Assembly: GCF_001999965.1 (NCBI RefSeq)
Contig: NZ_CP019646.1
Span: 2,480,001-2,544,000 of the forward strand
DNA: 64,000 nucleotides
Source: Limihaloglobus sulfuriphilus
GTDB lineage: Bacteria; Planctomycetota; Phycisphaerae; Sedimentisphaerales; Sedimentisphaeraceae
Reading direction: 5' to 3'
Shown: positions 1-64,000 of the stretch, piece after piece
How positions within the stretch are numbered: the stretch's first letter is position 1
Layout of the letters: each line of letters opens with the position of its first letter
Translations under genes and position numbers: made by a program
The notes under the pieces: generated by a model
What the model was told of the DNA's origin: nothing
Database searches by the model: none
What the model saw: only the letters and a program-made list of their open reading frames with translations

Positions 1-365
1 TCATGTTCAGATACCTCGATTTTGACGATATCGGCGCCGGCTTCGGTGATAAACCGCCCGGCGTTGCGGATGGCCTCGGCAATACTGATCTGGTATGAAA
101 GAAAGGGCATATCCGCAATGACAAGGCTCTCGGGAAGCCCCCTGCGAACCGCCGCGGTCAGTTTAACCATGGTATCCATATCTGCCGGCAGTGTTGTCCG
201 GTGGCCGAGAATCGCCTGTGCGGCGGAATCTCCGACCATGACTGTATCTATGTCTGTGCCGGCTATAATCGACGCTGTTGTGTAATCATAACATGTTATA
301 CAGGAAAATTTTTGTTTGTTTTCTTTCAATCTGTATAAATCTGCAAGTGTTTTCTTAGCATTCAT
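1..365 (-). CDS. panB: 3-methyl-2-oxobutanoate hydroxymethyltransferase, 5' part only
   Basis: The enzyme transfers a hydroxymethyl group from methylene-tetrahydrofolate to 2-oxoisovalerate to give ketopantoate, the first committed step of pantothenate synthesis, in the cytoplasm. Translating the minus strand from the ATG at 365-363 gives an open frame of 121 codons that runs off the left edge of the window. It contains CITCYDYTTA, then TVMVGDSAAQAILGH with the VGDS metal-ligand aspartate, then IADMPFLSYQ with the second metal-binding aspartate, and GADIVKIE. These match the PanB N-terminal half in order. The remaining half, with the catalytic glutamate, lies outside the window. No panC or panD is visible. 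Confidence is high because several family motifs occur in the correct order. Confidence 0.93.
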   Translation of the reverse strand, partial: MNAKKTLADLYRLKENKQKFSCITCYDYTTASIIAGTDIDTVMVGDSAAQAILGHRTTLPADMDTMVKLTAAVRRGLPESLVIADMPFLSYQISIAEAIRNAGRFITEAGADIVKIEVSEH

Positions 366-446
366 GAATATTCTTGCTCGTTTCTGTTCGATTCAGTTGT
401 TAAAACGTTTTATTATAAAAATTTTTAAATTATTTTATTCTTTAGC

Positions 447-475
447 TTGACATTCCAGGTTGTCTTTTATACCAT
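447..475 (+). promoter_or_regulatory. Sigma-70-type promoter of a candidate small RNA
   Basis: A perfect -35 box TTGACA lies at 447-452, followed by a 17-base spacer and a -10-like TACCAT at 470-475 (4 of 6 consensus bases). It points to the right and predicts transcription starting near 482, about 60 bases before a strong terminator. No protein-coding gene follows on the plus strand, so the natural product is a short RNA. Confidence 0.55.
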
Positions 476-481
476 AAGCAT

Positions 482-541
482 ACTTTTCATCACCCTCCTC
501 CGAAGTCAGGTTCCAACACTTGGGACCTGGCTCTTTTTTTT
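482..541 (+). ncRNA. Candidate small RNA with anti-Shine-Dalgarno stretch
   Basis: About 60 bases lie between a TTGACA-N17-TACCAT promoter and a terminator hairpin. The 5' half is unstructured and pyrimidine-rich, reading CATCACCCTCCTCCGAAG; the CCTCC core is complementary to Shine-Dalgarno sequences. The 3' half is the terminator stem. Single-stranded C-rich loops that pair with ribosome binding sites are typical of trans-acting small RNAs, so a role as translational repressor is inferred. No known RNA family is recognised. An alternative is that the pyrimidine stretch is only the complement of a ribosome binding site for a tiny minus-strand leader ORF. Confidence 0.45.
505..541 (+). terminator. 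Rho-independent terminator
   Basis: Bases 507-514 (CAGGTTCC) pair with 522-529 (GGGACCTG), with one G-T wobble, around a 7-base loop. The stem can extend to 505/531 through one more wobble. It is followed by CTC and a run of eight T residues at 534-541. This is a classical intrinsic terminator for plus-strand transcription; on the minus strand there is no T run after the stem. Confidence 0.75.
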
Positions 542-750
542 ATTTTCAGGACGGTAAACGATTTTCAGCACTGCTTATTATCCGCTTTATCATAATACAC
601 TTCATTTTACACATCGGCTGTAAACTTCAACGATATTCTCTCATAATGACATTATACCCTAATTGCCCGCTATTTTGAATAAATCCTTGAAAACTTACAG
701 GAAAAATATTGCCCGCAGAGCATATACCCATATAATCATATACCAGATAT

Positions 751-821
751 GCGGGTGTGGTTTAGTGGTAGAACGTCAGCTTCCCAAGCTGAAAGTGGGG
801 GTTCGATTCCCCCCACCCGCA
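751..821 (+). tRNA. tRNA-Gly (anticodon CCC)
   Basis: The 71-base cloverleaf is complete. The acceptor stem GCGGGTG pairs with CACCCGC and is followed by discriminator A. The D arm contains AGTGGTAG. The anticodon stem TCAGC/GCTGA encloses the loop TTCCCAA, giving anticodon CCC, which reads GGG. The T arm is GGGGG-TTCGATT-CCCCC. The 3' CCA is not encoded. A restriction-methylation gene ends about 105 bases downstream in the opposite orientation. I searched for a second copy of the tRNA 3' end that would mark an integration site and did not find one. Confidence 0.97.
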
Positions 822-926
822 GTAGCCGCTGAATCAGCCTTAACGGCCTCAAAAACCGCCTTTTCGGTGTCGTTAAGCGGGTTTTGTGCTTGCATTGAAA
901 CGACAAGATTTACCGCTAACCTGCTT

Positions 927-3900
927 TTATTCAACAAACCCTGTTTTATCTATCTCTTGCATTATCCGGGCCGTCTCGGTCAGGGCGGCGATTATTTTCT
1001 GGTAGTGCAGGATATCATCAAAGCTCAGTTCTCTGCCGCAGCGGTCTTTGAGCCATTTCTGCGCGGGCTGGTATCCGCCGATATAAAACTCCCACGCCGA
1101 CAGCGGCACGCCGTCAAAATACTGCTTATCGTTGATCCACACCCTGCCGGTGCCGTTATCCTCGTCTTTCAGCTCAAAGCCGATACTCTTTGCCGTCATC
1201 TTGCGGGTTATAACATTATCCCCGTCAAGAGGATAGCTGGTTATATAATTCTGCGCCTGCTCGCTCTCAAGCAGGTGCACGCGCCGAAGCCGGCCGCCAA
1301 GTTCCGCCAGCCGCCAAAACATATCCGCGTTTTCGGGATACGGCACACGCGGAAAATCGATCTTGAGAAACTCCTTGTACTTCTCGCGGTATGCCGGAGA
1401 GTGCAGAACCGCGTAGATATAGTCTAAGATATCTATCGGGGCAAACGTGCCCTCGCTATCCTCCTTCTCAGCGGTAAAACGCAAACCCAGCTTAGCAGCG
1501 ATCTTATCCACTATCTCCATATTCAGATTCGGTACACGGTCAGAGTCAGTGAACATGCCGTCACAATCGGCGTCGGGATAGAGATACAGAGGGAATATAT
1601 AGTTGTTGTCTAATGAAGATGTAATACTTTTGTCAGTTATCTGTTTTGTAATATAAAAACAAGCTGCATCATTTCTCCTACTACGTGTTGAGCTAATGGC
1701 AAGATTGTTTGAAAGAAGATGTTTCATAGTCTCAGATCGCGGCCTTCCCATAATGCCGCCAGAAAACCCAGTATAAATAGCATATCGCTCATCAAAAGGT
1801 CTATAAGAAATCTTTCTAACTTTTGCATCATTATTTCTAATGTCTTTGATTGCACATTGGTAATTCCAGCCGCGGCTGTTTTTTCTTTTATAAATTATTT
1901 TTAGTTCTTCTTCTTTTTTCTCAATAAAGTCTTGTAATACGCAATTAGAAAGATGCTGTGTAAATTGAACAGCTATATTATCACATTTTGTTTCAATACC
2001 TGTGCTGAAAACTTTGAATAAATAAGAAATTTTTAGTCCTGCAATGTACTTTTCTTCAAGGTCAAATCTTTTCGGAACAAAGAAAAAGTTGGGAGTTTTG
2101 GGCTTGAGTTGTTCCCACTGAATCGAATTAATATCACTTTGATTTAAATAAGTATATTTAGAATTTCTTTTTCCAAATGTCTGAGCAAAATATACATTCC
2201 CCAAGTCATTCTTTTTCTTTTTTTTTGTTTTTACAAAAATATTTATAGAAACGCCTTGCATAATATCAAAAACGTTCTCGTCTTTATCCCCTTCTGGCGT
2301 TGTTTCCTTTTTCTTAGAGTTTCCGTGTAAATCCAGAATATATATTTTATCAAAGCATTCTAATAAATGTTTCCTCATTTGTCTGTGAGTAATACCATCA
2401 ATAAAGCTATTGTTTGAGATAAAAGCCAGTACCCCTTCTCCGTTTTTCTCTATAAAGTGCTGTCCAAACCGAATGAATTTTATGTAATCGTCATCAAGGT
2501 TTAATTTTCGTTCATTTAAATCTTTCTTGTAATCGCTTATTAGATTTTGGATCCATTCGCCTTTGTTTGAACTGCTGATGGAATACGGTGGGTTTCCTAT
2601 GACGCACATTACGGGGGTATCGCGTTTTATTCGGTTTGCCTCGTTTGCCTCTGTACTGAGCCAGTTTGCGAACAGTGTTCCTGTGTCCGGGTGGTGCTCT
2701 TCGAGCGAGTTTGTCAGGTACACGCGCAGCCGCTGGTTTGTCTGGGGTTTATATCCTGTTTCATCGAGCAGCATCTCAAGTTTCAAATGCGCCATTGCGT
2801 AGGATGCCATGAGTATTTCGAAGCCGTTGAGCCTGGGCAGGAGGTGTTTATCTACGTATCCGCTCCATATCCCCTGCTGGGCGCTGAATTTTTTGTGTAT
2901 CTGCCGGACAACCTCCGCCAGAAACGTACCCGTTCCCGCGGCGGGGTCGAGTATCTGCACACGGTGCACCTGTTCATCTACCAGTTTAAAGCCGGTCTTG
3001 CTGCGGCTGCTGGGAACCTCTGTTTTTATGGTGGTCATTGACGTGTCGGCAAGGCCGTCTTTGAGTCCGAACTCGGATTTGAGTATATCGTCAACCGCCC
3101 GTACGATGAAACTTACTACCGGCTCGGGAGTGTACCATACGCCGCGAGATTTTCGCAGTTTCGGGTCGTATTCGCCCAGAAACGTCTCGTAGAAATGTAT
3201 CATCGGGTCGGTCTGCTGTGTCGCTCTGCCGAAATTCTTGAGGATTTGCGAGACGTCCGCCGCCCTGAACACATCCGCCAGCGCGTCAACGAGCCATTTT
3301 ATCCTGTCGTCGAGGTCATACCCGGCGATATACTGGAAGAGCTTACGCAGAAACGGGTTTGATTTGGGTATCAGCTCGGCGGCTTCCTGCCTGCTGAAAT
3401 CCTCAAGGCTTTTATCATTTAGCCGTGCGGCAAACATTCCGTATGCGATTGTCTGGGCGTAGATGTCGGCGAATTCTCCCGGGTTGATATCGTGTATAAG
3501 CACCTCTTTAAACGCCTTTAGCTGCTCCCTGAGCGTGTTGTCTTCGCCGCTGTGGATATTGTCGTAACCGGATTTTTCGTCTGTGATGATGGCGTTTTTT
3601 ATGATATCTGCCAGCAGCCGCGCCTTGCCCGCCATCAGTCCGGCGAGTTTTTTGGGGCTTGTAACCGTCTGGCCGCTGTAAACGGTGAATTCTTCTATCA
3701 GGGCGGCAAAATCCGCAAAAGCTGCCGGATCGGGTTTTATCCTGCCGCTATCGGCATTGGCTATGCGGACTGATTTTACAAAATCGCCTTCACGGTAGAG
3801 CCTGAAATCGAGGTAATCGGTTATTATCAGGTTGCCGAGTGAACCGCGGTAGCGGGCGAACTGCTCTTTGTGCTTTCTGCCGGTGATATCTTCGCCGATG

Positions 3901-4130
3901 TCTTTGGCCTCTATGTAACCGATGGGCACATTACGCCGCGTAAGGATATAGTCCGGCGCTCCGCACTCTACACGCGCCGGCTCGTTGGTAACGAGAACAC
4001 CCGGGCAGAGAGATTCGAGGAGGTTCTGCAAATCGCCCCTGTAGCTGTGTTCACGGGATATGCCCGTCTTGTACCTGGTGTTTAGCCGCTTGATGTAGTC
4101 TTTTAATATGGTATCGGTATCCACAGCCAT
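927..4130 (-). CDS. Single-chain restriction enzyme/adenine methyltransferase (type IIG/ISP-like)
   Basis: The 1067-residue protein combines restriction and modification in one chain. Residues 1-110 look like a PD-(D/E)XK nuclease, with PD at 59-60 and EAK at 74-76. A helical linker leads to an N6-adenine methyltransferase with motif I DPAAGTGTF at about 395 and the catalytic NPPY at about 513. The remainder resembles the specificity domain of type ISP enzymes (YRPFDERYAIY in the C-terminal third). No helicase domain is present, so it is shorter than classical LlaGI-type ISP enzymes and closer to type IIG architecture. No separate methyltransferase or specificity gene is adjacent, so it is self-contained. 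About 1600-2570, covering the target-recognition part, is distinctly AT-rich compared with the nuclease and methylase halves, suggesting an exchanged specificity module. Confidence 0.85.
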   Translation of the reverse strand: MAVDTDTILKDYIKRLNTRYKTGISREHSYRGDLQNLLESLCPGVLVTNEPARVECGAPDYILTRRNVPIGYIEAKDIGEDITGRKHKEQFARYRGSLGNLIITDYLDFRLYREGDFVKSVRIANADSGRIKPDPAAFADFAALIEEFTVYSGQTVTSPKKLAGLMAGKARLLADIIKNAIITDEKSGYDNIHSGEDNTLREQLKAFKEVLIHDINPGEFADIYAQTIAYGMFAARLNDKSLEDFSRQEAAELIPKSNPFLRKLFQYIAGYDLDDRIKWLVDALADVFRAADVSQILKNFGRATQQTDPMIHFYETFLGEYDPKLRKSRGVWYTPEPVVSFIVRAVDDILKSEFGLKDGLADTSMTTIKTEVPSSRSKTGFKLVDEQVHRVQILDPAAGTGTFLAEVVRQIHKKFSAQQGIWSGYVDKHLLPRLNGFEILMASYAMAHLKLEMLLDETGYKPQTNQRLRVYLTNSLEEHHPDTGTLFANWLSTEANEANRIKRDTPVMCVIGNPPYSISSSNKGEWIQNLISDYKKDLNERKLNLDDDYIKFIRFGQHFIEKNGEGVLAFISNNSFIDGITHRQMRKHLLECFDKIYILDLHGNSKKKETTPEGDKDENVFDIMQGVSINIFVKTKKKKKNDLGNVYFAQTFGKRNSKYTYLNQSDINSIQWEQLKPKTPNFFFVPKRFDLEEKYIAGLKISYLFKVFSTGIETKCDNIAVQFTQHLSNCVLQDFIEKKEEELKIIYKRKNSRGWNYQCAIKDIRNNDAKVRKISYRPFDERYAIYTGFSGGIMGRPRSETMKHLLSNNLAISSTRSRRNDAACFYITKQITDKSITSSLDNNYIFPLYLYPDADCDGMFTDSDRVPNLNMEIVDKIAAKLGLRFTAEKEDSEGTFAPIDILDYIYAVLHSPAYREKYKEFLKIDFPRVPYPENADMFWRLAELGGRLRRVHLLESEQAQNYITSYPLDGDNVITRKMTAKSIGFELKDEDNGTGRVWINDKQYFDGVPLSAWEFYIGGYQPAQKWLKDRCGRELSFDDILHYQKIIAALTETARIMQEIDKTGFVE

Positions 4131-4339
4131 TATAGACCCTTATAAATCTGTTAATCCTGTCAGAATTACAACTTAACCAAAACAATAACAGGAATTTACA
4201 ATATTTCAACCAAAATCCGCGATAATCAGCGAAATCTGCGGACAACCCGAATTACCGCAAGATTCAACATGTAAATCTAAGCCCGTAAAAATTGCAGATA
4301 GGAACCTGTGTACATCGGGGGAGCTCTACCGGCGTTTAT
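4131..4339. other. Intergenic stretch upstream of the restriction gene
   Basis: This stretch separates the start of the restriction-methyltransferase from the palindrome array. It contains no credible ORF. The segment TCCGCGATAATCAGCGAAATCTGCGG near 4217 is a short imperfect repeat-like sequence. No strong promoter hexamers were recognised, although the promoter of the minus-strand restriction gene should lie here. Confidence 0.4.
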
Positions 4340-4355
4340 GGACAACCCCCTGTAA

Positions 4356-4374
4356 AGACGCATTGCATGCGTCT
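4356..4374. repeat. Perfect hairpin, 8-bp stem
   Basis: AGACGCAT at 4356-4363 and ATGCGTCT at 4367-4374 form a perfect 8-bp stem around a 3-base loop. It is the first of a series of GC-rich palindromes that fill the next 1.3 kb. Confidence 0.7.
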
Positions 4375-4449
4375 CTCTGCGTTGTAAATGCCTTTACGTC
4401 AAAGGCTTGAGCGTTTAAATTCTTTGCCTCTTTCTGTTGTCATAGATTG

Positions 4450-4472
4450 AGAGCCGCAAGCATTGCGGCTCT
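4450..4472. repeat. Perfect hairpin, 10-bp stem
   Basis: AGAGCCGCAA at 4450-4459 and TTGCGGCTCT at 4463-4472 form a perfect 10-bp stem with loop GCA. No T run follows on either strand, so it is more likely part of the palindrome array than a terminator. Confidence 0.7.
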
Positions 4473-4533
4473 ACATGCGGTGTTTACGGTAAATGATATT
4501 TTCTCCAAAATATCGTCTGCCGCGGTTGGTATG

Positions 4534-4812
4534 TTTACACCTCAAGCCTGAAGGGCTTGGATAGCTTAGCCCAGGGCAACGCCCTGGGAATCTGTGCGGC
4601 CAACCAATCCCCTCAACTCTTCCTTTCCGCACCGCCGACGGCGGTGCGGGGGATGGGATGAACACCGCATACATACATAGGGCGGTGCCCCATGCTATGA
4701 TATTTCGCACCTTTGGTGCTCTTCCTAAGACCCCGCTTTATCAACCAAAAAGCGGCGGTGTTTTTGTGTCGGGCTGGAAGATGCGACCTGCGTTGGAGAT
4801 GTTTCCGGGGCG
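4534..4812. repeat. Palindrome-rich repeat unit, copy A (279 bp)
   Basis: This unit begins TTTACACCTCAAGCCTGAAG and ends GTTTCCGGGGCG. Inside are consecutive palindromes: AAGCC/GGCTT; CCCAGGGC-AAC-GCCCTGGG; CCGCACCGCCG-A-CGGCGGTGCGG; the CATAGGGC/GCCCCATG stem with one mismatch; GCACC-TTT-GGTGC; and CCGCTTT/AAAGCGG. It is followed head-to-tail by copy B. Apparent ORFs here run through the repeats and are not treated as genes. Confidence 0.85.
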
Positions 4813-4996
4813 TTTACACAAAAGCCTGAAGGGCTTGGATAACTTAGCCCAGGGCAACGCCCTGGGAATCTGTGCGGCCAACCAATCCCCTCAATTTTCC
4901 CTTCCGCACCGCCGACGGCGGTGCGGGGGAGGGGGTGAACACCGCATACATACATAGGGCGTTGCCCTATGCTATGATATTTCGCACCTTTGGTGC
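4813..4996. repeat. Palindrome-rich repeat unit, copy B (truncated, 184 bp)
   Basis: This copy has the same order of palindromes as copy A up to GCACCTTTGGTGC at 4984-4996, where it stops. The CCGCTTT stem and the GATGTTTCCGGGGCG tail are missing. A unique stretch of about 110 bases (4997-5108) separates it from copy C. The CATAGGGC-GTT-GCCCTATG stem is perfect here. Confidence 0.85.
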
Positions 4997-5108
4997 GTGG
5001 GCAACATGAGAATGGTTGAACTTTTATGTGTGTAAAATTTTCCCCGAGCGCTCCGTGGTGAATAATAGTCACGTCTTAAAACAGTGTAAACGCCTCCGGA
5101 TGGATTTG

Positions 5109-5386
5109 TTTACACCTCAAGCCTGAAGGGCTTGGATAACTTAGCCCAGGGCAACGTCCTGGGAATCTGTGCGGCAACCAATCCCCTCAACTCTTCCTTT
5201 CCGCACCGCCGGCGGCGGTGCGGGGGAGGGGGTGAACACCGCATACATACATAGGGCGTTGCCCTATGCTATGATATTTCGCACCTTTGGTGCTCTACCT
5301 AAGGCCCCGTTTAAAAAACCAAAAAGCGGCGGCGATTTTGTTTCGCTCTGGAAGATGCGGCCTACGTTGGAGATGTTTCCGGGGCG
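5109..5386. repeat. Palindrome-rich repeat unit, copy C (278 bp)
   Basis: This full-length unit contains all the palindromes. Differences from the other copies mostly keep pairing: CCCAGGGC/GTCCTGGG has a G-T wobble, and the large hairpin has G instead of A or C as its unpaired central base. It ends GTTTCCGGGGCG and continues directly into copy D. Confidence 0.85.
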
Positions 5387-5642
5387 TTCACACAAAAGCC
5401 TGAAGGGCTTGAATAGCTTAGCCCAGGGCAACGCCCTGGGAATCTGTGCGGCAACCAATCCCCTCAATTTTCCCTTCCGCACCGCCGCCGGCGGTGCGGG
5501 GGAGGGGGTGAACACCGCATACATACATAGGGCGTTGCCCTATGCTATGATATTTCGCACCTTTGGTGCTCTTCCTAAGACCCCGCTTTATCAACCAAAA
5601 AGCGGCGGTGTTTTTTGTGTCGGGCTGGAAGATGCGACCTAC
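5387..5642. repeat. Palindrome-rich repeat unit, copy D
   Basis: Example stem positions are CCCAGGGC at 5422-5429 with GCCCTGGG at 5433-5440, and CCGCACCGCCG at 5477-5487 with CGGCGGTGCGG at 5489-5499. The copy breaks off after GAAGATGCGACCTA, where a short fifth fragment is joined. Confidence 0.85.
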
Positions 5643-5679
5643 AGCTATGATATTTCGCACCTTTGGTGCTCTACCTAAG
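5643..5679. repeat. Fragment of the repeat unit at the 3' end of the RND gene
   Basis: GCTATGATATTTCGCACC and the following TTTGGTGCTCTACCTAAG reproduce the central part of the unit, matching copy C closely. The fragment overlaps the stop codon of the minus-strand efflux permease gene: TAG is read from CTA at 5675-5677. The array and the gene are therefore fused with no spacer. Confidence 0.8.
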
Positions 5680-8600
5680 TCGCCGGCTTGTGAAGCATCT
5701 TGTGCCAGCTGTCGAGAACCATGTAAAGACACGGCACCAGCACGAGTGTAATCAAGGTGGCAAAGAGAATCCCAAACCCCAGCGATATCGCCATGGGAAT
5801 CATAAACCTTGCCTGCCGCGATGTCTCGAATATCATCGGTGTCAGCCCGCCAAAGGTCGTAAGCGTTGTCAGAAGTATCGGCCTGAAACGTCTTACGCCT
5901 GCCTGGTGGATAGCGGTAAAGGCATCAAGGCCTTCGGTGCGCCTGAGATTATTGGCGTAATCGATCAGCACGAGCGAATCGTTTACAACAACACCGGAAA
6001 GCGCCACGATTCCCATCATGCTCATGATACTCACCGAATAGCCCATTATTATATGTCCGATAACCGCTCCGATTATGCCGAAAGGAATGGCTATCATAAC
6101 AATCAGCGGCTGTGAATAACTCTTAAACGGTATGGCAAGCATCGCGTAGATACACATCAGCGCAAAGATAAAACCGTAAAACAGGCTGGTCATACTTTCG
6201 CTCATGTCTGCCTGTCTGCCCTCCCATCTGTAAGAGAGACCGGGAAAATCCCTGACAAGCTGGGGCAGATAATCGGTTTCGAGCGTTTCCATGATGCGGC
6301 TTGTCTGGCTGATGGGCTCAATATTGGCGGTAACTGTAACGGTTCTGCCGGCATTTCGCCTGTTAATCGTCGTGTACGCCCTGCCGCGTGTTATCTCTGC
6401 CACTTCCCGCAAAGGAACATAGGTGCCGGCGGGTGTTCGTATAAGAAGCGTCTCAATATCGTACTCGCTGTTTCTCTGTTCTATCGGCAGACGCACACGC
6501 ACCTTTATCTCGTTTCTGCCCCTCTGCTGCCGCAGCGCTTCTGCCCCGTAGAACGAATACCGCACCTGCCGTGCGATCTCATGCGCGGTCAGGCCCAGAC
6601 TCTGGCCCTGGGGTTTTATCTTGAAATCGAGCTGCTGTTTTCCCGGTGAATAGCCGTCATCTATGTCTTTGACATTGGGAAAGTGCTCGAGTATCTCGGC
6701 GAGTTTTTGACTTGCCTGATCCAGAGTTTCTATGTTTCTGTGACTCAGCTCAACGGTAATCGCCGCACCCGAGCCGGGGCCGCCCCTGTCCGACTCAAAA
6801 CGGACACTTTCGGTTCCGGGGATAGGGCCTACCAGCTCTCGCCATTTATTGGTAACCTCGGTAGTGCTTATAGGCCGCGTCTCCGCGTCGGTGAGATATA
6901 GCCGCGCACTTACAGAGTTGTCATTGATTCTTGAATAAAAGCCCTCTACAAGCTCATCACCGCCGTTATTCTCGGCGACAATCCTTCCCTTTTCCAGGAG
7001 ATAATCGCTGACCTGCTGAATTTTACTCAGCGGGCTGCCGTAGGGCAGTGTTGCGGTTACCGAAGCAAAATCCGCCTCGATTCGCGGCATCTGTATTATG
7101 CCTATCCTGCCGCTGTTTACATAGCCGAGGATAAGAATAAAAACCGCAACCGCCGCGGCAACCACTATGTATTTTATTTTGATGCAGAAATCAAGTACCG
7201 GAGCAAAAGCAAACTCAACAAACCATATAAACTTCCTGCTGAATCCCTGCTGAAGTCTGTGCACAAACGCGGATATGCGGCCCCTGTTGTCACCGTTGGA
7301 GTGCGCCAGGTGCGCGGGGAGTATTACCAGCGATTCAAACAGCGATATCGCGAAGACTGTCATAACCACAAATGGTATAACTTTCCATATCTTGCCCATT
7401 GTTCCGGGGATAAAGCAGAGAGGCAGAAACGCTATAATATTGGTTGTAACACTGAAAACCACCGGCACCTTTACCGCCTGCGCACCTTTGATTGCGGCAT
7501 CAATGTGTTTCATGCCCCTGGTTCTGTATTCGTAGATATTTTCACCTACAACAATAGCATCATCAACCACGATTCCAAGAGCGACAATGAATGCAAACAT
7601 CGAAATCATGTTTATCGTAACGCCCATCAAAGGCAGAAACAAAAACGCTCCCAAAAACGATATCGGAATACCCAGTGTTACCCAGAACGCCAGTTTCAAC
7701 TCCAGAAAGAGCCCCAGAAGCATCAGAACAAGCAGCAACCCCCAGCCGGCATTTGTGAGCAGAAGCTCAAGCCTCTGGCGGTAAATATCAGACATATCCC
7801 GCCGTATCGCCCAGTCAACCCCCGGAGGCAGGCGATTTTCGATCTCTTTCATCGCCGCCTTGGCAGCCTTGGCAACTCCAATCGGCGTCTGGCTGCCGAC
7901 ACGGAAGATATCAAGAGAAACCGCTCTCATGCCGTTATAGTAGGCATACCTGTCTGAATCCTCGAAATCATCCCTTACAAGGGCGATATCACCAAGCTGA
8001 ACAACCGAACCCTCCCCGGTAGTTATAATCGGTATGTTTGCAAACTCGTCTGCCCAGTCCCGCCTCTCTTTGACCCTTAACAGGAGATCTCCGCCGGAAG
8101 TCTCTATATAGCCGCCGGGCAGCTCAACAGAGGCCGAGCGGATTATCTGCGCCACTTCATTGAGAGTAAGCCCGTATGCCCGCAGGGTCTGCTGGTCTAT
8201 TTGTATCTTGACTTCATAGTCCCTTACACCTTCGAGATCTACCTGGGTGATTTCCGGATTCTGCAGAAGCTCATCCCGCACCTGCTCGCCTATCTCGCGA
8301 AGCGCCCACTCGGAAACATCGCCGTAAATCTGCAAATCTAGCACTTCACGCCGTATCACCGACAGGCTCACCTGCGGCTCTTCGGCATCGAGCGGGAAGG
8401 TGGTTATACGGTCTATCTCCTGTTTTATGTCCTGATACGTCCTCTGCGGATCAGCGTCATCCTCGAGCTCGGCGGTTACTGTGCCGGAGCCTTCGCCTGC
8501 AACGGCGGTGATTTCCTTCACACCGTCAAGGCCTCTTATCGCCTCCTCGACGACGAGTATTATGCCCTGTTCAACTTCTTCGGGACTGGAACCGGGATAG

Positions 8601-8782
8601 GGAACCCTGATTGTTACAATATCAAGGCTGAACTCGGGGAACACTTCCTGCTTGATAGTGGTTGTGAACAAAAAACCCCCGACAAGCAGTATAAGCATAC
8701 ACAGATTAGGGGTAACGCGGTTATACGTCATCCATGCGATAAGGCCCTTGTGTTCAGAGCCGCCGTTAAGATTCTCGGGCAT
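5675..8782 (-). CDS. RND-family efflux permease (AcrB/MdtB type)
   Basis: This 1035-residue inner-membrane proton antiporter pumps substrates through a tripartite complex. The N-terminus (TYNRVTPNLCMLILLVGGFL) is the first transmembrane helix. It is followed by the periplasmic motif VPYPGSSPEEVEQGI and the central membrane block VALGIVVDDAIVVGENI, with the paired aspartates of the proton relay in TM4. The second half repeats this with VNDSLVLIDYANN. The length is normal for the family. Its start lies 2 bases after the adaptor's stop codon, so the two are translationally coupled. The last residues (LHKPAT-stop) end inside a repeat fragment. The substrate cannot be told; the TetR control suggests drugs, bile-salt-like compounds or metabolites rather than metals. 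Confidence 0.93.
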   Translation of the reverse strand: MPENLNGGSEHKGLIAWMTYNRVTPNLCMLILLVGGFLFTTTIKQEVFPEFSLDIVTIRVPYPGSSPEEVEQGIILVVEEAIRGLDGVKEITAVAGEGSGTVTAELEDDADPQRTYQDIKQEIDRITTFPLDAEEPQVSLSVIRREVLDLQIYGDVSEWALREIGEQVRDELLQNPEITQVDLEGVRDYEVKIQIDQQTLRAYGLTLNEVAQIIRSASVELPGGYIETSGGDLLLRVKERRDWADEFANIPIITTGEGSVVQLGDIALVRDDFEDSDRYAYYNGMRAVSLDIFRVGSQTPIGVAKAAKAAMKEIENRLPPGVDWAIRRDMSDIYRQRLELLLTNAGWGLLLVLMLLGLFLELKLAFWVTLGIPISFLGAFLFLPLMGVTINMISMFAFIVALGIVVDDAIVVGENIYEYRTRGMKHIDAAIKGAQAVKVPVVFSVTTNIIAFLPLCFIPGTMGKIWKVIPFVVMTVFAISLFESLVILPAHLAHSNGDNRGRISAFVHRLQQGFSRKFIWFVEFAFAPVLDFCIKIKYIVVAAAVAVFILILGYVNSGRIGIIQMPRIEADFASVTATLPYGSPLSKIQQVSDYLLEKGRIVAENNGGDELVEGFYSRINDNSVSARLYLTDAETRPISTTEVTNKWRELVGPIPGTESVRFESDRGGPGSGAAITVELSHRNIETLDQASQKLAEILEHFPNVKDIDDGYSPGKQQLDFKIKPQGQSLGLTAHEIARQVRYSFYGAEALRQQRGRNEIKVRVRLPIEQRNSEYDIETLLIRTPAGTYVPLREVAEITRGRAYTTINRRNAGRTVTVTANIEPISQTSRIMETLETDYLPQLVRDFPGLSYRWEGRQADMSESMTSLFYGFIFALMCIYAMLAIPFKSYSQPLIVMIAIPFGIIGAVIGHIIMGYSVSIMSMMGIVALSGVVVNDSLVLIDYANNLRRTEGLDAFTAIHQAGVRRFRPILLTTLTTFGGLTPMIFETSRQARFMIPMAISLGFGILFATLITLVLVPCLYMVLDSWHKMLHKPAT

Positions 8783-8784
8783 TC

Positions 8785-10062
8785 TCAGCGATCCTTCCTG
8801 GGCTGGTATTCTTCGTTATTGCTTTCTGAGCTGCTCTCTAATTCAGCCTCTATACTGCTCGACTCCCTCAACGGCATACCCTCGACAGGAGCTGCGATAT
8901 TTGTCGTTACTATCTTTTCTCCGGGCTCTATGCCCTCGGTGATATAAACGTTCTGCCGGGATTTGAAAGCGGTCTTTATCGGCCGCATTTCCAGCAGCTC
9001 TTCATCGTTCATCACCCACACAAAACTGCCGTCACGTACATATTCGCGGCTTAGCGGAATAACAGACTCAATCCGGCGGCCCTCTATGCGGACATCAACA
9101 AAAGAGCCTATAAGCAGTCTGGGCTTGTCTTTATTCTCCGGTTTCAATGAGAGCGGATCTTTTATGCTGATAAGGACTCTGGCCATTCTGCCCCGGCTTT
9201 CAAGCTCGCCGATGAGCCGCAGAACCCTGCCGGTGCGGAACTGTTCGTTTCCCCAGGCCTGATTGAATATTTTTACTTTTGAGCCTTCTTTAACCTTGCC
9301 GCCGGGAATGTCAATCCACACCAGCTCATCAACAGGCACAAGCGCCTCAACCCAGTATTCATCCGTTCCTGCCAGTGTTACAATTGGGCTTGACTGGGAA
9401 ACCCGGGTTCCCAGGTCAATATGTTTCTGCTGCACCACCGCGTTAAAAGGTGCAGTAATCTTGCAGCGTTCAATATCCAGGCGTGCCTTCTCTACAGCCG
9501 CCTGCGCCGAATCAAGGGCGGCCCGGGCACTTTCCAGGTGCGGCTTTCTGAGGACAAGATCCGTATCATCCTTCTCAACAACCTCGCCCAGCAGCTCATA
9601 CTCGCGTTTTGCCAGTGACTGGTTGCCGTATTCGAGCTTGAGAGCGAGCCGGGCCTGTGCCAGCTCACCCTGACGCTGTTTGAGAGCATATAGGTAGTCA
9701 CTGTCATCTATCGCGGCTATCGGGCTTGCCTGCGCCACTATGCCGCCGGGGATCAGGCTCTGGCTGACCCAGTTAATCTGACCGACAACCTCCGGCATGA
9801 GCGTTACCTCCTGAGCAGCGATAACATTACCCATACAGGCAACATCTGCCGAGACATTGTCCCTTTCAACGGAAATACACTCAACAAGCCGTGCCTGCCG
9901 TTTTGGCGGTTTCTGCTCGGCCTTGGGGCCGGTTTCTATCTGATGTTTATAAAACCCGATCGCTGATATAATAATCAGCACCGGCACAACCAGTTTAAAC
10001 AGGATTGAGCCAAGCACATTCAAAGTCTTGTGTTCTGAAAAAGATGATTTTTCTTCCGGCAT
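8785..10062 (-). CDS. RND efflux periplasmic adaptor (membrane fusion protein)
   Basis: The 425-residue HlyD/MFP-family protein links the permease to the outer membrane factor. A single N-terminal membrane anchor is seen at about residues 20-42. A beta-barrel/lipoyl half-motif follows (VIAAQEVTLMPEVVGQI), then an alpha-helical hairpin rich in A, L, E and R (about 130-200), the second lipoyl half (CKITAPFNAVVQQKHIDLG), and a C-terminal membrane-proximal domain. The start has a GAGG ribosome binding site. It lies between the outer membrane factor and permease genes in the same operon. The tail is unusually acidic and serine-rich (ESSSIEAELESSSESNNEE). Confidence 0.9.
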   Translation of the reverse strand: MPEEKSSFSEHKTLNVLGSILFKLVVPVLIIISAIGFYKHQIETGPKAEQKPPKRQARLVECISVERDNVSADVACMGNVIAAQEVTLMPEVVGQINWVSQSLIPGGIVAQASPIAAIDDSDYLYALKQRQGELAQARLALKLEYGNQSLAKREYELLGEVVEKDDTDLVLRKPHLESARAALDSAQAAVEKARLDIERCKITAPFNAVVQQKHIDLGTRVSQSSPIVTLAGTDEYWVEALVPVDELVWIDIPGGKVKEGSKVKIFNQAWGNEQFRTGRVLRLIGELESRGRMARVLISIKDPLSLKPENKDKPRLLIGSFVDVRIEGRRIESVIPLSREYVRDGSFVWVMNDEELLEMRPIKTAFKSRQNVYITEGIEPGEKIVTTNIAAPVEGMPLRESSSIEAELESSSESNNEEYQPRKDR

Positions 10063-10139
10063 ATTTTTGCCTCATAAAACGTATTAAAAATGGTTTATAT
10101 GGTTTACTGTATATTTATTAGTCAAAGCCGCTGATTCAG

Positions 10140-11585
10140 CTACATCGGGCTTTGGTTTTCGTTTGCTTCATCGTATATCAAGACGGCCTGCTGAGGTTTT
10201 TTCATCTGCCATCCGCCGGCAATCGCCTTGCACAGGTCTATGCGTTTTTCAATGAGGACTCTCCTGGCCTGCAGCTCGGAGAGCTCAAGAGACTGCTGTG
10301 AAACCAGCGATTCGAGAACACGGATATAATCAAACTGACCCTTTATGAAGCTCTCTCTTGTGCGCTCAAAGACATCTCTTGAAAGATCGAGCTGGCTGCG
10401 GACACTCTCTACAAACTGCCTTTGGTAATCCTCTGCGGCCAGGGCGTCTTCTACCTCTTTGAGTGATTCGAGCACCGTCTGGCTGTAGCTGTTGATTGCC
10501 TCTGAGAGCCGGGCTCTGCTTCGCTCAACCTCGGCTTTTCTGGAACCCCCGTCAAACAGAGGACCGGTAACACCCGCCGCGATATTCGCCAGCCAGTCAT
10601 CGAAGATGTCGCTGGTGCTTTCACCGCCGGTCTGTGCCGCGGCGGTTATCCGCAAAGAAGGATACTGGTTAGCTATCGAGGCGGCTGCTCTCTCGTCCGC
10701 TGCGAGAACGCTTTTATACGCGCCGGCAATATCGGGCCTTCTGAGGATAAGCTCCGAGGGGATAGAGACCTGGGGCAGTCTGGATAACTCAATTAGCTGA
10801 GCCTCCCCGCCGGGCCAGTGTTTGCCGGGGGCTTTCCCGGCGAGAATGGAAAGCTGATACTGCAGCAGCTCGCAGCTCTGCCGTGCCTGTATAAGCCGGC
10901 CATTTGAGGACTCTACAAGCTGTCTCTGCCGGAACACGTCCGCGGCAGAGGCCTGAGCCTTTTTGAACTGGAGTGTAATCAGCTCCAGCACCTGCCGGTT
11001 CGAGCCTAGCTGGCGTTCTATGACCTCAACCCTGCGGCACGCCTCGGCATACTGATACCAGGTTCCGGCAATTGTCGAGCTGAGCGTGATCGCCGCCGCG
11101 GCAAGCTCATGTTCTCTTGCCTGAGCATCATAGACTGCCGCCTGTTCGATTGATTTTATGCGGCCCCAAAGGTCAACTTCATAACCCAGGGATAAGCCAA
11201 GATTGTAATCTGTGGTATAGTTTCTATTGGAGCCTCTCTCGGTGACACTCCTGCCTGCGGAACCGTCGTAGTTAACCGCCGGCAAATGGTCGGCTCCTGC
11301 CTTAATCGCTTCCTGGCGAGCCTGTTCAAGCCTGTCCCAGGCGGCACGTATCGTGAAATTATCACCAACCGCCTGTTCTATCAGCTCGCTGAGCTGCGGG
11401 TCTTCTAAAGACTGCCACCATTTTTCCGGCAGAACGTCTGTGCCCTCTGCACTGAATTTATCGGGCAGATTCATCTCAACTCTCCCCGGCTCTCGCTCGG
11501 GCATACATCCGCCCAGACTGATAACAGCCGCGGCAACAATTATAATATTCATCAATAATGCTGGTTGAACGATTCTGGAAAGCAT
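10140..11585 (-). CDS. Outer membrane factor lipoprotein (TolC/NodT family)
   Basis: The protein forms the outer-membrane and periplasmic channel of the efflux pump. A signal peptide ends in the lipobox LGGC, so it should be a lipoprotein, as in the OprM/NodT group. Two repeated outer membrane efflux domains follow, with typical segments such as DLWGRIKS and RPDI (LRRPDIAGAYKSVLAADERAAASIANQYPSL). The ATG at 11585 is preferred over the one at 11591 because AAAGGA lies 8 bases before it and only 2 bases before the other. The regulator's stop codon overlaps the upstream ATG, so translation is coupled. A 77-base gap separates it from the adaptor gene. Confidence 0.9.
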   Translation of the reverse strand: MLSRIVQPALLMNIIIVAAAVISLGGCMPEREPGRVEMNLPDKFSAEGTDVLPEKWWQSLEDPQLSELIEQAVGDNFTIRAAWDRLEQARQEAIKAGADHLPAVNYDGSAGRSVTERGSNRNYTTDYNLGLSLGYEVDLWGRIKSIEQAAVYDAQAREHELAAAAITLSSTIAGTWYQYAEACRRVEVIERQLGSNRQVLELITLQFKKAQASAADVFRQRQLVESSNGRLIQARQSCELLQYQLSILAGKAPGKHWPGGEAQLIELSRLPQVSIPSELILRRPDIAGAYKSVLAADERAAASIANQYPSLRITAAAQTGGESTSDIFDDWLANIAAGVTGPLFDGGSRKAEVERSRARLSEAINSYSQTVLESLKEVEDALAAEDYQRQFVESVRSQLDLSRDVFERTRESFIKGQFDYIRVLESLVSQQSLELSELQARRVLIEKRIDLCKAIAGGWQMKKPQQAVLIYDEANENQSPM

Positions 11586-11590
11586 TTGCA

Positions 11591-12319
11591 TTATCCTTTA
11601 GCTGCTCTGGCAAATGATGTTGATGATTTCGGCTGTGACTTCTCTAACCGGTTTCGAACCTGACTGATGCCGGCGAGCGAGAAGTCTGTGATATGCTCGG
11701 CAAGCTGGTCGATATTCTCCGGCAGTGTCCATTTATGAAACGGCATGGGAAAATCTTTAAACAGCTGCGTATTGCCGTCCTGAATTTTGCGGGAATTCAG
11801 GATTGAGAGCTTAAACGCCAATGCCAGACACTGGTTTATGACGCTGAAATGACAAAGCCCGATATCGTCCTCCGATGCGCGGGGCCCCAGCAGCTCTGAG
11901 AGAATAGACCTTAGCCGCCGTCTTATGATTGCGATATGCTCTGACTTGAGATCCTGAATAATCGGGTTTATGTCTCCGGCCTCGATTATAAACAGTTTGC
12001 CGTAATAGCCGATTTTTCCGCCGTCAAGTATCTTAAAGAGTATCGCCTTTACAAATGCCCGCAGCTTATCCTCGGCAGGTGCATCCTCGGCAAGCCCGCC
12101 GTCAATGGGGTATTCCTTGAGAGACATATCAAAGGCCAGCTTCCAGACCTCACGGTAGAGCGATTCCTTGGAGCCGAAATGATAATTCACCGAAGCGATG
12201 TTCGTATTTGCGTAAACACATATATCACTTACAGTTGTATCCTGAAAGCCGTTTTCGCTGAACAACTTTGCCGCCGCTTCGAGAATCTTCTCTTTTGTGC
12301 TTTGTCCGTCTTTTCGCAA
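11591..12319 (-). CDS. TetR/AcrR-family repressor (CecR-like) of the efflux operon
   Basis: This 242-residue DNA-binding repressor has an N-terminal helix-turn-helix (STKEKILEAAAKLFSENGF, then NIASVNYHFGSKESLYREVW), matching the TetR signature and especially the CecR/DUF1956 subgroup. The C-terminal ligand-binding half is helical. I place the start at the TTG at 12319, because GAGG lies 8 bases upstream; a frame-open TTG at 12361 would add 14 residues without a ribosome binding site. It is the first gene of the operon with the outer membrane factor, adaptor and permease. A 22-bp palindrome within its own promoter indicates autoregulation. Confidence 0.88.
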   Translation of the reverse strand: MRKDGQSTKEKILEAAAKLFSENGFQDTTVSDICVYANTNIASVNYHFGSKESLYREVWKLAFDMSLKEYPIDGGLAEDAPAEDKLRAFVKAILFKILDGGKIGYYGKLFIIEAGDINPIIQDLKSEHIAIIRRRLRSILSELLGPRASEDDIGLCHFSVINQCLALAFKLSILNSRKIQDGNTQLFKDFPMPFHKWTLPENIDQLAEHITDFSLAGISQVRNRLEKSQPKSSTSFARAAKG

Positions 12320-12387
12320 GTAAAATACCTCAATAAATATTCTGCCTGTTTTCAAAATCAACAGGCTAACGATTTTTTAGAAAAGGC

Positions 12388-12415
12388 ATTTTAAATGCGC
12401 ATTTGAAATATGCAA
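12388..12415 (-). promoter_or_regulatory. Promoter and embedded TetR-type operator of the efflux operon
   Basis: Read on the minus strand, -35 TTGCAT (12410-12415) and -10 TAAAAT (12388-12393) are separated by 16 bases. A 22-bp palindrome, half sites ATTTTAAATGC and GCATTTGAAAT with one mismatched pair, occupies 12388-12409. It fills the spacer and covers the -10 box. Occupancy by the TetR-family product encoded just downstream would block RNA polymerase. The core AAATGCGCATTT is a perfect palindrome. Confidence 0.75.
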
Positions 12416-12458
12416 TAGAAATAATATTTTTTCTGCTGCTGATTGTATTTCTTACGCC

Positions 12459-13442
12459 TTAGCGGACATGGTTTAAAACTACCATTGCACCGTAAATGCG
12501 GATCATTTCATCTTTATCGTTGAGCAGGACACGGGTGTATTTGCCGAATTTCTGCTGGTCGAGCTCCATTAAACCCAGTGCTGCCTGAACGTTACAGCGT
12601 TTTCGGCTTTCTTTGTCGATGCCGCCGGATATGCTGTCGAAATACTCCTTGAGAAGAATCCCGCCCGCCGGGTCGTTAAGCCGTGCAAGTGCTGCCGCCG
12701 CGGCTATACGTATCTCAACAAGGTCATCTCTAAGCATTGTCTTGACGGCGTTGACGGCCTTGGCAGTTTTGAGCTGAGTCATTATCCGAACACCGATAAT
12801 CCTGTCATCGCTGCGTTTGCTGATAAGCAGTGCCCAGGCCTTGTGATACATATCCGTATCACCCAGGTGGGCGAGTGACTCAATCGCCTGGATCTTGACC
12901 TTGTCCGCGGCGTCGGGGCTTTTCAGAATCCATTCAAGTATTTTTTTCGCATCTGGATTGTCTATCTTGCCCAAAAGCATTACAGAGTTTGCTTTTACGG
13001 TCTGGTTTGTTGAATTAACGCCCTCTGCTATACGCGGCTGATAGCGTTGGTGGCCAAGGCTGGAGAGAGCGTAGGCCGCCGCCATTTGAACGTTTTGATC
13101 GCTGTCTTTTAGATATTTTATCAGATACGGCTCTGCCGGCATATAACTAAGATCTCCGATAGCAACAAGAGCCGCGAACCGCACGGGAACAGACTCATCG
13201 CTGAGCATCTTTACAACATCGTCCATCAGCGGCATATACCCGCTGCGAACCACTGCCTCAACGGCATTTGTCCTTAGAGTGGAGTCCTGGCTTTTTAATC
13301 CCTGGCGGATAATCTCAACGGCCTTATCTTTTTGATCGGATCCTCCGAGCAAATCTATGTTTGACGGGGAAGAGCCGCCCATGCCAAAGCATAATGCCGC
13401 GAAGACGCAGCTAATCAGTGTTATCAATTTTATTTTCTTCAT
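12459..13442 (-). CDS. Secreted HEAT-repeat protein
   Basis: The 327-residue protein has an N-terminal signal peptide (MKKIKLITLISCVFAALCFG) and about seven HEAT-like helical repeats. Typical units are LRTNAVEAVVRSGYMPLMDDV, VRFAALVAIGDL, VQMAAAYALSSLG and VEIRIAAAAALARL. Such solenoids are binding scaffolds; no catalytic residues are seen, and the partner is unknown. There is no cysteine at the expected lipobox position, so it is not obviously a lipoprotein even though lnt lies directly upstream. Its first 32 bases overlap the end of lnt, so the two are translationally coupled. It is the last gene of the minus-strand run. Confidence 0.75.
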   Translation of the reverse strand: MKKIKLITLISCVFAALCFGMGGSSPSNIDLLGGSDQKDKAVEIIRQGLKSQDSTLRTNAVEAVVRSGYMPLMDDVVKMLSDESVPVRFAALVAIGDLSYMPAEPYLIKYLKDSDQNVQMAAAYALSSLGHQRYQPRIAEGVNSTNQTVKANSVMLLGKIDNPDAKKILEWILKSPDAADKVKIQAIESLAHLGDTDMYHKAWALLISKRSDDRIIGVRIMTQLKTAKAVNAVKTMLRDDLVEIRIAAAAALARLNDPAGGILLKEYFDSISGGIDKESRKRCNVQAALGLMELDQQKFGKYTRVLLNDKDEMIRIYGAMVVLNHVR

Positions 13443-15171
13443 TTTTATAATCCTTTTTTCGTCTGAATGTAAACCTTTCTATCGCCGAGAGAAAAAACAG
13501 GCCGGTGAAAAGGTATCCGAACCCGTCATTTACAATATCTCCCTGTTTTGAAAATACAGTCTCAATCCTGCACAACGGAACGCGGTCGATAAACCAGCCT
13601 TCAACAATGTGTCTCTGCCATGCATCCTGGGGTAATGTGCCTGCTTCAAATCCGTCAATAACCGTACCGTCCGGGCCGATAAAACAGCTCAGGCCGGTAT
13701 TGACGCTTCTGGGTATGGCGATCCTGTTTTCTATCGCCCTGAATACGCTTATCGCCGTCCGCTGGGGAGCTTCTGTAGAGCCGGCCAATTTCGTACCCTG
13801 TTGGCGGATATACCAGCCGTCGTTGCTGATATTGAGCAGCCAGTCAACTTTGGTCTCACCGTCGGGATATGCCAGCCGCCGGCAAAGCTGGGCATCTGTA
13901 TCCTCATAGCATATCGAAACGGCAAAACCCCACGCTTTGCCCTCAAGCTGGACGGGAAACCGCATCAGCGAATCACCCGCGTCGAGGCTGTAATCGAAAT
14001 CATACGGGATAAAGTGCCTTAGAGCCTTCATCAACGGTTCATACTCGCGAAACGGGATATACTCGCCAAATGGCACAAGGTGTATCTTGTCAAAGCGCCG
14101 GGCGAATTTCGAGCCGTCATCGAGATACAGAAACGCCGAATTAAAATTCTCTACAACCTCAGGTTCACCGTTGATTTCCTCGACAGTCGCCGCGCTTGCT
14201 CCGGCCAGCACAAAACATTGATACTGCGCGGCGAAATCACGAATCTTCCTGTCAAAAATCCTCGAGCTGGAATATTCCGGACAATGCATCAGGTAATCTT
14301 CGTTGAGTATGCCCGGGACAACCGTTTCCGGCCATACGATAAATTTTGCCCCGGCCTCGGCGCATTCTCTGCTCAGCTCAAGGAGCCTATCCATCATCTC
14401 ATACTCACTTATATTGCTGCCGTTGACCAGAGAAATATAATTTGTCTGAACGATACCGATTTTGGGGCCCTGTTCAGTGTTCTGCCGAACATCTTCGAGG
14501 CGGATGTTTCCATAATAAAGAGCCGACGCCAGTGCCGCCGCTGCCAGAAATACGCCGAGAATATTGGAAAACAGATTCGGCCTTCGCGGTATTCCGCAAG
14601 AAGAGCACTCTTCTTTTCTCTGCATCGGGGATATCATCTGCCGCATAATCAGCTGAGCCAGCACGCCGTTGACAAGAGCTATAAGAACAGAAACGCCCGC
14701 CGCACCGGTTATGTCTGCGAACTGTATTATTTCAAGATTACTGTACTGGCTGTGCGCGAGCAGATGCCAGTCAAACCCGTTGAATAAAACGCCCTTCCAC
14801 GCTTCGAGCCCGGCTGCTGTTACAGTAAGGCTGACAAAAAGCGGAATGCGTTTACGCTGGCTCCACCGCAGAAAGAAAACACCCGCCGGCCAGTAAATCG
14901 CGCATATCGCGCTGCTCGCTATCCAGCCGGGGACTGTAACGTACTTAACCCAGTAAAGGTTGGCAATCCAGAACAGCCAGTAAACCAGGAAACTGAGGAG
15001 ATATATGGTTTTTCCTGTGCCGCTGAAGCACACCGCCAGTGCAAAGGGCACAAGGCAGACCCACGCCAGAAAAGACATGTTAAACGGCGCCTGCATCAGC
15101 GAGAGCATCATCGCGGAAATCAGCAGAAGGCCCGTCATAAACAACTTGTGATTGAGTCCGCACAGCTTCAT
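13411..15171 (-). CDS. lnt: Apolipoprotein N-acyltransferase
   Basis: The enzyme adds the third acyl chain to the N-terminal cysteine of lipoproteins at the periplasmic face of the inner membrane. The N-terminal half has about six hydrophobic segments. The C-terminal half is a nitrilase-fold domain whose triad is visible as E282 (VWPETVVPG), K362 (DKIHLVPFGEY) and C421 (SICYEDTD), followed by NISNDGW. At 586 residues it is somewhat long, with an extra hydrophobic segment and a charged tail at the C-terminus. Its start overlaps the stop of the methyltransferase gene by 4 bases, and its end overlaps the HEAT-repeat gene by 32 bases. Confidence 0.92.
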   Translation of the reverse strand: MKLCGLNHKLFMTGLLLISAMMLSLMQAPFNMSFLAWVCLVPFALAVCFSGTGKTIYLLSFLVYWLFWIANLYWVKYVTVPGWIASSAICAIYWPAGVFFLRWSQRKRIPLFVSLTVTAAGLEAWKGVLFNGFDWHLLAHSQYSNLEIIQFADITGAAGVSVLIALVNGVLAQLIMRQMISPMQRKEECSSCGIPRRPNLFSNILGVFLAAAALASALYYGNIRLEDVRQNTEQGPKIGIVQTNYISLVNGSNISEYEMMDRLLELSRECAEAGAKFIVWPETVVPGILNEDYLMHCPEYSSSRIFDRKIRDFAAQYQCFVLAGASAATVEEINGEPEVVENFNSAFLYLDDGSKFARRFDKIHLVPFGEYIPFREYEPLMKALRHFIPYDFDYSLDAGDSLMRFPVQLEGKAWGFAVSICYEDTDAQLCRRLAYPDGETKVDWLLNISNDGWYIRQQGTKLAGSTEAPQRTAISVFRAIENRIAIPRSVNTGLSCFIGPDGTVIDGFEAGTLPQDAWQRHIVEGWFIDRVPLCRIETVFSKQGDIVNDGFGYLFTGLFFLSAIERFTFRRKKDYKNEENKIDNTD

Positions 15172-16124
15172 TTACCCAGCACCCCCAGTATAGAGCATAT
15201 CTCTTCTTCGGTGAAAACGGGTTCCCGCTGTGTCCTTACATTCATAAGCACGGTGAAATAATAAAGCAGTTTTTCATCTTTCACGACTTCCTCGGGCGTT
15301 ACGGCCATATCCGCACAGAGCCTTGCCGTTTCAAATTTATCGGTATATGAAAACTTGTAAAACAGGTTCCTGTCGCTGTGCATATCGTCTTTGGCGGATT
15401 GAATACGCTGATTTATACCCTCGACATAATCCTCTGATAATTCAGTGCCGAAATAATGCCGCCCCATCTTCATTGCCGTTACCAGGGTAGTGCCCGAGCC
15501 GGAAAAGGGATCCATCACCATATCGCCTTTTTTACTGCTGCCGGCGATAATGCGAGCCAGCACCGTTTCGGGCATCTGGCACGGGTGAAAACCGATTCTC
15601 TCTTTAAATGTTCCGCAGAGACGGGGATACTCGTTCCATGTATCATCGGGCATTTTGCCTTTTGGGTTGGCACGTTTGTCAGCATAAATCAGCTGCCTCT
15701 CAGAGGGAACCCTTACGGCGTGGTCATAGAATTTAAACTCTTTGGCATTCTTTACAAAGTAAAAAATATGTGTATGTGAGCGGGCGTATTTAGCCTTGGT
15801 CTGCTGGCCGAAGGTATAGTGCCAGACAACCCAGTTGCGAAGCGTAAGCCCCAGCTCTTTACCAAGAACGCACAGCTCGGCGGCATAGTCATCGCCGATA
15901 GCAATGTAAAATGAGCCGCTCTCCTTGAGCACATCGCAGCAGAGGCTCATCCACCGACGGCACCAGTCAACGTACTCTTCGGGACGGACCTTATCATGGT
16001 ACTGGTCGTACTGATAGCCGATATTAAACGGCGGGTCAGCGAATATTAAATCACAGAACGAATCAATCCCGCCAAGTACCTCGAGGCAGTCTCCGCAAAC
16101 AACGGTGTCGATTTTGTCAGACAT
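15168..16124 (-). CDS. Beta-class DNA amino-methyltransferase (orphan)
   Basis: The enzyme transfers a methyl group from S-adenosylmethionine to an exocyclic amino group of adenine or cytosine in DNA. The catalytic motif FADPPFNIGY (D30-F33) precedes the cofactor motif DPFSGSGTT (205-213), which is the beta-class order also found in CcrM-like enzymes. The 318-residue length leaves a C-terminal extension of about 75 residues after the methylase fold. No restriction gene is adjacent, so it may be a regulatory or housekeeping methylase. It has a TTAAGG ribosome binding site. It lies 25 bases after the ThuA gene and overlaps lnt by 4 bases. The recognition sequence is unknown. Confidence 0.88.
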   Translation of the reverse strand: MSDKIDTVVCGDCLEVLGGIDSFCDLIFADPPFNIGYQYDQYHDKVRPEEYVDWCRRWMSLCCDVLKESGSFYIAIGDDYAAELCVLGKELGLTLRNWVVWHYTFGQQTKAKYARSHTHIFYFVKNAKEFKFYDHAVRVPSERQLIYADKRANPKGKMPDDTWNEYPRLCGTFKERIGFHPCQMPETVLARIIAGSSKKGDMVMDPFSGSGTTLVTAMKMGRHYFGTELSEDYVEGINQRIQSAKDDMHSDRNLFYKFSYTDKFETARLCADMAVTPEEVVKDEKLLYYFTVLMNVRTQREPVFTEEEICSILGVLGK

Positions 16125-16149
16125 AATTACCTTAAATACTGTTAAAACG

Positions 16150-19100
16150 TTAATCCTTAGACGCCGCGGAATAGACTGCGCCGGGCCTGCCGCCGTCGAT
16201 GGTCTCTAAGCGTGCAAAAAACGCCCATTGGCCGCCGCCCTGGGTAACCTTGGCAGCCAGCTGGTTCCAGCCCTGCTTAAGATTTATCTCTACCCTGTCG
16301 GATTGAGTGGCAGGCCGCACGACATTGTTGGCGTGAACAACCTCGCCGTTTAACCAGAGCTTGACACCGTCATCACTGTTGACCAGGAGAACGTAATCGC
16401 CGCCGCTGTCAGAATGAATCCAGGTCTTTGCGTATATCAGCCGGTTATCGCCTTTGTAATAATGTTCAAAATCAAGCATCCACGGCTTGCCCGCGTTGGT
16501 TCCAACCGGGAACGGGTAGAAAAATTCTTCACTGAAACCGCTTTTCTCGATTTCTGTCACATGATCAAAAAGCTCTTTGGCGCTCTTATTGCCGGCGGTG
16601 ATGTACTCTGTTGCCTTCCAGCATACAAGGTAATTCTCGAAGCCGGCGGCAATTTCTTTTAGCCCGCCGATACACTCGGTTATGGGCTTGCCGGCGTTTT
16701 CCACGTTCTCAAGTGCGTTTATGACACGCCGGTGGTCGTGATAAACCGCTCTTTTGGCGTTCTGCACAGCCGCGAGTTCAGCCTCGGCGGCAACATCGGC
16801 ATCTGACAAATACTCAAGCGACATCATCATTGCATCATAGGTGCCCGCCTGTGAAAGTGCCGAGAGAACCTGCTTCTTCTCGCCGGCGCTGTCGGCGATT
16901 TGTATTGCCTTTCGGTACATACGGTTCTTTTCGTTTGAACCGGCCTTTGCCGCGTTTATTTTTGAGACATAGCCTCGCAGAGCCAGTGCCCTGTGAATCC
17001 TGTTATCAGAGTTTACAGCCAGCCCATAGAGCCGTTCCAGCGGCCGGCTGTCCGGCCAGTCTGCCAGGGCCTTGACACAGGCATCCTGCACAGAAGGAGA
17101 GGCGGTTGTCATTGTTGAGCAGATAAAATCCAGCGATTTGCCGTCTGCCAGGCCGCCCAGCAGATTTATCAGTGAGCTTTTTATATCGTCCGAATCGGTG
17201 CTTTCAAAACGCTGTATCAGTATATCAGAAGCTGTATCCGGCTTGTCGGCGGCGGCTAAAACTCCGCGTACCATTGACTCCGCCGCCCGCAGCTCGCTTG
17301 AGCCGCGGCTGTCCTCGAGAATGTCGAGAGCCCGCGAAGGCTCCAGCTTCTCCGGCATACCTTTGAGCACCTTAAGGGCTGCTATTCGGACTGCACGCTC
17401 GTCAGAATCCAGAATGCCCTCAACCGCGTCAAAAGCACTTTTTATCTGACACTCATCTATGACATTCAGAATTTCCCTGATAACAGCCGGCTCGTCCGTC
17501 TCCGAGAGCAGCCTGCCCGCGGTATCCGGTGCCCCCCGCAGGATTATTCTTTTGAGACTTGCCCTGGCGGCTTCCTTTACACTTCCGGAAGCTGCCGCGG
17601 CGGCCTGTGCGGCGGAAAAGGCCTTATCTTCGCCGGCAAATCTACCCATAACGCGCCAGCCGGCGGCGCGGATTGCCTCGTAGCTGTCGGCGAGAGCTTT
17701 ATCTGCTACCGCCACCGAATTAGCGGGCTCTGCACCTTCGGCGTCTGCTAATATATCAAGCATCATAAGTTTCTTTTCCGGCTCCATGTTGTCATATTCT
17801 CTGAATATGTATTCCGATGACTTCTGCGGAGTCTCTCTGAGCACATTAACCGCCATTCTGCGAATTCGCCGGTTCTTGCTCGAAAGGCCGTCTGATATCA
17901 TTCTGTTAAAATCCCGCATACCGCTCAGCGCCAGCCCCTTGTACGCACTGGCACGCTGAAGGTCATTTGGTTCATCACTGTGGTAAACACTTTCGAAAAT
18001 CTCCACCGCTTCAAAACGCTCTCCCCGCTCCAGGGCCGCGAAACCGCACTTTAGTACGGAGTTGTAAACCGTTTCGTAGAGACTTGGATCGCAGTTTAAC
18101 ATCAGCTTTTGCATTACCCTGCACCCCTGCACATCGCCGATTGTGCCTATGCCTTCTATAGCAGCTTTGGCAACTTCGAGATCTTCGCTTCTCATCAAGC
18201 CGCCAAATGACGGCACGGCCTGGAGAAATCCGCGCTGAGCTAAAAGATTGATCAGCCCGACACGTTCAGGCCCTTCAGAGCGTATCAGAACCTCAATAGC
18301 CGCAGATTCGAGCTGTTCGGATTTATTGCCGTAAAGCGCATAAAGAGCGATATCTGAAGTCTTAGGGTCTTTGGCAAGCTCCAGCAGAACCGGCAGCGAT
18401 TTATCCGTGCCGATTACCCGCAGAATTCTGCTTACGTAACGTTTGGCGGCTATTGTCGCGTCCGAAGCCATAAACTCCGCCAGCAGGCCCTCGATCTCTG
18501 AAAGTATCTGCGGGGCATCATAGTTGAGCTTTACAAAATCGTTTACAGCTATCACCGGCGCATACCCATCGTCATGCTGCCAGTCAGAAATGCCATTAAG
18601 CATTGGCTTTAGATTCGAAACATCTTTGGCAAACGGCGTATCATCAGCCTCCAGATCGCCCAGAGCGTATTGGATTCCCGCCAGATAATGCTCCAGAACA
18701 GCTTTGTTCCACAGGACTTGGTGAACATGGCCAAGCGAGCAGTAAAAGACGCGGCCGTCTTCGAACTTCCGTACCCAGCTGATTGGCACATCATTCTGGC
18801 TCGGGTCGGCATTTCGGGTGGCCTCATCACTGAAATCAAGGCTGAGCAGTATCTTAGCGTTTTGGCGGAGATTGAGCTGTTTTACCAGGTATATCTCGTC
18901 CTTTATCTTGAAACCCTTGCCGTTGAAAGATTTGTTTATTACATGATCAGGCTCGTCAATTTTGACCGCCCAGGTACCGCCGCCGCCCCACGGGTGCGAG
19001 ACGAACGTGCCGCCCATCATCTCCGCAGCCTCGGGCCAGTTGTAGAAGTTATCAGTCGCCGCGTGGATTCCGATTATACCCTTGCCGCTCTTGACAAACT

Positions 19101-19452
19101 CCATGAGGTTTTCGCGTCTGGCCTCGTTTTCAAACTTAAGGTGCGTCGTATTGTTAAAAAGCACCGCGTCATACGGGGACAGATCATCAAAAACCGCCAT
19201 GTCGCTGCTGATAACAGATTTATAGGCCCCTGTCTTTTCGCCCATTATCTTCACCGCCGCGTCAACATACGGTATAGAGCTGTGCTTGAATCCCTGGCAG
19301 AGATTGAACACCAGTATCTTTCGCGGCTGTGCGGGCTTTGCCGGCGCCTGAGCCGGAGAGGCCTGGCGTATTTTGTTCAACTCTTCGGGGCTTACCGCCA
19401 AAACGCTTGTGATCAATATCAATGCGGCTAATAGTATCGATAAATATCTCAT
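16150..19452 (-). CDS. Secreted ThuA-domain protein with HEAT repeats and C-terminal sensor-like domain
   Basis: The 1100-residue protein has a signal peptide, followed at about 40-270 by a ThuA/trehalose-utilisation domain. This has a class I glutamine-amidotransferase-like fold; signatures are LVFNLCQGFKHSSIP, GKGIIGIHAATDNFYNWPEAAEMMGGTFVSH-type segments and GRVFYCSLGH. The middle (about 300-900) is a long series of HEAT-like repeats. The last 110 residues (DYVLLVNSDDGVKLWLNGEVV, then WNQLAAKV) resemble a PA14-type carbohydrate-binding module. The oxidoreductase gene 51 bases upstream completes the common planctomycete ThuA + Gfo/Idh/MocA pairing thought to act on sugars. The exact substrate is unknown. 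Confidence 0.85.
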   Translation of the reverse strand: MRYLSILLAALILITSVLAVSPEELNKIRQASPAQAPAKPAQPRKILVFNLCQGFKHSSIPYVDAAVKIMGEKTGAYKSVISSDMAVFDDLSPYDAVLFNNTTHLKFENEARRENLMEFVKSGKGIIGIHAATDNFYNWPEAAEMMGGTFVSHPWGGGGTWAVKIDEPDHVINKSFNGKGFKIKDEIYLVKQLNLRQNAKILLSLDFSDEATRNADPSQNDVPISWVRKFEDGRVFYCSLGHVHQVLWNKAVLEHYLAGIQYALGDLEADDTPFAKDVSNLKPMLNGISDWQHDDGYAPVIAVNDFVKLNYDAPQILSEIEGLLAEFMASDATIAAKRYVSRILRVIGTDKSLPVLLELAKDPKTSDIALYALYGNKSEQLESAAIEVLIRSEGPERVGLINLLAQRGFLQAVPSFGGLMRSEDLEVAKAAIEGIGTIGDVQGCRVMQKLMLNCDPSLYETVYNSVLKCGFAALERGERFEAVEIFESVYHSDEPNDLQRASAYKGLALSGMRDFNRMISDGLSSKNRRIRRMAVNVLRETPQKSSEYIFREYDNMEPEKKLMMLDILADAEGAEPANSVAVADKALADSYEAIRAAGWRVMGRFAGEDKAFSAAQAAAAASGSVKEAARASLKRIILRGAPDTAGRLLSETDEPAVIREILNVIDECQIKSAFDAVEGILDSDERAVRIAALKVLKGMPEKLEPSRALDILEDSRGSSELRAAESMVRGVLAAADKPDTASDILIQRFESTDSDDIKSSLINLLGGLADGKSLDFICSTMTTASPSVQDACVKALADWPDSRPLERLYGLAVNSDNRIHRALALRGYVSKINAAKAGSNEKNRMYRKAIQIADSAGEKKQVLSALSQAGTYDAMMMSLEYLSDADVAAEAELAAVQNAKRAVYHDHRRVINALENVENAGKPITECIGGLKEIAAGFENYLVCWKATEYITAGNKSAKELFDHVTEIEKSGFSEEFFYPFPVGTNAGKPWMLDFEHYYKGDNRLIYAKTWIHSDSGGDYVLLVNSDDGVKLWLNGEVVHANNVVRPATQSDRVEINLKQGWNQLAAKVTQGGGQWAFFARLETIDGGRPGAVYSAASKD

Positions 19453-19503
19453 AATCAGTTTCCTGTTAAAATGCTGTAAGTCAGTTCTTTACCGTTTATT
19501 TCT

Positions 19504-20805
19504 CTAAATCCGCCAGGGGCTCCGCATTGCCTTGCCGAGCATACTGTTTGCGGTTTCATCATCGAGTATCTGTTCGGTCTCGGGGTTAAACCGTATCTTG
19601 CGGCCGGTGAGAATCGCTGCCTGGCAGAGATGGCCGACACTGGCAGAGCGGTGAGCCGTCTCAATCGGGGTTATTGTTTTCTTGCGAGTCTTGATGCATT
19701 CGAGGAAATTGCCCATATGATCCGTGCTGACATAGACATCCGTATCGTCCGGGCCGAATTTGCGGTCGAGCAGGCTCTTTGGGTTGGCCTCTATTGCGCC
19801 GCGGTTTACATATACCCACATGCCGTTTTCTCCGTACCAGGTGGTCCCGCTTCTTATATCGCTGTGGCCGCTGGCGATTGTAAATTCCCTGCCGTCGGCG
19901 TAGATTGCCTTGCAGCGGTAGCGCTTTGCCGCGTTCCAGAGTCCCGACTCGGGGAACTCGCCCGTGCCGGAGACCTCTACCGGGCCGGTATTGTCACAGT
20001 CAAGCCCCCAGTGGGCGATGTCTATATGGTGGCCAACCCAGTCCATAAGCTGTCCGCCGCCGTAATCCAAGTGCCATCGCCAGTTTATGTGGCATCTGGC
20101 TTCGCAGTACGGCGCCCACGGGGCAGGCCCCAGCCAGCGGTCATAATCAAGCGTTGCCGGCGGCTCTTTAGGAGTTTCGTCTTTTGACTCATAGAAACCG
20201 GAAGGCAGGCCCACCTCTACGCGCTGGATCTTGCCGATCATTCCGCTGCGAACTATCTGCACCGCCTGGGTAAAGTTGGGCACCGACCGCTGCCAGCTGC
20301 CGGTCTGCCAGACAGTACCGTATCTTTTGGCAGCCTGGCACATTGCACGCCCCTCACGCAGGGTATGCGAGAGCGGCTTTTCGCCGTAAACATCCTTGCC
20401 GGCTTCCATGGCACGAATCGAGACAATGCTGTGCCAGTGGTCAGGCAGAGAGAGGATAACCGCGTCTATATCGTCGCGGGCCAGGAGTTCCTCGAAATAG
20501 TGGTACGCGGCGCAGTCATCATTGCCGTATTTGGCTTTGACTGTATCGTGTGCTTTTTTGAGGTGATTAGAGTCGATATCGCAGAGGGCGCGAACCTGCA
20601 CCTCTTTTCTGCCCAGGCAGTTGCCCAGATTACCCATGCCCATCCAGTTAAGGCCGACACAGCCGACAGTGATGCGGTTTGAAGGGGCAGTCGCGCCGTT
20701 AAGCCCCAAAGCGGAGGACTGAACAATAAACGGGAAACCCACTGCCGAGGCAGCTGTCAGAGCTGAACCCTTCAAAAAACTCCTGCGTGTTGTCTTTTTT
20801 CTCAT
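19504..20805 (-). CDS. Tat-exported Gfo/Idh/MocA-family oxidoreductase
   Basis: This NAD(P)-dependent dehydrogenase family acts on sugars and cyclitols. The 433-residue protein begins with a twin-arginine leader (TTRRSFLKGSALTAASAVGF). A Rossmann fold follows; its nucleotide loop is GCVGLNWMGMG at 48-58, looser than the usual GxGxxG. The family motif EKPLSH is at 142-147, and a C-terminal sandwich includes WHLDYGGGQLMDWVGHHIDIAHW. The exported form with a metal/substrate HxxxH-like stretch is typical of Planctomycetota. An AAAGG ribosome binding site and a good promoter precede it. The product of the ThuA gene downstream is the likely partner. Confidence 0.9.
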   Translation of the reverse strand: MRKKTTRRSFLKGSALTAASAVGFPFIVQSSALGLNGATAPSNRITVGCVGLNWMGMGNLGNCLGRKEVQVRALCDIDSNHLKKAHDTVKAKYGNDDCAAYHYFEELLARDDIDAVILSLPDHWHSIVSIRAMEAGKDVYGEKPLSHTLREGRAMCQAAKRYGTVWQTGSWQRSVPNFTQAVQIVRSGMIGKIQRVEVGLPSGFYESKDETPKEPPATLDYDRWLGPAPWAPYCEARCHINWRWHLDYGGGQLMDWVGHHIDIAHWGLDCDNTGPVEVSGTGEFPESGLWNAAKRYRCKAIYADGREFTIASGHSDIRSGTTWYGENGMWVYVNRGAIEANPKSLLDRKFGPDDTDVYVSTDHMGNFLECIKTRKKTITPIETAHRSASVGHLCQAAILTGRKIRFNPETEQILDDETANSMLGKAMRSPWRI

Positions 20806-20866
20806 TTTTTATGCCTTTAAAATAACAAAACAGAAAAATTTTTAAAACCCATCTCCAAAACACACG

Positions 20867-20894
20867 ATTATAGCTCTTGGATACCTTAAATCAA
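20867..20894 (-). promoter_or_regulatory. Promoter of the oxidoreductase-ThuA operon
   Basis: On the minus strand, TTGATT (20889-20894) and a perfect TATAAT (20867-20872) are separated by 16 bases. They lie about 60 bases before the oxidoreductase start. No operator was recognised. Confidence 0.6.
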
Positions 20895-20929
20895 TCATAA
20901 ATGGATTTAGCATAAAACTAAAAAACGTA

Positions 20930-21005
20930 AAAAGACCCCTGTAACCGCTCTTTTCCCAATACTAAGCTGATGAATTGGGTATTATTGCAGTTATAGGGGT
21001 CTTTT
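20930..21005. repeat. Large nested inverted repeat between convergent/divergent units
   Basis: AAAAGACCCCTGTAAC at 20930-20945 is matched by GTTATAGGGGTCTTTT at 20990-21005, 15 of 16 pairs. Inside, CCCAAT (20955-20960) pairs with ATTGGG (20974-20979). The A and T flanks make the outer stem usable as an intrinsic terminator on the minus strand for the PEP-CTERM gene that ends at 21040. A mobile miniature element is an alternative. Confidence 0.65.
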
Positions 21006-21039
21006 GGGATATATTCTATCAATAGCAGAAAAACTCGGC

Positions 21040-21714
21040 TCATTTAATTTTGCGTCTTAACAAAAGCCCGCAACCTGCGAAAAGAATCATCGTCCCCGGC
21101 TCTGGCACAGGTGCAATCTGTAAACCTGAAAGACCCGACCCTCCTACCGCATAAGATTTAGTCCGAACTACACTTAAATTTCCATCGGTAACTTCCACTG
21201 TAGCAAGTTTCCAGTTTACTGACTCAATTAACGAGCTGCTGTTATCACCTGCAAAATCGCTTACCATTACTCCGTTTACATCAAGATCGCCCGTAGATAT
21301 ACCGACTCGTTCAGGGGCATATAGATAGATGTTATAAGTGCCGTTTTGCAGGTTTCTTACGGTGAAATCCCAAGGATAATTCGACAGCGTAGAAACATAA
21401 TCCTTAAACAAGTGCCCCATATCACTATCACTGTAATTGGTGCCGGTGTACTGATTGTAAACATTTAGCGAATATCCTACAGGCACATTATTACCTGTTA
21501 TATCAGTCATGGAACTACTTCCGCTCGGACCCGTTATACAATACCATTCACCAGGCTGATTTGCCGCTGCACCAAAAGTATTGCTCGGAATCCAGTCAAT
21601 CCCCGGAGCTTGATTCCAACCCGTATTACCAAAATCAATATTAAAATACTCTCCAGAAACGAGACCTGTTGACAGAATCAGCACAACTACCATTAATTCA
21701 AACATCATCTTCAT
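21040..21714 (-). CDS. Secreted PEP-CTERM protein of unknown function
   Basis: The 224-residue protein has a signal peptide, a body of about 180 residues rich in Y, N, G and S, and a C-terminal sorting signal. The signal has the motif VPEPGT, a hydrophobic stretch (MILFAGCGLLL) and a basic tail (RRKIK), as recognised by exosortases. The body (YFNIDFGNTGWNQAPG, then ...GTYNIYLYAPERVG, DLDVNGV) is all-beta and resembles malectin-like or carbohydrate-binding modules, which is only a resemblance. It has a GAGGAAAAT ribosome binding site. It stands alone, with a large inverted repeat downstream. Its exosortase must be encoded elsewhere. Confidence 0.85.
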   Translation of the reverse strand: MKMMFELMVVVLILSTGLVSGEYFNIDFGNTGWNQAPGIDWIPSNTFGAAANQPGEWYCITGPSGSSSMTDITGNNVPVGYSLNVYNQYTGTNYSDSDMGHLFKDYVSTLSNYPWDFTVRNLQNGTYNIYLYAPERVGISTGDLDVNGVMVSDFAGDNSSSLIESVNWKLATVEVTDGNLSVVRTKSYAVGGSGLSGLQIAPVPEPGTMILFAGCGLLLRRKIK

Positions 21715-22358
21715 ACTATTTTCCTCACTGCCAAAAAGGCTACTATGCCGGTAAAAATGCCCTAAAAAACAAAAAAACCGGCTAAAAACAATATATGTAC
21801 ATGCCGCACCTCACGGCCTGTCTTTAAATTATACAGTCTAACAGAAAACTACCTTTAAACTTAAATCAGACAAGTGATTACAAAGAATAAAATGAATCTG
21901 TTGTTTCTTCTCCAATAAACACTCAGACCTTGAAGTGCAATATATCCGTGTTAGAAACGAAGCTGATGAATTGTGGGACCGACAGCCAATAACCAATCAG
22001 CTGCTATGCAGACCGCCGGCTGATTTTTGCGACTTTTCCTTCTTCGAAAATTGATACCTCCTTTTTCAGCTTTAACTTTTTAGTTTAACTTCTTAATTTT
22101 ATTATACCAAAATCAACAACAAACCGCAAGACTATTAGCAAAAATTATACTTTAAAACCAAGTTTAAAGCATTTTTATTATATTTTATGCTTGATTTATA
22201 TTTGAGAACCCAGTAAAATTACTAGTCGTTGCGATATTGGCATAATTATTAACATTGCTTATACAATTCATTTTAAGGTTTCAAGATTTTAAGAGGCTTT
22301 TATTGGAACCTATAAAATGTTATATTTACATATGTTATAACAAATCGGTTTAAGGAAT
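21715..22358. other. AT-rich intergenic region between divergent genes
   Basis: This 640-base AT-rich stretch lies between the divergently transcribed PEP-CTERM and FGE-like genes. No ORF, tRNA or convincing repeat is visible. On the minus strand around 22040-22060 there is an isolated strong ribosome-binding-like GGAGGT that is not followed by an ORF, possibly a relic. The promoters of both flanking genes must be here, but I could not pick hexamers with confidence. Confidence 0.4.
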
Positions 22359-22364
22359 ATGAGC

Positions 22365-23156
22365 ATGACAGTATTGGAAAAGATAGTAAATTTTGTTAAC
22401 CCCTCAAGTGATACTTCATCCACACCGCCGCCGAGGTCGGACTCAGGAAGTTTTCTCTCGAGTTCAAAGATTTTAACTCTTGATTGCGGCTCGGGCATCA
22501 CAATGGAGCTTAAGCTGGTTCCTGCCGGCACCTTTACGATGGGAAGCAAGCTCGACACAGCTGAGCAGCCGCCGCACAAGGTTACCGTAAGGCGGTCATT
22601 TTATATGGCTATATACCCCGTTACTCAGGCACAATACAAAGCTGTCATGTCAGAGAATCCGAGCTGTTTTCCAGGCGAGAACAAACCGGTAGAAAATATT
22701 ACCTGGTTTGACGCAAATAATTTCTGCCAAAAGATTTCGGGTATTAACAACAAAAAAGTAATTCTGCCCAGCGAGGCGATGTGGGAATACGCATGCAAGG
22801 CCGGCAGCAAAGGCCACTACTGCTTTAACGAAAAAAGAGAAATGCTCGCCGAGTATGGCTGGTACGACCGCAACAGCGGCAACAGCTCACAGGAAGTAGG
22901 ACAGCTAAGTCCAAACAAATTCGGCCTTTACGATATGCACGGAAACGTTCTTGAATGGTGCGGCGACGAATGGCACGAAGATTACGAAAACGCCCCGGCA
23001 GATGAGCGGTACTGGCCGTCTAATGACGGTTTCAAAATATTCCGCGGCGGCAGCTGGTACAGCAACTCCGACAGATGCAGAGCGGAGTTCAGAGACGGCT
23101 TTTCCCCGAATAACCATTGTAACAACCTGGGATTCAGGGTAGCAATATCTAAATAA
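22365..23156 (+). CDS. FGE/SUMF1-fold protein lacking one catalytic cysteine
   Basis: The protein has the formylglycine-generating enzyme/EgtB/PvdO fold: VPAGTFTMGS, PVTQAQYKAVM, PVENITWFDANNFCQ, LPSEAMWEYACKAG, GLYDMHGNVLEWCGD and GFRVA appear in family order. In true aerobic FGE the motif GGSxxCxxxxC supplies two copper-binding cysteines. Here GGSWYSNSDRC has serine at 235 and keeps only C240, so classical sulfatase maturation is doubtful. There is no signal peptide, so it is cytoplasmic; the first 45 residues are low-complexity. The ATG at 22365 is chosen because AAGGA lies 8 bases before it (the ATG at 22359 is only 2 bases away). It sits near the sulfatase island but is transcribed alone. 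Confidence 0.8.
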   Translation: MTVLEKIVNFVNPSSDTSSTPPPRSDSGSFLSSSKILTLDCGSGITMELKLVPAGTFTMGSKLDTAEQPPHKVTVRRSFYMAIYPVTQAQYKAVMSENPSCFPGENKPVENITWFDANNFCQKISGINNKKVILPSEAMWEYACKAGSKGHYCFNEKREMLAEYGWYDRNSGNSSQEVGQLSPNKFGLYDMHGNVLEWCGDEWHEDYENAPADERYWPSNDGFKIFRGGSWYSNSDRCRAEFRDGFSPNNHCNNLGFRVAISK

Positions 23157-23170
23157 CCGCTCTTTTCAGG

Positions 23171-24574
23171 CTACAATCTGGTTCGCCAGTATTCAATGCT
23201 TTCGATTGACTGGCTGACCCCTCCCGAGCCAACGGTCTTGTAAGCGGCGGCTACATTGGCCGCTCCCAGCACGTTGTAGATATCTTCAGAAATGCTCTCA
23301 CAGTATTTCTGGTACCGTGCAAGCGAAACATCAGAGAGTTTTTTACCTGCCTTCTCACAATCGGCAACTATAGTACCGACGATTCCATGCGCACTGCGGA
23401 AAGGCACACCCTTGCTGACCAGATACTCTGCCAGCGCAGTAGCGTCCAGGAACCCTTCATCGATACCGTCCAGTATCGCATCAGCTCTGAACACGGTATT
23501 TGAAACGATACCCTCTGTTATCCGCAGACACGCGGTTACCACATCAGCCGCCTTGAAGATATGCAGCTTATCCTCCTGCAAATCCCGGTTATATGATGAT
23601 GGCTGGGCCTTGAGGATTGTCAGCATCGCCACCAGCGCCCCGTGCACAGAACCGACCTTGCCGCGTATCAGCTCAAGCATATCCGGGTTCCGCTTCTGCG
23701 GCATCATTGACGAGGACGTGCAGTATTTATCAGCTATCTTGATAAAACCGTACTCGGTGCTCATAAACAGGATAAAATCCTCTGCCAGCCTGGACAGATG
23801 CGTCATTATCATTGAGCAGTCAAAAATAAACTCCGCGCAGAAATCCCGATCGCTTATAGCATCGATACTGTTGCCGGAAATACTGTCAAAGCCCAGTTTA
23901 TGGCAGGTGCTGTTTCGGTCAAGCGTCAGTGTCGAACCGGCAACCGCCCCGCTGCCCAGCGGCAAGACGTTTAGACGCTTCTTAGAATCAGCTAAACGCG
24001 AAAAATCCCGCTCAAGCTGCTCGATATAACTGAGCAGATAAGCGGCTATGGACACAGGCTGTGCCCGCTGGAGGTGCGTGTATGCAGGCATGACATCGGA
24101 TGCATACCTGCCTGCAAGTTCCAAAAACGCCCGCTGAAGATTCCGGATAAGCTCTTGTATATTCTCGATTTCCTCACGCATCCATAAACGCATATCCGTA
24201 GCTATCTGGTCGTTGCGGCTCCTGCCGGTATGCAGCTTGCGGCCGGAATCTCCGGTCTTTGCCACAAGCGCCGCCTCGATCGCCATGTGTATATCTTCAT
24301 AGACGATATTAAACTCGAAGCTGCCCGATTCTATCTCGCTCTGAATCTCTGCCAGACCGCCCTCAATCTCCGAGAGCTCATCAGGTGTTATTAAGCCTTG
24401 CCTGCAAAGCATTTGTGCATGGGCAACCGAGCCGAGTATGTCATACTTGTACAGCCTGCGGTCGTAGGAGAGTGACTCCACAAACAGCTGAGCCAGCTCG
24501 TCGGGGCCGCCGTCAAGCCGGCTTTCCCAACTTTTAGCCTTTGATATATCTGATTTATTCGTATTATTTTTCAT
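23171..24574 (-). CDS. argH: Argininosuccinate lyase
   Basis: The enzyme cleaves argininosuccinate to arginine and fumarate, the last step of arginine synthesis; it is a cytoplasmic homotetramer. Signatures are LHTGRSRNDQIATDMRLW, AYTHLQRAQPVS, GSGAVAGST and the fumarase-superfamily SSSMMPQKRNPD. The 467-residue length is normal. The start at 24574 (MKNNTNKSD) follows an ACGGAAG ribosome binding site; the frame is open 19 codons further upstream, but those codons are unlike the family. A TATAAT sequence at 24620-24625 (minus strand) is a plausible -10 box. No argG is in the window. It is convergent with the FGE-like gene, 14 bases apart. Confidence 0.95.
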   Translation of the reverse strand: MKNNTNKSDISKAKSWESRLDGGPDELAQLFVESLSYDRRLYKYDILGSVAHAQMLCRQGLITPDELSEIEGGLAEIQSEIESGSFEFNIVYEDIHMAIEAALVAKTGDSGRKLHTGRSRNDQIATDMRLWMREEIENIQELIRNLQRAFLELAGRYASDVMPAYTHLQRAQPVSIAAYLLSYIEQLERDFSRLADSKKRLNVLPLGSGAVAGSTLTLDRNSTCHKLGFDSISGNSIDAISDRDFCAEFIFDCSMIMTHLSRLAEDFILFMSTEYGFIKIADKYCTSSSMMPQKRNPDMLELIRGKVGSVHGALVAMLTILKAQPSSYNRDLQEDKLHIFKAADVVTACLRITEGIVSNTVFRADAILDGIDEGFLDATALAEYLVSKGVPFRSAHGIVGTIVADCEKAGKKLSDVSLARYQKYCESISEDIYNVLGAANVAAAYKTVGSGGVSQSIESIEYWRTRL

Positions 24575-24705
24575 AAACTTCCGTTCTGTAAATCGCGGGT
24601 TAACAATTTTAAAGCGGGAATTATAACACAAAAGACCTCAATTTTCCAGAACATTCATACAAAAGCGGCTCCCTTCTTTTAGAGACTTGCAGCGAGCTGC
24701 CAACC

Positions 24706-24741
24706 TGCGCAAACTGACATAGCAGTTACGCAAAATGACAT
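24706..24741 (+). promoter_or_regulatory. Regulon operator, site 1 (two direct repeats, 21-bp period)
   Basis: TGCGCAAACTGACAT at 24706-24720 and TACGCAAAATGACAT at 24727-24741 are direct repeats offset by exactly 21 bp. They lie about 95-130 bases before the DUF3604 gene. A -10-like TATATG begins 24 bases after the second TGAC, the same distance as at site 2. The same arrangement occurs upstream of two other operons in the window, in the same orientation relative to the gene. The 21-bp direct-repeat geometry is typical of AraC-family activator sites. Confidence 0.8.
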
Positions 24742-24833
24742 TTACAAATATATGCTTTCAGTGTATATGTTATATGCTTAAAGCAGTTTGTCTGCGGTTT
24801 GGCACATAGATAAATCTAATTTTGAGAAGTGTT

Positions 24834-26738
24834 ATGGATAAAAAATTATCAAGACGGGCTTTTGTTGTAAACTCCACCGGCTTTGTCGCTTCGGGTGCAA
24901 TTTTGTTAAACGCGGCGGATTTTGCCCATGCAGAAAATGCCTCAATCATTCAGACCAAAGCAGAGATTATCAAACCTGAGACACTAATCGCCGGCAAAGC
25001 GTATGAAATAGTTATCGAGGTTACGAACGGCTCAGAGCCGATTCCGGTAGGCGGCGCGGTAATGCTGACGGTCCATCATGCCGTGGGGCACGTAATTAAA
25101 TTTCAGGTCAACAATCCCAACAGCCCGGGGTATGTTACAGTAAAAGGGAAAACCGCAGACAATTTCCGGCTTGAGACAGATGAATGGCTCACTGTTAAGG
25201 AAAAACTGTTTGCAGACATGGGCCCTCCTTCAAGGTCTTCAAACAGCCTGTTCCATAAAGGCGTCCTTGCGACGGTAACAAAAAAGCCTGTTGAGCCGCA
25301 TGAAAAGATCCGGTTCACACTCGGAGCCAACGCCGAGAAACTGGCAATGCCCGACTCAGAAATATCTGAACATGAATTCCGAATCAGCACGGATACCGAC
25401 GGCGACCGCAAATTTGAAAACATAGCCGCCAGTCCGGTAATTGATATCCTTGCTGATAACGCGGCGAGCCTGGCGGCTTTTGTGCCGGCGGACATTCAGG
25501 CGGGCAAAGAGTTTGAGATGCTGATCCGGGCCGAGGACGGCAACCTTAATACGGATTTCCGTTTTAACGCTGCAGCGGATATATTCGACGAACAGGAAAG
25601 GCTCATCAAACGCGGCGTCCGCTTTGAGAATGGCCTGGCAAAAACAATAATTTCAGCCGCCAAACCCGGCCACCAGAGATTCCGTATCCGCAGCGGGCAA
25701 TTATCAGGAAGAAGCAACCCCTGTATGGTCAGCACAGACATGCCGAAATACAAGATATTCTGGGGCGATATTCACGGCCATACCGATGTATCGGATGGGT
25801 TGAGGAAAACGATCGACGAATACTACGAGTACGGCCGCGACCAGGCGGGCCTAGATGTGTGCGCGGTTACTGACCATGGTTATTTTGACTGGCCGCAGAC
25901 AAAAAATTCGGCAAAGAAATTCTATCAGCCGCACAAATTTGTAACCATTCTCGGCCAGGAAGGCGGCACCACTGACCACATTAACTATTATTTCAAAAGT
26001 TTTGATGAAGACCACATACAGACCTGGCCGTCAACTCTCGAGGGAGTAATAGAGCAGCTTAACAAGCAATATGATGTCAAGAACCGGGCGGTAATTGCCG
26101 GACCGCATCATTTCACATATAACCGCGGCTCTGATGATTACCCGTTTGGAATATGGGACGAAAATATCTTCCGCTTTGTAGAGGTCTGCTCGTCCCACGG
26201 GACCAGCGAATACCTTGGCAATCCCAATCCATGCCCCGGAGCCTGCCAGGAATTCAAGTTCATGCAGGCCGGTCTGGCTAAGGGCAGGAAATTCGGTGTT
26301 ATCGGCTCAAGCGATACGCACTCTTCTCAGCCGGGGAGAAACAGCTGGAGCTATTACAGGGGCGGGCTGGTGGCTTTTCTCGCGGAGGATCTCACCTTTG
26401 ATTCTATCTGGGACGCATTCTACAACTACCGCGTATATGCCGCCGCTCTTGACAGGATATATATTGATTTCAAGATCAACGGCAGTCCGATGGGCACCAC
26501 TGTCAAGAGTTCTACCAGCAACACTGCCGCCTATACCGTGATCGGTAAAACTGATAAGCTGAACGTCACTCTAATCCATAACAACAAGGAAATCAGGACA
26601 GATTCCTGCGACAACGGCATTGTCAAAGTCGAAACTGAACTCGCCCCGGAACCGGGCAGCAATTTTGCTTATCTGCGTGTCGTTGAGGATAATTCACAGC
26701 GGGCGTGGTCAACGCCGATCTGGATAGACAACAGCTAA
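24834..26738 (+). CDS. Tat-exported DUF3604 protein with PHP-like metal site
   Basis: The 634-residue protein has a twin-arginine-like leader (SRRAFVVNSTGFVASGA). Residues 35-300 are beta-rich. A DUF3604 domain related to PHP phosphoesterases starts at about 305 with FWGDIHGHTDVSDG, and continues with VCAVTDHGYFDW, GPHHFTY and GVIGSSDTHSSQPG, all likely metal ligands. The family is common in planctomycete sugar and sulfatase clusters, but its reaction is not established; a metal-dependent hydrolase is the best statement. The start at 24834 is preferred over the TTG at 24822. It is the first gene of a three-gene operon, 34 bases before the glycosidase, under site 1. Confidence 0.8.
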   Translation: MDKKLSRRAFVVNSTGFVASGAILLNAADFAHAENASIIQTKAEIIKPETLIAGKAYEIVIEVTNGSEPIPVGGAVMLTVHHAVGHVIKFQVNNPNSPGYVTVKGKTADNFRLETDEWLTVKEKLFADMGPPSRSSNSLFHKGVLATVTKKPVEPHEKIRFTLGANAEKLAMPDSEISEHEFRISTDTDGDRKFENIAASPVIDILADNAASLAAFVPADIQAGKEFEMLIRAEDGNLNTDFRFNAAADIFDEQERLIKRGVRFENGLAKTIISAAKPGHQRFRIRSGQLSGRSNPCMVSTDMPKYKIFWGDIHGHTDVSDGLRKTIDEYYEYGRDQAGLDVCAVTDHGYFDWPQTKNSAKKFYQPHKFVTILGQEGGTTDHINYYFKSFDEDHIQTWPSTLEGVIEQLNKQYDVKNRAVIAGPHHFTYNRGSDDYPFGIWDENIFRFVEVCSSHGTSEYLGNPNPCPGACQEFKFMQAGLAKGRKFGVIGSSDTHSSQPGRNSWSYYRGGLVAFLAEDLTFDSIWDAFYNYRVYAAALDRIYIDFKINGSPMGTTVKSSTSNTAAYTVIGKTDKLNVTLIHNNKEIRTDSCDNGIVKVETELAPEPGSNFAYLRVVEDNSQRAWSTPIWIDNS

Positions 26739-26772
26739 GACAAGACGGAACAGAAAACTTTTAAGGTTTAAA

Positions 26773-28263
26773 ATGACCGGCAAACTGATCTATACAACAG
26801 TATTTCTTTCTGCGCTGATTCTGGCTCATGCCGGCGGACTTGATTTTGAGAAACCGGCGGAGAAAGGCGTTACGATAAACAAAGGCAAAGATATCAGCCT
26901 TATCAATGCCGCCGGTGAGCCGTTCAGGGCAAGAGGTGTGTTTTATTATCAGAGCCGGGCTTCGCATTTCTATTTTCTTGAAGGCCTTGATATCGACAGG
27001 GTGGACAGCGACCTGGAGCTGTTAAGCAAAACCGGCTTTAATACCGTAGGCCTTGGGCTGAACTGGGGAGAGCTCGTAATACACACAGACCCGCAGGATT
27101 CTTTCAGGCCGGTCGAATATAATCTGGAGAATGTCAGAAAGCTCAAACTCCTGCTCGATGCGGTAAAAAAGCATCAGATGTACGTCTATATTCTTGTCGG
27201 CTATGAGAAAGTTCCGCCGGAGGTGCCCGCAAAAAAATATGAAGCCGTATCAGATAACAGCGGCAGGGAGATAGAAGGTTTCAGGGGGTACCTGATTGAG
27301 GATTTTCTGTTAGACCCCGCCGTTAACAGCGGCTTTCTTGATTATCTCAGAGTTCTGGCAAAGACTGCCGCTGCTTACGATAATATAATTGGATCTGCCT
27401 TTTATTTTGAGATGCTCAACCCGCAAATGCCCTATGCCTATGACTGGCCGATACTCAACAGAAACTGGCGCAGATATTTGAACGATAGAAACCCGGAAGT
27501 TGACTACTGGAACAGAAGATGGAACACAAAGTATAAAGACATATCGCGGATTCCTCTGCCGCTGCATGACAGGGATTACTGGAAACGCTGGTACAAGAGC
27601 AGAGGCGCTGAGCCGCATGAATCGCATCCGCTGATGTGGCGTGATTTTTACGATTATTACATCGGCGGAATTCTAACCGAAGGCAGATACGGGATGTCTT
27701 TTGAGCAGATGAGCGATGCAATCAAGTCAGCAGACCCCGGGGCCTTGACACTGTTCAAACCGTTCTATCCCAAACGATGGGCGTGGGAGCTTGGCTTTGT
27801 AGAAGAATACGTTAAAGACGGCTCGATTCCCGATGATGCCCGGCGTGCTTTTGACCGCTATTTCACGCCGACCGGCATAGACATGATCGCGTGCTGGGCG
27901 TATCCTGATTTCTCCCGCGAAAGCAGCGAGAGGGCCAGGCAGCTATCGTTCGATATATTTGCAGAAAAGATTGATTTGCTTTTTGGTGTATCTTCTCTGC
28001 CGGTATTCTGCCAGGAGTTCGGTATAGACCACCATCAATGGAATCAAGACGAATGCTCGATTTTCCTGGCAAACGCCATAAAATATTTCAATTCAAATCC
28101 GGTACTGGGTTACAATATATGGCAAAGCCATGATTTTATCGGACATCCGCATACGGATCAAATTCAGCCTAATTTCGGGATATTTGACATCAATGGAGAT
28201 CCGTACAAAGCGGTTGAGAAAATTACGGAGCTGCAAACAGAAAAAAACCTGCCGAGTGAATAA
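26773..28263 (+). CDS. Secreted GH42-like (clan GH-A) glycoside hydrolase
   Basis: The 496-residue protein has a signal peptide ending near AHA-GG, followed by a TIM barrel. Clan GH-A features are GLGLNWGE on an early strand; a candidate acid/base E213 in YFEMLNP; an insertion VDYWNRRWNTKYKDISRIPLP resembling the Leu-Asn-Arg-Trp segment of GH42 beta-galactosidases; and a candidate nucleophile E415 in VFCQEFG. The acid/base lacks the usual preceding Asn, so activity on a typical beta-galactoside is not assured. The ribosome binding site is AAGG, 6 bases before the ATG. It is the second gene of the operon, between the DUF3604 and UroD-family genes. Confidence 0.75.
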   Translation: MTGKLIYTTVFLSALILAHAGGLDFEKPAEKGVTINKGKDISLINAAGEPFRARGVFYYQSRASHFYFLEGLDIDRVDSDLELLSKTGFNTVGLGLNWGELVIHTDPQDSFRPVEYNLENVRKLKLLLDAVKKHQMYVYILVGYEKVPPEVPAKKYEAVSDNSGREIEGFRGYLIEDFLLDPAVNSGFLDYLRVLAKTAAAYDNIIGSAFYFEMLNPQMPYAYDWPILNRNWRRYLNDRNPEVDYWNRRWNTKYKDISRIPLPLHDRDYWKRWYKSRGAEPHESHPLMWRDFYDYYIGGILTEGRYGMSFEQMSDAIKSADPGALTLFKPFYPKRWAWELGFVEEYVKDGSIPDDARRAFDRYFTPTGIDMIACWAYPDFSRESSERARQLSFDIFAEKIDLLFGVSSLPVFCQEFGIDHHQWNQDECSIFLANAIKYFNSNPVLGYNIWQSHDFIGHPHTDQIQPNFGIFDINGDPYKAVEKITELQTEKNLPSE

Positions 28264-28286
28264 TAAAATTTCAGAAAGTTGATAAC

Positions 28287-29384
28287 ATGACAGGAAAAGA
28301 GCGGCTGCTCACAGCAATCAAAGGCGGAATACCGGACCATGTCCCCGCGGCACCAGACCTGTATGAAATGATACCAATCCGTGTCTCGGGTAAAAAGCCA
28401 TGGGATATTATCGCCTACAATGATCCGCCGGTATGGAAGGCCCGGATCGACGCGTGCAGGAAATTCGGCGTTGACGCATACATTCCCTTATGGATACCCG
28501 CGGCGGATGAGCCGGTCAGTGCGGTGGTAAAGAGAACAGACGAACAAATCATCGTGAGGCGTTTTACAGAGCTGGAGGGAAAACGCCGCTGGGAACGGGA
28601 TGTTATGGTTTTGACTGACGGGCACGCAAGCTCAATCGTGAGGGCTTCTCAGATGGGGATTTCTGATGAGCTTGAAGACTTTGAAATTATCCGGCCCGAT
28701 TATCAGGCCGCGGACCGGCGATACTTTGAAGACGCAAGGGGATATCTCGGCGATGACGGAGTTATAGCACCGATGGTCTCACTGCCGGTGCTCAGCCATT
28801 CGGAAGAAGAAATGCTGGCATATTTCGATGATTCCCAAAAGATAAAACAGGAAAAACACGAAATCGGCACGGCAGTGCTTGAGCGGGTAAAGGAAATTTT
28901 GTCATGGAAACCGGATACTCTTCTTATAGGCAACAGCGGCATGATGCTGTTTAACCCGCCGCCGATTTTTCGTGAGCTGGGGCTTTACTTGCTTCAGGAG
29001 ATAACCAGACTCTGCAAGCAGGCCGGAGTTGCGACAAACCTGCACTGCTGCGGAACGGAAAGAGAGCTGGTCAAAATCGCGGCAGAAGAATCAGAGCTGA
29101 ACTGCATTGAACCGCTTGAGCCGCCGCCGATGGGCGACTGCGACCTGGCTCAAATCAAGCAGACATTCGGCAGCCGAATTGCCCTCAAGGGCAACCTGCA
29201 CACAACGGAAATTATGCTGATGGGCTCGGTTGAACAGGTGGCAGATGCCTGTAAAAAAGCGATAGACGCGGCAGTCGCCGGCGGCGGTTTTATCCTCTCC
29301 ACAGGCGATCAGGTGCCGATGGGTACGCCGTTTGAGAATATCGAGATTATGATGAAAGTTGCCCAGACATACGGCAGGTACTGA
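28287..29384 (+). CDS. Uroporphyrinogen decarboxylase-family protein (MtaA-like)
   Basis: The 365-residue cytoplasmic protein has the URO-D barrel. Signatures are TGKERLLTAIKGGIPDHVP at the start, CGTERELVKIAAEESELNCIEP in the C-terminal third, and IALKGNLHT. The HCCG at 253-256 resembles the zinc-binding HxCG of corrinoid methyltransferases of the MtaA/MtbA type. True heme-pathway HemE has a conserved arginine/aspartate N-terminus that I do not see here, so a methyl-transfer role is more likely. It is the last gene of an operon with a DUF3604 protein and a glycosidase, which suggests a part in catabolism of a methylated sugar; that is inference. Confidence 0.75.
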   Translation: MTGKERLLTAIKGGIPDHVPAAPDLYEMIPIRVSGKKPWDIIAYNDPPVWKARIDACRKFGVDAYIPLWIPAADEPVSAVVKRTDEQIIVRRFTELEGKRRWERDVMVLTDGHASSIVRASQMGISDELEDFEIIRPDYQAADRRYFEDARGYLGDDGVIAPMVSLPVLSHSEEEMLAYFDDSQKIKQEKHEIGTAVLERVKEILSWKPDTLLIGNSGMMLFNPPPIFRELGLYLLQEITRLCKQAGVATNLHCCGTERELVKIAAEESELNCIEPLEPPPMGDCDLAQIKQTFGSRIALKGNLHTTEIMLMGSVEQVADACKKAIDAAVAGGGFILSTGDQVPMGTPFENIEIMMKVAQTYGRY

Positions 29385-29394
29385 TACCCCGTGA

Positions 29395-31401
29395 TTAGTC
29401 TGTGAGCTTTTGTATCAGGAAATCGTAAATATCCGCGTATTTATTGTCCTTGATCCCGGGGGCACTTACAACAGATTCTATACCGAGCTTACGCATAGCC
29501 TGCCGGAGTTTCAGCCCCAGAAGCGGGTGATGCACCCATAAGTTCTGATTGGTCTGTGCGGTTATTTTTTCATTTGGAATGTTGTAAGCCATGTAAACCG
29601 GCGGATCGTCTCTGGTCAGGTGGTTGATCGGAGAGGCATCCTCCGCCAGCGCGGCCACTCTGGGGGTCTCTATTGTTTCGCCCTCACGAATTCCGTAAAA
29701 ATCCGCAAGAGCCGAATGCGGTGGGAGATCAGGACATTCAAACCACTTTCGGATAACGCGCATGTCATAGCTTGACTGTCCGGCAAGCGTACCTGCCGCA
29801 ATAATTCGGGTAGATTCTCTGGCGATTGGATTTTCGCTTTCAGGTTCGGCCATGTCGTCTTTAAAAGCAAGCCACAGAGATATACCGGCGCCGGCAGAGC
29901 CGCCATAGCAGGCTATCCTCAATGGGTCTATATTCAACCGGCCTGCCTGTGAACGGATAAACTGCACGCCGCGGGCGCAGTCATTCATCGCCGCGGGATA
30001 AGGGTGTTTGCCGCCGTCTGTCAGGCGGTAGTTCATAGAAGCAAACGATACGCCCTTGTCAAGAAACCGCTGTATCACGTCTTTCTGTATGTGGCTTTTA
30101 TCGCCGCCCCTGAAGCCTCCGCCGTGAATGTAAATGCACAGAGGTGTCGGCTCGCCCTTGCCCTCTGACGCGGCAAGCCATAAATCAAAGGCCTGTCTTT
30201 CATGCCCCCCGTATTTTATGTCTGTGTACTTTGACTTAAGGTAAGACTTAGCCGCTGCTGCTCCGCTATTTTCACGGCTATATACTTTTTCACTTGCCAG
30301 CAGTGCCAGCCGCTCGCCGACCGGCTGTTTGTCCGGCGGGTGAATCGCATCATCGCGGCCGCAGTCCAGAGTTACAACCATCTCCACCCCCCGCATCTTG
30401 TCGGCGACCTCTGCCTGGGCGGCCTGAACGGCCTGCCAGTCATTGCCGGGGCCTGCGTTATACCGCGGCAGCTGAACAATCAAAAACGGCAGTGAAGAAT
30501 CCTTAAAACCGTCCCGCCAACTATTTATAAGGGCTGTGAGAGTCTGCTCATAACCATAGGCAAGCCACTTCTGGGAATTGCCCTCGCCCTGATACCAGAC
30601 AACGCCGCGAGCGGAAAACGGCTGCAAAGGCGCGACCTTGCCGTTGTACATAGCTGCCGGACGGCGGAAATTATCCTCTCCCCAGTAGCCTTTTGGGTCA
30701 GATTCGCCGGGCGTAATTTCCTTTGCGGCTTTGTCCAGAAACGGCCGTGCGGACGGGATACTTTTGAGAGTTTCCATATCAATCCAGCACTCGGCGTATG
30801 TTCCTCCCATCTGTGTATTTACCAGAGCCAGCGGGGTATCTGATTCCAGCAGCTCGCGGAGCTTGCGTGCGAAGAAAAAACCAACGCCGGAAAGACTCGG
30901 GGCGTTTTGGGGGTTGCAGTTTATCCACTGCCCGCCGGTAACATCACGTGCGGATTTGTCGGCAGCACCCTGATAGGGCCACTGGGTGAAAATCCTCAGC
31001 CAGGGATAATCCGCCTCTGCCGCGGCTTCGGCTCCGCCGTCACTTTTGGAGAGAGGCCAGCCCATGTTGGATTGTCCGGCGAGAATCCACACCTCGCCTA
31101 CCAGGATATCTGAGTATTCGAGGGTTGATTCGCCTGAACGGATTGTCAATGCCTCGGGTCTGGAAGATACGGGTAATGGGTCAAGCCAAACCCGCCAGCT
31201 GCCGGCAGAATCTGCCCGGGTGGTTTTCAGCTGATCGGCAAACTTAACTGTAACCTCTGTTTCGGGATCGGCCTCGCCCCATATCGCGGCAGGCTTTCGG
31301 CTTTGAATTACCATTGAATCGCTGAAAATCGACGGCACCCAAAGATCAGCATAAACCGAACAGAATGATAATGTTACAATAAATAGAGCTAACTTTTTCA
31401 C
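29395..31401 (-). CDS. Two-domain esterase: SASA-type acetylesterase fused to alpha/beta hydrolase
   Basis: The 668-residue secreted protein has a signal peptide, then a beta module, then a sialate O-acetylesterase-like SGNH domain with nucleophile motif GQSNM (S111) and D350/H354 (CGRDDAIHPPDK). From about 400 a second, different fold begins: an HSL/carboxylesterase-type alpha/beta hydrolase with oxyanion motif HGGGF (426-430) and nucleophile elbow GGSAG (S502). Each domain alone is a complete esterase. Fusion of the two suggests removal of two kinds of ester, for example acetyl groups at different positions, from one polysaccharide. The start is GTG with AGGA 7 bases upstream. It is the last gene of the eight-gene operon. 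Confidence 0.85.
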   Translation of the reverse strand: MKKLALFIVTLSFCSVYADLWVPSIFSDSMVIQSRKPAAIWGEADPETEVTVKFADQLKTTRADSAGSWRVWLDPLPVSSRPEALTIRSGESTLEYSDILVGEVWILAGQSNMGWPLSKSDGGAEAAAEADYPWLRIFTQWPYQGAADKSARDVTGGQWINCNPQNAPSLSGVGFFFARKLRELLESDTPLALVNTQMGGTYAECWIDMETLKSIPSARPFLDKAAKEITPGESDPKGYWGEDNFRRPAAMYNGKVAPLQPFSARGVVWYQGEGNSQKWLAYGYEQTLTALINSWRDGFKDSSLPFLIVQLPRYNAGPGNDWQAVQAAQAEVADKMRGVEMVVTLDCGRDDAIHPPDKQPVGERLALLASEKVYSRENSGAAAAKSYLKSKYTDIKYGGHERQAFDLWLAASEGKGEPTPLCIYIHGGGFRGGDKSHIQKDVIQRFLDKGVSFASMNYRLTDGGKHPYPAAMNDCARGVQFIRSQAGRLNIDPLRIACYGGSAGAGISLWLAFKDDMAEPESENPIARESTRIIAAGTLAGQSSYDMRVIRKWFECPDLPPHSALADFYGIREGETIETPRVAALAEDASPINHLTRDDPPVYMAYNIPNEKITAQTNQNLWVHHPLLGLKLRQAMRKLGIESVVSAPGIKDNKYADIYDFLIQKLTD

Positions 31402-31410
31402 GGCGATATC

Positions 31411-33306
31411 CTATTGGGCTAATGAAAAAAGAATCCGTTCAACTGAGACGGCTTTGGTTTTCTTCTCAGTCTCGCCCGCGGCAACGGTGAGGGGTATTTT
31501 GCCTTTGGGCAGGTTCAAAACTCCAAACTCAATAGAATTATCCGTCGCCTTCTGCTGTGTTATTGTCTGTCCCGCGGCGGTAATTGACAAAGGTGCCGCG
31601 TTTGTAAGTTCTTTTCCGGTAAGCCTTATAGCATATTTGCCCTGCTTTGCCACATCGAGCTGATACGCGGCGCTGTCACCGGCGAGAGCGAAGCCCTGCA
31701 GAACATTTGTAACATACATTTCGCCGGAGACATCCTGCACCTTGCCGGCGTAGCCCCAGTACGTGCCGTCGGGATATTTCCATGTTGACGGGTCTCCGAT
31801 GAGGATTGGCGCCATACGGAACGCGCCGCCCTCGTTTATCGCGTAATCCCAGCGGCGGCGGCATTCTGCCAGCATACGGGCGGTTATTTTGGGCTGTTCT
31901 TTGCTCAAATCCCGGGTTTCCTGAATATCGTTTACTTTATCATAGAGCTCAACCCTGCCGCCGGGACGGACATGGAGTTTATATTTTGGCCCGCAGAGCG
32001 AGACATGGTGATCTTCCAGCCTGAGCGACGGCGGATCGGGAACAAAACCCCGCGGCGCCTTTACCATACCCTCGCCCCATATCGTCATGCGGAAGATTTC
32101 CGGATGCTCTACCAGGGTGTCTTTGTCATCAAGTGCCCGGCGAAGGCTTACGCCGCAAAACGGCTTGTGCGAAACTATATCATCATCTATGCCGGCGTAA
32201 TCAAGCAGCGTCGGCAGGATATCCTCCGCCGCCGCGAACTGATTGCGGCCGCCTGCAGGAATAACGCCCGGATAACGCACTATCAACGGAACACGCACGC
32301 CGTTTTCCCAGACCAGCGTTTTACTGCCGCGAAGGCCGGCAACGTTTCGTATGTTCCAGTCCGGCGTATCAATATGCCCGTCCTTATCCACTTCCCGAGC
32401 ACTGGGGCCGGTCTGGCCGTTGTCGCTGACAAAGACTACGATAGTGTCGCGGTCCTGGCCCGTCTGAGCGAGAGTATCGAGAAGTCTGCCGATACATGCG
32501 TCCATCTGTTCAATGTGACTGAAACATGCGGCGATATTATCCGAGCAGCCCTTTTCGCGGTAATACGGCGCATAGCGTTCATCAACCGGCTCCCAGGGCA
32601 GGTGCGGGATAATGTAAGCCATTGTCAGCAGCCAGGGTTTGTCTTTTTTTTCTTTGATGAAATTTACCGCTTCATCTGTCCATATCTCCGAAGTCCAGCC
32701 TTCATACTTATTGTTCTGCCATTGAAGCGGCATCTCGCCGTCTGGTTTACGTCTTAATACCGGGTCTTTATGCTGGTATCCGCCGCCTGCAAGAGCATCG
32801 TTCCAGCCGGCAAACCACGGCAGCGTATGCACCTGCGCCGGGCAGTCGTCTTTTCCGATATAAAAGGTTTCATACCCGCCGGCTTTGAAAAACGCAGGCA
32901 TCATGGTTTCATCAGTACGCAGGTTCTGCCGAATAGGCACGCCCCATACGCCGGTCAGCAGGTGGTTTCTGCCGGTGTAGAGCATACTGCGGGCGGGTGA
33001 ACAGGCGGCGCCGGTTGAATAGTTGCGGAGTAACGCCCCCGCGCGCGCCAATTCATCAATGTTAGGGGTACGCACTATCTGGTTATCCATGAAACCGAAA
33101 TCGCCATAGCCCTGGTCATCGCTGATTATCAGCAGAACGTTGGGCCTTTTTCGCGGCGGGGAAAGTTTATCTGCCGCAGTTTCAGACGAGACGGTTTTGC
33201 TGCGCATAGCGTTTGCTACCGAAGCCGAACCGGTAAACGCAACCGCCGCAGACGTGCTCATCATCAATCTTAAAAAACCTCTGCGGTTGACTTTATCTGT
33301 TTTCAT
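31411..33306 (-). CDS. S1-family sulfatase (CSPAR) with C-terminal beta module
   Basis: The enzyme hydrolyses sulfate esters and is exported by a twin-arginine-like leader (NRRGFLRLMMSTSAAVA). The alkaline-phosphatase fold is shown by NVLLIISDDQGYGDFG (two calcium aspartates) and ACSPARSMLYTGR, in which C102 is the residue converted to formylglycine. IIPHLPWEP and VFVSDNGQTG are other family motifs. The last 150 residues, after the sulfatase fold, are beta-rich and may bind carbohydrate. The ATG at 33306 follows AAGGAG by 8 bases. It lies 9 bases before the esterase gene. The substrate cannot be assigned. Confidence 0.93.
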   Translation of the reverse strand: MKTDKVNRRGFLRLMMSTSAAVAFTGSASVANAMRSKTVSSETAADKLSPPRKRPNVLLIISDDQGYGDFGFMDNQIVRTPNIDELARAGALLRNYSTGAACSPARSMLYTGRNHLLTGVWGVPIRQNLRTDETMMPAFFKAGGYETFYIGKDDCPAQVHTLPWFAGWNDALAGGGYQHKDPVLRRKPDGEMPLQWQNNKYEGWTSEIWTDEAVNFIKEKKDKPWLLTMAYIIPHLPWEPVDERYAPYYREKGCSDNIAACFSHIEQMDACIGRLLDTLAQTGQDRDTIVVFVSDNGQTGPSAREVDKDGHIDTPDWNIRNVAGLRGSKTLVWENGVRVPLIVRYPGVIPAGGRNQFAAAEDILPTLLDYAGIDDDIVSHKPFCGVSLRRALDDKDTLVEHPEIFRMTIWGEGMVKAPRGFVPDPPSLRLEDHHVSLCGPKYKLHVRPGGRVELYDKVNDIQETRDLSKEQPKITARMLAECRRRWDYAINEGGAFRMAPILIGDPSTWKYPDGTYWGYAGKVQDVSGEMYVTNVLQGFALAGDSAAYQLDVAKQGKYAIRLTGKELTNAAPLSITAAGQTITQQKATDNSIEFGVLNLPKGKIPLTVAAGETEKKTKAVSVERILFSLAQ

Positions 33307-33361
33307 TTGCAAGACTCCTTGTTGAGACGCTCATCTTAAAATTCTTCTGCATACAGGAATG

Positions 33362-34873
33362 TCAGCCTTGATCCCATTGTGCCGGATACGATTGCCCCTT
33401 TATCAGGCTCTCAAGTAACGGATCGCCGGTGCGTTTCATTTCCTTGATCATCAGCTCACGCATTTCATTTAGCCGGGCCTTGTACTCGGGCTTCTCGGCG
33501 AGATTATTAAAGCTGTAAGGGTCATTTTCAAGGTCAAACAGCTCCTCGCGGCGGCGCAGCAGAATGTAATCCAGCCTTTTTCTTATCGCAGGGTCGGTAT
33601 GTGCCGCCTTCTGCATCGCGGCCAGAGAGAGACCGGACTGGTTGTCTGTCGGCTGGCCGGTTCCCTGGAGACGTTTCTTAACGCCGTCAGACCAGGGGTT
33701 AAAGACATAGCTCCATTTCTTTGTATGAAGCCCCCTCATCGGGAAAACCTGAGTACCTTTATATACATAGTTGTATGTAGTGAAAACCTCGCCGCGGTTA
33801 TTTTGTTTTCTGCCTTTCAGAACGGGCAGCATGGAACGGCCGTCCTGCCGCTTTGGAACGGAAATATCCAGAGCGTCGAGAAGCGTCGGCATAATATCCA
33901 GCGTTGAAACAAAATGCTGTGAATCTACCGAGCCGGGTTTTATCCTGCCGGGCCAGCGGATCATCAGAGGGGTTACGGTAGAATGGCGGTAGCAGTTCTG
34001 CTTGGCGGTGGGCATTGGGGCATCATGATCGCTGAAGAAGATGAAAATTGTATTTTCCGCGAGCCCTTTCTCTTCCACGAGTTCCATGATTTTGCCCAGT
34101 GTGTCATCAGCCCGCTTGACGCAGGTGAGATACTGAACCGTTTCTTTACGCAAATCGGGCAAATCCGGCAGGTACGGCAACAGCGGCACATCTGCCTCTG
34201 AACATACCGGCTCCATCACCGGAAAATCAGGTGCGTGAGGATATTGCTTTCGTACATTAGCGACAAATTCTTTTTCCTGCTCACTGCCGGCAAACGGCCG
34301 GTGCGGATCAGATGTGTTCACGCCGATATAAAACGGCTTATCTGCATCCCGGGCTGTTTCTATGATCTTTTTTGTCTCATCATAAAACGCGGCGGGTTTT
34401 CGGGAATACCAGCCGTCGCCGCCAAGTCCGTTTATCCAGTTATCCCACTCAAAAGCCTTGTAATCGCGGCCTTTGCCAATAGAAGCGGTGTAGTAGCCGT
34501 TTTTCATCAAAATCCCGGAAAGAGACGGACAGGCACCCTCGGCGACTTCAACAAAGCCCATCGAGCCGTTGCTGTGAGGGTGAAGCCCTGTCATCATGGA
34601 CTGCCTGCATGGCATACATATCGGCGAGCTTACATGAGCGTTGGTGAAACGCATTGACTGCGAAGCCAGCCGATCCATGTTCGGCGTGAGGTTTTTCAGC
34701 GGGTTTCCGTAACAGTTGACCGAGGTGATATCCATATCATCTACAGTAAAGACCACGATATTGGGCCTGCGGTCTTTTTCACCGGAGGAAAACCGGCTCT
34801 GCATGGCAAATGCCGCCGATGTTCCAAACATCAGAATCATTGCTTCTCTGCGGCTGATTTTTTTGCTGCTCAT
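33362..34873 (-). CDS. S1-family sulfatase (CMPCR), heparan N-sulfatase-like
   Basis: The 503-residue protein has a short leader with paired arginines (KKISRREAMILMFGTSAAF). Calcium ligands are in NIVVFTVDDMD. The formylglycine motif is CMPCRQSMMTG, C86. SDPHRPF and IFFSDHDAPMP are typical of the group that includes sulfamidases and similar S1 enzymes, as is the short SNGSMGF after the active site. It lacks an additional C-terminal module. It lies 49 bases before the next sulfatase and 19 bases after the tandem GH5-like gene in the same operon. The fold and cysteine are clear; the substrate is unknown. Confidence 0.92.
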   Translation of the reverse strand: MSSKKISRREAMILMFGTSAAFAMQSRFSSGEKDRRPNIVVFTVDDMDITSVNCYGNPLKNLTPNMDRLASQSMRFTNAHVSSPICMPCRQSMMTGLHPHSNGSMGFVEVAEGACPSLSGILMKNGYYTASIGKGRDYKAFEWDNWINGLGGDGWYSRKPAAFYDETKKIIETARDADKPFYIGVNTSDPHRPFAGSEQEKEFVANVRKQYPHAPDFPVMEPVCSEADVPLLPYLPDLPDLRKETVQYLTCVKRADDTLGKIMELVEEKGLAENTIFIFFSDHDAPMPTAKQNCYRHSTVTPLMIRWPGRIKPGSVDSQHFVSTLDIMPTLLDALDISVPKRQDGRSMLPVLKGRKQNNRGEVFTTYNYVYKGTQVFPMRGLHTKKWSYVFNPWSDGVKKRLQGTGQPTDNQSGLSLAAMQKAAHTDPAIRKRLDYILLRRREELFDLENDPYSFNNLAEKPEYKARLNEMRELMIKEMKRTGDPLLESLIKGQSYPAQWDQG

Positions 34874-34892
34874 CGGTTAATCCTTTATATTT

Positions 34893-37250
34893 TTACTTTT
34901 TATTGAGTTTCTTATTAGCCTGCTCAAGTGCATCAAGCATGTATGCGCGATGATTGTCATCGGTAATGTTCCAGCGAACCTGATCTTCATGTTCAAAATC
35001 AAAGTTCCATAAAGCGGATAACGGCACCTGATTTTCGACTATAATGTTTACCATGTTTTCAAACTGCTCACGTTCCTCCTCGCGGGTGTTGTCCCTGTTT
35101 GCAGGGCCGAATTCACCGATAAAGAGCGGCTTGCAGGTTTCTTCTGCAATCTCCATCATAAACGCCATCTGCTCGGCAGGGCCAAACTCCTGAACGCCGC
35201 CGTGAATGTGCTTGTCGTCTTTAAAGTAATAATAGAAATGGGCAGAAAGGCCGCTCATCATTGCGTTGTCTTTTACATAAAGACTCCTCCACTGCTCCTT
35301 TGTGTCTTTTTCCCAGTTGTTATTTTTCCAGTTATTATACGCAGAAGAGCGGGGCATTGTGTCGCCGGAAAAGATCGGGCGGTGCCTGTCAATCCTGCGG
35401 ATAGTCCTGACAAATTCTCTGTATGCCGGCCAGATGTTTTTGCGGTACATTTTATCATCTGCCGTTCGTTTCAGTGCAAGACCAACCGGCGGCTTTGGCG
35501 CATGGTCAGGCTCTGTCCAGCCTCTGCCGTGCTCGGCGCCCGGAATATCGGACTCGAGGATATACTCATTGCCAAACTCCCACGCCCAGATCGCCGGAGA
35601 ATCTTTGTATCTCTCAACCACCTCGGTGGTGAATTGCCGCATAAACTCACATGTCTTGCTTTTGGGGTTGCCCCACTGATTGACTGACTCGCCGACAAGG
35701 TCGGGGACTGTCGGGAAATACCAGAACAGGCTCGGAATCAAACCGATCTCCAGACTTTCGGCATCGGCAACGAGACTGTCAAACGCGGTGAAAAAGTCTT
35801 CCTTATTGTTGAGATAGACCTTCCAGTCGTTTGGATAGAAGCCGCTTGCGCAAAAACGCACAAACGGTATATCATACTGTTTTAATGTTTCAAGGCCCTG
35901 TCGGTAAGACCTGTCGGAGAGCTTAGGGGGATAGCCTTCCTGGCCGGTCATGCGGATAAGGGCGGAGAAATAGTTTATCCCGATTCCCTTATACGGTTTA
36001 CCGTCTTTATAAAACTCGCCGTGTTTCACAGTCAAACCGGGCTTGTCGCCGCCGGCATCAATACCCGCTCCGTAGGCAAATCTTTCGTTAAGCTCTTTTA
36101 CCGCCTTGAGCATATAGGCACGTTCGCCCTGGGGCAGTATGTCCCAGTCAGGCTGGAACCGCCCATTCGGGATAAAGTTCCAGATGGCTGAAAGCTCGAT
36201 TTCATTATCCTCTATCGTTTTCATCATACGAAAGAACAATTCTTTGGCCTCTTGGTCATTGCCGGGCATTCCCAGCTCACCGGCCCAGATGACCTTGTTG
36301 TTTTCCCGGCAGGTCTGGGTTATGTCGCTGACAACCTTTTCCATCGGAACCTTTTCATGATAATAGTTCCCATCAGTTTCCTTGTAGAGGTGAAAAGAAG
36401 CAACATCATAACAATCCGGCGTGTCAGCCTCAAACATCTCGAGCCACTGTTCTCTGCTGTCAGGTGCCCACTTGTCTTCGTTGCGGTTGTGCCACGCCTG
36501 TGCCCGGGGTATTGAGTCGCCGGTTACAATGATTCTGTCTTTGTCGATCTCTCTGATAGTCTGATGGAAATCTTTGTACATATCCAGAATCAGCGGGCGC
36601 AGCAGCTTGTCTGCCTTTGTGCGGGGCTGATCGGAGCCGGTTTTTTTCGGCGGCAGATGGTCGTACTTTGGAAGATCCGCAAACAGCATATACTCGTTAC
36701 CAACCTCCCAGCCGTAAATCGCGGGTGAATCTTTGTAACGCCTGACAACGTCGGAGGTATATTTGCGGATAAAGGCACGTGACCTGCTGGAACTGTCTCC
36801 AAGGGCACTCAAAGGCTCGTTAACAAAATCAGGCACCGCGCAAATATACCAGAACATTGACGGGATAAGCCCGATGTTGTGTTTCTCCGCTTCACGCACA
36901 AATAAATCCAATCTGCGGAAATACTCTTTGGGGTTGTCCTGATAAAATTTCCAGCCCATGTGTTCAAACGGCCCGAACCGGAGACGGATATAAGGGATTT
37001 TGTTTTCTCTGAGGACTTTGAAGCCCTCGACAAAATCCCGATTTTGAGCATCATCAAGCAGAAGCCCCAAAGCGTTGTGATAGTTAATTCCCATAGCCCG
37101 GTAAGGCTGCCCCTCGTGCAGCAGGACTCCGTTGCGGACATAGAGCCCCTTAGGGCATTGGGTATTATGCCGCTGGGCGGCGCAGGCCGCGTTGAGTGCT
37201 GTAAAAATCATAATAAATCCGAATAGATACTTTGAAATAGTTTTCTGCAT
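34893..37250 (-). CDS. Secreted protein with two tandem GH5-like catalytic domains
   Basis: The 785-residue protein has a signal peptide and two related TIM barrels, about residues 40-400 and 410-780. Numbering from the MKFQEHS start that the frame would allow, domain 1 has acid/base E193 (GNEY) and nucleophile E332 (WAGELG). Domain 2 has E569 (GNEY) and E720 (IGEFG). Matching sequences such as YRAMGINYHNAL versus YKGIGINYFSAL, and GLIPSMFWYICAVPDFV versus GLIPSLFWYFPTVPDLV, show an internal duplication. Both sites look intact, so it should have two active barrels of clan GH-A, closest to GH5. The start at 37250 is chosen because AGGAA lies 7 bases upstream. It is in the sulfatase operon. Confidence 0.85.
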   Translation of the reverse strand: MQKTISKYLFGFIMIFTALNAACAAQRHNTQCPKGLYVRNGVLLHEGQPYRAMGINYHNALGLLLDDAQNRDFVEGFKVLRENKIPYIRLRFGPFEHMGWKFYQDNPKEYFRRLDLFVREAEKHNIGLIPSMFWYICAVPDFVNEPLSALGDSSSRSRAFIRKYTSDVVRRYKDSPAIYGWEVGNEYMLFADLPKYDHLPPKKTGSDQPRTKADKLLRPLILDMYKDFHQTIREIDKDRIIVTGDSIPRAQAWHNRNEDKWAPDSREQWLEMFEADTPDCYDVASFHLYKETDGNYYHEKVPMEKVVSDITQTCRENNKVIWAGELGMPGNDQEAKELFFRMMKTIEDNEIELSAIWNFIPNGRFQPDWDILPQGERAYMLKAVKELNERFAYGAGIDAGGDKPGLTVKHGEFYKDGKPYKGIGINYFSALIRMTGQEGYPPKLSDRSYRQGLETLKQYDIPFVRFCASGFYPNDWKVYLNNKEDFFTAFDSLVADAESLEIGLIPSLFWYFPTVPDLVGESVNQWGNPKSKTCEFMRQFTTEVVERYKDSPAIWAWEFGNEYILESDIPGAEHGRGWTEPDHAPKPPVGLALKRTADDKMYRKNIWPAYREFVRTIRRIDRHRPIFSGDTMPRSSAYNNWKNNNWEKDTKEQWRSLYVKDNAMMSGLSAHFYYYFKDDKHIHGGVQEFGPAEQMAFMMEIAEETCKPLFIGEFGPANRDNTREEEREQFENMVNIIVENQVPLSALWNFDFEHEDQVRWNITDDNHRAYMLDALEQANKKLNKK

Positions 37251-37285
37251 TGAGTGTTCCTGAAATTTCATGATGTTTTGAGTTG

Positions 37286-38860
37286 TTATCTTTTACTTAC
37301 CTCTTTGAAACGGGCATCGAGTTTCGCCGCGATATCGGGGTACTTTTCTATGACGTTTACCGATTGACTCGGATCATTTTTGAGATTGTAGAGCTGCGCC
37401 TTTGGAGCGTCCGGTTTCAAATTACCCTCTTCGTCGTAATCAGAATTTACAAGCCCCAGCTCTGCCATCTGCATTGCCCAGTCCATTCTCGGGTCGGTCG
37501 TAACTCCCTGTGAGCCGGGTTTTGGGATATACACCCAGTCGCCTGACCGCAGCGCCTGACCGGTGATGCCTATCATGAACAGCTCATGGCGAGCCGGTTT
37601 GTTTGTTTTACAGGTTAGCACGTCCAGCTGATTTATACTGTCCGGCGCTGCATCTTCGGGGGCGTCTATATTCGCCGCCGCCCATACGGTTTTTGGTATA
37701 TCCATCAGCGAAACAAGAGGCTCTACGGTTTTGCCCGCCGGTATTTTCCCCGGCCAGCGCATAACGAACGGAATCCTCACACCGCCCTCCCATGCGTCTG
37801 TCTTTTGCCCGAGCCAGTTGAGGTTTGCTCTGTGACCCATCTTGTATTCACGGGGGTGGTAAATGGCTCCGTTGTCACTGGTAAAGATTACGATTGTATC
37901 GTTGACAAGGTCTAACTCCTCAAGCGTTCGCAGTACCCTGCCGACACATGCATCCATCTGCGTGACGAAATCTCCATAATGGCCAAGCTCTGTTTTGCCC
38001 TTGAATTCATCTGAGGGAGCAACGGGGACATGCGGAGCAACGAGCGCAAAGTTTATAAAGAAAGGCTTCTCGCTGTTTGCCCGGATAAAATCAACCGTGT
38101 GCTGTGTTACTATCGGGTCAATCATATCAACCGGCCTTGCCTCATGGGCGGCTTTGGCACCTTTGCTGATGCCCCAGCCCCAGGGCCCGCGTTCTATTTC
38201 CTTTGGAACAATCTCCAGAGGATCGTCCGGCTCAAGGCCGACAACATGCCTGTCCTTTACGAAGACAAACGGCGGCTCGTTGTGGGTAAACGGCGTGCCG
38301 AAATAGCTGTCAAAGCCCATCTCCAGAACGCCGCGGGGCAGCTCTTTGTTCCAGTCAATATCCTGGCGGTGTTTGCGGTCCTCGCTGTGCTCGCCCCAGC
38401 CGGTATGCACCTTGCCGAAATAGCCGGTGGCGTATCCGTTGTCGCGGAATACCGATGCGATTGTCGGCTGGCCCGGCCGGACAAGCGACTCACCGTTCCA
38501 GTTATAGGGGTAGCGGTGGTAATACTCTCCGGTTAGAATCGAATACCGCGACGGCGTGCAGACCGCGGCGGTTGAATGGGCGTCAGTCGCGAGAATACCC
38601 TCAGCGGCGATTCTGTCAACATTGGGCGTGGTGATCATTTCCGAGCCGTAACAGCTCACATCACCCACGCCGAGGTCGTCGGCAATTATCAGCAGTACAT
38701 TTGGCTTTCTGCCGGTATCAGCACCTGCGGCGGCAATTTCTGTATCACTTTTTATGCCCATTGCGTTTGTTAGAGCAGAGCTTCCGGAAAACATGACTGC
38801 CGCCGAAGTTCCCATCATCATTTTCAGCAATCCTCTGCGGTTGATCCTGTCTGTTCTCAT
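37286..38860 (-). CDS. S1-family sulfatase (CTPSR)
   Basis: The exported sulfatase starts with a twin-arginine-like leader (INRRGLLKMMMGTSAAV). The calcium aspartates are in IIADDLGVGDVSCYG. The formylglycine motif is VCTPSRYSILTG, C101 counting from the chosen start. YFGKVHTGW, FALVAPHVP and IFTSDNGAIYHP are the other conserved blocks, placing it near arylsulfatase A. The ATG at 38860 has GAGG upstream; the in-frame TTG at 38884 overlaps the preceding gene. Its leader is nearly identical in pattern to that of the sulfatase at 33306, suggesting duplication. The substrate is unknown. Confidence 0.93.
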   Translation of the reverse strand: MRTDRINRRGLLKMMMGTSAAVMFSGSSALTNAMGIKSDTEIAAAGADTGRKPNVLLIIADDLGVGDVSCYGSEMITTPNVDRIAAEGILATDAHSTAAVCTPSRYSILTGEYYHRYPYNWNGESLVRPGQPTIASVFRDNGYATGYFGKVHTGWGEHSEDRKHRQDIDWNKELPRGVLEMGFDSYFGTPFTHNEPPFVFVKDRHVVGLEPDDPLEIVPKEIERGPWGWGISKGAKAAHEARPVDMIDPIVTQHTVDFIRANSEKPFFINFALVAPHVPVAPSDEFKGKTELGHYGDFVTQMDACVGRVLRTLEELDLVNDTIVIFTSDNGAIYHPREYKMGHRANLNWLGQKTDAWEGGVRIPFVMRWPGKIPAGKTVEPLVSLMDIPKTVWAAANIDAPEDAAPDSINQLDVLTCKTNKPARHELFMIGITGQALRSGDWVYIPKPGSQGVTTDPRMDWAMQMAELGLVNSDYDEEGNLKPDAPKAQLYNLKNDPSQSVNVIEKYPDIAAKLDARFKEVSKR

Positions 38861-38880
38861 AGCAAATTTTCCTCGTGAAG

Positions 38881-40431
38881 TCAACTGATCGAATATGTTT
38901 TTGGGTAATCCCTCTTACGGATTATATCTGTATTTCTCTTCATCCAGTTCAAGCCGGTCTCGTGCGGCACAGGCCGCAGCGGTATGCGGGCGGCTTCTTT
39001 TTCGTCCATAACAGAGCGAAGTTTCTCGAGCAGCGGCTGACTGGCATTTTCATAGGCAAGGTTGTGCTGCTCGTCGGGGTCTTCTTGCAGGTCAAAGAGC
39101 TGCTCAACGCCCATCCTGTGCGTCTGCATTGACGGCGGCAGGCCGGTAAAACCCTCATTCTCTTCATAACTGCGGATATACTTGAAACGCCCGTCGCTTA
39201 CCATGTGCATATACACACTGCTTTCAGCGTAAACGTACTCCCGCCAGCCGTCGGATTTGCCTCGTTCTACCAGAGACCGCAGACTCCTGCCGTGGGGCAG
39301 TTTCGCCCCGTCAGCGCCTGCGTAGTCGCAGACTGTCCGGCCGAAATCGATTCCTGAGACCAGATGCTCGGTGTCTTTGACATTTTTGCGTACCCGCAGA
39401 ACATCACCTAAGGCTGCCACGACAAAGGGAACCTTTACTGTCTCTTCATAGAATGTGGATTTACCTACACCCCAGTGGCGTGCCATTCCCTCGCCATGGT
39501 CGGAGCAGAAGATTATCAGCGTGTTGTCCCGCCATTTCGACTGTTCAAGCTCATCAAGCAGCAGTCCGATTTCCGCATCAACCATTTCTATAAACCGATG
39601 GTAATTATACCTGTGCATACGCCAGAGGTCATCGCTCCATTCGGAGAATTTGGGATTGTCGATCCAGCCGCGGTGTGTCGCAATCTGAATGGTAGGCTCT
39701 CGCCGGTCATACTCATGCGCCGTCGGCAGCGGGGGTATTTCGTTGTCGTTTAAGACTCCGGTTTTTGTGTAACGGGGGACTTTTTTGCCGTTTACCGTTT
39801 CCGCACGGGCGTATTCAATTGAAGGGGTAATACAGATATCGTGCGGGTTTAAATAGCCTAATGACAGGAAAAACGGTTTATTATCGTCATAGTTGCGTAA
39901 AAATGCGCGTCCGCTTCGGGTTACTTCCTGGTCGGTCAGTTCGCCCCACCAGCTGCCCTCGTGAATGACGTGGAAAAGCTGCCGCACGTTCTTGCCGGGA
40001 ACATGCCACTTACCGGTGTAGTAGGTGTTATAGCCGGCCTGCTGAAGCAGCCTTGAGAGATCGGGGGTGTCCTGATGGCAGGGAGTATTGTTGACTACGA
40101 TGCCGTTCTCAGAGGGGTATGTACCCGTCCACCAGCCCGCCCTTGCCGGACAACATACCGGATCAGTCGAATAGGACTGCATAAACGATGTGCCGTTGCG
40201 GACAATCCGGTCGATGGCGGGCGTAGAGGTAAACTCCGCCCCGAATGCGGCGATTGAATCCAGAAGGCTCATCTGATCAACATGAATGAAGATTATATTC
40301 GGCGAAGAGGCTTTGGCCCGGCCGCAGGCATTGGAAGGATAGAACAGCGCGGGAGCGGCAAACGCGGCGGCCGTTGCGCTTTTCATAAAGGTTCTTCGGC
40401 TTATATTTTCTTTGCGGTCTTTATTTATCAT
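38881..40431 (-). CDS. S1-family sulfatase (CCPAR)
   Basis: The 516-residue exported protein has a leader with SRRTFMKSATAAAFAAPAL. The metal site starts at IFIHVDQMS, with only one of the usual paired aspartates. The formylglycine motif is CCPARAGWWTG, in which C93 is the converted residue. KWHVPG, LNPHDICI and IFCSDHGEG complete the signature. Its start overlaps the end of the unknown gene upstream by 11 bases, and its stop lies 20 bases before the next sulfatase's start, so translation is tightly coupled. The divergence from its neighbours suggests a different sulfate position or sugar. Confidence 0.92.
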   Translation of the reverse strand: MINKDRKENISRRTFMKSATAAAFAAPALFYPSNACGRAKASSPNIIFIHVDQMSLLDSIAAFGAEFTSTPAIDRIVRNGTSFMQSYSTDPVCCPARAGWWTGTYPSENGIVVNNTPCHQDTPDLSRLLQQAGYNTYYTGKWHVPGKNVRQLFHVIHEGSWWGELTDQEVTRSGRAFLRNYDDNKPFFLSLGYLNPHDICITPSIEYARAETVNGKKVPRYTKTGVLNDNEIPPLPTAHEYDRREPTIQIATHRGWIDNPKFSEWSDDLWRMHRYNYHRFIEMVDAEIGLLLDELEQSKWRDNTLIIFCSDHGEGMARHWGVGKSTFYEETVKVPFVVAALGDVLRVRKNVKDTEHLVSGIDFGRTVCDYAGADGAKLPHGRSLRSLVERGKSDGWREYVYAESSVYMHMVSDGRFKYIRSYEENEGFTGLPPSMQTHRMGVEQLFDLQEDPDEQHNLAYENASQPLLEKLRSVMDEKEAARIPLRPVPHETGLNWMKRNTDIIRKRDYPKTYSIS

Positions 40432-41239
40432 TCTGTGCCTGCCTTTCTACGCAAGGGTTTGAATTATAAACAAATGCCGATAATGCAAAACGGGCTATCA
40501 GCAGCCGCCCATGGTCATCGACCCAATAATAAAACGGGGTGATCCCCTCTCCGCTCTGCGCATATCCGTGTAGAGTAACTTCCCTGCCGCCGAAACGGGC
40601 CTGGAATATCTCGAGAAAACGAATGCTGTGGCCTGTGTGAAAGCGTTCGAGCTGCGGGAAATAATTGAAGCTGTATTCCCCGCTTCGCGGCATAAGCTGA
40701 ACAGCCGCCAATAGAGACCAGTCACTCACAACCGGAATCGCGGGGTCAGTCTGTGCGTATGTTTGCCATTTTCCTTTGGCGTTTTTCTTTTGAATTCTGC
40801 CGCGGCCAAGCCTGCCGGTTTCTTTTATCTTTTTAAAGCCGGCAGCCGCGGGGTCAAGCTGATTTTTCAGCTCAGCCTCCAGCGTCCACTCAGAGCCGTC
40901 TTTAAGTGAAAAAAGCCGGTCACGATTGCACTCTGCGCGGACATGAAGATGCTGGCGTTCTCTGTTGAAATTCTGTTCGAGCTGACGAATTCCCGCGGCC
41001 TTAACAATAACGCCGCCCTTATCAAAGACGGTGTTTATACGCAGGCTTCCGTAATAGATATAGGATTCGTTGGTGAAATCCTGCGGTCCGGTATAAATCA
41101 CATCATAGGAGTTTTCCCAGTCCGACTCAGGATCAAAGCCGCCCTCAGGCAGCGTGCTCTCTTGTGCGGAGAAGCCGTCATTAAAGACCTTCTCGAGAAT
41201 CCCTCTGTCACTGAATGAGTAGTGCAGTTTATCTTCCAT
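40421..41239 (-). CDS. Unknown cytoplasmic protein in the sulfatase operon
   Basis: I do not recognise this 272-residue protein. It has no signal peptide or membrane segment. It is predicted to be mostly beta with many aromatic residues (YDVIYTGPQDFTNESYIYYGS, YFPQLERFHTGHSIRFL, GITPFYYWVDDHGRLLI). No catalytic motif is apparent. The ATG at 41239 lies one base after the stop codon of the GH2 gene, with GGAGGAATAA as a good ribosome binding site, so it is co-translated with that cytoplasmic glycosidase. This points to an intracellular accessory or enzyme step in the same pathway. A carbohydrate-active fold is possible but not shown. Confidence 0.7.
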   Translation of the reverse strand: MEDKLHYSFSDRGILEKVFNDGFSAQESTLPEGGFDPESDWENSYDVIYTGPQDFTNESYIYYGSLRINTVFDKGGVIVKAAGIRQLEQNFNRERQHLHVRAECNRDRLFSLKDGSEWTLEAELKNQLDPAAAGFKKIKETGRLGRGRIQKKNAKGKWQTYAQTDPAIPVVSDWSLLAAVQLMPRSGEYSFNYFPQLERFHTGHSIRFLEIFQARFGGREVTLHGYAQSGEGITPFYYWVDDHGRLLIARFALSAFVYNSNPCVERQAQNDK

Positions 41240-41240
41240 T

Positions 41241-43751
41241 TTATTCCTCCCATTCGTCAAGCCAGGTTCTAATGCGTATATCAGATTCCTTTAGCGGCTT
41301 TGGGGTTTCTAAAATTACAGTTTTGCTCTCTTGTGGGCACATATCAAAATAATTGTCGCTTAGACAGCCGCTCTGTTCATCATCGAACGAAATATAAACG
41401 CATCTTGCGTATTTTTCCGTCTTGAGAGTTATCGCCGCACTACAGCATGTATCGCAGGCTTGCTGTTCGAAGCCGGTGATTTTGATTTCCGGCCGGGGCC
41501 ACTGGATATCCTTCCATAGCTTGTGGAAAAACGGCTCTGTGTATGTTTGATCAGGGGTTACAAATTCACCGAGAAGAAAGCTATTCTTTTCATCGGAAAC
41601 AACGGATCCGGCAACACTGATAACCATTTTCGAGCTGTGAGCGGACAGCTCTGCCGCCGTTGCGGCCAGAGGCGTTTTATTGCCGTTTACATCCATTAGA
41701 TACACTGCCGCCTCACCGGAAATAGGTGCGGGCAGATTGTGTGTTATATACATTTCGTATGCATCGCCGGCATCTTTAAACGAAAGAACAACCGGCGCGG
41801 AAGCTCTCTTGACGGCATAGTAGGCCTGTTTGGGCACGCCGTAGTAGTCGATAAGAGACCAGCTCGCGGCGGGCCAGCAGTCGTTGAGCATCCAGACAAG
41901 CGCACCGGAATTGACCGGCATCCGGCGTCTGTGGTGCAGGAACTCATCATAAACGTACTGGGCGTAGAACGTTCCGGCGAGCTTGACGAAATCCGCCGCA
42001 CTCTGCGGTTTATAAAACAGCCTGCAAACGGACTCGTATTGGACCTGGAGAAATGTTTCCTCAAGCGAGCTGTACGGATTGTCCATTATGTGGTGTTCCC
42101 AGCAGCCGTTGAGCGGCCAGAGCTTATCTTCTGAGATAAATTTCTTTATCGAGCTTAGTTTGGGCGGGCCGTGAAAGCCGAATTCCGACATAAACACAGT
42201 TTCTTTGCCGTCAATATGTTTCCTGAAAGAAGTTATGTCATCTGTAAAAGCTGACTCCCACGTGCCGCCGTGTGAATCGCCGGAGGATGAGTCGTTTCCG
42301 ATATCTTTGAGACTGAACGGACTGCTCGGCGTATAGGCCAGATCTTCCATAAGATGGCCGACAATTCCCCTGCCGAGGTAATTGGTCACAAAATCGCCGC
42401 GGCTTTTCTGTTCTCCGAACGAGCCGGTTTTTTCATTGCCGCCGCACCAGTGAGCTATGCAGGGGTGATTTCTAAGCCGTCTGACCTGATACTCAAACTC
42501 GGAAACCAGCTTGTTTGTCCATTTTATATTATCGTCGGGTATATCTGAACAGGCAAACATAAGGTCCTGCCAGACCATTATCCCGTACTCATCGCAAAGC
42601 TCATAGAAAGCGTCCTTTTCGTAGATGCCCCCGCCCCACACGCGGATCATGTTCATGCGGCTTTTCCTGGCCAGAGTCAGCAGTCTCTGGTAAACGTCCC
42701 GGTTTATCCTGCCGGGGAAACAATCTGCCGGCACCCAGTTGGCACCCATGCAGAATATGTCCATACCGTTGACCTTGAACTTAAAGCTGTGTGTCTGGTC
42801 ATCATTGAATTCCTGAACAAGCTCAACCTCCCGAATACCGAACTTTCCGGATTTGCTGTCCAGGCAATCGCCCTGCGGATCTAAAAGCCGTATCTGATAC
42901 TCGTAAAGATTCGGCTCTCCATAACCGTTTGGCCACCAGAGCTTTGGATTCTCGATAAAGAGGTTGAAGAAATTCCTGCGGCCTGAAACATCTATTTGTT
43001 CCCGCTTCTGATAATCGCCGTTTTTGGCAGTTATTTCTATCTTATACCCGGATTCTGCCTTAGCGATTTTCTTTATCTCTCTGTCGAGCTTGATGTTAAA
43101 TACAGCTCTTCCGTCTGCTTTTGTACGGATGTAAACATCCTCTATTACGCCGGCCGATTCTGCGAGAAGCCTGACACTCTGCCAGATGCCCAGAGCCGGC
43201 AGCTCCGGTGCCCAGTCCCATGAGAACTGGCACTGGGCCTTGCGGGCAAAGATTCGCGGCGTATAAAAACACGCAAAATAACTGCTGGTATCGGTCTTTT
43301 CTATCAAAGACTTAGTGGCATGGACACAAACGGCTATCTCATTAGTTTCACCGGCTTTGAGATAATCGGTAACATTAAACGAATAGCGCAGGAAAGAATT
43401 TTCCGTCTGGCCGATTTTCCTGTTATTAACATATATCGACGCGTATGTGTCTATGCCGTCAAAAATGAGTTTGACGGTTTTATTACTGAAACCGGCGGGC
43501 ACATCAACCTGTTTTTTAAACCACCAGCTTCTGTTATTCGTCCAGGAGCATTCCTTTGTATTCTGATCAATAAAAGGATCGGGCATTCTGCCGGCTTCTA
43601 TCAGAGTCGGATGAATATCACCCGGCACTGACGTCTCAAGCCAGCCGTCGCCCTCAAGCTCGGAGCCGGGCAGGTTGTCATCGGTATATTCAATGTACTC
43701 CTTGTCTTTTAAGAGCCATTTACCGTCAAGTTCTAAAATTTCAATAGGCAT
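41241..43751 (-). CDS. GH2-family beta-mannosidase-like glycosidase
   Basis: The 836-residue enzyme cleaves terminal beta-mannosides or related beta-glycosides. The N-terminal jelly-roll (VPGDIHPTLIEAG, SWWFKKQVDVP) is followed by a beta-sandwich and a TIM barrel with acid/base E440 (HWCGGNEK) and nucleophile E523 (FMSEFGFHG). These match the mannosidase branch of GH2, with NMIRVWGGGIYE as another landmark. No signal peptide is present, so it acts in the cytoplasm on oligosaccharides taken up by the cell. It is the first gene of the eight-gene operon, about 50 bases after a TATAAT box and the site 2 operator. Confidence 0.88.
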   Translation of the reverse strand: MPIEILELDGKWLLKDKEYIEYTDDNLPGSELEGDGWLETSVPGDIHPTLIEAGRMPDPFIDQNTKECSWTNNRSWWFKKQVDVPAGFSNKTVKLIFDGIDTYASIYVNNRKIGQTENSFLRYSFNVTDYLKAGETNEIAVCVHATKSLIEKTDTSSYFACFYTPRIFARKAQCQFSWDWAPELPALGIWQSVRLLAESAGVIEDVYIRTKADGRAVFNIKLDREIKKIAKAESGYKIEITAKNGDYQKREQIDVSGRRNFFNLFIENPKLWWPNGYGEPNLYEYQIRLLDPQGDCLDSKSGKFGIREVELVQEFNDDQTHSFKFKVNGMDIFCMGANWVPADCFPGRINRDVYQRLLTLARKSRMNMIRVWGGGIYEKDAFYELCDEYGIMVWQDLMFACSDIPDDNIKWTNKLVSEFEYQVRRLRNHPCIAHWCGGNEKTGSFGEQKSRGDFVTNYLGRGIVGHLMEDLAYTPSSPFSLKDIGNDSSSGDSHGGTWESAFTDDITSFRKHIDGKETVFMSEFGFHGPPKLSSIKKFISEDKLWPLNGCWEHHIMDNPYSSLEETFLQVQYESVCRLFYKPQSAADFVKLAGTFYAQYVYDEFLHHRRRMPVNSGALVWMLNDCWPAASWSLIDYYGVPKQAYYAVKRASAPVVLSFKDAGDAYEMYITHNLPAPISGEAAVYLMDVNGNKTPLAATAAELSAHSSKMVISVAGSVVSDEKNSFLLGEFVTPDQTYTEPFFHKLWKDIQWPRPEIKITGFEQQACDTCCSAAITLKTEKYARCVYISFDDEQSGCLSDNYFDMCPQESKTVILETPKPLKESDIRIRTWLDEWEE

Positions 43752-43801
43752 AATCTACCTGTGTATAATCAAAACACTATTATATTTACTGCAAAAAATG
43801 G

Positions 43802-43865
43802 ATTATACAGTATCTGTGAAGAAAACGCATAGTCATTTCACGTTATCGGTATGTCATTTTGCGCA
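43802..43865 (-). promoter_or_regulatory. Regulon operator, site 2, and promoter of the sulfatase operon
   Basis: On the minus strand, TGCGCAAAATGACAT (43851-43865) and AACGTGAAATGAC (43832-43844) are direct repeats offset by 21 bp. A perfect TATAAT lies at 43802-43807, 24 bases after the second TGAC. No good -35 hexamer is placed 16-18 bases before it, so an activator is probably needed. The first repeat starts 17 bases after the stop codon of the neighbouring sulfatase. Confidence 0.8.
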
Positions 43866-43881
43866 GAAAGTCCGCCAAATC

Positions 43882-45624
43882 TTATTGAGTATGGTTTGGC
43901 CTGGTATCTAATATCTCGGAATAATCCACAATTCCGCATTTTTTCTGCCATTTATCACACTCAGCGGTTAATCTGGCTGCAAGTTCCGGCTTCTTTTGGG
44001 ATATATCCGTAGTCTCTGCCGGGTCGTTTTCCAGATCATACAGCTCGTAAACCGTTTCTTCTGTTTTACTTGTATGCACATACCACCCCGGCTCTATCAG
44101 CAGTTTCCACCGCCCTTTATAGATACAGCCCTGCTGGCCCTTGTCATTAAAGAACATATACTCCGCCGGCGGCAGATCTTTGCCGTCAAATACGCCGCTG
44201 ATGTCCCTGCCGTCAAGAGGTTCTGTCTTTTGCCCGTGGAATTCATCCGGATAACTGCCGCCCGCCAGAGTCAGGCAGGTTGGCATAATATCATAAACAT
44301 GGCATATAGTGTGATTTATAAGCCCGGGCTTAACCCTGGCGGGCCAATGGGCAATACAGTGGGTCTTTGTCCCGCCTTCCCACATGAGGGCTTTGCAGCC
44401 GTAATACGGCTTGTTCATCATATCGCCGACATGCGCCGCGGCACCATTGTCGGAAAAATACAGAATCAGCGTATTGTCAAGTTGGCCCTGCTCTTTGAGC
44501 AGCCGCGTCAGCCGCCCGACATTCTGGTCAACTTTCTCCAGCATCGCGGCATGTAGAGCGAGTCTGAGCTGATACTCTTTTTTTTCTTGCTCGCCTGGGA
44601 ATTTTCTGGTGTGGAAATACTTCCTGTAATCGGTGTTTTCCGGCAGCAGTTTTTCTCTTTTGAGTCCCTCAACACGTTTTTTCTCCACCGTTTCCATATC
44701 CTCATACAGAGGCATATATTTATCGACCAGCTCCTGCGGCGCCTGCAGCGGCATGTGCGGCGCGCGATAGGCCAAATACATAAAGAACGGTTTATCGCTG
44801 CCGGATGTATCTTTAAGCATATCAAGTGCCCTGTCAGTTACCCCGTCAGTGGCGTAGAATGCCTTGGCGGTCTTACCGTGGTTGGGTGTGTAGGGATACC
44901 TGTTCTCATCTTCGTAATGGCAGTGCATTGAGTAGGTTTGATCATAGTTCAAACGGGCAGGTTTGTTTCCGTCAAGATAGTTATGCTGCTCCTCGGGAGT
45001 AAAGAAAAAGTGGTTTTCCCCCTCAATAAGTCCGAAATACCTGTCAAAACCCCTCTGCATCGGCAGTGCATTGAAGTCCGCTTCCATCTCCTGTGGAGTA
45101 AGCTCCCAGCCCGGGTGCAGTTTTTTCCACAGTTGCCGGCGAGCTGGCGAATCCTTCATGAGACTGCCGCCCAGATGCCATTTACCCGCCATCATAGTAT
45201 GATAGCCTCTCTGCCCCAGCAGCTCCGGAATGGTCGGCAGGTTATAAGCCAGCCTTGCACGATAGGAGGGGCGTTTCATCTCCCACTGCCAGCCGCCCAG
45301 TGTGCCGGCAGCGAAACCGGCGTGGGCGCTGTCACGTCCGGTCAGCAATGATGCGCGTGTCGGGCTGCATCTGCCGGCGCTGTAGAAGTTTGTAAACCGC
45401 ATACCATTTCGTGCGAGAGAATCTATGTTCGGCGTATGAATCTCGCCGCCGTAACAGCCAAGGTCTGTATATCCCGAATCATCGGTGAGAATAACGATTA
45501 TGTTGGGTGTTTTTTCTTTTGCAGGTCGAAAAGCCGCCGCCGCGGCGTCCCTTGCACCTAAATATAAAGCTGTGCCGAACAGGGAAAAACCGCGAACAAA
45601 TTCTCTGCGTGTAAGACTCTTCAT
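43882..45624 (-). CDS. S1-family sulfatase (CSPTR), arylsulfatase A-like
   Basis: The exported sulfatase has a twin-arginine-like leader (LTRREFVRGFSLFG). Calcium ligands are in VILTDDSGYTDLGCYG. The formylglycine motif is RCSPTRASLLTGR, C86 from the chosen start. MAGKWHLGG, LAYRAPHMPLQ and LYFSDNGAAAH complete the set. The ATG at 45624 follows AAAGG by 6 bases; an in-frame upstream ATG at 45654 lies inside a terminator hairpin. The operon's first gene encodes a dockerin-like surface protein, and site 3 controls both. Transcription must pass the hairpin at 45644-45667, so expression may be reduced relative to the first gene. Confidence 0.93.
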   Translation of the reverse strand: MKSLTRREFVRGFSLFGTALYLGARDAAAAAFRPAKEKTPNIIVILTDDSGYTDLGCYGGEIHTPNIDSLARNGMRFTNFYSAGRCSPTRASLLTGRDSAHAGFAAGTLGGWQWEMKRPSYRARLAYNLPTIPELLGQRGYHTMMAGKWHLGGSLMKDSPARRQLWKKLHPGWELTPQEMEADFNALPMQRGFDRYFGLIEGENHFFFTPEEQHNYLDGNKPARLNYDQTYSMHCHYEDENRYPYTPNHGKTAKAFYATDGVTDRALDMLKDTSGSDKPFFMYLAYRAPHMPLQAPQELVDKYMPLYEDMETVEKKRVEGLKREKLLPENTDYRKYFHTRKFPGEQEKKEYQLRLALHAAMLEKVDQNVGRLTRLLKEQGQLDNTLILYFSDNGAAAHVGDMMNKPYYGCKALMWEGGTKTHCIAHWPARVKPGLINHTICHVYDIMPTCLTLAGGSYPDEFHGQKTEPLDGRDISGVFDGKDLPPAEYMFFNDKGQQGCIYKGRWKLLIEPGWYVHTSKTEETVYELYDLENDPAETTDISQKKPELAARLTAECDKWQKKCGIVDYSEILDTRPNHTQ

Positions 45625-45643
45625 AGGTAGCCTTTCAAGAAAA

Positions 45644-45667
45644 GGGGCCTGCATTTGAACAGGCCCC
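45644..45667 (-). terminator. Hairpin with T run between dockerin-like gene and sulfatase
   Basis: GGGGCCTG (45644-45651) and CAGGCCCC (45660-45667) form a perfect 8-bp stem around an 8-base loop. On the minus strand it is followed by TTTTCTT. It follows the dockerin-like gene and lies 20 bases before the sulfatase start, so it may act as a partial terminator. Confidence 0.7.
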
Positions 45668-45696
45668 GAAGTTATTTGTTATATGTGTTTACCGTC

Positions 45697-48165
45697 TTAG
45701 TTGATCCAATAAGAGGCTATCTGTGCGAAATCTACTAAGTTTACATCGCAGTCGCCGTTCAGGTCGCCCACGAGCCCGTCACAGCTTCCGCCGGTTGAGA
45801 CACCTGTGAGCCAGTTGGCCGCCATTGTCTTGACATCGTCAACATCAACATCGCCGTCGCCGTCAACATCACCATTTGCGCCCTGTAGATATACAGTTGT
45901 TTTGCCGGCGTTTGTAACATCATAGTCATACATGAGATCGGCACCTTCACCGGTAATCTTGCCGGCTGTTATAGCCGCGGCGAGATCTGCGGTAATATCG
46001 CCTGTTACTATTATTGTCGAATCGCCCGACATAACGATACCGTTACAGTCCGCCAGGCCGGTCAAACCGCCATCTTCGTTTACAATGATGGAACCGCCGT
46101 TCATATCAATACTTCCGTAAGAAAGCGGCGGATAGCCCGGATCGTCGAGAAGTGACATACGCAGTGTATTACACTCAATAACTCCCGAGTTCATTTCAAC
46201 GTGGCCGTCGCCGTAGAGATAGTTGTCATAATTGCCCGCACCTACATTAAATTCATTTGCGTAGAGTGCAACTCCGTTCATGATCAGCGTACCTCTGCCC
46301 GGGGCCTCGGGTGTGATGCCGTTAGCACCAAGATTGAGGTCGCCCTGGCCCTGGCCCTGCGTTTCTCCGTCTGGAGTGCCTATGATATCCAGCGTAACGC
46401 CCTCGGCGATTTCGATATAGTCATCCGCTGTGGTGCCCGTCTTCTGCCAGCCGATTGTAACGGCTCCCAGCTGAGCATCAGCGTCTATTATCGGGTGCTG
46501 TCCGAATGAGGCTTTGCTTGTTGTTACAAAGACATCTCCCGGCCATGGCAGCTCGTTAGACTCATAATTCCAGTTGTCCTGGAACGACTGAGTTGTTCCG
46601 CCGGCGTCCCATGCCATGTTATATGCATGCTTGCCGTCAATTTCAGGGTCATAAGGACGTGCTGTAACGGTGTTAATGTCACCGATCACGTCTTCTTCGA
46701 TTACGCCGTAGCCGTCATCAGCAAAGAGACAGCCGATCTGTTTGTAGAACCAGACGGGCAAATCCGCCGGCAATATGAGCGAGGCGTTGGAAGCAGAGGA
46801 AATATTGAACCCCTGCCTTTCAGAAGCGCCGCCGCTGGCAAAACCTAAGATTTTATAGGTTACTGTTACAGTGCCGGCGTTTATATTTATCTGCCCGGTA
46901 CCTGCCGCCCTTTGCCATTGACCTGTTTCAGGGTCCTTCTCTAACCCGCCAAACTTAATGTTATAGGCGTTAAGTTCCGCTGCCGGGTCATCAAGGTTGA
47001 TAACAGAATTTCCTGACTCACCGGTCTGCTCGTCTTTGAGATAACCGAGCTGGAACGTGTTTGCACTGTTGAGAACACCGTCGATATTTACGGTGGAATT
47101 GCCGGACTTGTAACCGCTCTCGAATTGCGGAGTAGTCAGAGATGCGCCAGCCTCGATCGTTAAACTCACATCGTTTATACCCATCAATACGCCGGCGGCC
47201 TGAGCTGCCAGAGGGGAGTATATGGTAGAATCAGAATCAACCGCATCGATTATAGCGGAAGTTGCGGCCGAGGGCACTATGCCGTAATCCCAGTTCGAGC
47301 CAACATTCCAGTCTCCGGCGCCGCCGATCCAGGAGAAATCAGAAACTTCGGGCTTGAGAACTATCGTGCTTGCCAGGCCGTCCTGGATAATAATAAAATC
47401 ATTCTTATCGGTTGTAACAACGCCATCTATTGAAATTTTACCTGCATTGATATAATATTCCCAGACTCCTGCGGTTGTACTATATTCACCATCTATGAGC
47501 CTGCTGCCTAACGTAAAACTCCCCATATTTCCGGTTTCAAAGTTTACAACAACCCCAAAACCGCCCGGAGTAATTACATCTAAAATAATATCACCAGTGC
47601 CGCCGGCAAGCATATTGTAGTTTGCTGTTCCGCTTGCCTGGCCGGCATGAACAATCCCGTTGCCCATATTCAGCGTGCCTTTGCCGGAAGCCGGAGAATT
47701 AAAGGCCGGTGTTTCAACACTGCCGTTAAGCACGTTGAGAACCATCTCTTCACCGTACTGAGACCAGAATGTCAATGCCTGGCCCTCGGGCACAAGCAGA
47801 TTAGTCACGGTATCCCAGTCATTGGTATCTAATTCAAGCAGGGTAGTTACACCTGAACCGGAGGCTCCGCCGCGAAGAGCTACTCCGCTGGGAGCGGTTA
47901 TGGTGCCGCCTTCTAAACGCACCGCGATATCCTCCATCGCGCCGCCGCCTACCCAGACGTTTTGGGCATAGGTTATAAGGCCTATGTCCTGGCCGTAAGG
48001 AATCGCGCCGCCGTCCCAGTTTTGGGGTTCGTTTATTGAACCTACCCCGGGAATGTGATTGCCTGTCTCGGTATCAATCATTCCGAGAAAATCCACATAT
48101 TCTGCCGATACGGCCAGAGTTGAAATCAGGCAAACAAATAATAATAAAGCTGATTTAGTGCTCAT
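45697..48165 (-). CDS. Secreted beta-repeat protein with paired dockerin-like EF-hand repeats
   Basis: The 822-residue surface protein has a signal peptide. Its body is made of G/N/V-rich beta-helix-like repeats (for example VNIDGVLNSANTFQLGY and GTLNMGNGIVHAG), similar to autotransporter-type passenger repeats. Near residue 275, FSWIGGAGDWNVGSNWDYG starts a second, similar segment; the GDW/NWD motif repeats near 525. The C-terminus has two calcium-binding EF-hand-like units, DVDGDGDVDVDDVKTMAANWL and DLNGDCDVNLVDFAQIASYWI, as in type I dockerins. It may anchor or organise enzymes on the polysaccharide, which is inference. The ribosome binding site is CAGGAG. It is the first gene after site 3, with the sulfatase downstream. 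Confidence 0.82.
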   Translation of the reverse strand: MSTKSALLLFVCLISTLAVSAEYVDFLGMIDTETGNHIPGVGSINEPQNWDGGAIPYGQDIGLITYAQNVWVGGGAMEDIAVRLEGGTITAPSGVALRGGASGSGVTTLLELDTNDWDTVTNLLVPEGQALTFWSQYGEEMVLNVLNGSVETPAFNSPASGKGTLNMGNGIVHAGQASGTANYNMLAGGTGDIILDVITPGGFGVVVNFETGNMGSFTLGSRLIDGEYSTTAGVWEYYINAGKISIDGVVTTDKNDFIIIQDGLASTIVLKPEVSDFSWIGGAGDWNVGSNWDYGIVPSAATSAIIDAVDSDSTIYSPLAAQAAGVLMGINDVSLTIEAGASLTTPQFESGYKSGNSTVNIDGVLNSANTFQLGYLKDEQTGESGNSVINLDDPAAELNAYNIKFGGLEKDPETGQWQRAAGTGQININAGTVTVTYKILGFASGGASERQGFNISSASNASLILPADLPVWFYKQIGCLFADDGYGVIEEDVIGDINTVTARPYDPEIDGKHAYNMAWDAGGTTQSFQDNWNYESNELPWPGDVFVTTSKASFGQHPIIDADAQLGAVTIGWQKTGTTADDYIEIAEGVTLDIIGTPDGETQGQGQGDLNLGANGITPEAPGRGTLIMNGVALYANEFNVGAGNYDNYLYGDGHVEMNSGVIECNTLRMSLLDDPGYPPLSYGSIDMNGGSIIVNEDGGLTGLADCNGIVMSGDSTIIVTGDITADLAAAITAGKITGEGADLMYDYDVTNAGKTTVYLQGANGDVDGDGDVDVDDVKTMAANWLTGVSTGGSCDGLVGDLNGDCDVNLVDFAQIASYWIN

Positions 48166-48222
48166 AACAATTCTCCTGCAAAATTTCGTAAAAAAAACTG
48201 CTACCTATTAACAGATTTATGG

Positions 48223-48291
48223 ATTATAGTATCACATATTGCAAGAGAAAAGTAAAGGTCATATTGCGTTTCCGGCATGTCATTTTGCGCA
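48223..48291 (-). promoter_or_regulatory. Regulon operator, site 3, and promoter
   Basis: On the minus strand, TGCGCAAAATGACAT (48277-48291) is identical to the first repeat of site 2. AACGCAATATGAC (48258-48270) follows with a 21-bp offset. TATAAT is at 48223-48228, 29 bases after the second TGAC, 5 bases further than at sites 1 and 2. The start codon of the dockerin-like gene lies 58 bases beyond the -10 box. Confidence 0.8.
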
Positions 48292-48341
48292 AAAAGACAC
48301 ATGTCTTCAACTCATTTAGTCCGATAAGAAGATCAAATCAT

Positions 48342-50474
48342 CTACTCAGAAGCTGTTCTGCATAAAGCATTGATACTAGGCGATATAGCGAATATCTGGG
48401 GAGCGGTGGCATTGCCGAAACATTCAGAAATTATTCCCGGGAAATAATACACATAATCGTTATATGTCTTGATTGAAAGGGCATCATTGAAAATCCTGTT
48501 GACAATATCCTTTCTTGCAGAAGGCAGATCAGAAGCGACTTCGGCCGCTCCGAAAACAGTATTGTCCCAGCATTCATGCTTATAAGCGGCTTCAAGGCAT
48601 TTCCTCTTGACTTCAGCTTCAAACGGCAGATGCTTTTCATCAGGCAGTGTCAATGCCCAGATATAGTCAAAACCTATATTGTACCAGTCAAAGTCGATGT
48701 CCTCCCAGCCGTCTTCGTTATATGCGATGCCGGCGATGAAGCGGCCCTTATCTTCTCTCCAAAGCTCTTTATTTATAATTTTTTTGAGTTTTTGTGCCTG
48801 CTCTACAAAGTGCTGCCTGTCTTCTTGATTGTTGTTATATTGGGCAATTTCTGCCATCATGCTGTAGTTGGCGTAAAAAAGAACATTGATATAAAAGCTG
48901 TTTACAAAATGAAACTTCTTGTTTGTAGCCGGGGACCGGTACCACTCTTTTGTATCACCCCAGACGCCGTTTGGATCCTCGGTAATATCCGCCTCATTTA
49001 TCAGATATTCGCGGTACATGTTCTTCATTTTATCGTAATAGGTGATATTCTTGTCTTTATGAGGGTCATAGGCAGCCCCTGTGGTGTAATACTTAATGTT
49101 ATCCTTCATCAATTGATATGCATCACCCGTGATATATCTGTCATCGCCAAGCTGCTGCCACGCCTTATAGAGAGACCAGATTCCGTAAAATGCCGAATCA
49201 ACCTGTGAGAAATCCGTTTTCATGTTTTGACGGTAGAAATAAAACTGATCCCACCAGCGGTGAAAGCCGTTGGTCAGCTCGCCCTGATTGTAATTATGCA
49301 TAACCAGCTCGGCATGGGGCCGCATATATTCTTCCACGAGACCGATTTCAGTAAGGTCCAGAAGCGCGATCGAATCGTCGCGAACGTAGCTTTGCCAGTA
49401 GCCCACCGAATTTGATGAGTAGTAGAATACTGCCGCGGGAGAAGCGTAAATAGCCCCGTTGCGGCTTAGAAGCGATCTTACTTCAATAAGGTTATAGGCT
49501 AACTGTTTCTGCCGCAACCCGGAGAGCTTATCCAAGGAAACATCAAGTGTTTTTTCAATTCGGGCCCTGGCACCTGATACATAATCATCCCAGTGCCTGG
49601 CCGTCTTTTTTTTCCAATATTCAAAATCAAAAGCCCTTACCCCGCTTATTGCGGACTCGGCTTCGGGGCGGTTGTCAGAAAAAAAATAGAAAAATGACAC
49701 GCTGCTTTTGGCCGGCACAGTGAAATTTGCAACAAATCCATCGGCAGGATAGCTGCTCGCGAGTGAAACACTCTCTGGTTTTGAATTGAATACCAGCCCG
49801 GATACCGGATCAAGGTCTTTGGCGCGGTCAGCCGGCGGATCGTCATAGCTTTGCCAGAGAACCATCTTATCGCTGTCGTAAGCATAAACTGCATCCCCCA
49901 GGCTCACATTCATATCTACATTCCGCTTTCCCTCTACAAGGGTGTATAAACCTTTTCTTTCTTGCCGGGGCCTGATTTTTATTTGCAGTCTGGCTGGTTG
50001 GGAGCTGTTATTGGCCAGCGAATACAGCATGGCGTTTTCCCCCGCAGCAGAGAGCAGCTCCAGATTAAAGTCTGATGTCTCACCGTTATTACCCAGACCG
50101 GAGTCAAAAGAACATAACAGATGATAAGGCTTTCTCTGCATATCCGTGAGATGGGCTCGTGTAAGCAGGTTTTCCGTTTTACCCCCGGCAGAGAGATTCA
50201 GCTCCATGCTGCCGTTAAGCCCCCACAAATGGCGAAAAGGTATCACCGGCGGCTTTCCGGAAAGATACGGCCTATACACAAAACCGCAGCTTGCAGCGGC
50301 ATTGTCTGTCTTGAAATATACAACGCCGTCTGTCATTGTAAGGCTGGTCGCAATTGGTTTTTTGAGTTTAAGCACATCCTCAAAATTGTCGAAGCCGTGT
50401 GCAGAAAATTGCATATAAGCCATACAAATACAACTGATTAAAAAACAACAAAAACTCTTAAATCTATAAGTCAT
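48342..50474 (-). CDS. Secreted six-hairpin (alpha/alpha)6 glycosidase-like protein
   Basis: The 710-residue protein has a signal peptide, a beta-sandwich N-terminal half (to about 300) and a helical toroid resembling GH15/GH63/GH78-type six-hairpin glycosidases. Support comes from VGYWQSYVRDDSIALLDLTEIGLVEEY, HRWWDQFYFYRQN, GVWGDTKEW and GFDYIWAL-type segments, which place acidic residues at helix ends. The family is not certain. The start at 50474 is chosen because the 21 codons before it in the open frame come from a terminator-like palindrome shared with another place in the window. It lies after a gene for a GH172-like protein in the same direction. Confidence 0.7.
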   Translation of the reverse strand: MTYRFKSFCCFLISCICMAYMQFSAHGFDNFEDVLKLKKPIATSLTMTDGVVYFKTDNAAASCGFVYRPYLSGKPPVIPFRHLWGLNGSMELNLSAGGKTENLLTRAHLTDMQRKPYHLLCSFDSGLGNNGETSDFNLELLSAAGENAMLYSLANNSSQPARLQIKIRPRQERKGLYTLVEGKRNVDMNVSLGDAVYAYDSDKMVLWQSYDDPPADRAKDLDPVSGLVFNSKPESVSLASSYPADGFVANFTVPAKSSVSFFYFFSDNRPEAESAISGVRAFDFEYWKKKTARHWDDYVSGARARIEKTLDVSLDKLSGLRQKQLAYNLIEVRSLLSRNGAIYASPAAVFYYSSNSVGYWQSYVRDDSIALLDLTEIGLVEEYMRPHAELVMHNYNQGELTNGFHRWWDQFYFYRQNMKTDFSQVDSAFYGIWSLYKAWQQLGDDRYITGDAYQLMKDNIKYYTTGAAYDPHKDKNITYYDKMKNMYREYLINEADITEDPNGVWGDTKEWYRSPATNKKFHFVNSFYINVLFYANYSMMAEIAQYNNNQEDRQHFVEQAQKLKKIINKELWREDKGRFIAGIAYNEDGWEDIDFDWYNIGFDYIWALTLPDEKHLPFEAEVKRKCLEAAYKHECWDNTVFGAAEVASDLPSARKDIVNRIFNDALSIKTYNDYVYYFPGIISECFGNATAPQIFAISPSINALCRTASE

Positions 50475-50604
50475 AACAGAGAAACCTTTTATAAATGCCC
50501 CGTATGACGTTACGGCATACGGGGCTTGGATTAACATTTAAAACCGGATTTCACGGCCATAGAGATTCCTGCCCAGTGAGGTCTTTGTCGAAGATCCTGA
50601 AATA
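50457..50604. repeat. Left copy of a duplicated segment flanking the GH172 gene
   Basis: This copy matches 52837-53103 base for base over most of its length, except for an internal loss of about 110 bases. It contains the first codons of the six-hairpin gene, the GCCCCGTATG palindrome and the tail of a LamG/dockerin gene. Confidence 0.8.
50498..50526 (-). terminator. Hairpin GCCCCGTATG/CATACGGGGC upstream of the six-hairpin gene
   Basis: GCCCCGTATG and CATACGGGGC form a perfect 10-bp stem around ACGTTACGG at about 50498-50526. It is nearly the same as the hairpin after the LamG gene (52876-52904). It may end transcripts from the upstream genes, or act on the leader of the six-hairpin gene. 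Confidence 0.6.
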
Positions 50605-50640
50605 ATTCATCTGAACATCATCTGTAAAGAGAATCCGTTT
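50551..50640 (-). pseudogene. Remnant of a LamG/dockerin C-terminus with in-frame deletion
   Basis: Read on the minus strand, the frame gives YFRIFDKDLTGQ followed directly by ESLWP-stop. The intact gene at 52939 has DDFRIFDKELTEQEIQQ and, 37 residues later, HESLWP-stop. The remnant has thus lost the final dockerin-like repeat by an in-frame deletion, but keeps the sequence on both sides. It has no start, so it is not expected to be expressed. It shows that this stretch is a degenerated copy of the LamG gene end. Confidence 0.75.
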
Positions 50641-50667
50641 CCTGATCCTAATATGATCATCTTCAAA

Positions 50668-52767
50668 TCAAAGCTTTTTAATCCATAGAAAGTCTAATCC
50701 TATTTTATTATTCTCTGTTCCACTTTCACTTTTAATTTCCAGTAAATGTATTCCTTTCTTGAGTTCATAGCTGCCCAATTCTATTGTTCTGGACATTTTG
50801 CGGAAGGGAGAATCAAGCTGAATCAAATTTGTTCCATTTACACTGATACTGTTACCATCTAACGCAGCAGAATAAGCTCCCGAACCGGGCATAACCGCAT
50901 GAGTTACCTTCAGTTCATAATTACCATCTTCCGGTATTTTGATCGAAATACATAACTTATCACCTTTTTTTTCAGGATTAAAAACAACCAATTTACCACC
51001 AGCCCAAATTGGATCATGTTCAAATGCCAACCTGTTATCTTCCAATGAATCTATCATCTGCTCAACTTGATAAAATTGATAACCTTTGGCCAAACCCAAA
51101 CCACTAAGTATTGGAGTCCACGACTCAGACACTTGAGGCATTCGAGCCTGAGCATGAGTAATTTCAACGTGGTCTGTGAGCCTATCCGGCTGAGCATAGA
51201 AATAGCTGATCCGTGCATAGGAAAAATTTTCGTTTCGCGTATGATGCAACAATTCCATATAAAAAGCAAAAAAGTCTTTAAACGGTAAATCATCAATTAT
51301 CTGGAAGCGTGCATTAGCAACAAAACCTCTGTTGGCAGGCCCATCGTTTCGCGATTGATTGCAATAAGGATATGCGAAAATATCATTCATGCCCCAGGCA
51401 TAATTAAAATAATCTTCTGTACCTGTGCCAAATATAGAAGGATACTTATCTTCATCTACAAATACCTTTTCATCTCCCTCGCCCCACCATGAGCCTCCCG
51501 CGCCAATCGGGACATCACAAGAGTTAAAGAGCATTATTGCTGAACCAATAAATCGCCCAGTGCCTCGCACAACCAAAAACGGCAAATCCACTACAGGGTC
51601 ATTACTTATAAGATGATGATCTGCCCTCCAAAGCGCATTAAAAAGGAGAGCGTTTTCATTATAATTATTTTTGTCGCTTAAAACTTCAACTTTGCAATTT
51701 ACAACCTGCCGGCCATGATTGCGAAAATATATTTTTGCATTGCTATTAAACGGCATAGGCAATCTACAAACCATTGTCCCGTCGGATTTAACCGTAAATG
51801 GCAATGATTTATAGGGATTTATTCCCGGCCCAGAACCGAAGAAATCACCAACAGGACTCTGTACCTGGGGTATAACAGAATCATCAAATTTAATCGTCAT
51901 AACAGTCTGACGAAGTGCAGCCGCTATATCTTCAGCCTGAAGTCGAATTTTGAGCTCTTTGATGACCTTATTACCATTTATATCAATTATTTTTTTATTT
52001 TCTTTAGATTTTATTGAAACTGACTCATGCAATTTATCTCCACCAGAAGAAAAATTATATTGTTCATCGGGCTCATTTAAAACGTTGGAAACTTCCTGAA
52101 TCAGTGCGAAAGATTTTTCAAGCTGTTCAGCTGTAAATGACAAAACTTTTGTTCCTGGTTCATAACAGCGTATCTGAATATGGTAAAAGTGGATATCCTT
52201 AATATTTCCTGTCCATTCAATTCTGCACCTTTTGGCAAACGGAACCGGGAAGTATGATGCGTCTCTTTGGGTAAAACATTTATCAAGTAAAGAGATATTT
52301 AAATCATCAGCAAATAATTTATATGGATATTTAAAAAAATCACCAGCATCTCCTTCATAAACAGCAGACTTGCTGCTATCCAGATACATCCGAATCTTAC
52401 CCGGAATCATCGCTGTCCACATTCGAACAATAGCGCCTGGGCCATTAACATCACAAACAAGATATGTACCTATCCCATCTTTATCAGGAGGAGCAATTAC
52501 ATCCTCAAAAGCGGGGACAGGTTCACCTCCAAACCCATCAAGGTTGTTAAACCAAGATGAACCATTTACCTTACCAGTTGAGCGGTCATAAGAAGAAAAC
52601 TGAACCGTCTTATAATATGGATCAGGAAACTCTACCAATCGATCAAGATCAATCATTTCCCTCAAAAGAGTATCAAATGAAACCTTTTGGTCAGCACTTG
52701 AGAATGCGCTAAAACAGCAAATGATAAAGCAAATAACAAGTTTAATTTTCTGTAGCTTTCCAATCAT
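50668..52767 (-). CDS. GH172 (DUF2961) family glycosidase-like protein
   Basis: The 699-residue secreted protein has a signal peptide and the double jelly-roll DUF2961 domain now classed as GH172 (alpha-fructofuranosidase/difructose-dianhydride and D-arabinofuranosidase activities). GEGDEKVF carries E430, and GTGTEDYF carries E451, 21 residues apart, the same spacing as the two catalytic glutamates reported for GH172. A C-terminal beta module (about 560-695) may bind sugars. The base composition is much lower in G+C than the neighbours: only 11 of 60 bases in the line starting at 51961. The gene is flanked by direct repeats. AAAGGA precedes the start. It appears to be a later insertion. Confidence 0.85.
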   Translation of the reverse strand: MIGKLQKIKLVICFIICCFSAFSSADQKVSFDTLLREMIDLDRLVEFPDPYYKTVQFSSYDRSTGKVNGSSWFNNLDGFGGEPVPAFEDVIAPPDKDGIGTYLVCDVNGPGAIVRMWTAMIPGKIRMYLDSSKSAVYEGDAGDFFKYPYKLFADDLNISLLDKCFTQRDASYFPVPFAKRCRIEWTGNIKDIHFYHIQIRCYEPGTKVLSFTAEQLEKSFALIQEVSNVLNEPDEQYNFSSGGDKLHESVSIKSKENKKIIDINGNKVIKELKIRLQAEDIAAALRQTVMTIKFDDSVIPQVQSPVGDFFGSGPGINPYKSLPFTVKSDGTMVCRLPMPFNSNAKIYFRNHGRQVVNCKVEVLSDKNNYNENALLFNALWRADHHLISNDPVVDLPFLVVRGTGRFIGSAIMLFNSCDVPIGAGGSWWGEGDEKVFVDEDKYPSIFGTGTEDYFNYAWGMNDIFAYPYCNQSRNDGPANRGFVANARFQIIDDLPFKDFFAFYMELLHHTRNENFSYARISYFYAQPDRLTDHVEITHAQARMPQVSESWTPILSGLGLAKGYQFYQVEQMIDSLEDNRLAFEHDPIWAGGKLVVFNPEKKGDKLCISIKIPEDGNYELKVTHAVMPGSGAYSAALDGNSISVNGTNLIQLDSPFRKMSRTIELGSYELKKGIHLLEIKSESGTENNKIGLDFLWIKKL

Positions 52768-52824
52768 AATTTTCCTTTCTGTAGTTAACTATGATCAATT
52801 TAATTTTTCGATTGGTTATTTTTA

Positions 52825-52854
52825 CTAAATAAAGTCCTTAAATCTATAAGTCAC
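52825..52854 (-). pseudogene. Remnant of the six-hairpin gene start (9 codons)
   Basis: GTG ACT TAT AGA TTT AAG, then GAC TTT ATT TAG, corresponds to the first codons of the intact six-hairpin gene (ATG ACT TAT AGA TTT AAG AGT TTT at 50474). The coding sequence is cut by a stop after nine codons. This marks the right boundary of the inserted GH172 segment. Confidence 0.7.
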
Positions 52855-53103
52855 AACAGAGAAACCTTTTATAAAAGCCCCGTATGCCATTACGGCGTAC
52901 GGGGCTTGATTTAATCATTAAAGTTTAAAAATCGGCTTTTACGGCCATAGAGATTCGTGCAGCCATTCTGCGGCGATCTCTGCGAAATCTGCATAATCTA
53001 CCTGAGCATCATCATTGATGTTACCCGCGGCCGGATTAAGCGAGCCGCCCATGAGCTGCTGGATTTCCTGCTCAGTGAGCTCTTTGTCGAAGATCCTGAA
53101 ATC
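52837..53103. repeat. Right copy of the duplicated segment flanking the GH172 gene
   Basis: The sequence shared with 50457-50604 starts CTTAAATCTATAAGTCA and ends TTTGTCGAAGATCCTGAAAT. It covers the six-hairpin gene start, the intergenic palindrome and the last coding part of the LamG gene. This copy is longer than the left one by about 110 bases, at 52952-53062. Confidence 0.8.
52876..52904 (-). terminator. Hairpin GCCCCGTATGCC/GGCGTACGGGGC after the LamG gene
   Basis: A 12-bp stem with one G-T wobble around ATTAC lies about 35 bases after the LamG stop codon. On the minus strand it is followed by TTTTATAAAAGGTTTC. It is a reasonable terminator for the LamG gene and the paralogue of the hairpin at 50498. 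Confidence 0.6.
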
Positions 53104-55998
53104 ATCGATCTGTCCGTCGTACTCATAGTACTCACCCCCATCTCCGTCAAGGCGGGAGCCGATGGCAAACTCGGTATTGCCGCTGAGAGGCAGAGTCATG
53201 CCGCTGCCGCTGTGCCAGAGCCGGCCATTGAGGTAAATCTTCATTGTACCGTCAGTAACGTTCTTGGTGAATGCCCAGTGATTCCACTGGCCTTCATATT
53301 CTTCGGGGGCTGCGGCCTTGCCGATGCGGTCGAATCCGTCAACATGGCTTCCGCCGGCATCAAAGTAAACCGAGCCGTCCTCATGAGGAATATGAATTCT
53401 GAGGATACTGGCCTGCTCGCTGTTAACCAGCCCGCGGCTGGCGTCGAAGCAGTAGTCCGCGGCGGGCTGAACAGTCGGGTCGCCGTACTGCCACAATGCG
53501 ACTGTGATTTGGTCAGTGATTGCAGAAAGCACGTCATGGGCAACATGAACACGGTCGCCTGCCGCTGCGTCGAAGGACAGAGCAGAGCCGTATTTGCCGC
53601 TGACCCAGGTGCATCCTGTTATATCGCCGTCATAGCCGCTGCCGGCAGAATCAACTGCCACGGTACCCGAGCCGGTATCAAACTGATACGATGCGAGTGC
53701 CGGCTGAGTCAGCCAGCCGTCAAGCACTATCACCAGATCTTCGAGATCCACCGCACAGTCACCGTTTATATCAGCTCCGAGCCCTGAAAGCTCCGGCCTG
53801 CATGTGCTTGGCGAAAGGGTTATATGGTCGATATATACAGCGTCCGAACCGGACGAGGATGGATTTTCCACGCCGTCACCAACGCCAACGGTAATACTGG
53901 ATACCGCCGCGAGGTCTATGCCGGTTCCAAAGTCGGCCAGCGGTATTTCCCAGGCGGTGTAATCGGCATTCTGAACTGCCTGATAATCCGGATGGTCAAT
54001 CTGGCTTGTCTGGGCCGAGCTGTCCTCAAGACGGACATAGATCGGATCCTCCTGGTTGTCCGCACTGCCGCGGAATACAATCGTTAGAAGCGATGCCTGG
54101 CCGCCCATGGTCATATCGGCAGCTGTGTCAAACTGGCGTGTCGCCTCGACTTTGTACATTGAGAGCGGCATTGTTGTTGTGAAGTTGTTGTAATTGATAC
54201 GCATTGCCTTGCTGTCGGTGCCTTCAGTTTCTGATAAAGCAATGAAGTTGGTCGTATCATTGTAGAAGCAGCTCCACTTGTCCCTGAGCAGGTCAGAATC
54301 GACATACTCTCTGAAGGTGTCCACTGCGATAGAATCTGCCGTGAAGCTGAGAACCTCGCCGGTTCTGATTTCACTGCCGATAACATCATCGACCCTCCAG
54401 TAGTAGGTCCTGCCAAGCTCAAGCGACTGAGCCGTATAGGTAGTGAGTGTCTGGCTGCCCCTGCCCGGAAGGGTATCCGGATCGGCGGCGTCCGCTACGC
54501 TCTGGTAATCATCACCGAAATAGACATTGTAGGAATCGGTGTTAGCGCCCGGATCCCATTCCAGCCTGACCTCTGAATCTGTGTTCATAGGCACACTAAG
54601 ACCGTCAGCGGGATAGAAATTCTCCGAGTAAGTAGAGCCTTTATAAACAAGACCGACATTATCAAAATGCACCGTTCCGTTGTAGTAATAGTCGTGGAAG
54701 GTATGAGAGAGCTTTGTATCGATCCTGTAGGTATTGGCAGGAGCAACAGCAGAAACGGAGCCATAGTACCATTTATTAGGAACACTGTCACCGCTGAGAA
54801 TGTTTGCTGTTTTGCTGCCCACAATTTGTTCAGTCTTATCCATAAACACAATATGCACATCAGCTATCTCGCCTGATTCCAGGCCGTCGGGCGTCATCAC
54901 ACAGACCGAAGCTGTATATGTCAGGCCTTCCTGGTCCTGGCCGAAAGTTCTCCAGCCCTGCGCCAGGGTCCACATGTCGTGGTTTGCAAACTCGCTTTTG
55001 AGCGAATAGTCGCCGCCCAGCGAGTTGCCCTCATACCTGAACATATCAAACGTCCACCATGCCGCCGGTGCTTCCGGCGAGGGGCCTTCAAACTCAAAGC
55101 CGTAATTGTTCAGCATGTTTTCAACAACAGTGAATGACCAGACCTTCCCTGTATTGACAACCTGATCATCTGCGTCGAGATCATCAACCCGCCAGTAGTA
55201 TGTGCGGCCTTCCACAAGCTGTTCTGTCAGATAATATGCCTCTGTCAGGTTTCCCCTGCCCGGCAATACATTGGGATCAGAGGCTTCATTGACCTCATCA
55301 TAATACTCGCCTAAATAAAGATTGTATGACGAGGCATTGGAAGAGCTTGACCAGGTCAAAATACCAGGCCCTTCAACCGCTGCGATGCGGCTGCCGTCTG
55401 CCGGAGTCGGAACGACCAGAGCAGGGCTGGAAATCTGAGGTGAAGTTAACGACACGTTGTCCGCACGGATTACGCCCCAATCACCGTGCGTACCACCTCC
55501 CATGTAACCAACCACACGGAACCTTACCTTTTGAGTATTCGCAGGAGCGGTCAAGGTTATTGAACGGCTAACCCAGGAAAGTTCAATGTAATCAGGGTCA
55601 GTGGGTTTGAGTTCGGCGGCGTCCTGTCCGGAAAGCAATGTATCATCAGCGTCATAGAATTCGATATTCAGATATGCAGCTTCCTCTCCTGCCATTCTGG
55701 CCTTGAATTCCACATACGCGGTAAATTCAAAACCGCCTGCATTCTGACCCAAATCTACTGTCTGTTCAGCCCAGGCCCAGTTGAGTGCTTCTAAATCCTG
55801 AATCTGAAGCTGCCATTCACCGTGGCCCTCCTGTGTCTCGGCCACCCTCACAACATTACCACCGGCAAACAGCCAGTTTTCAGCCTGCGAAGTTCCGCTG
55901 CCTTCTTCAAAACCCGGGTTTTGGAGAAGATTTGCTCCGGCTATCCCGGCAAATAATGCCGGCAATGCCAGAATCCAAAATAAAGTTTTTGTTTTCAT
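52939..55998 (-). CDS. Secreted multidomain protein with LamG domain between dockerin-like repeats
   Basis: The 1019-residue protein has a signal peptide, then three carbohydrate-binding-like beta modules (about 25-190, 295-450, 545-735) separated by two fibronectin-III-like modules with repeated text: NLYLGEYYDEVNEASDPNVLPGRG versus NVYFGDDYQSVADAADPDTLPGRG. A first dockerin-like EF-hand (DINGDCAVDLEDLVIVLDGWL, about 745) is followed by a LamG/concanavalin-type domain (770-985) and then a second EF-hand (NINDDAQVDYADFAEIAAEWL, about 1000). No catalytic site is visible; a substrate-binding or scaffolding role is inferred. The ribosome binding site is GTGAGG. Confidence 0.82.
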   Translation of the reverse strand: MKTKTLFWILALPALFAGIAGANLLQNPGFEEGSGTSQAENWLFAGGNVVRVAETQEGHGEWQLQIQDLEALNWAWAEQTVDLGQNAGGFEFTAYVEFKARMAGEEAAYLNIEFYDADDTLLSGQDAAELKPTDPDYIELSWVSRSITLTAPANTQKVRFRVVGYMGGGTHGDWGVIRADNVSLTSPQISSPALVVPTPADGSRIAAVEGPGILTWSSSSNASSYNLYLGEYYDEVNEASDPNVLPGRGNLTEAYYLTEQLVEGRTYYWRVDDLDADDQVVNTGKVWSFTVVENMLNNYGFEFEGPSPEAPAAWWTFDMFRYEGNSLGGDYSLKSEFANHDMWTLAQGWRTFGQDQEGLTYTASVCVMTPDGLESGEIADVHIVFMDKTEQIVGSKTANILSGDSVPNKWYYGSVSAVAPANTYRIDTKLSHTFHDYYYNGTVHFDNVGLVYKGSTYSENFYPADGLSVPMNTDSEVRLEWDPGANTDSYNVYFGDDYQSVADAADPDTLPGRGSQTLTTYTAQSLELGRTYYWRVDDVIGSEIRTGEVLSFTADSIAVDTFREYVDSDLLRDKWSCFYNDTTNFIALSETEGTDSKAMRINYNNFTTTMPLSMYKVEATRQFDTAADMTMGGQASLLTIVFRGSADNQEDPIYVRLEDSSAQTSQIDHPDYQAVQNADYTAWEIPLADFGTGIDLAAVSSITVGVGDGVENPSSSGSDAVYIDHITLSPSTCRPELSGLGADINGDCAVDLEDLVIVLDGWLTQPALASYQFDTGSGTVAVDSAGSGYDGDITGCTWVSGKYGSALSFDAAAGDRVHVAHDVLSAITDQITVALWQYGDPTVQPAADYCFDASRGLVNSEQASILRIHIPHEDGSVYFDAGGSHVDGFDRIGKAAAPEEYEGQWNHWAFTKNVTDGTMKIYLNGRLWHSGSGMTLPLSGNTEFAIGSRLDGDGGEYYEYDGQIDDFRIFDKELTEQEIQQLMGGSLNPAAGNINDDAQVDYADFAEIAAEWLHESLWP

Positions 55999-56065
55999 GA
56001 TATTACCTCACTTAATAAATCTCTTAGGAGGCCTCAAACTCTGAGACCACAATTATTTAAACTGA

Positions 56066-56082
56066 ACACATTTACAATGTGT
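56066..56082. repeat. Small perfect palindrome ahead of the LamG gene
   Basis: ACACATT at 56066-56072 and AATGTGT at 56076-56082 are separated by TAC. The palindrome lies between the lipoprotein gene and the LamG gene on the minus strand. It may be a regulatory site or a weak hairpin; nothing decides between these. Confidence 0.4.
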
Positions 56083-56101
56083 CATACATTTCAATTTTTA
56101 G

Positions 56102-58450
56102 CTACTTTTGTTTTTCCATAAAAACACGGCCCCAATCCTGGCTTTCAAGTGTAAACTCAAGACCGGATTTTAACCGGGAGGAACTGACCGTTTCTCTGCC
56201 GCCGGGGCCGATCAGCGAGTAATTGCCCTGTTCAAGGCCTTTAAATTTCACCGTGAATGTCCGTTTTGTCCTTGTCGGATTATAAATTATGACATTCCGC
56301 CTTGTCTTTATATCCAGGCTGGTGCTGCCGGCGTCAGTGAGAATCACTGTTACCTCGTCATCGGAGCATTCATGCGTGGCGTGGAGCATTGTGTTGAGCA
56401 TCATCGGAGCGCCGCCCATGTAAGTGGCAGGGTCGCTTCCGCGGGGGATAACTTCCAGCGGCAGATAGAGAAATTCTTCCCACGGCCTGCCGTCGCCGAA
56501 CGTGCCCCAGTGCTGCACAGTTTTATAGTTCGGGTGGTTGACGCCAAACGCGTTCAGGTACCTGCGATCAGCTATTGACATGAATTTGAGAAACGTATCG
56601 CTGACGCGGTATTTGAGCAGGTTCGAGAGTAAATTTATCGGCTGCATCGTTTCAAAGGTCGGTATGCATACAAACTCGCCCTTGCCCTGTCCGCCGGCAC
56701 GCGCCAGCCCGACCTCGTTGCCGTACTGTTCGTTCTGCAGGAAGTACATGACAAGCATGTTGTAAGCCCATTCTTCGGCGTTATCGAGATATACAGGCTT
56801 TTTTGTAAGTTTGTACATCTCTATGTTGCTCATCATGGCAAAGGCAAACCCGTTGGTCTTCGTATCCGGGGCGATTGTGTAGAGCCTTGCCGGATCATCA
56901 AGAAACGAATTTATGTGTTCGACATAACCTAAAGCGCTGTCTCTGTATTTTTCGTTCCCGCTGTCATGGTACGCCTGAAAACAGAGATATGTATATACCG
57001 CCAGGGCGCCGGGGAAGTCAAGATGATCTGAGGGCCGGCTGTCATGGAAACCGCCGTCTCTCCAGAATACCCATTTCTTTTTATTGACATCCCACCACTC
57101 GCCGAACGTGCCGTTTGTAACGACCTCGTCCATTATATAATCCATATAGCGGTAGAAAAATTTTCCATAGTACTCATCGCCGGTAATCCTGTATATATTC
57201 CAGACAGGATACGCCCCGAAATTGAGCATCTGCCACATATTACCCTGGGGCTGGACACCGCCGTCGGGGAAATTCTTGCCCCACATAAGCCCATCAGTTT
57301 CTTCCGGGCCGACCCACCATTTGTGTATATCACATTCTTTCATTCGGTTGACGAAGAAGCCATAATTTTCCCTATCATCAGTCGCCCAGGAATAATACAG
57401 GATTCCATGAACAAACTGTGTTGCTACAAACCAGTGAATGTGCGGGCCGCCGGAGCCAATCGCATAACCCAGGCCGGGGGTGTATATATAGTTGTTCGGG
57501 TCTTTGTAGTCATCCATCAGCCCCTCGGCGCACTGCTGCCAGTTCTTTGCCCAGAACTCTAAATCCTCCGGGTGGCACAAACGGCTTATAATCTCAGGCC
57601 AGCTCGATCTGTAAAACTCAAGCCAGTCCTGGCCGGCACTGTGTCGCAGCTCAACGCTGATGCTTCCGTGGTCGCCGGCTGAGACTTTTTCAGTAGAGAC
57701 ATTGCGGAATACAAATTTAGACGATGACGGCATCGACTTGTTCGTCCTACCCAGATAAAAGGCCTTCTTAACAAGCTCACCGTTTTTGGCTTTTTGATTT
57801 GTATCAACAATTGCCGCCGTGCTGAAGGTTTTGCCGTCAATATCAGAAAGCGTCCACACTGCCGGAAAACCCTGTTCTAAGAGTATTGTGCGGTCTTCAT
57901 AGCCCTGGAAATAACCCATAATATTGGCCATACGGGAAGTTTCATCGCCTTTGCATACAGTATTGAGGGAAATATACGGCATATCGTCAAGCTTCACCTC
58001 ACTGCCGTACTTGAAATCGGCACTGATTTTCACAAACGGCACCTGGAGGCTTTTATCAGCTGTAAAACTGACCTTCCACTCAACAAGCGAATCCTTACCG
58101 GCTGCTCCGGAAAACTCCAGCCCCTCTTTATCCGCTTGCTCAATCACCTTGATGCTGTCGGCTTTGAAGTCAAAATTACCTTTCTTATCAGCAGATAAGA
58201 AGTTTCCATCTTCGGTGGTATATGCCGGCACAAATTCCTGTTTCTTATCGCTCCAGGCATATACTTTGTCCCACGACCAACTGCCCTGCGAGTCTTTGAC
58301 AAAGGTGTACTTTGCGCGGCCGGGCATTTCAAGCTGAGCAAAACTGTCTTTGACCTTCAGCTGGGAGGCTTTGTCCATGCTCGAACAGCCGCACGCCGCG
58401 AGGCAGATAAAGGATACCGCGAAAACAGAACGCACAAGTTTTTTTAACAT
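56102..58450 (-). CDS. Lipoprotein of unknown function, probable (alpha/alpha) toroid enzyme
   Basis: The 782-residue protein starts with a lipoprotein signal peptide with cysteines in LAACGC. The family is not recognised. Residues 60-290 are beta-rich. After about 290 it is helical with many W, H and Y residues: GLGYAIGSGGPHIHWFVATQFVHGILYYSWATDD, FGEWWDVNKKKWVFWRDGGFHDSRPSDHLDF and EWAYNMLVMYFLQNEQYGNEVG. This pattern, with H, W and D clusters facing a central cavity, resembles polysaccharide lyases and unsaturated-uronyl hydrolases. Such a role fits the neighbourhood but is inferred. GGAG lies 9 bases before the ATG. It lies 18 bases after the 974-residue gene upstream. Confidence 0.65.
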   Translation of the reverse strand: MLKKLVRSVFAVSFICLAACGCSSMDKASQLKVKDSFAQLEMPGRAKYTFVKDSQGSWSWDKVYAWSDKKQEFVPAYTTEDGNFLSADKKGNFDFKADSIKVIEQADKEGLEFSGAAGKDSLVEWKVSFTADKSLQVPFVKISADFKYGSEVKLDDMPYISLNTVCKGDETSRMANIMGYFQGYEDRTILLEQGFPAVWTLSDIDGKTFSTAAIVDTNQKAKNGELVKKAFYLGRTNKSMPSSSKFVFRNVSTEKVSAGDHGSISVELRHSAGQDWLEFYRSSWPEIISRLCHPEDLEFWAKNWQQCAEGLMDDYKDPNNYIYTPGLGYAIGSGGPHIHWFVATQFVHGILYYSWATDDRENYGFFVNRMKECDIHKWWVGPEETDGLMWGKNFPDGGVQPQGNMWQMLNFGAYPVWNIYRITGDEYYGKFFYRYMDYIMDEVVTNGTFGEWWDVNKKKWVFWRDGGFHDSRPSDHLDFPGALAVYTYLCFQAYHDSGNEKYRDSALGYVEHINSFLDDPARLYTIAPDTKTNGFAFAMMSNIEMYKLTKKPVYLDNAEEWAYNMLVMYFLQNEQYGNEVGLARAGGQGKGEFVCIPTFETMQPINLLSNLLKYRVSDTFLKFMSIADRRYLNAFGVNHPNYKTVQHWGTFGDGRPWEEFLYLPLEVIPRGSDPATYMGGAPMMLNTMLHATHECSDDEVTVILTDAGSTSLDIKTRRNVIIYNPTRTKRTFTVKFKGLEQGNYSLIGPGGRETVSSSRLKSGLEFTLESQDWGRVFMEKQK

Positions 58451-58468
58451 ATTTTACGTCTCCAGATT

Positions 58469-61387
58469 TTAGTTATTGAATTTTTGTTTTTTTGACCATT
58501 TTCTAAATGTCAACCCGCTCAGAGCAGCCTGTTCCCTGCGGCCAAACGGACAATTCCCAAAACGGACATAAACCGAATCAGAATCGAATATTCCGTAAAC
58601 CGTAAGCCGCCTTAAAAAAGCGCCGGTATTTTGATAATTCTCGAAACTGTCATTATTCGAAAATCTCACATATATACTCCCGTTCTCGTTGAGATACGGT
58701 GTAACATCGGCTATCCTCAGCCACGCCGCATCAACAGTTTTGGCGCCGTCTCTAACTTCTTTGAAACGTTCGTTTAAGCCGTCATTCCAATATTCGCCGT
58801 CGGCGGAGAACTCCACGTTATAACCATTGCCCATCACAAACTCAAGATGGCACTCCGTCAAACCGTCAGTATCAAGCTCATAAATAAAATGCCCGCCCCT
58901 GCCGACATAGCGGCAATGCTCTCTCAAGAGCTGCGTGTTCTTATCCTGTTTGAGAACCGACGCATCGCCGGAGGGGGTAATCACATCGATTTTAATCAAT
59001 TCATCTCTGCTGCCGGTTAAAAACGAAACATCGATCGAATCTTTCACGGATTCATCGCTCCAGGTATTGAGTCTCTGGAACCAGCGTTTGCCGTCCGGCG
59101 AGACATCCACTGTCAGGGCGTTGCCCTGCAAGACCATATCGACCGCCGCGTTTGCGGCACCGGCGGCATCAAATTTATATATCGGAGTTTTATCGCCATA
59201 ATTTATTTTTCGTATGCCGCCCTCAAGCTCACCGCCGTCCTGCACAAGAAACTGCTTCTCTTCTGCCCAGCCGGGTTTAAAGTTTATTTCTGTTACGCTG
59301 TAGTCTAAATCTATATTCTCGCCGCCGCGTACAAGCAGCTCGCAGCCGCTATCCGGCAGATAGGGATTGTTCACCATCGGCTTGTATGTCGCTGTAACAT
59401 TGCCCTGTTCGTCGTACAGCGGAAAAGATGCCAGCGGAGTGAAAGTCTTAGCCTTTTGCGGAATATTCAAACCCCGCAGACAGAATCCGGCAAAGTTAGG
59501 CTGTGCATCGTCCTGCGTCCAGGGGCCGGCTCCGCCGTCATGCCAGAGCTCTTTAAGGGGAGTTTCCGGCGATACGCCGCTCTTCTGGCCGGCAGGGACT
59601 TCGAGATTTATGAGCATATCCGCCTTATCAAGCATTCCTGCATGTCCCCACGCCCCAAGCGGCAGAGAACCGAAATATGTCTCATCGGCATCACCCGGAG
59701 AAGCCATCTTCTCGCCGTTTCTGTAAATGCCGTCTTTGTCAATATCGTAAACGTCCATTGCCCGCTGGTAAGCCTCGAGATATTCGGGATTTTCCGTCGC
59801 CTCATACGCAAGCCATACAGCCCGTGTCGCGTAAAAGTGCCGCCAGCCGCTCACCCAGCCGCTGCCGTCATAAGATGACTCGGCAGAAAGCATCCGTTTC
59901 ATAACGCGCTGAAGCCACGGCGTGTATTTATCAACGAGTCTCTGGTTTTCTGTCAGTTTGCCCGCCCTGATCATCCACGCGGCGGCCCTTGCTTCACTGA
60001 AAACCCTGTGGTCAAGCGTCATGCCGTCTAACTCGGGCAGAAGTATCGCATCCGCCGCGGCCTCTGCCTGAATCAGTGCAGTCTGGGCGGAAGGGTCGCC
60101 GTATTTTGCCAGCAGGTACGCGCCCGCCGCCAGACCGGCAGGGATATTGTCAAAAATCTGCTGCGAAGGATAGCCGTTGTGCATCAGCTTGCCGGTTTTA
60201 AGGAAACTCTCGGCATTGCTGAACACATAATCCATATCATTGTGGTTGATCCAGTCAAACGGACATATCCAGACTCTGCCGCCGGCGCGGGAGTTTTCTT
60301 TGTCGTATGTCAGTTTTATCTCGCCGTAACCGCCTTCAGCCGCGGCCTTCATCTGCTGCGGGCGTTTGTCAAAAATAACAAGCATCGCCATTGAGTAGCC
60401 CCGCCCGGTCCAGTTGACGCCTTTACGCAGAATGAAATAGTTGAAATCGGGATTATCAAACGATATATTCCCGTCAGCTTTAGAGCTGTAAACAGTTTTC
60501 CTGTCCGGAAGATGTATAAAAGACTCGGCGTCTTTCCATGAGCTGCCGAAGTTTATCATGTGATCGCCGATGGTTATATCAATGCTGTCGGCTCCCGCCG
60601 CGGAAAACGCAAACTCCGGCGGCATATCCTCGTTGCTGAACCAGTATTTACCGGTAAAATCGATTTCCCTGGTGCCGCATGTAAACTCCCGCTCAAAGAC
60701 GAACGGCGATTCGTTCCAGTAACGCGATGCGCCGCCGTCGGTAACCACAATACCGTTTTCATCGGTCTTGATTCGGGCAACACTCATCCTGCCGGCTCCC
60801 TCGGGGGTGTCGGCATATTCGCAGTCCTCAATGTCTATAATATCTTTGCCGTAACGGGCGGTAAAACCGGTTTTTACATATCCCATCACATAATCGCCCC
60901 AGGTCGAGAGCCGCAGTTTGTTTGTGTCCTCGTCCTCGAAAATCAGAAACGTCTTGCCGTCATTTCGGTGCCTGAAACTGTAATACGCACGGGTGCCGGG
61001 ATATCTGGCCTTCATTATTCCCTTTGTCAGCCGACGCACGAGCTCTAAACGTACAACCGGAGAATACTGGTCTTCATACACCAGAGACTCTATCAGCCTG
61101 GCGTTGTCGTCGGGAAAATGCAGATGCCACGCGTCCCACGAGGGGATATCATAATTCAAATGCGTATAGCTGATAAGGTTTACCCTCTTATCAAACAGGT
61201 TTTCGCAGTAGTTAAGTGCGTAGCAGTTCAGCTCCTGCATGGAATAAGGGGCATAGAGCCTGCGGAGCTGGTCCTGCGGCTTGAGCGGCTTATAATCCGC
61301 GTATGAGCCGCAAACCAGAGGGCTTAATATTAAAGCCGCGATAATCAGAATTGATTTATTTGTTTCTATTTGTCTGTTATCATTCAT
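58469..61387 (-). CDS. Large secreted protein, (alpha/alpha) toroid with C-terminal sugar-binding-like modules
   Basis: The 972-residue protein has a signal peptide or N-terminal membrane segment (ILIIAALILSPLVCG). The family is not recognised. A beta-rich first third is followed by a helical middle (about 420-640: EARAAAWMIRAGKLTENQRLV, GWVSGWRHFYATRAVWLAYEATENPEYLEAYQRAMDVYD) typical of helical toroid glycosidases or lyases. The last 350 residues contain two repeated beta modules with DGKRWFQRLNTWSDESV and DGEYWNDGLNERFKEV, both ending in VRFSNN-like strands, resembling the first module of the next gene. The ATG at 61387 is preferred to the TTG at 61393. It lies in a run of four large secreted genes. 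Confidence 0.65.
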   Translation of the reverse strand: MNDNRQIETNKSILIIAALILSPLVCGSYADYKPLKPQDQLRRLYAPYSMQELNCYALNYCENLFDKRVNLISYTHLNYDIPSWDAWHLHFPDDNARLIESLVYEDQYSPVVRLELVRRLTKGIMKARYPGTRAYYSFRHRNDGKTFLIFEDEDTNKLRLSTWGDYVMGYVKTGFTARYGKDIIDIEDCEYADTPEGAGRMSVARIKTDENGIVVTDGGASRYWNESPFVFEREFTCGTREIDFTGKYWFSNEDMPPEFAFSAAGADSIDITIGDHMINFGSSWKDAESFIHLPDRKTVYSSKADGNISFDNPDFNYFILRKGVNWTGRGYSMAMLVIFDKRPQQMKAAAEGGYGEIKLTYDKENSRAGGRVWICPFDWINHNDMDYVFSNAESFLKTGKLMHNGYPSQQIFDNIPAGLAAGAYLLAKYGDPSAQTALIQAEAAADAILLPELDGMTLDHRVFSEARAAAWMIRAGKLTENQRLVDKYTPWLQRVMKRMLSAESSYDGSGWVSGWRHFYATRAVWLAYEATENPEYLEAYQRAMDVYDIDKDGIYRNGEKMASPGDADETYFGSLPLGAWGHAGMLDKADMLINLEVPAGQKSGVSPETPLKELWHDGGAGPWTQDDAQPNFAGFCLRGLNIPQKAKTFTPLASFPLYDEQGNVTATYKPMVNNPYLPDSGCELLVRGGENIDLDYSVTEINFKPGWAEEKQFLVQDGGELEGGIRKINYGDKTPIYKFDAAGAANAAVDMVLQGNALTVDVSPDGKRWFQRLNTWSDESVKDSIDVSFLTGSRDELIKIDVITPSGDASVLKQDKNTQLLREHCRYVGRGGHFIYELDTDGLTECHLEFVMGNGYNVEFSADGEYWNDGLNERFKEVRDGAKTVDAAWLRIADVTPYLNENGSIYVRFSNNDSFENYQNTGAFLRRLTVYGIFDSDSVYVRFGNCPFGRREQAALSGLTFRKWSKKQKFNN

Positions 61388-61402
61388 AACCAAAAGCCAT
61401 TC

Positions 61403-64000
61403 TTAGGGATATAGGATTTCTACAACCGCGCCGTCCGGGTCATTGTTGAATTTTATGCTGAAGGTATCGCCGTCATTGTTAAACTCAAATGATACGGGCT
61501 GATTATCGGAACCGGTAACGGTTATGTTGCTCTCGATTCCTGAATAAGGCGCCGCCACACGGGCAACCGCCGGTGTCTGATCGGGGCCCTTCAACGTAAA
61601 CCGCAGCACGTTACCCGCATACTCCTGCGACGTAAGCCGGTGTGTGACGTGCAGCACCGCGGGCGTGCCGCTTTGAAGCTGAGATGTAACATCCCTGTAT
61701 AGTCCGCTGCTGCCGACAGTTACTACCGGATCAGTAACAACCTCCAGCGCCGGCGAGAAGATATCAACCATCCTGCCCTCAATGCTGACCGGATTGCTGA
61801 TCGAGTGGGCTATAACAAAGGGACCTCTGTCTATCCTGAAAAATCCAGGTGTCTGCATCGCCGGTCTGCCGATTTTGGCAAGTGCACTGTTAAGAAGAGG
61901 CAGATAAACATTATTAGCCGTCGAGGAAGAAGCGAAACTGCCCGGGCTGACCTGCCGGCGAAGTACCCAGCCCTCTCCCTCCTGCCAGTCACTGTCCTGA
62001 TTTGCACTGCCGCCAAGCTGATCGATCAGGTGTTCCAGAGCCGAGCCGTAGCCGAGCTTTTTCCACCAATAACGGCTGTTAGTGTCTATCGAATCACCGT
62101 AAGAGCCCAGCACGACAAGAACGCCGCCGCTGTTAACCCAGTTGACAAGCGAATTGTTCATAGAGACATAACGAGGCTTGAAATGCTCGTAAGAAAGTAC
62201 AATCACGTCAAACCTGGACAGATAATCCGGCTCGCCCGCGCGTTCCATGACGAAAGAGGAAATCGGGACGCCCTTTTGAATCAGTGGAATGAGAAGCCCG
62301 TATGCGTTCTGCAGCCTCGGATAGCCGCCCGTCTGCCACATCATTGTGTCAGCGACAGCGGCGCCGATGCGCTGTGTGGGCTGATTAACCCCGTCAACGT
62401 GCCACTGGCCGCCCTTCTGTATTTCCTGAAGAACCTGAGTGATGGTCAGAATCCGTATTCTGAAATCCTCCGGAGCCGGTGTGCCGCCGCCGGTAGCAAA
62501 ACCTAAATCTTCAAATATCCGCTCAGGCCAGGGTAGAATCTGATAAGAATCAACGTCCGGCATACTGAGCATCGCGGCTATGGATTGCCTGTACCAATTT
62601 TCATACTGCTGCCATGTGCGATTGAGATCATCTTCGACCGGGTCAACAAGCAGCCACAGCTTCTTACCGGATGCCGCGGTCAATTGGACAAAATAATCAT
62701 AAAGCGCAAAAGCCGATGAGAAGAATGATTTATCAGATGAGTTGTACTGATTCAATGACCAGTTTATCGGCCCTGTCCATACCTGGCCTATATAGCCGTC
62801 ATAGGACGCGGTTGTTGACTGCCCCAACGGAGCAACCAGTGGATATGCAAAAGCAACGTTACTGTAAAGCGAGTGAACAGGAACTATAAAGGCTGCATTT
62901 TCGTTTTTCTGCCGTGCTGATTCTTTGGTTTTTGAATAGAGCCTGCTTAAAAGTTGTTCATAGAGATGCTCTTTGAGCTGTCCGGTATAATATCGGGCGG
63001 CAGCGGAAGTATGGCCGCCTTCCCACGGCCGGCCGTAATAATCAACCCATAACTGCTTAAAACTCTCTTCATAGCCACCGTTTAGAAACGTAAGCGGCTC
63101 TTCCGGCAGGATTGCCTCCGCTCCAACAATCTCAATAGATTTTTCCGTCATTTCCTCAAGATAGCTAACCCAGCCGTCTGTGGCAGTCATATAATAACGG
63201 CTGCCTTCTATTCCGAACAAACCGCCCCACTGGTCTGTTTGAATATCATCAGTGTGGTCTCGGCCGTCCCAAGTGCCATTCCAATAGACATTACCGGCAT
63301 CAGAATCTGCTATAAACGATCTGGCGACACTATAGCCCTTCTGCCTCCAGGAATCTACAGTAGTCTTGCTGATATAATGCCAATCACCAAAACTCTGTCC
63401 CCAACTGGTTACAGCATCCGATGCGATGGCGGATCTGAGACTATACCCCAGTCCGGTCTGGAAGAAAGTTTTCGCGTTATAAAAATCTGATTCGATAAAG
63501 CTGCCGCACCCGGGATCAGCGGAATCATTACATTCAGTCCATTGCCCGGTCACCAGGTAAAAATCTTCTGTCCCGATTCTGCAATCTTTGTTCAAATCCC
63601 CCTGCATATAACCGCCATCTAAACAAGACCCCTGCTGAGCCTGAACAACATCAGCCCTGAAGCCATACACATTTGGCTTATACATTAGATAGTCATAAAT
63701 GCTGCTTGAAGAAACCGCAAACCTTGCAGATGTACTTTCCCCGCCGGAGGTCATTGAAAAGCGAACATAAACCACATCGGAGCCGCCGACAAAATCGGTT
63801 ATATCGTAATGAACGCCGGGGCCGCTGTCAGTACCGGAAGCGACTTGTGTCCAGTACTTATTATCTTTGGAAACCCACAACTGTGATTTGCACGAAGAAT
63901 CCGCCGCGTAACGCGTAGCCCAGACTTCTGCGCTGTCAAAACTTGTATCTATCACATAGCCCGGGCCGTATATTTCGGTAAAATCATACTTATAAACAAC
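61403..64000 (-). CDS. Large dockerin-containing hydrolase-like protein, 5' truncated by window edge
   Basis: The frame is open to the right edge (865 codons seen), so the true start lies beyond 64000. It begins within a beta module whose sequence SKDNKYWTQVASG resembles the C-terminal modules of the neighbouring 974-residue protein. Then comes one dockerin-like EF-hand (GDLNKDCRIGTEDFYLVTGQW). The rest has two parts: a barrel-like segment (KLWLLVDPVEDDLNRTWQQYENWYRQSIAAML, SYQILPWPERIFE), and an alpha/beta segment with RFDVIVLSYEHFKPRYVSMNNSLVNWVNSGG that resembles the beta-galactosidase trimerisation or glutamine-amidotransferase-like fold. A GH42-like relation is possible but not certain. 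Confidence 0.7.
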   Translation of the reverse strand, partial: VVYKYDFTEIYGPGYVIDTSFDSAEVWATRYAADSSCKSQLWVSKDNKYWTQVASGTDSGPGVHYDITDFVGGSDVVYVRFSMTSGGESTSARFAVSSSSIYDYLMYKPNVYGFRADVVQAQQGSCLDGGYMQGDLNKDCRIGTEDFYLVTGQWTECNDSADPGCGSFIESDFYNAKTFFQTGLGYSLRSAIASDAVTSWGQSFGDWHYISKTTVDSWRQKGYSVARSFIADSDAGNVYWNGTWDGRDHTDDIQTDQWGGLFGIEGSRYYMTATDGWVSYLEEMTEKSIEIVGAEAILPEEPLTFLNGGYEESFKQLWVDYYGRPWEGGHTSAAARYYTGQLKEHLYEQLLSRLYSKTKESARQKNENAAFIVPVHSLYSNVAFAYPLVAPLGQSTTASYDGYIGQVWTGPINWSLNQYNSSDKSFFSSAFALYDYFVQLTAASGKKLWLLVDPVEDDLNRTWQQYENWYRQSIAAMLSMPDVDSYQILPWPERIFEDLGFATGGGTPAPEDFRIRILTITQVLQEIQKGGQWHVDGVNQPTQRIGAAVADTMMWQTGGYPRLQNAYGLLIPLIQKGVPISSFVMERAGEPDYLSRFDVIVLSYEHFKPRYVSMNNSLVNWVNSGGVLVVLGSYGDSIDTNSRYWWKKLGYGSALEHLIDQLGGSANQDSDWQEGEGWVLRRQVSPGSFASSSTANNVYLPLLNSALAKIGRPAMQTPGFFRIDRGPFVIAHSISNPVSIEGRMVDIFSPALEVVTDPVVTVGSSGLYRDVTSQLQSGTPAVLHVTHRLTSQEYAGNVLRFTLKGPDQTPAVARVAAPYSGIESNITVTGSDNQPVSFEFNNDGDTFSIKFNNDPDGAVVEILYP

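Follow-up and report, generated by a model that had tools for sequence, protein, structure and literature searches.

How did a gene for a glycoside hydrolase come to lie between two copies of one and the same gene junction in Limihaloglobus sulfuriphilus, with the genes on either side left unbroken? The locus in question lies within bases 2480001-2544000 of the single-contig genome (3,868,357 bp; 3.87 Mb), a 64,000-bp stretch referred to here as the window, whose positions are used below unless stated otherwise. All three genes involved are located on the minus strand, with coordinates falling in the direction of reading, and follow one another in the order LamG gene, junction copy R, GH172/DUF2961 gene, junction copy L, and six-hairpin gene (Table 1).

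Table 1. Features of the duplicated junction and its surroundings, in the order of reading (window positions).
Feature	Position	Strand	Description
LamG gene (upstream neighbour)	52939..55998	(-)	complete open frame, 1019 aa; secreted multidomain protein
Junction copy R	52837..53118	(-)	intact LamG 3' end, hairpin, ribosome-binding site, six-hairpin start stub
Hairpin of copy R	52877..52904	(-)	dG -25.2 kcal/mol, z -4.5; terminator-like by scan
Six-hairpin start stub in copy R	52825..52854	(-)	GTG + 8 codons, then TAG
Insert	50618..52836	(-)	GH172 gene + 69-bp leader + ~50-bp tail; ~2.2 kb
GH172/DUF2961 gene	50668..52767	(-)	699 aa; Pfam PF11175, E 2.6e-57
Junction copy L	50457..50619	(-)	LamG stub, hairpin, ribosome-binding site, intact six-hairpin start
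Hairpin of copy L	50497..50525	(-)	dG -20.7 kcal/mol, z -3.2
Six-hairpin-like glycosidase gene (downstream neighbour)	48342..50474	(-)	open frame, 710 aa

The upstream neighbour encodes a protein with a C-terminal LamG domain (Laminin_G_3, Pfam PF13385, E 1.3e-18, above cut-off); its last residues, which have no Pfam match, are dockerin-like and suggest that the protein ends in a dockerin. The six-hairpin label of the downstream neighbour rests on matches to PF22422 and PF17389, both below the curated Pfam cut-off, and at the NCBIfam cut-off none of the three genes receives a name. The true start of the six-hairpin gene is probably the ATG at 50474 and not 50537, since translation from the latter would read through the hairpin and the stub in copy R corresponds to the gene from 50474 onward. 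Farther along the chromosome, the long genes at 61403-64000 and at genome positions 2544913-2548353 (L039:913-4353), the second just outside the window, are tandem paralogues with 79% DNA identity over 2.6 kb, indicating that local duplication also enlarges the cluster. The N-terminus of the LamG protein (first 190 residues; 55455-55935) has a 66%-identical copy at L039:6588-7268; the protein concerned, 226 aa long and encoded 15 kb away, has a PEP-CTERM-like tail at its end. A tandem block of near-identical repeats (92-95%) of several hundred bases occupies positions 4523-5685.

Copies R and L of the junction are direct repeats, 85-90% identical where aligned: in the LamG part identity is 85%, and in the section that starts at the LamG stop, includes the hairpin and reaches codon 6 of the six-hairpin gene it is 90% over the aligned bases. 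The repeats reported in the preliminary description were recovered by both a repeat search and genome-wide BLAST (E 2e-31 for 124 nt and E 2e-11 for 48 nt); their starts (50457 and 52837) stand, whereas their ends had been placed too early and are now set at 50619 instead of 50604 for L and at 53118 instead of 53103 for R. When compared with the whole genome, copy R matches itself, copy L, and a single 34-nt conserved LamG motif in another LamG gene, and the repeat thus exceeds chance expectation. The duplicated stretch extends from approximately the last 60 codons of the LamG gene to codon 6 of the six-hairpin gene and, with ~280 bp in copy R, is far longer than transposon target duplications.

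The two copies have opposite polarity of completeness. Each is complete toward its own neighbour and has a stub on its inner side, so that R contains the whole LamG end and L the whole six-hairpin start. The six-hairpin stub in R reads GTG ACT TAT AGA TTT AAG GAC TTT ATT TAG, i.e., nine codons, of which the first six match the real gene, with GTG in place of the ATG of the latter. The LamG stub in L reads ...FRIFDKDLTGQESLWP followed by the stop (FRIFDKDLTGQ-ESLWP-stop), whereas the intact LamG end reads FRIFDKELTEQE, then 37 codons, then ESLWP and the stop; relative to R, the stub thus carries an in-frame deletion of 111 bp. In R, the 37 codons missing from the stub are flanked by GCAGGAA and GCACGAA. 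These form an imperfect repeat of 7 bases such as is found at slippage deletions, and the loss may have come about in that way. Since the frame remains open past the GH172 stop, the LamG stub seemed to reach further toward the GH172 gene and to include a dockerin-like piece, but this extension was not significant compared with shuffles. The palindrome is present in both copies, and that of R is probably a terminator. Each hairpin has one mismatch, a different one, in an otherwise perfect stem, and we infer from these distinct changes that the two diverged from a single ancestor with a perfect stem.

The insert between the copies differs from its surroundings in composition. Its immediate overlaps aside, no other segment of equal length in the window has a G+C content as low as its 0.376, and it falls into the lowest 1.8% of 4178 segments of 2.2 kb sampled from the genome. 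The 253 sampled ORFs have a mean GC3 of 0.526, and with a value of 0.306 the GH172 gene lies at the 2.4th percentile; in codon usage it deviates less, at the 10th percentile. The background for these values consists of twenty 20-kb genome stretches plus the window. The LamG and six-hairpin genes are both within the normal range, as is the GH172 paralogue found elsewhere in the genome (GC3 0.577). Neither the leader nor the tail of the insert has a copy elsewhere in the genome, the neighbouring intergenic regions included.

The GH172 protein scores 194.5 bits against PF11175, for which the cut-off is 27. The acid/base and nucleophile glutamates of alphaFFase1 are E270 and E291 (PMC8605356). In an alignment to 7v1v, a structure of that enzyme, this catalytic pair of the family corresponds to E430 and E451 of the GH172 protein, with an equal spacing of 21 residues; the WWGEG and GTGTEDYF motifs also align, and both glutamates are invariant among 10 aligned sequences. 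The two proteins are thus alike in the PF11175 domain and in the conservation of the catalytic residues at the right spacing, but differ in length (699 aa here versus 460 in the 7v1v chain). Judged by its sequence, the gene product is a putative sugar-cleaving enzyme, with alpha-fructofuranosides or D-arabinofuranosides as candidate substrates. The closest proteins found are 43-49% identical and come from many phyla, with the best identity in the tree set being 48% over 562 columns. No foreign donor was resolved in the tree, where the protein groups, with weak support, with one Hydrogenedentota sequence and with its paralogue from this genome (46% identity). It is composition that suggests an origin of the gene outside this genome, and low G+C by itself is no proof of transfer. 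A plasmid carrying the stretch was not found, and phage records yielded only partial GH172 matches (21-34% identity).

Taken with the reciprocal stubs, the pair of repeats bounding the insert, which occur together nowhere else in the genome, the composition of the insert between two flanking genes of normal composition, and a leader and tail that resemble nothing else in the genome argue for the insertion of an A+T-rich GH172 piece into the LamG/six-hairpin junction, with a long target duplication (~280 bp), as the probable origin of the locus. We infer a single event, which would have unfolded as follows. In the ancestral order, the LamG gene would have been followed by the hairpin and the six-hairpin gene. 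A+T-rich DNA carrying the GH172 gene would then have entered the junction, whereby ~280 bp of the target became a direct repeat on either side, leaving the LamG gene with its last codons and the hairpin, and the six-hairpin gene with the hairpin, ribosome-binding site, and start. The superfluous stubs would have decayed afterwards, by the 111-bp loss in the LamG stub and the start codon change at the six-hairpin stub. The event was probably near-neutral for both neighbours, because each kept a full working end, and the retention by both of their own ends, hairpin, and ribosome-binding site may be why it persisted. Single-crossover integration of a junction-bearing circle, template switching, and repair of widely staggered ends are all possible joining routes; the exact breakpoints are blurred by the 10-15% divergence of the copies, and a multi-step history could have left the same picture. 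The preliminary description had already proposed that LamG was once followed directly by the six-hairpin gene and that the junction was duplicated when the GH172 gene came in, pointing to the nine-codon remnant on the right, the LamG remnant with an in-frame deletion on the left, the shared palindrome, and the markedly lower G+C of the GH172 gene. These observations all hold, and the reciprocal stubs and the composition of the insert support the proposal.

The same arrangement could have been produced by tandem duplication of a larger unit in which the GH172 gene already stood beside the LamG and six-hairpin genes, with later deletions reducing this to a single GH172 gene between stubs, a history of at least two steps in which one edge of the insert would be a duplication joint and the other a deletion joint. 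The cluster does hold other tandem duplicates (the 79% copy of the gene at 61403 and the 66% copy of the LamG N-terminus), and no special insertion mechanism would be required. However, a second GH172 gene and most of two further genes would have had to vanish without trace, nothing resembling the leader or tail is seen in intergenic regions nearby or in the rest of the genome, and the low G+C is left unexplained, so that we consider this history unlikely. Very unlikely is a short tandem duplication of the junction that came first, with the GH172 gene inserted between the copies later: tandem duplication is common in bacteria and would fit copies that have diverged by 10-15%, but the insert would have had to hit the joint of the two copies exactly. 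An origin of the repeats as a dispersed element, or as a conserved motif of terminators and gene starts, with no insertion behind them, is hardly conceivable. A terminator hairpin could by itself occur repeatedly, but the repeat covers the coding ends of two different genes, the genome-wide search yields this pair and the LamG motif only, and other genomes of the order share nothing of it beyond short LamG-coding matches.

An uninterrupted junction was sought among relatives. Searches for relatives of the six-hairpin gene gave nothing in the phylum (391 other genomes, E <= 1e-20) or in the class (396 others, E <= 1e-12), and in the order (160 others, E <= 1e-10) a single partial match of 30% was all that emerged; these samples overlap, and their counts are not additive. 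A further search of genome contigs returned no full-length homologue. The whole junction is present in no other genome of the order, where matches were confined to 47-60 nt at 75-79% identity within LamG-coding sequence, and no empty site, i.e., a single-copy junction, was found among the relatives searched.

A second insertion of this type was considered at genome positions 2557804-2562751 (L039:13804-18751), 14 kb beyond the right edge of the window, but was set aside, as the repeat there is an Rhs-type fragment dispersed through the genome (15 matches). That stretch consists of 4.7 kb of A+T-rich DNA (G+C 0.38) between two 130-bp repeats, 93% identical, and holds a dockerin-like gene and a PIN-domain-like gene. 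Elsewhere, at 3250247-3252228 (L042:10247-12228), a 470-aa gene flanked by GAATTAGGAATTA-type direct repeats is located between apparent atpB and atpE genes, and another repeat family occurs between atpD and atpC.

Insertion with long target duplication, as we favour it here, is an ordinary kind of event that has already been described in other bacteria, of which the new instance is unusually legible. According to PMC1643837 and PMC3154945, Nobusato et al. (2000) found it in Helicobacter pylori, where it often involves restriction-modification genes. As far as the pattern is outlined in those accounts, the present case is alike in the gene-carrying insert, the long direct repeats of the target on either side, and the usable neighbours; it is unlike in that the gene is one for a glycoside hydrolase and not a restriction-modification system, and in being read from a single genome, among whose searched relatives no empty site turned up. 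Transposed genes of Arabidopsis are also flanked by direct repeats of a genic target, for which integration of a circular intermediate was proposed (PMC2869330). The resemblance lies in such repeats surrounding a moved gene, whereas those cases are eukaryotic and were checked against the empty orthologous site. Duplications can also arise when repeats pair alternatively during transformation (PMC3784515).

These results indicate that a catabolic enzyme gene can enter a cluster without a visible mobile element and with its neighbours unbroken, a pattern so far described mainly for restriction-modification genes. It seems quite unlikely that this lineage generally uses insertion with long target duplication to add enzyme genes to its polysaccharide-degradation clusters without a transposase, the ends of both neighbours being preserved each time. 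A single case is a lead only; if such events are common around carbohydrate-enzyme genes, they would help to explain the growth of planctomycete degradation clusters.
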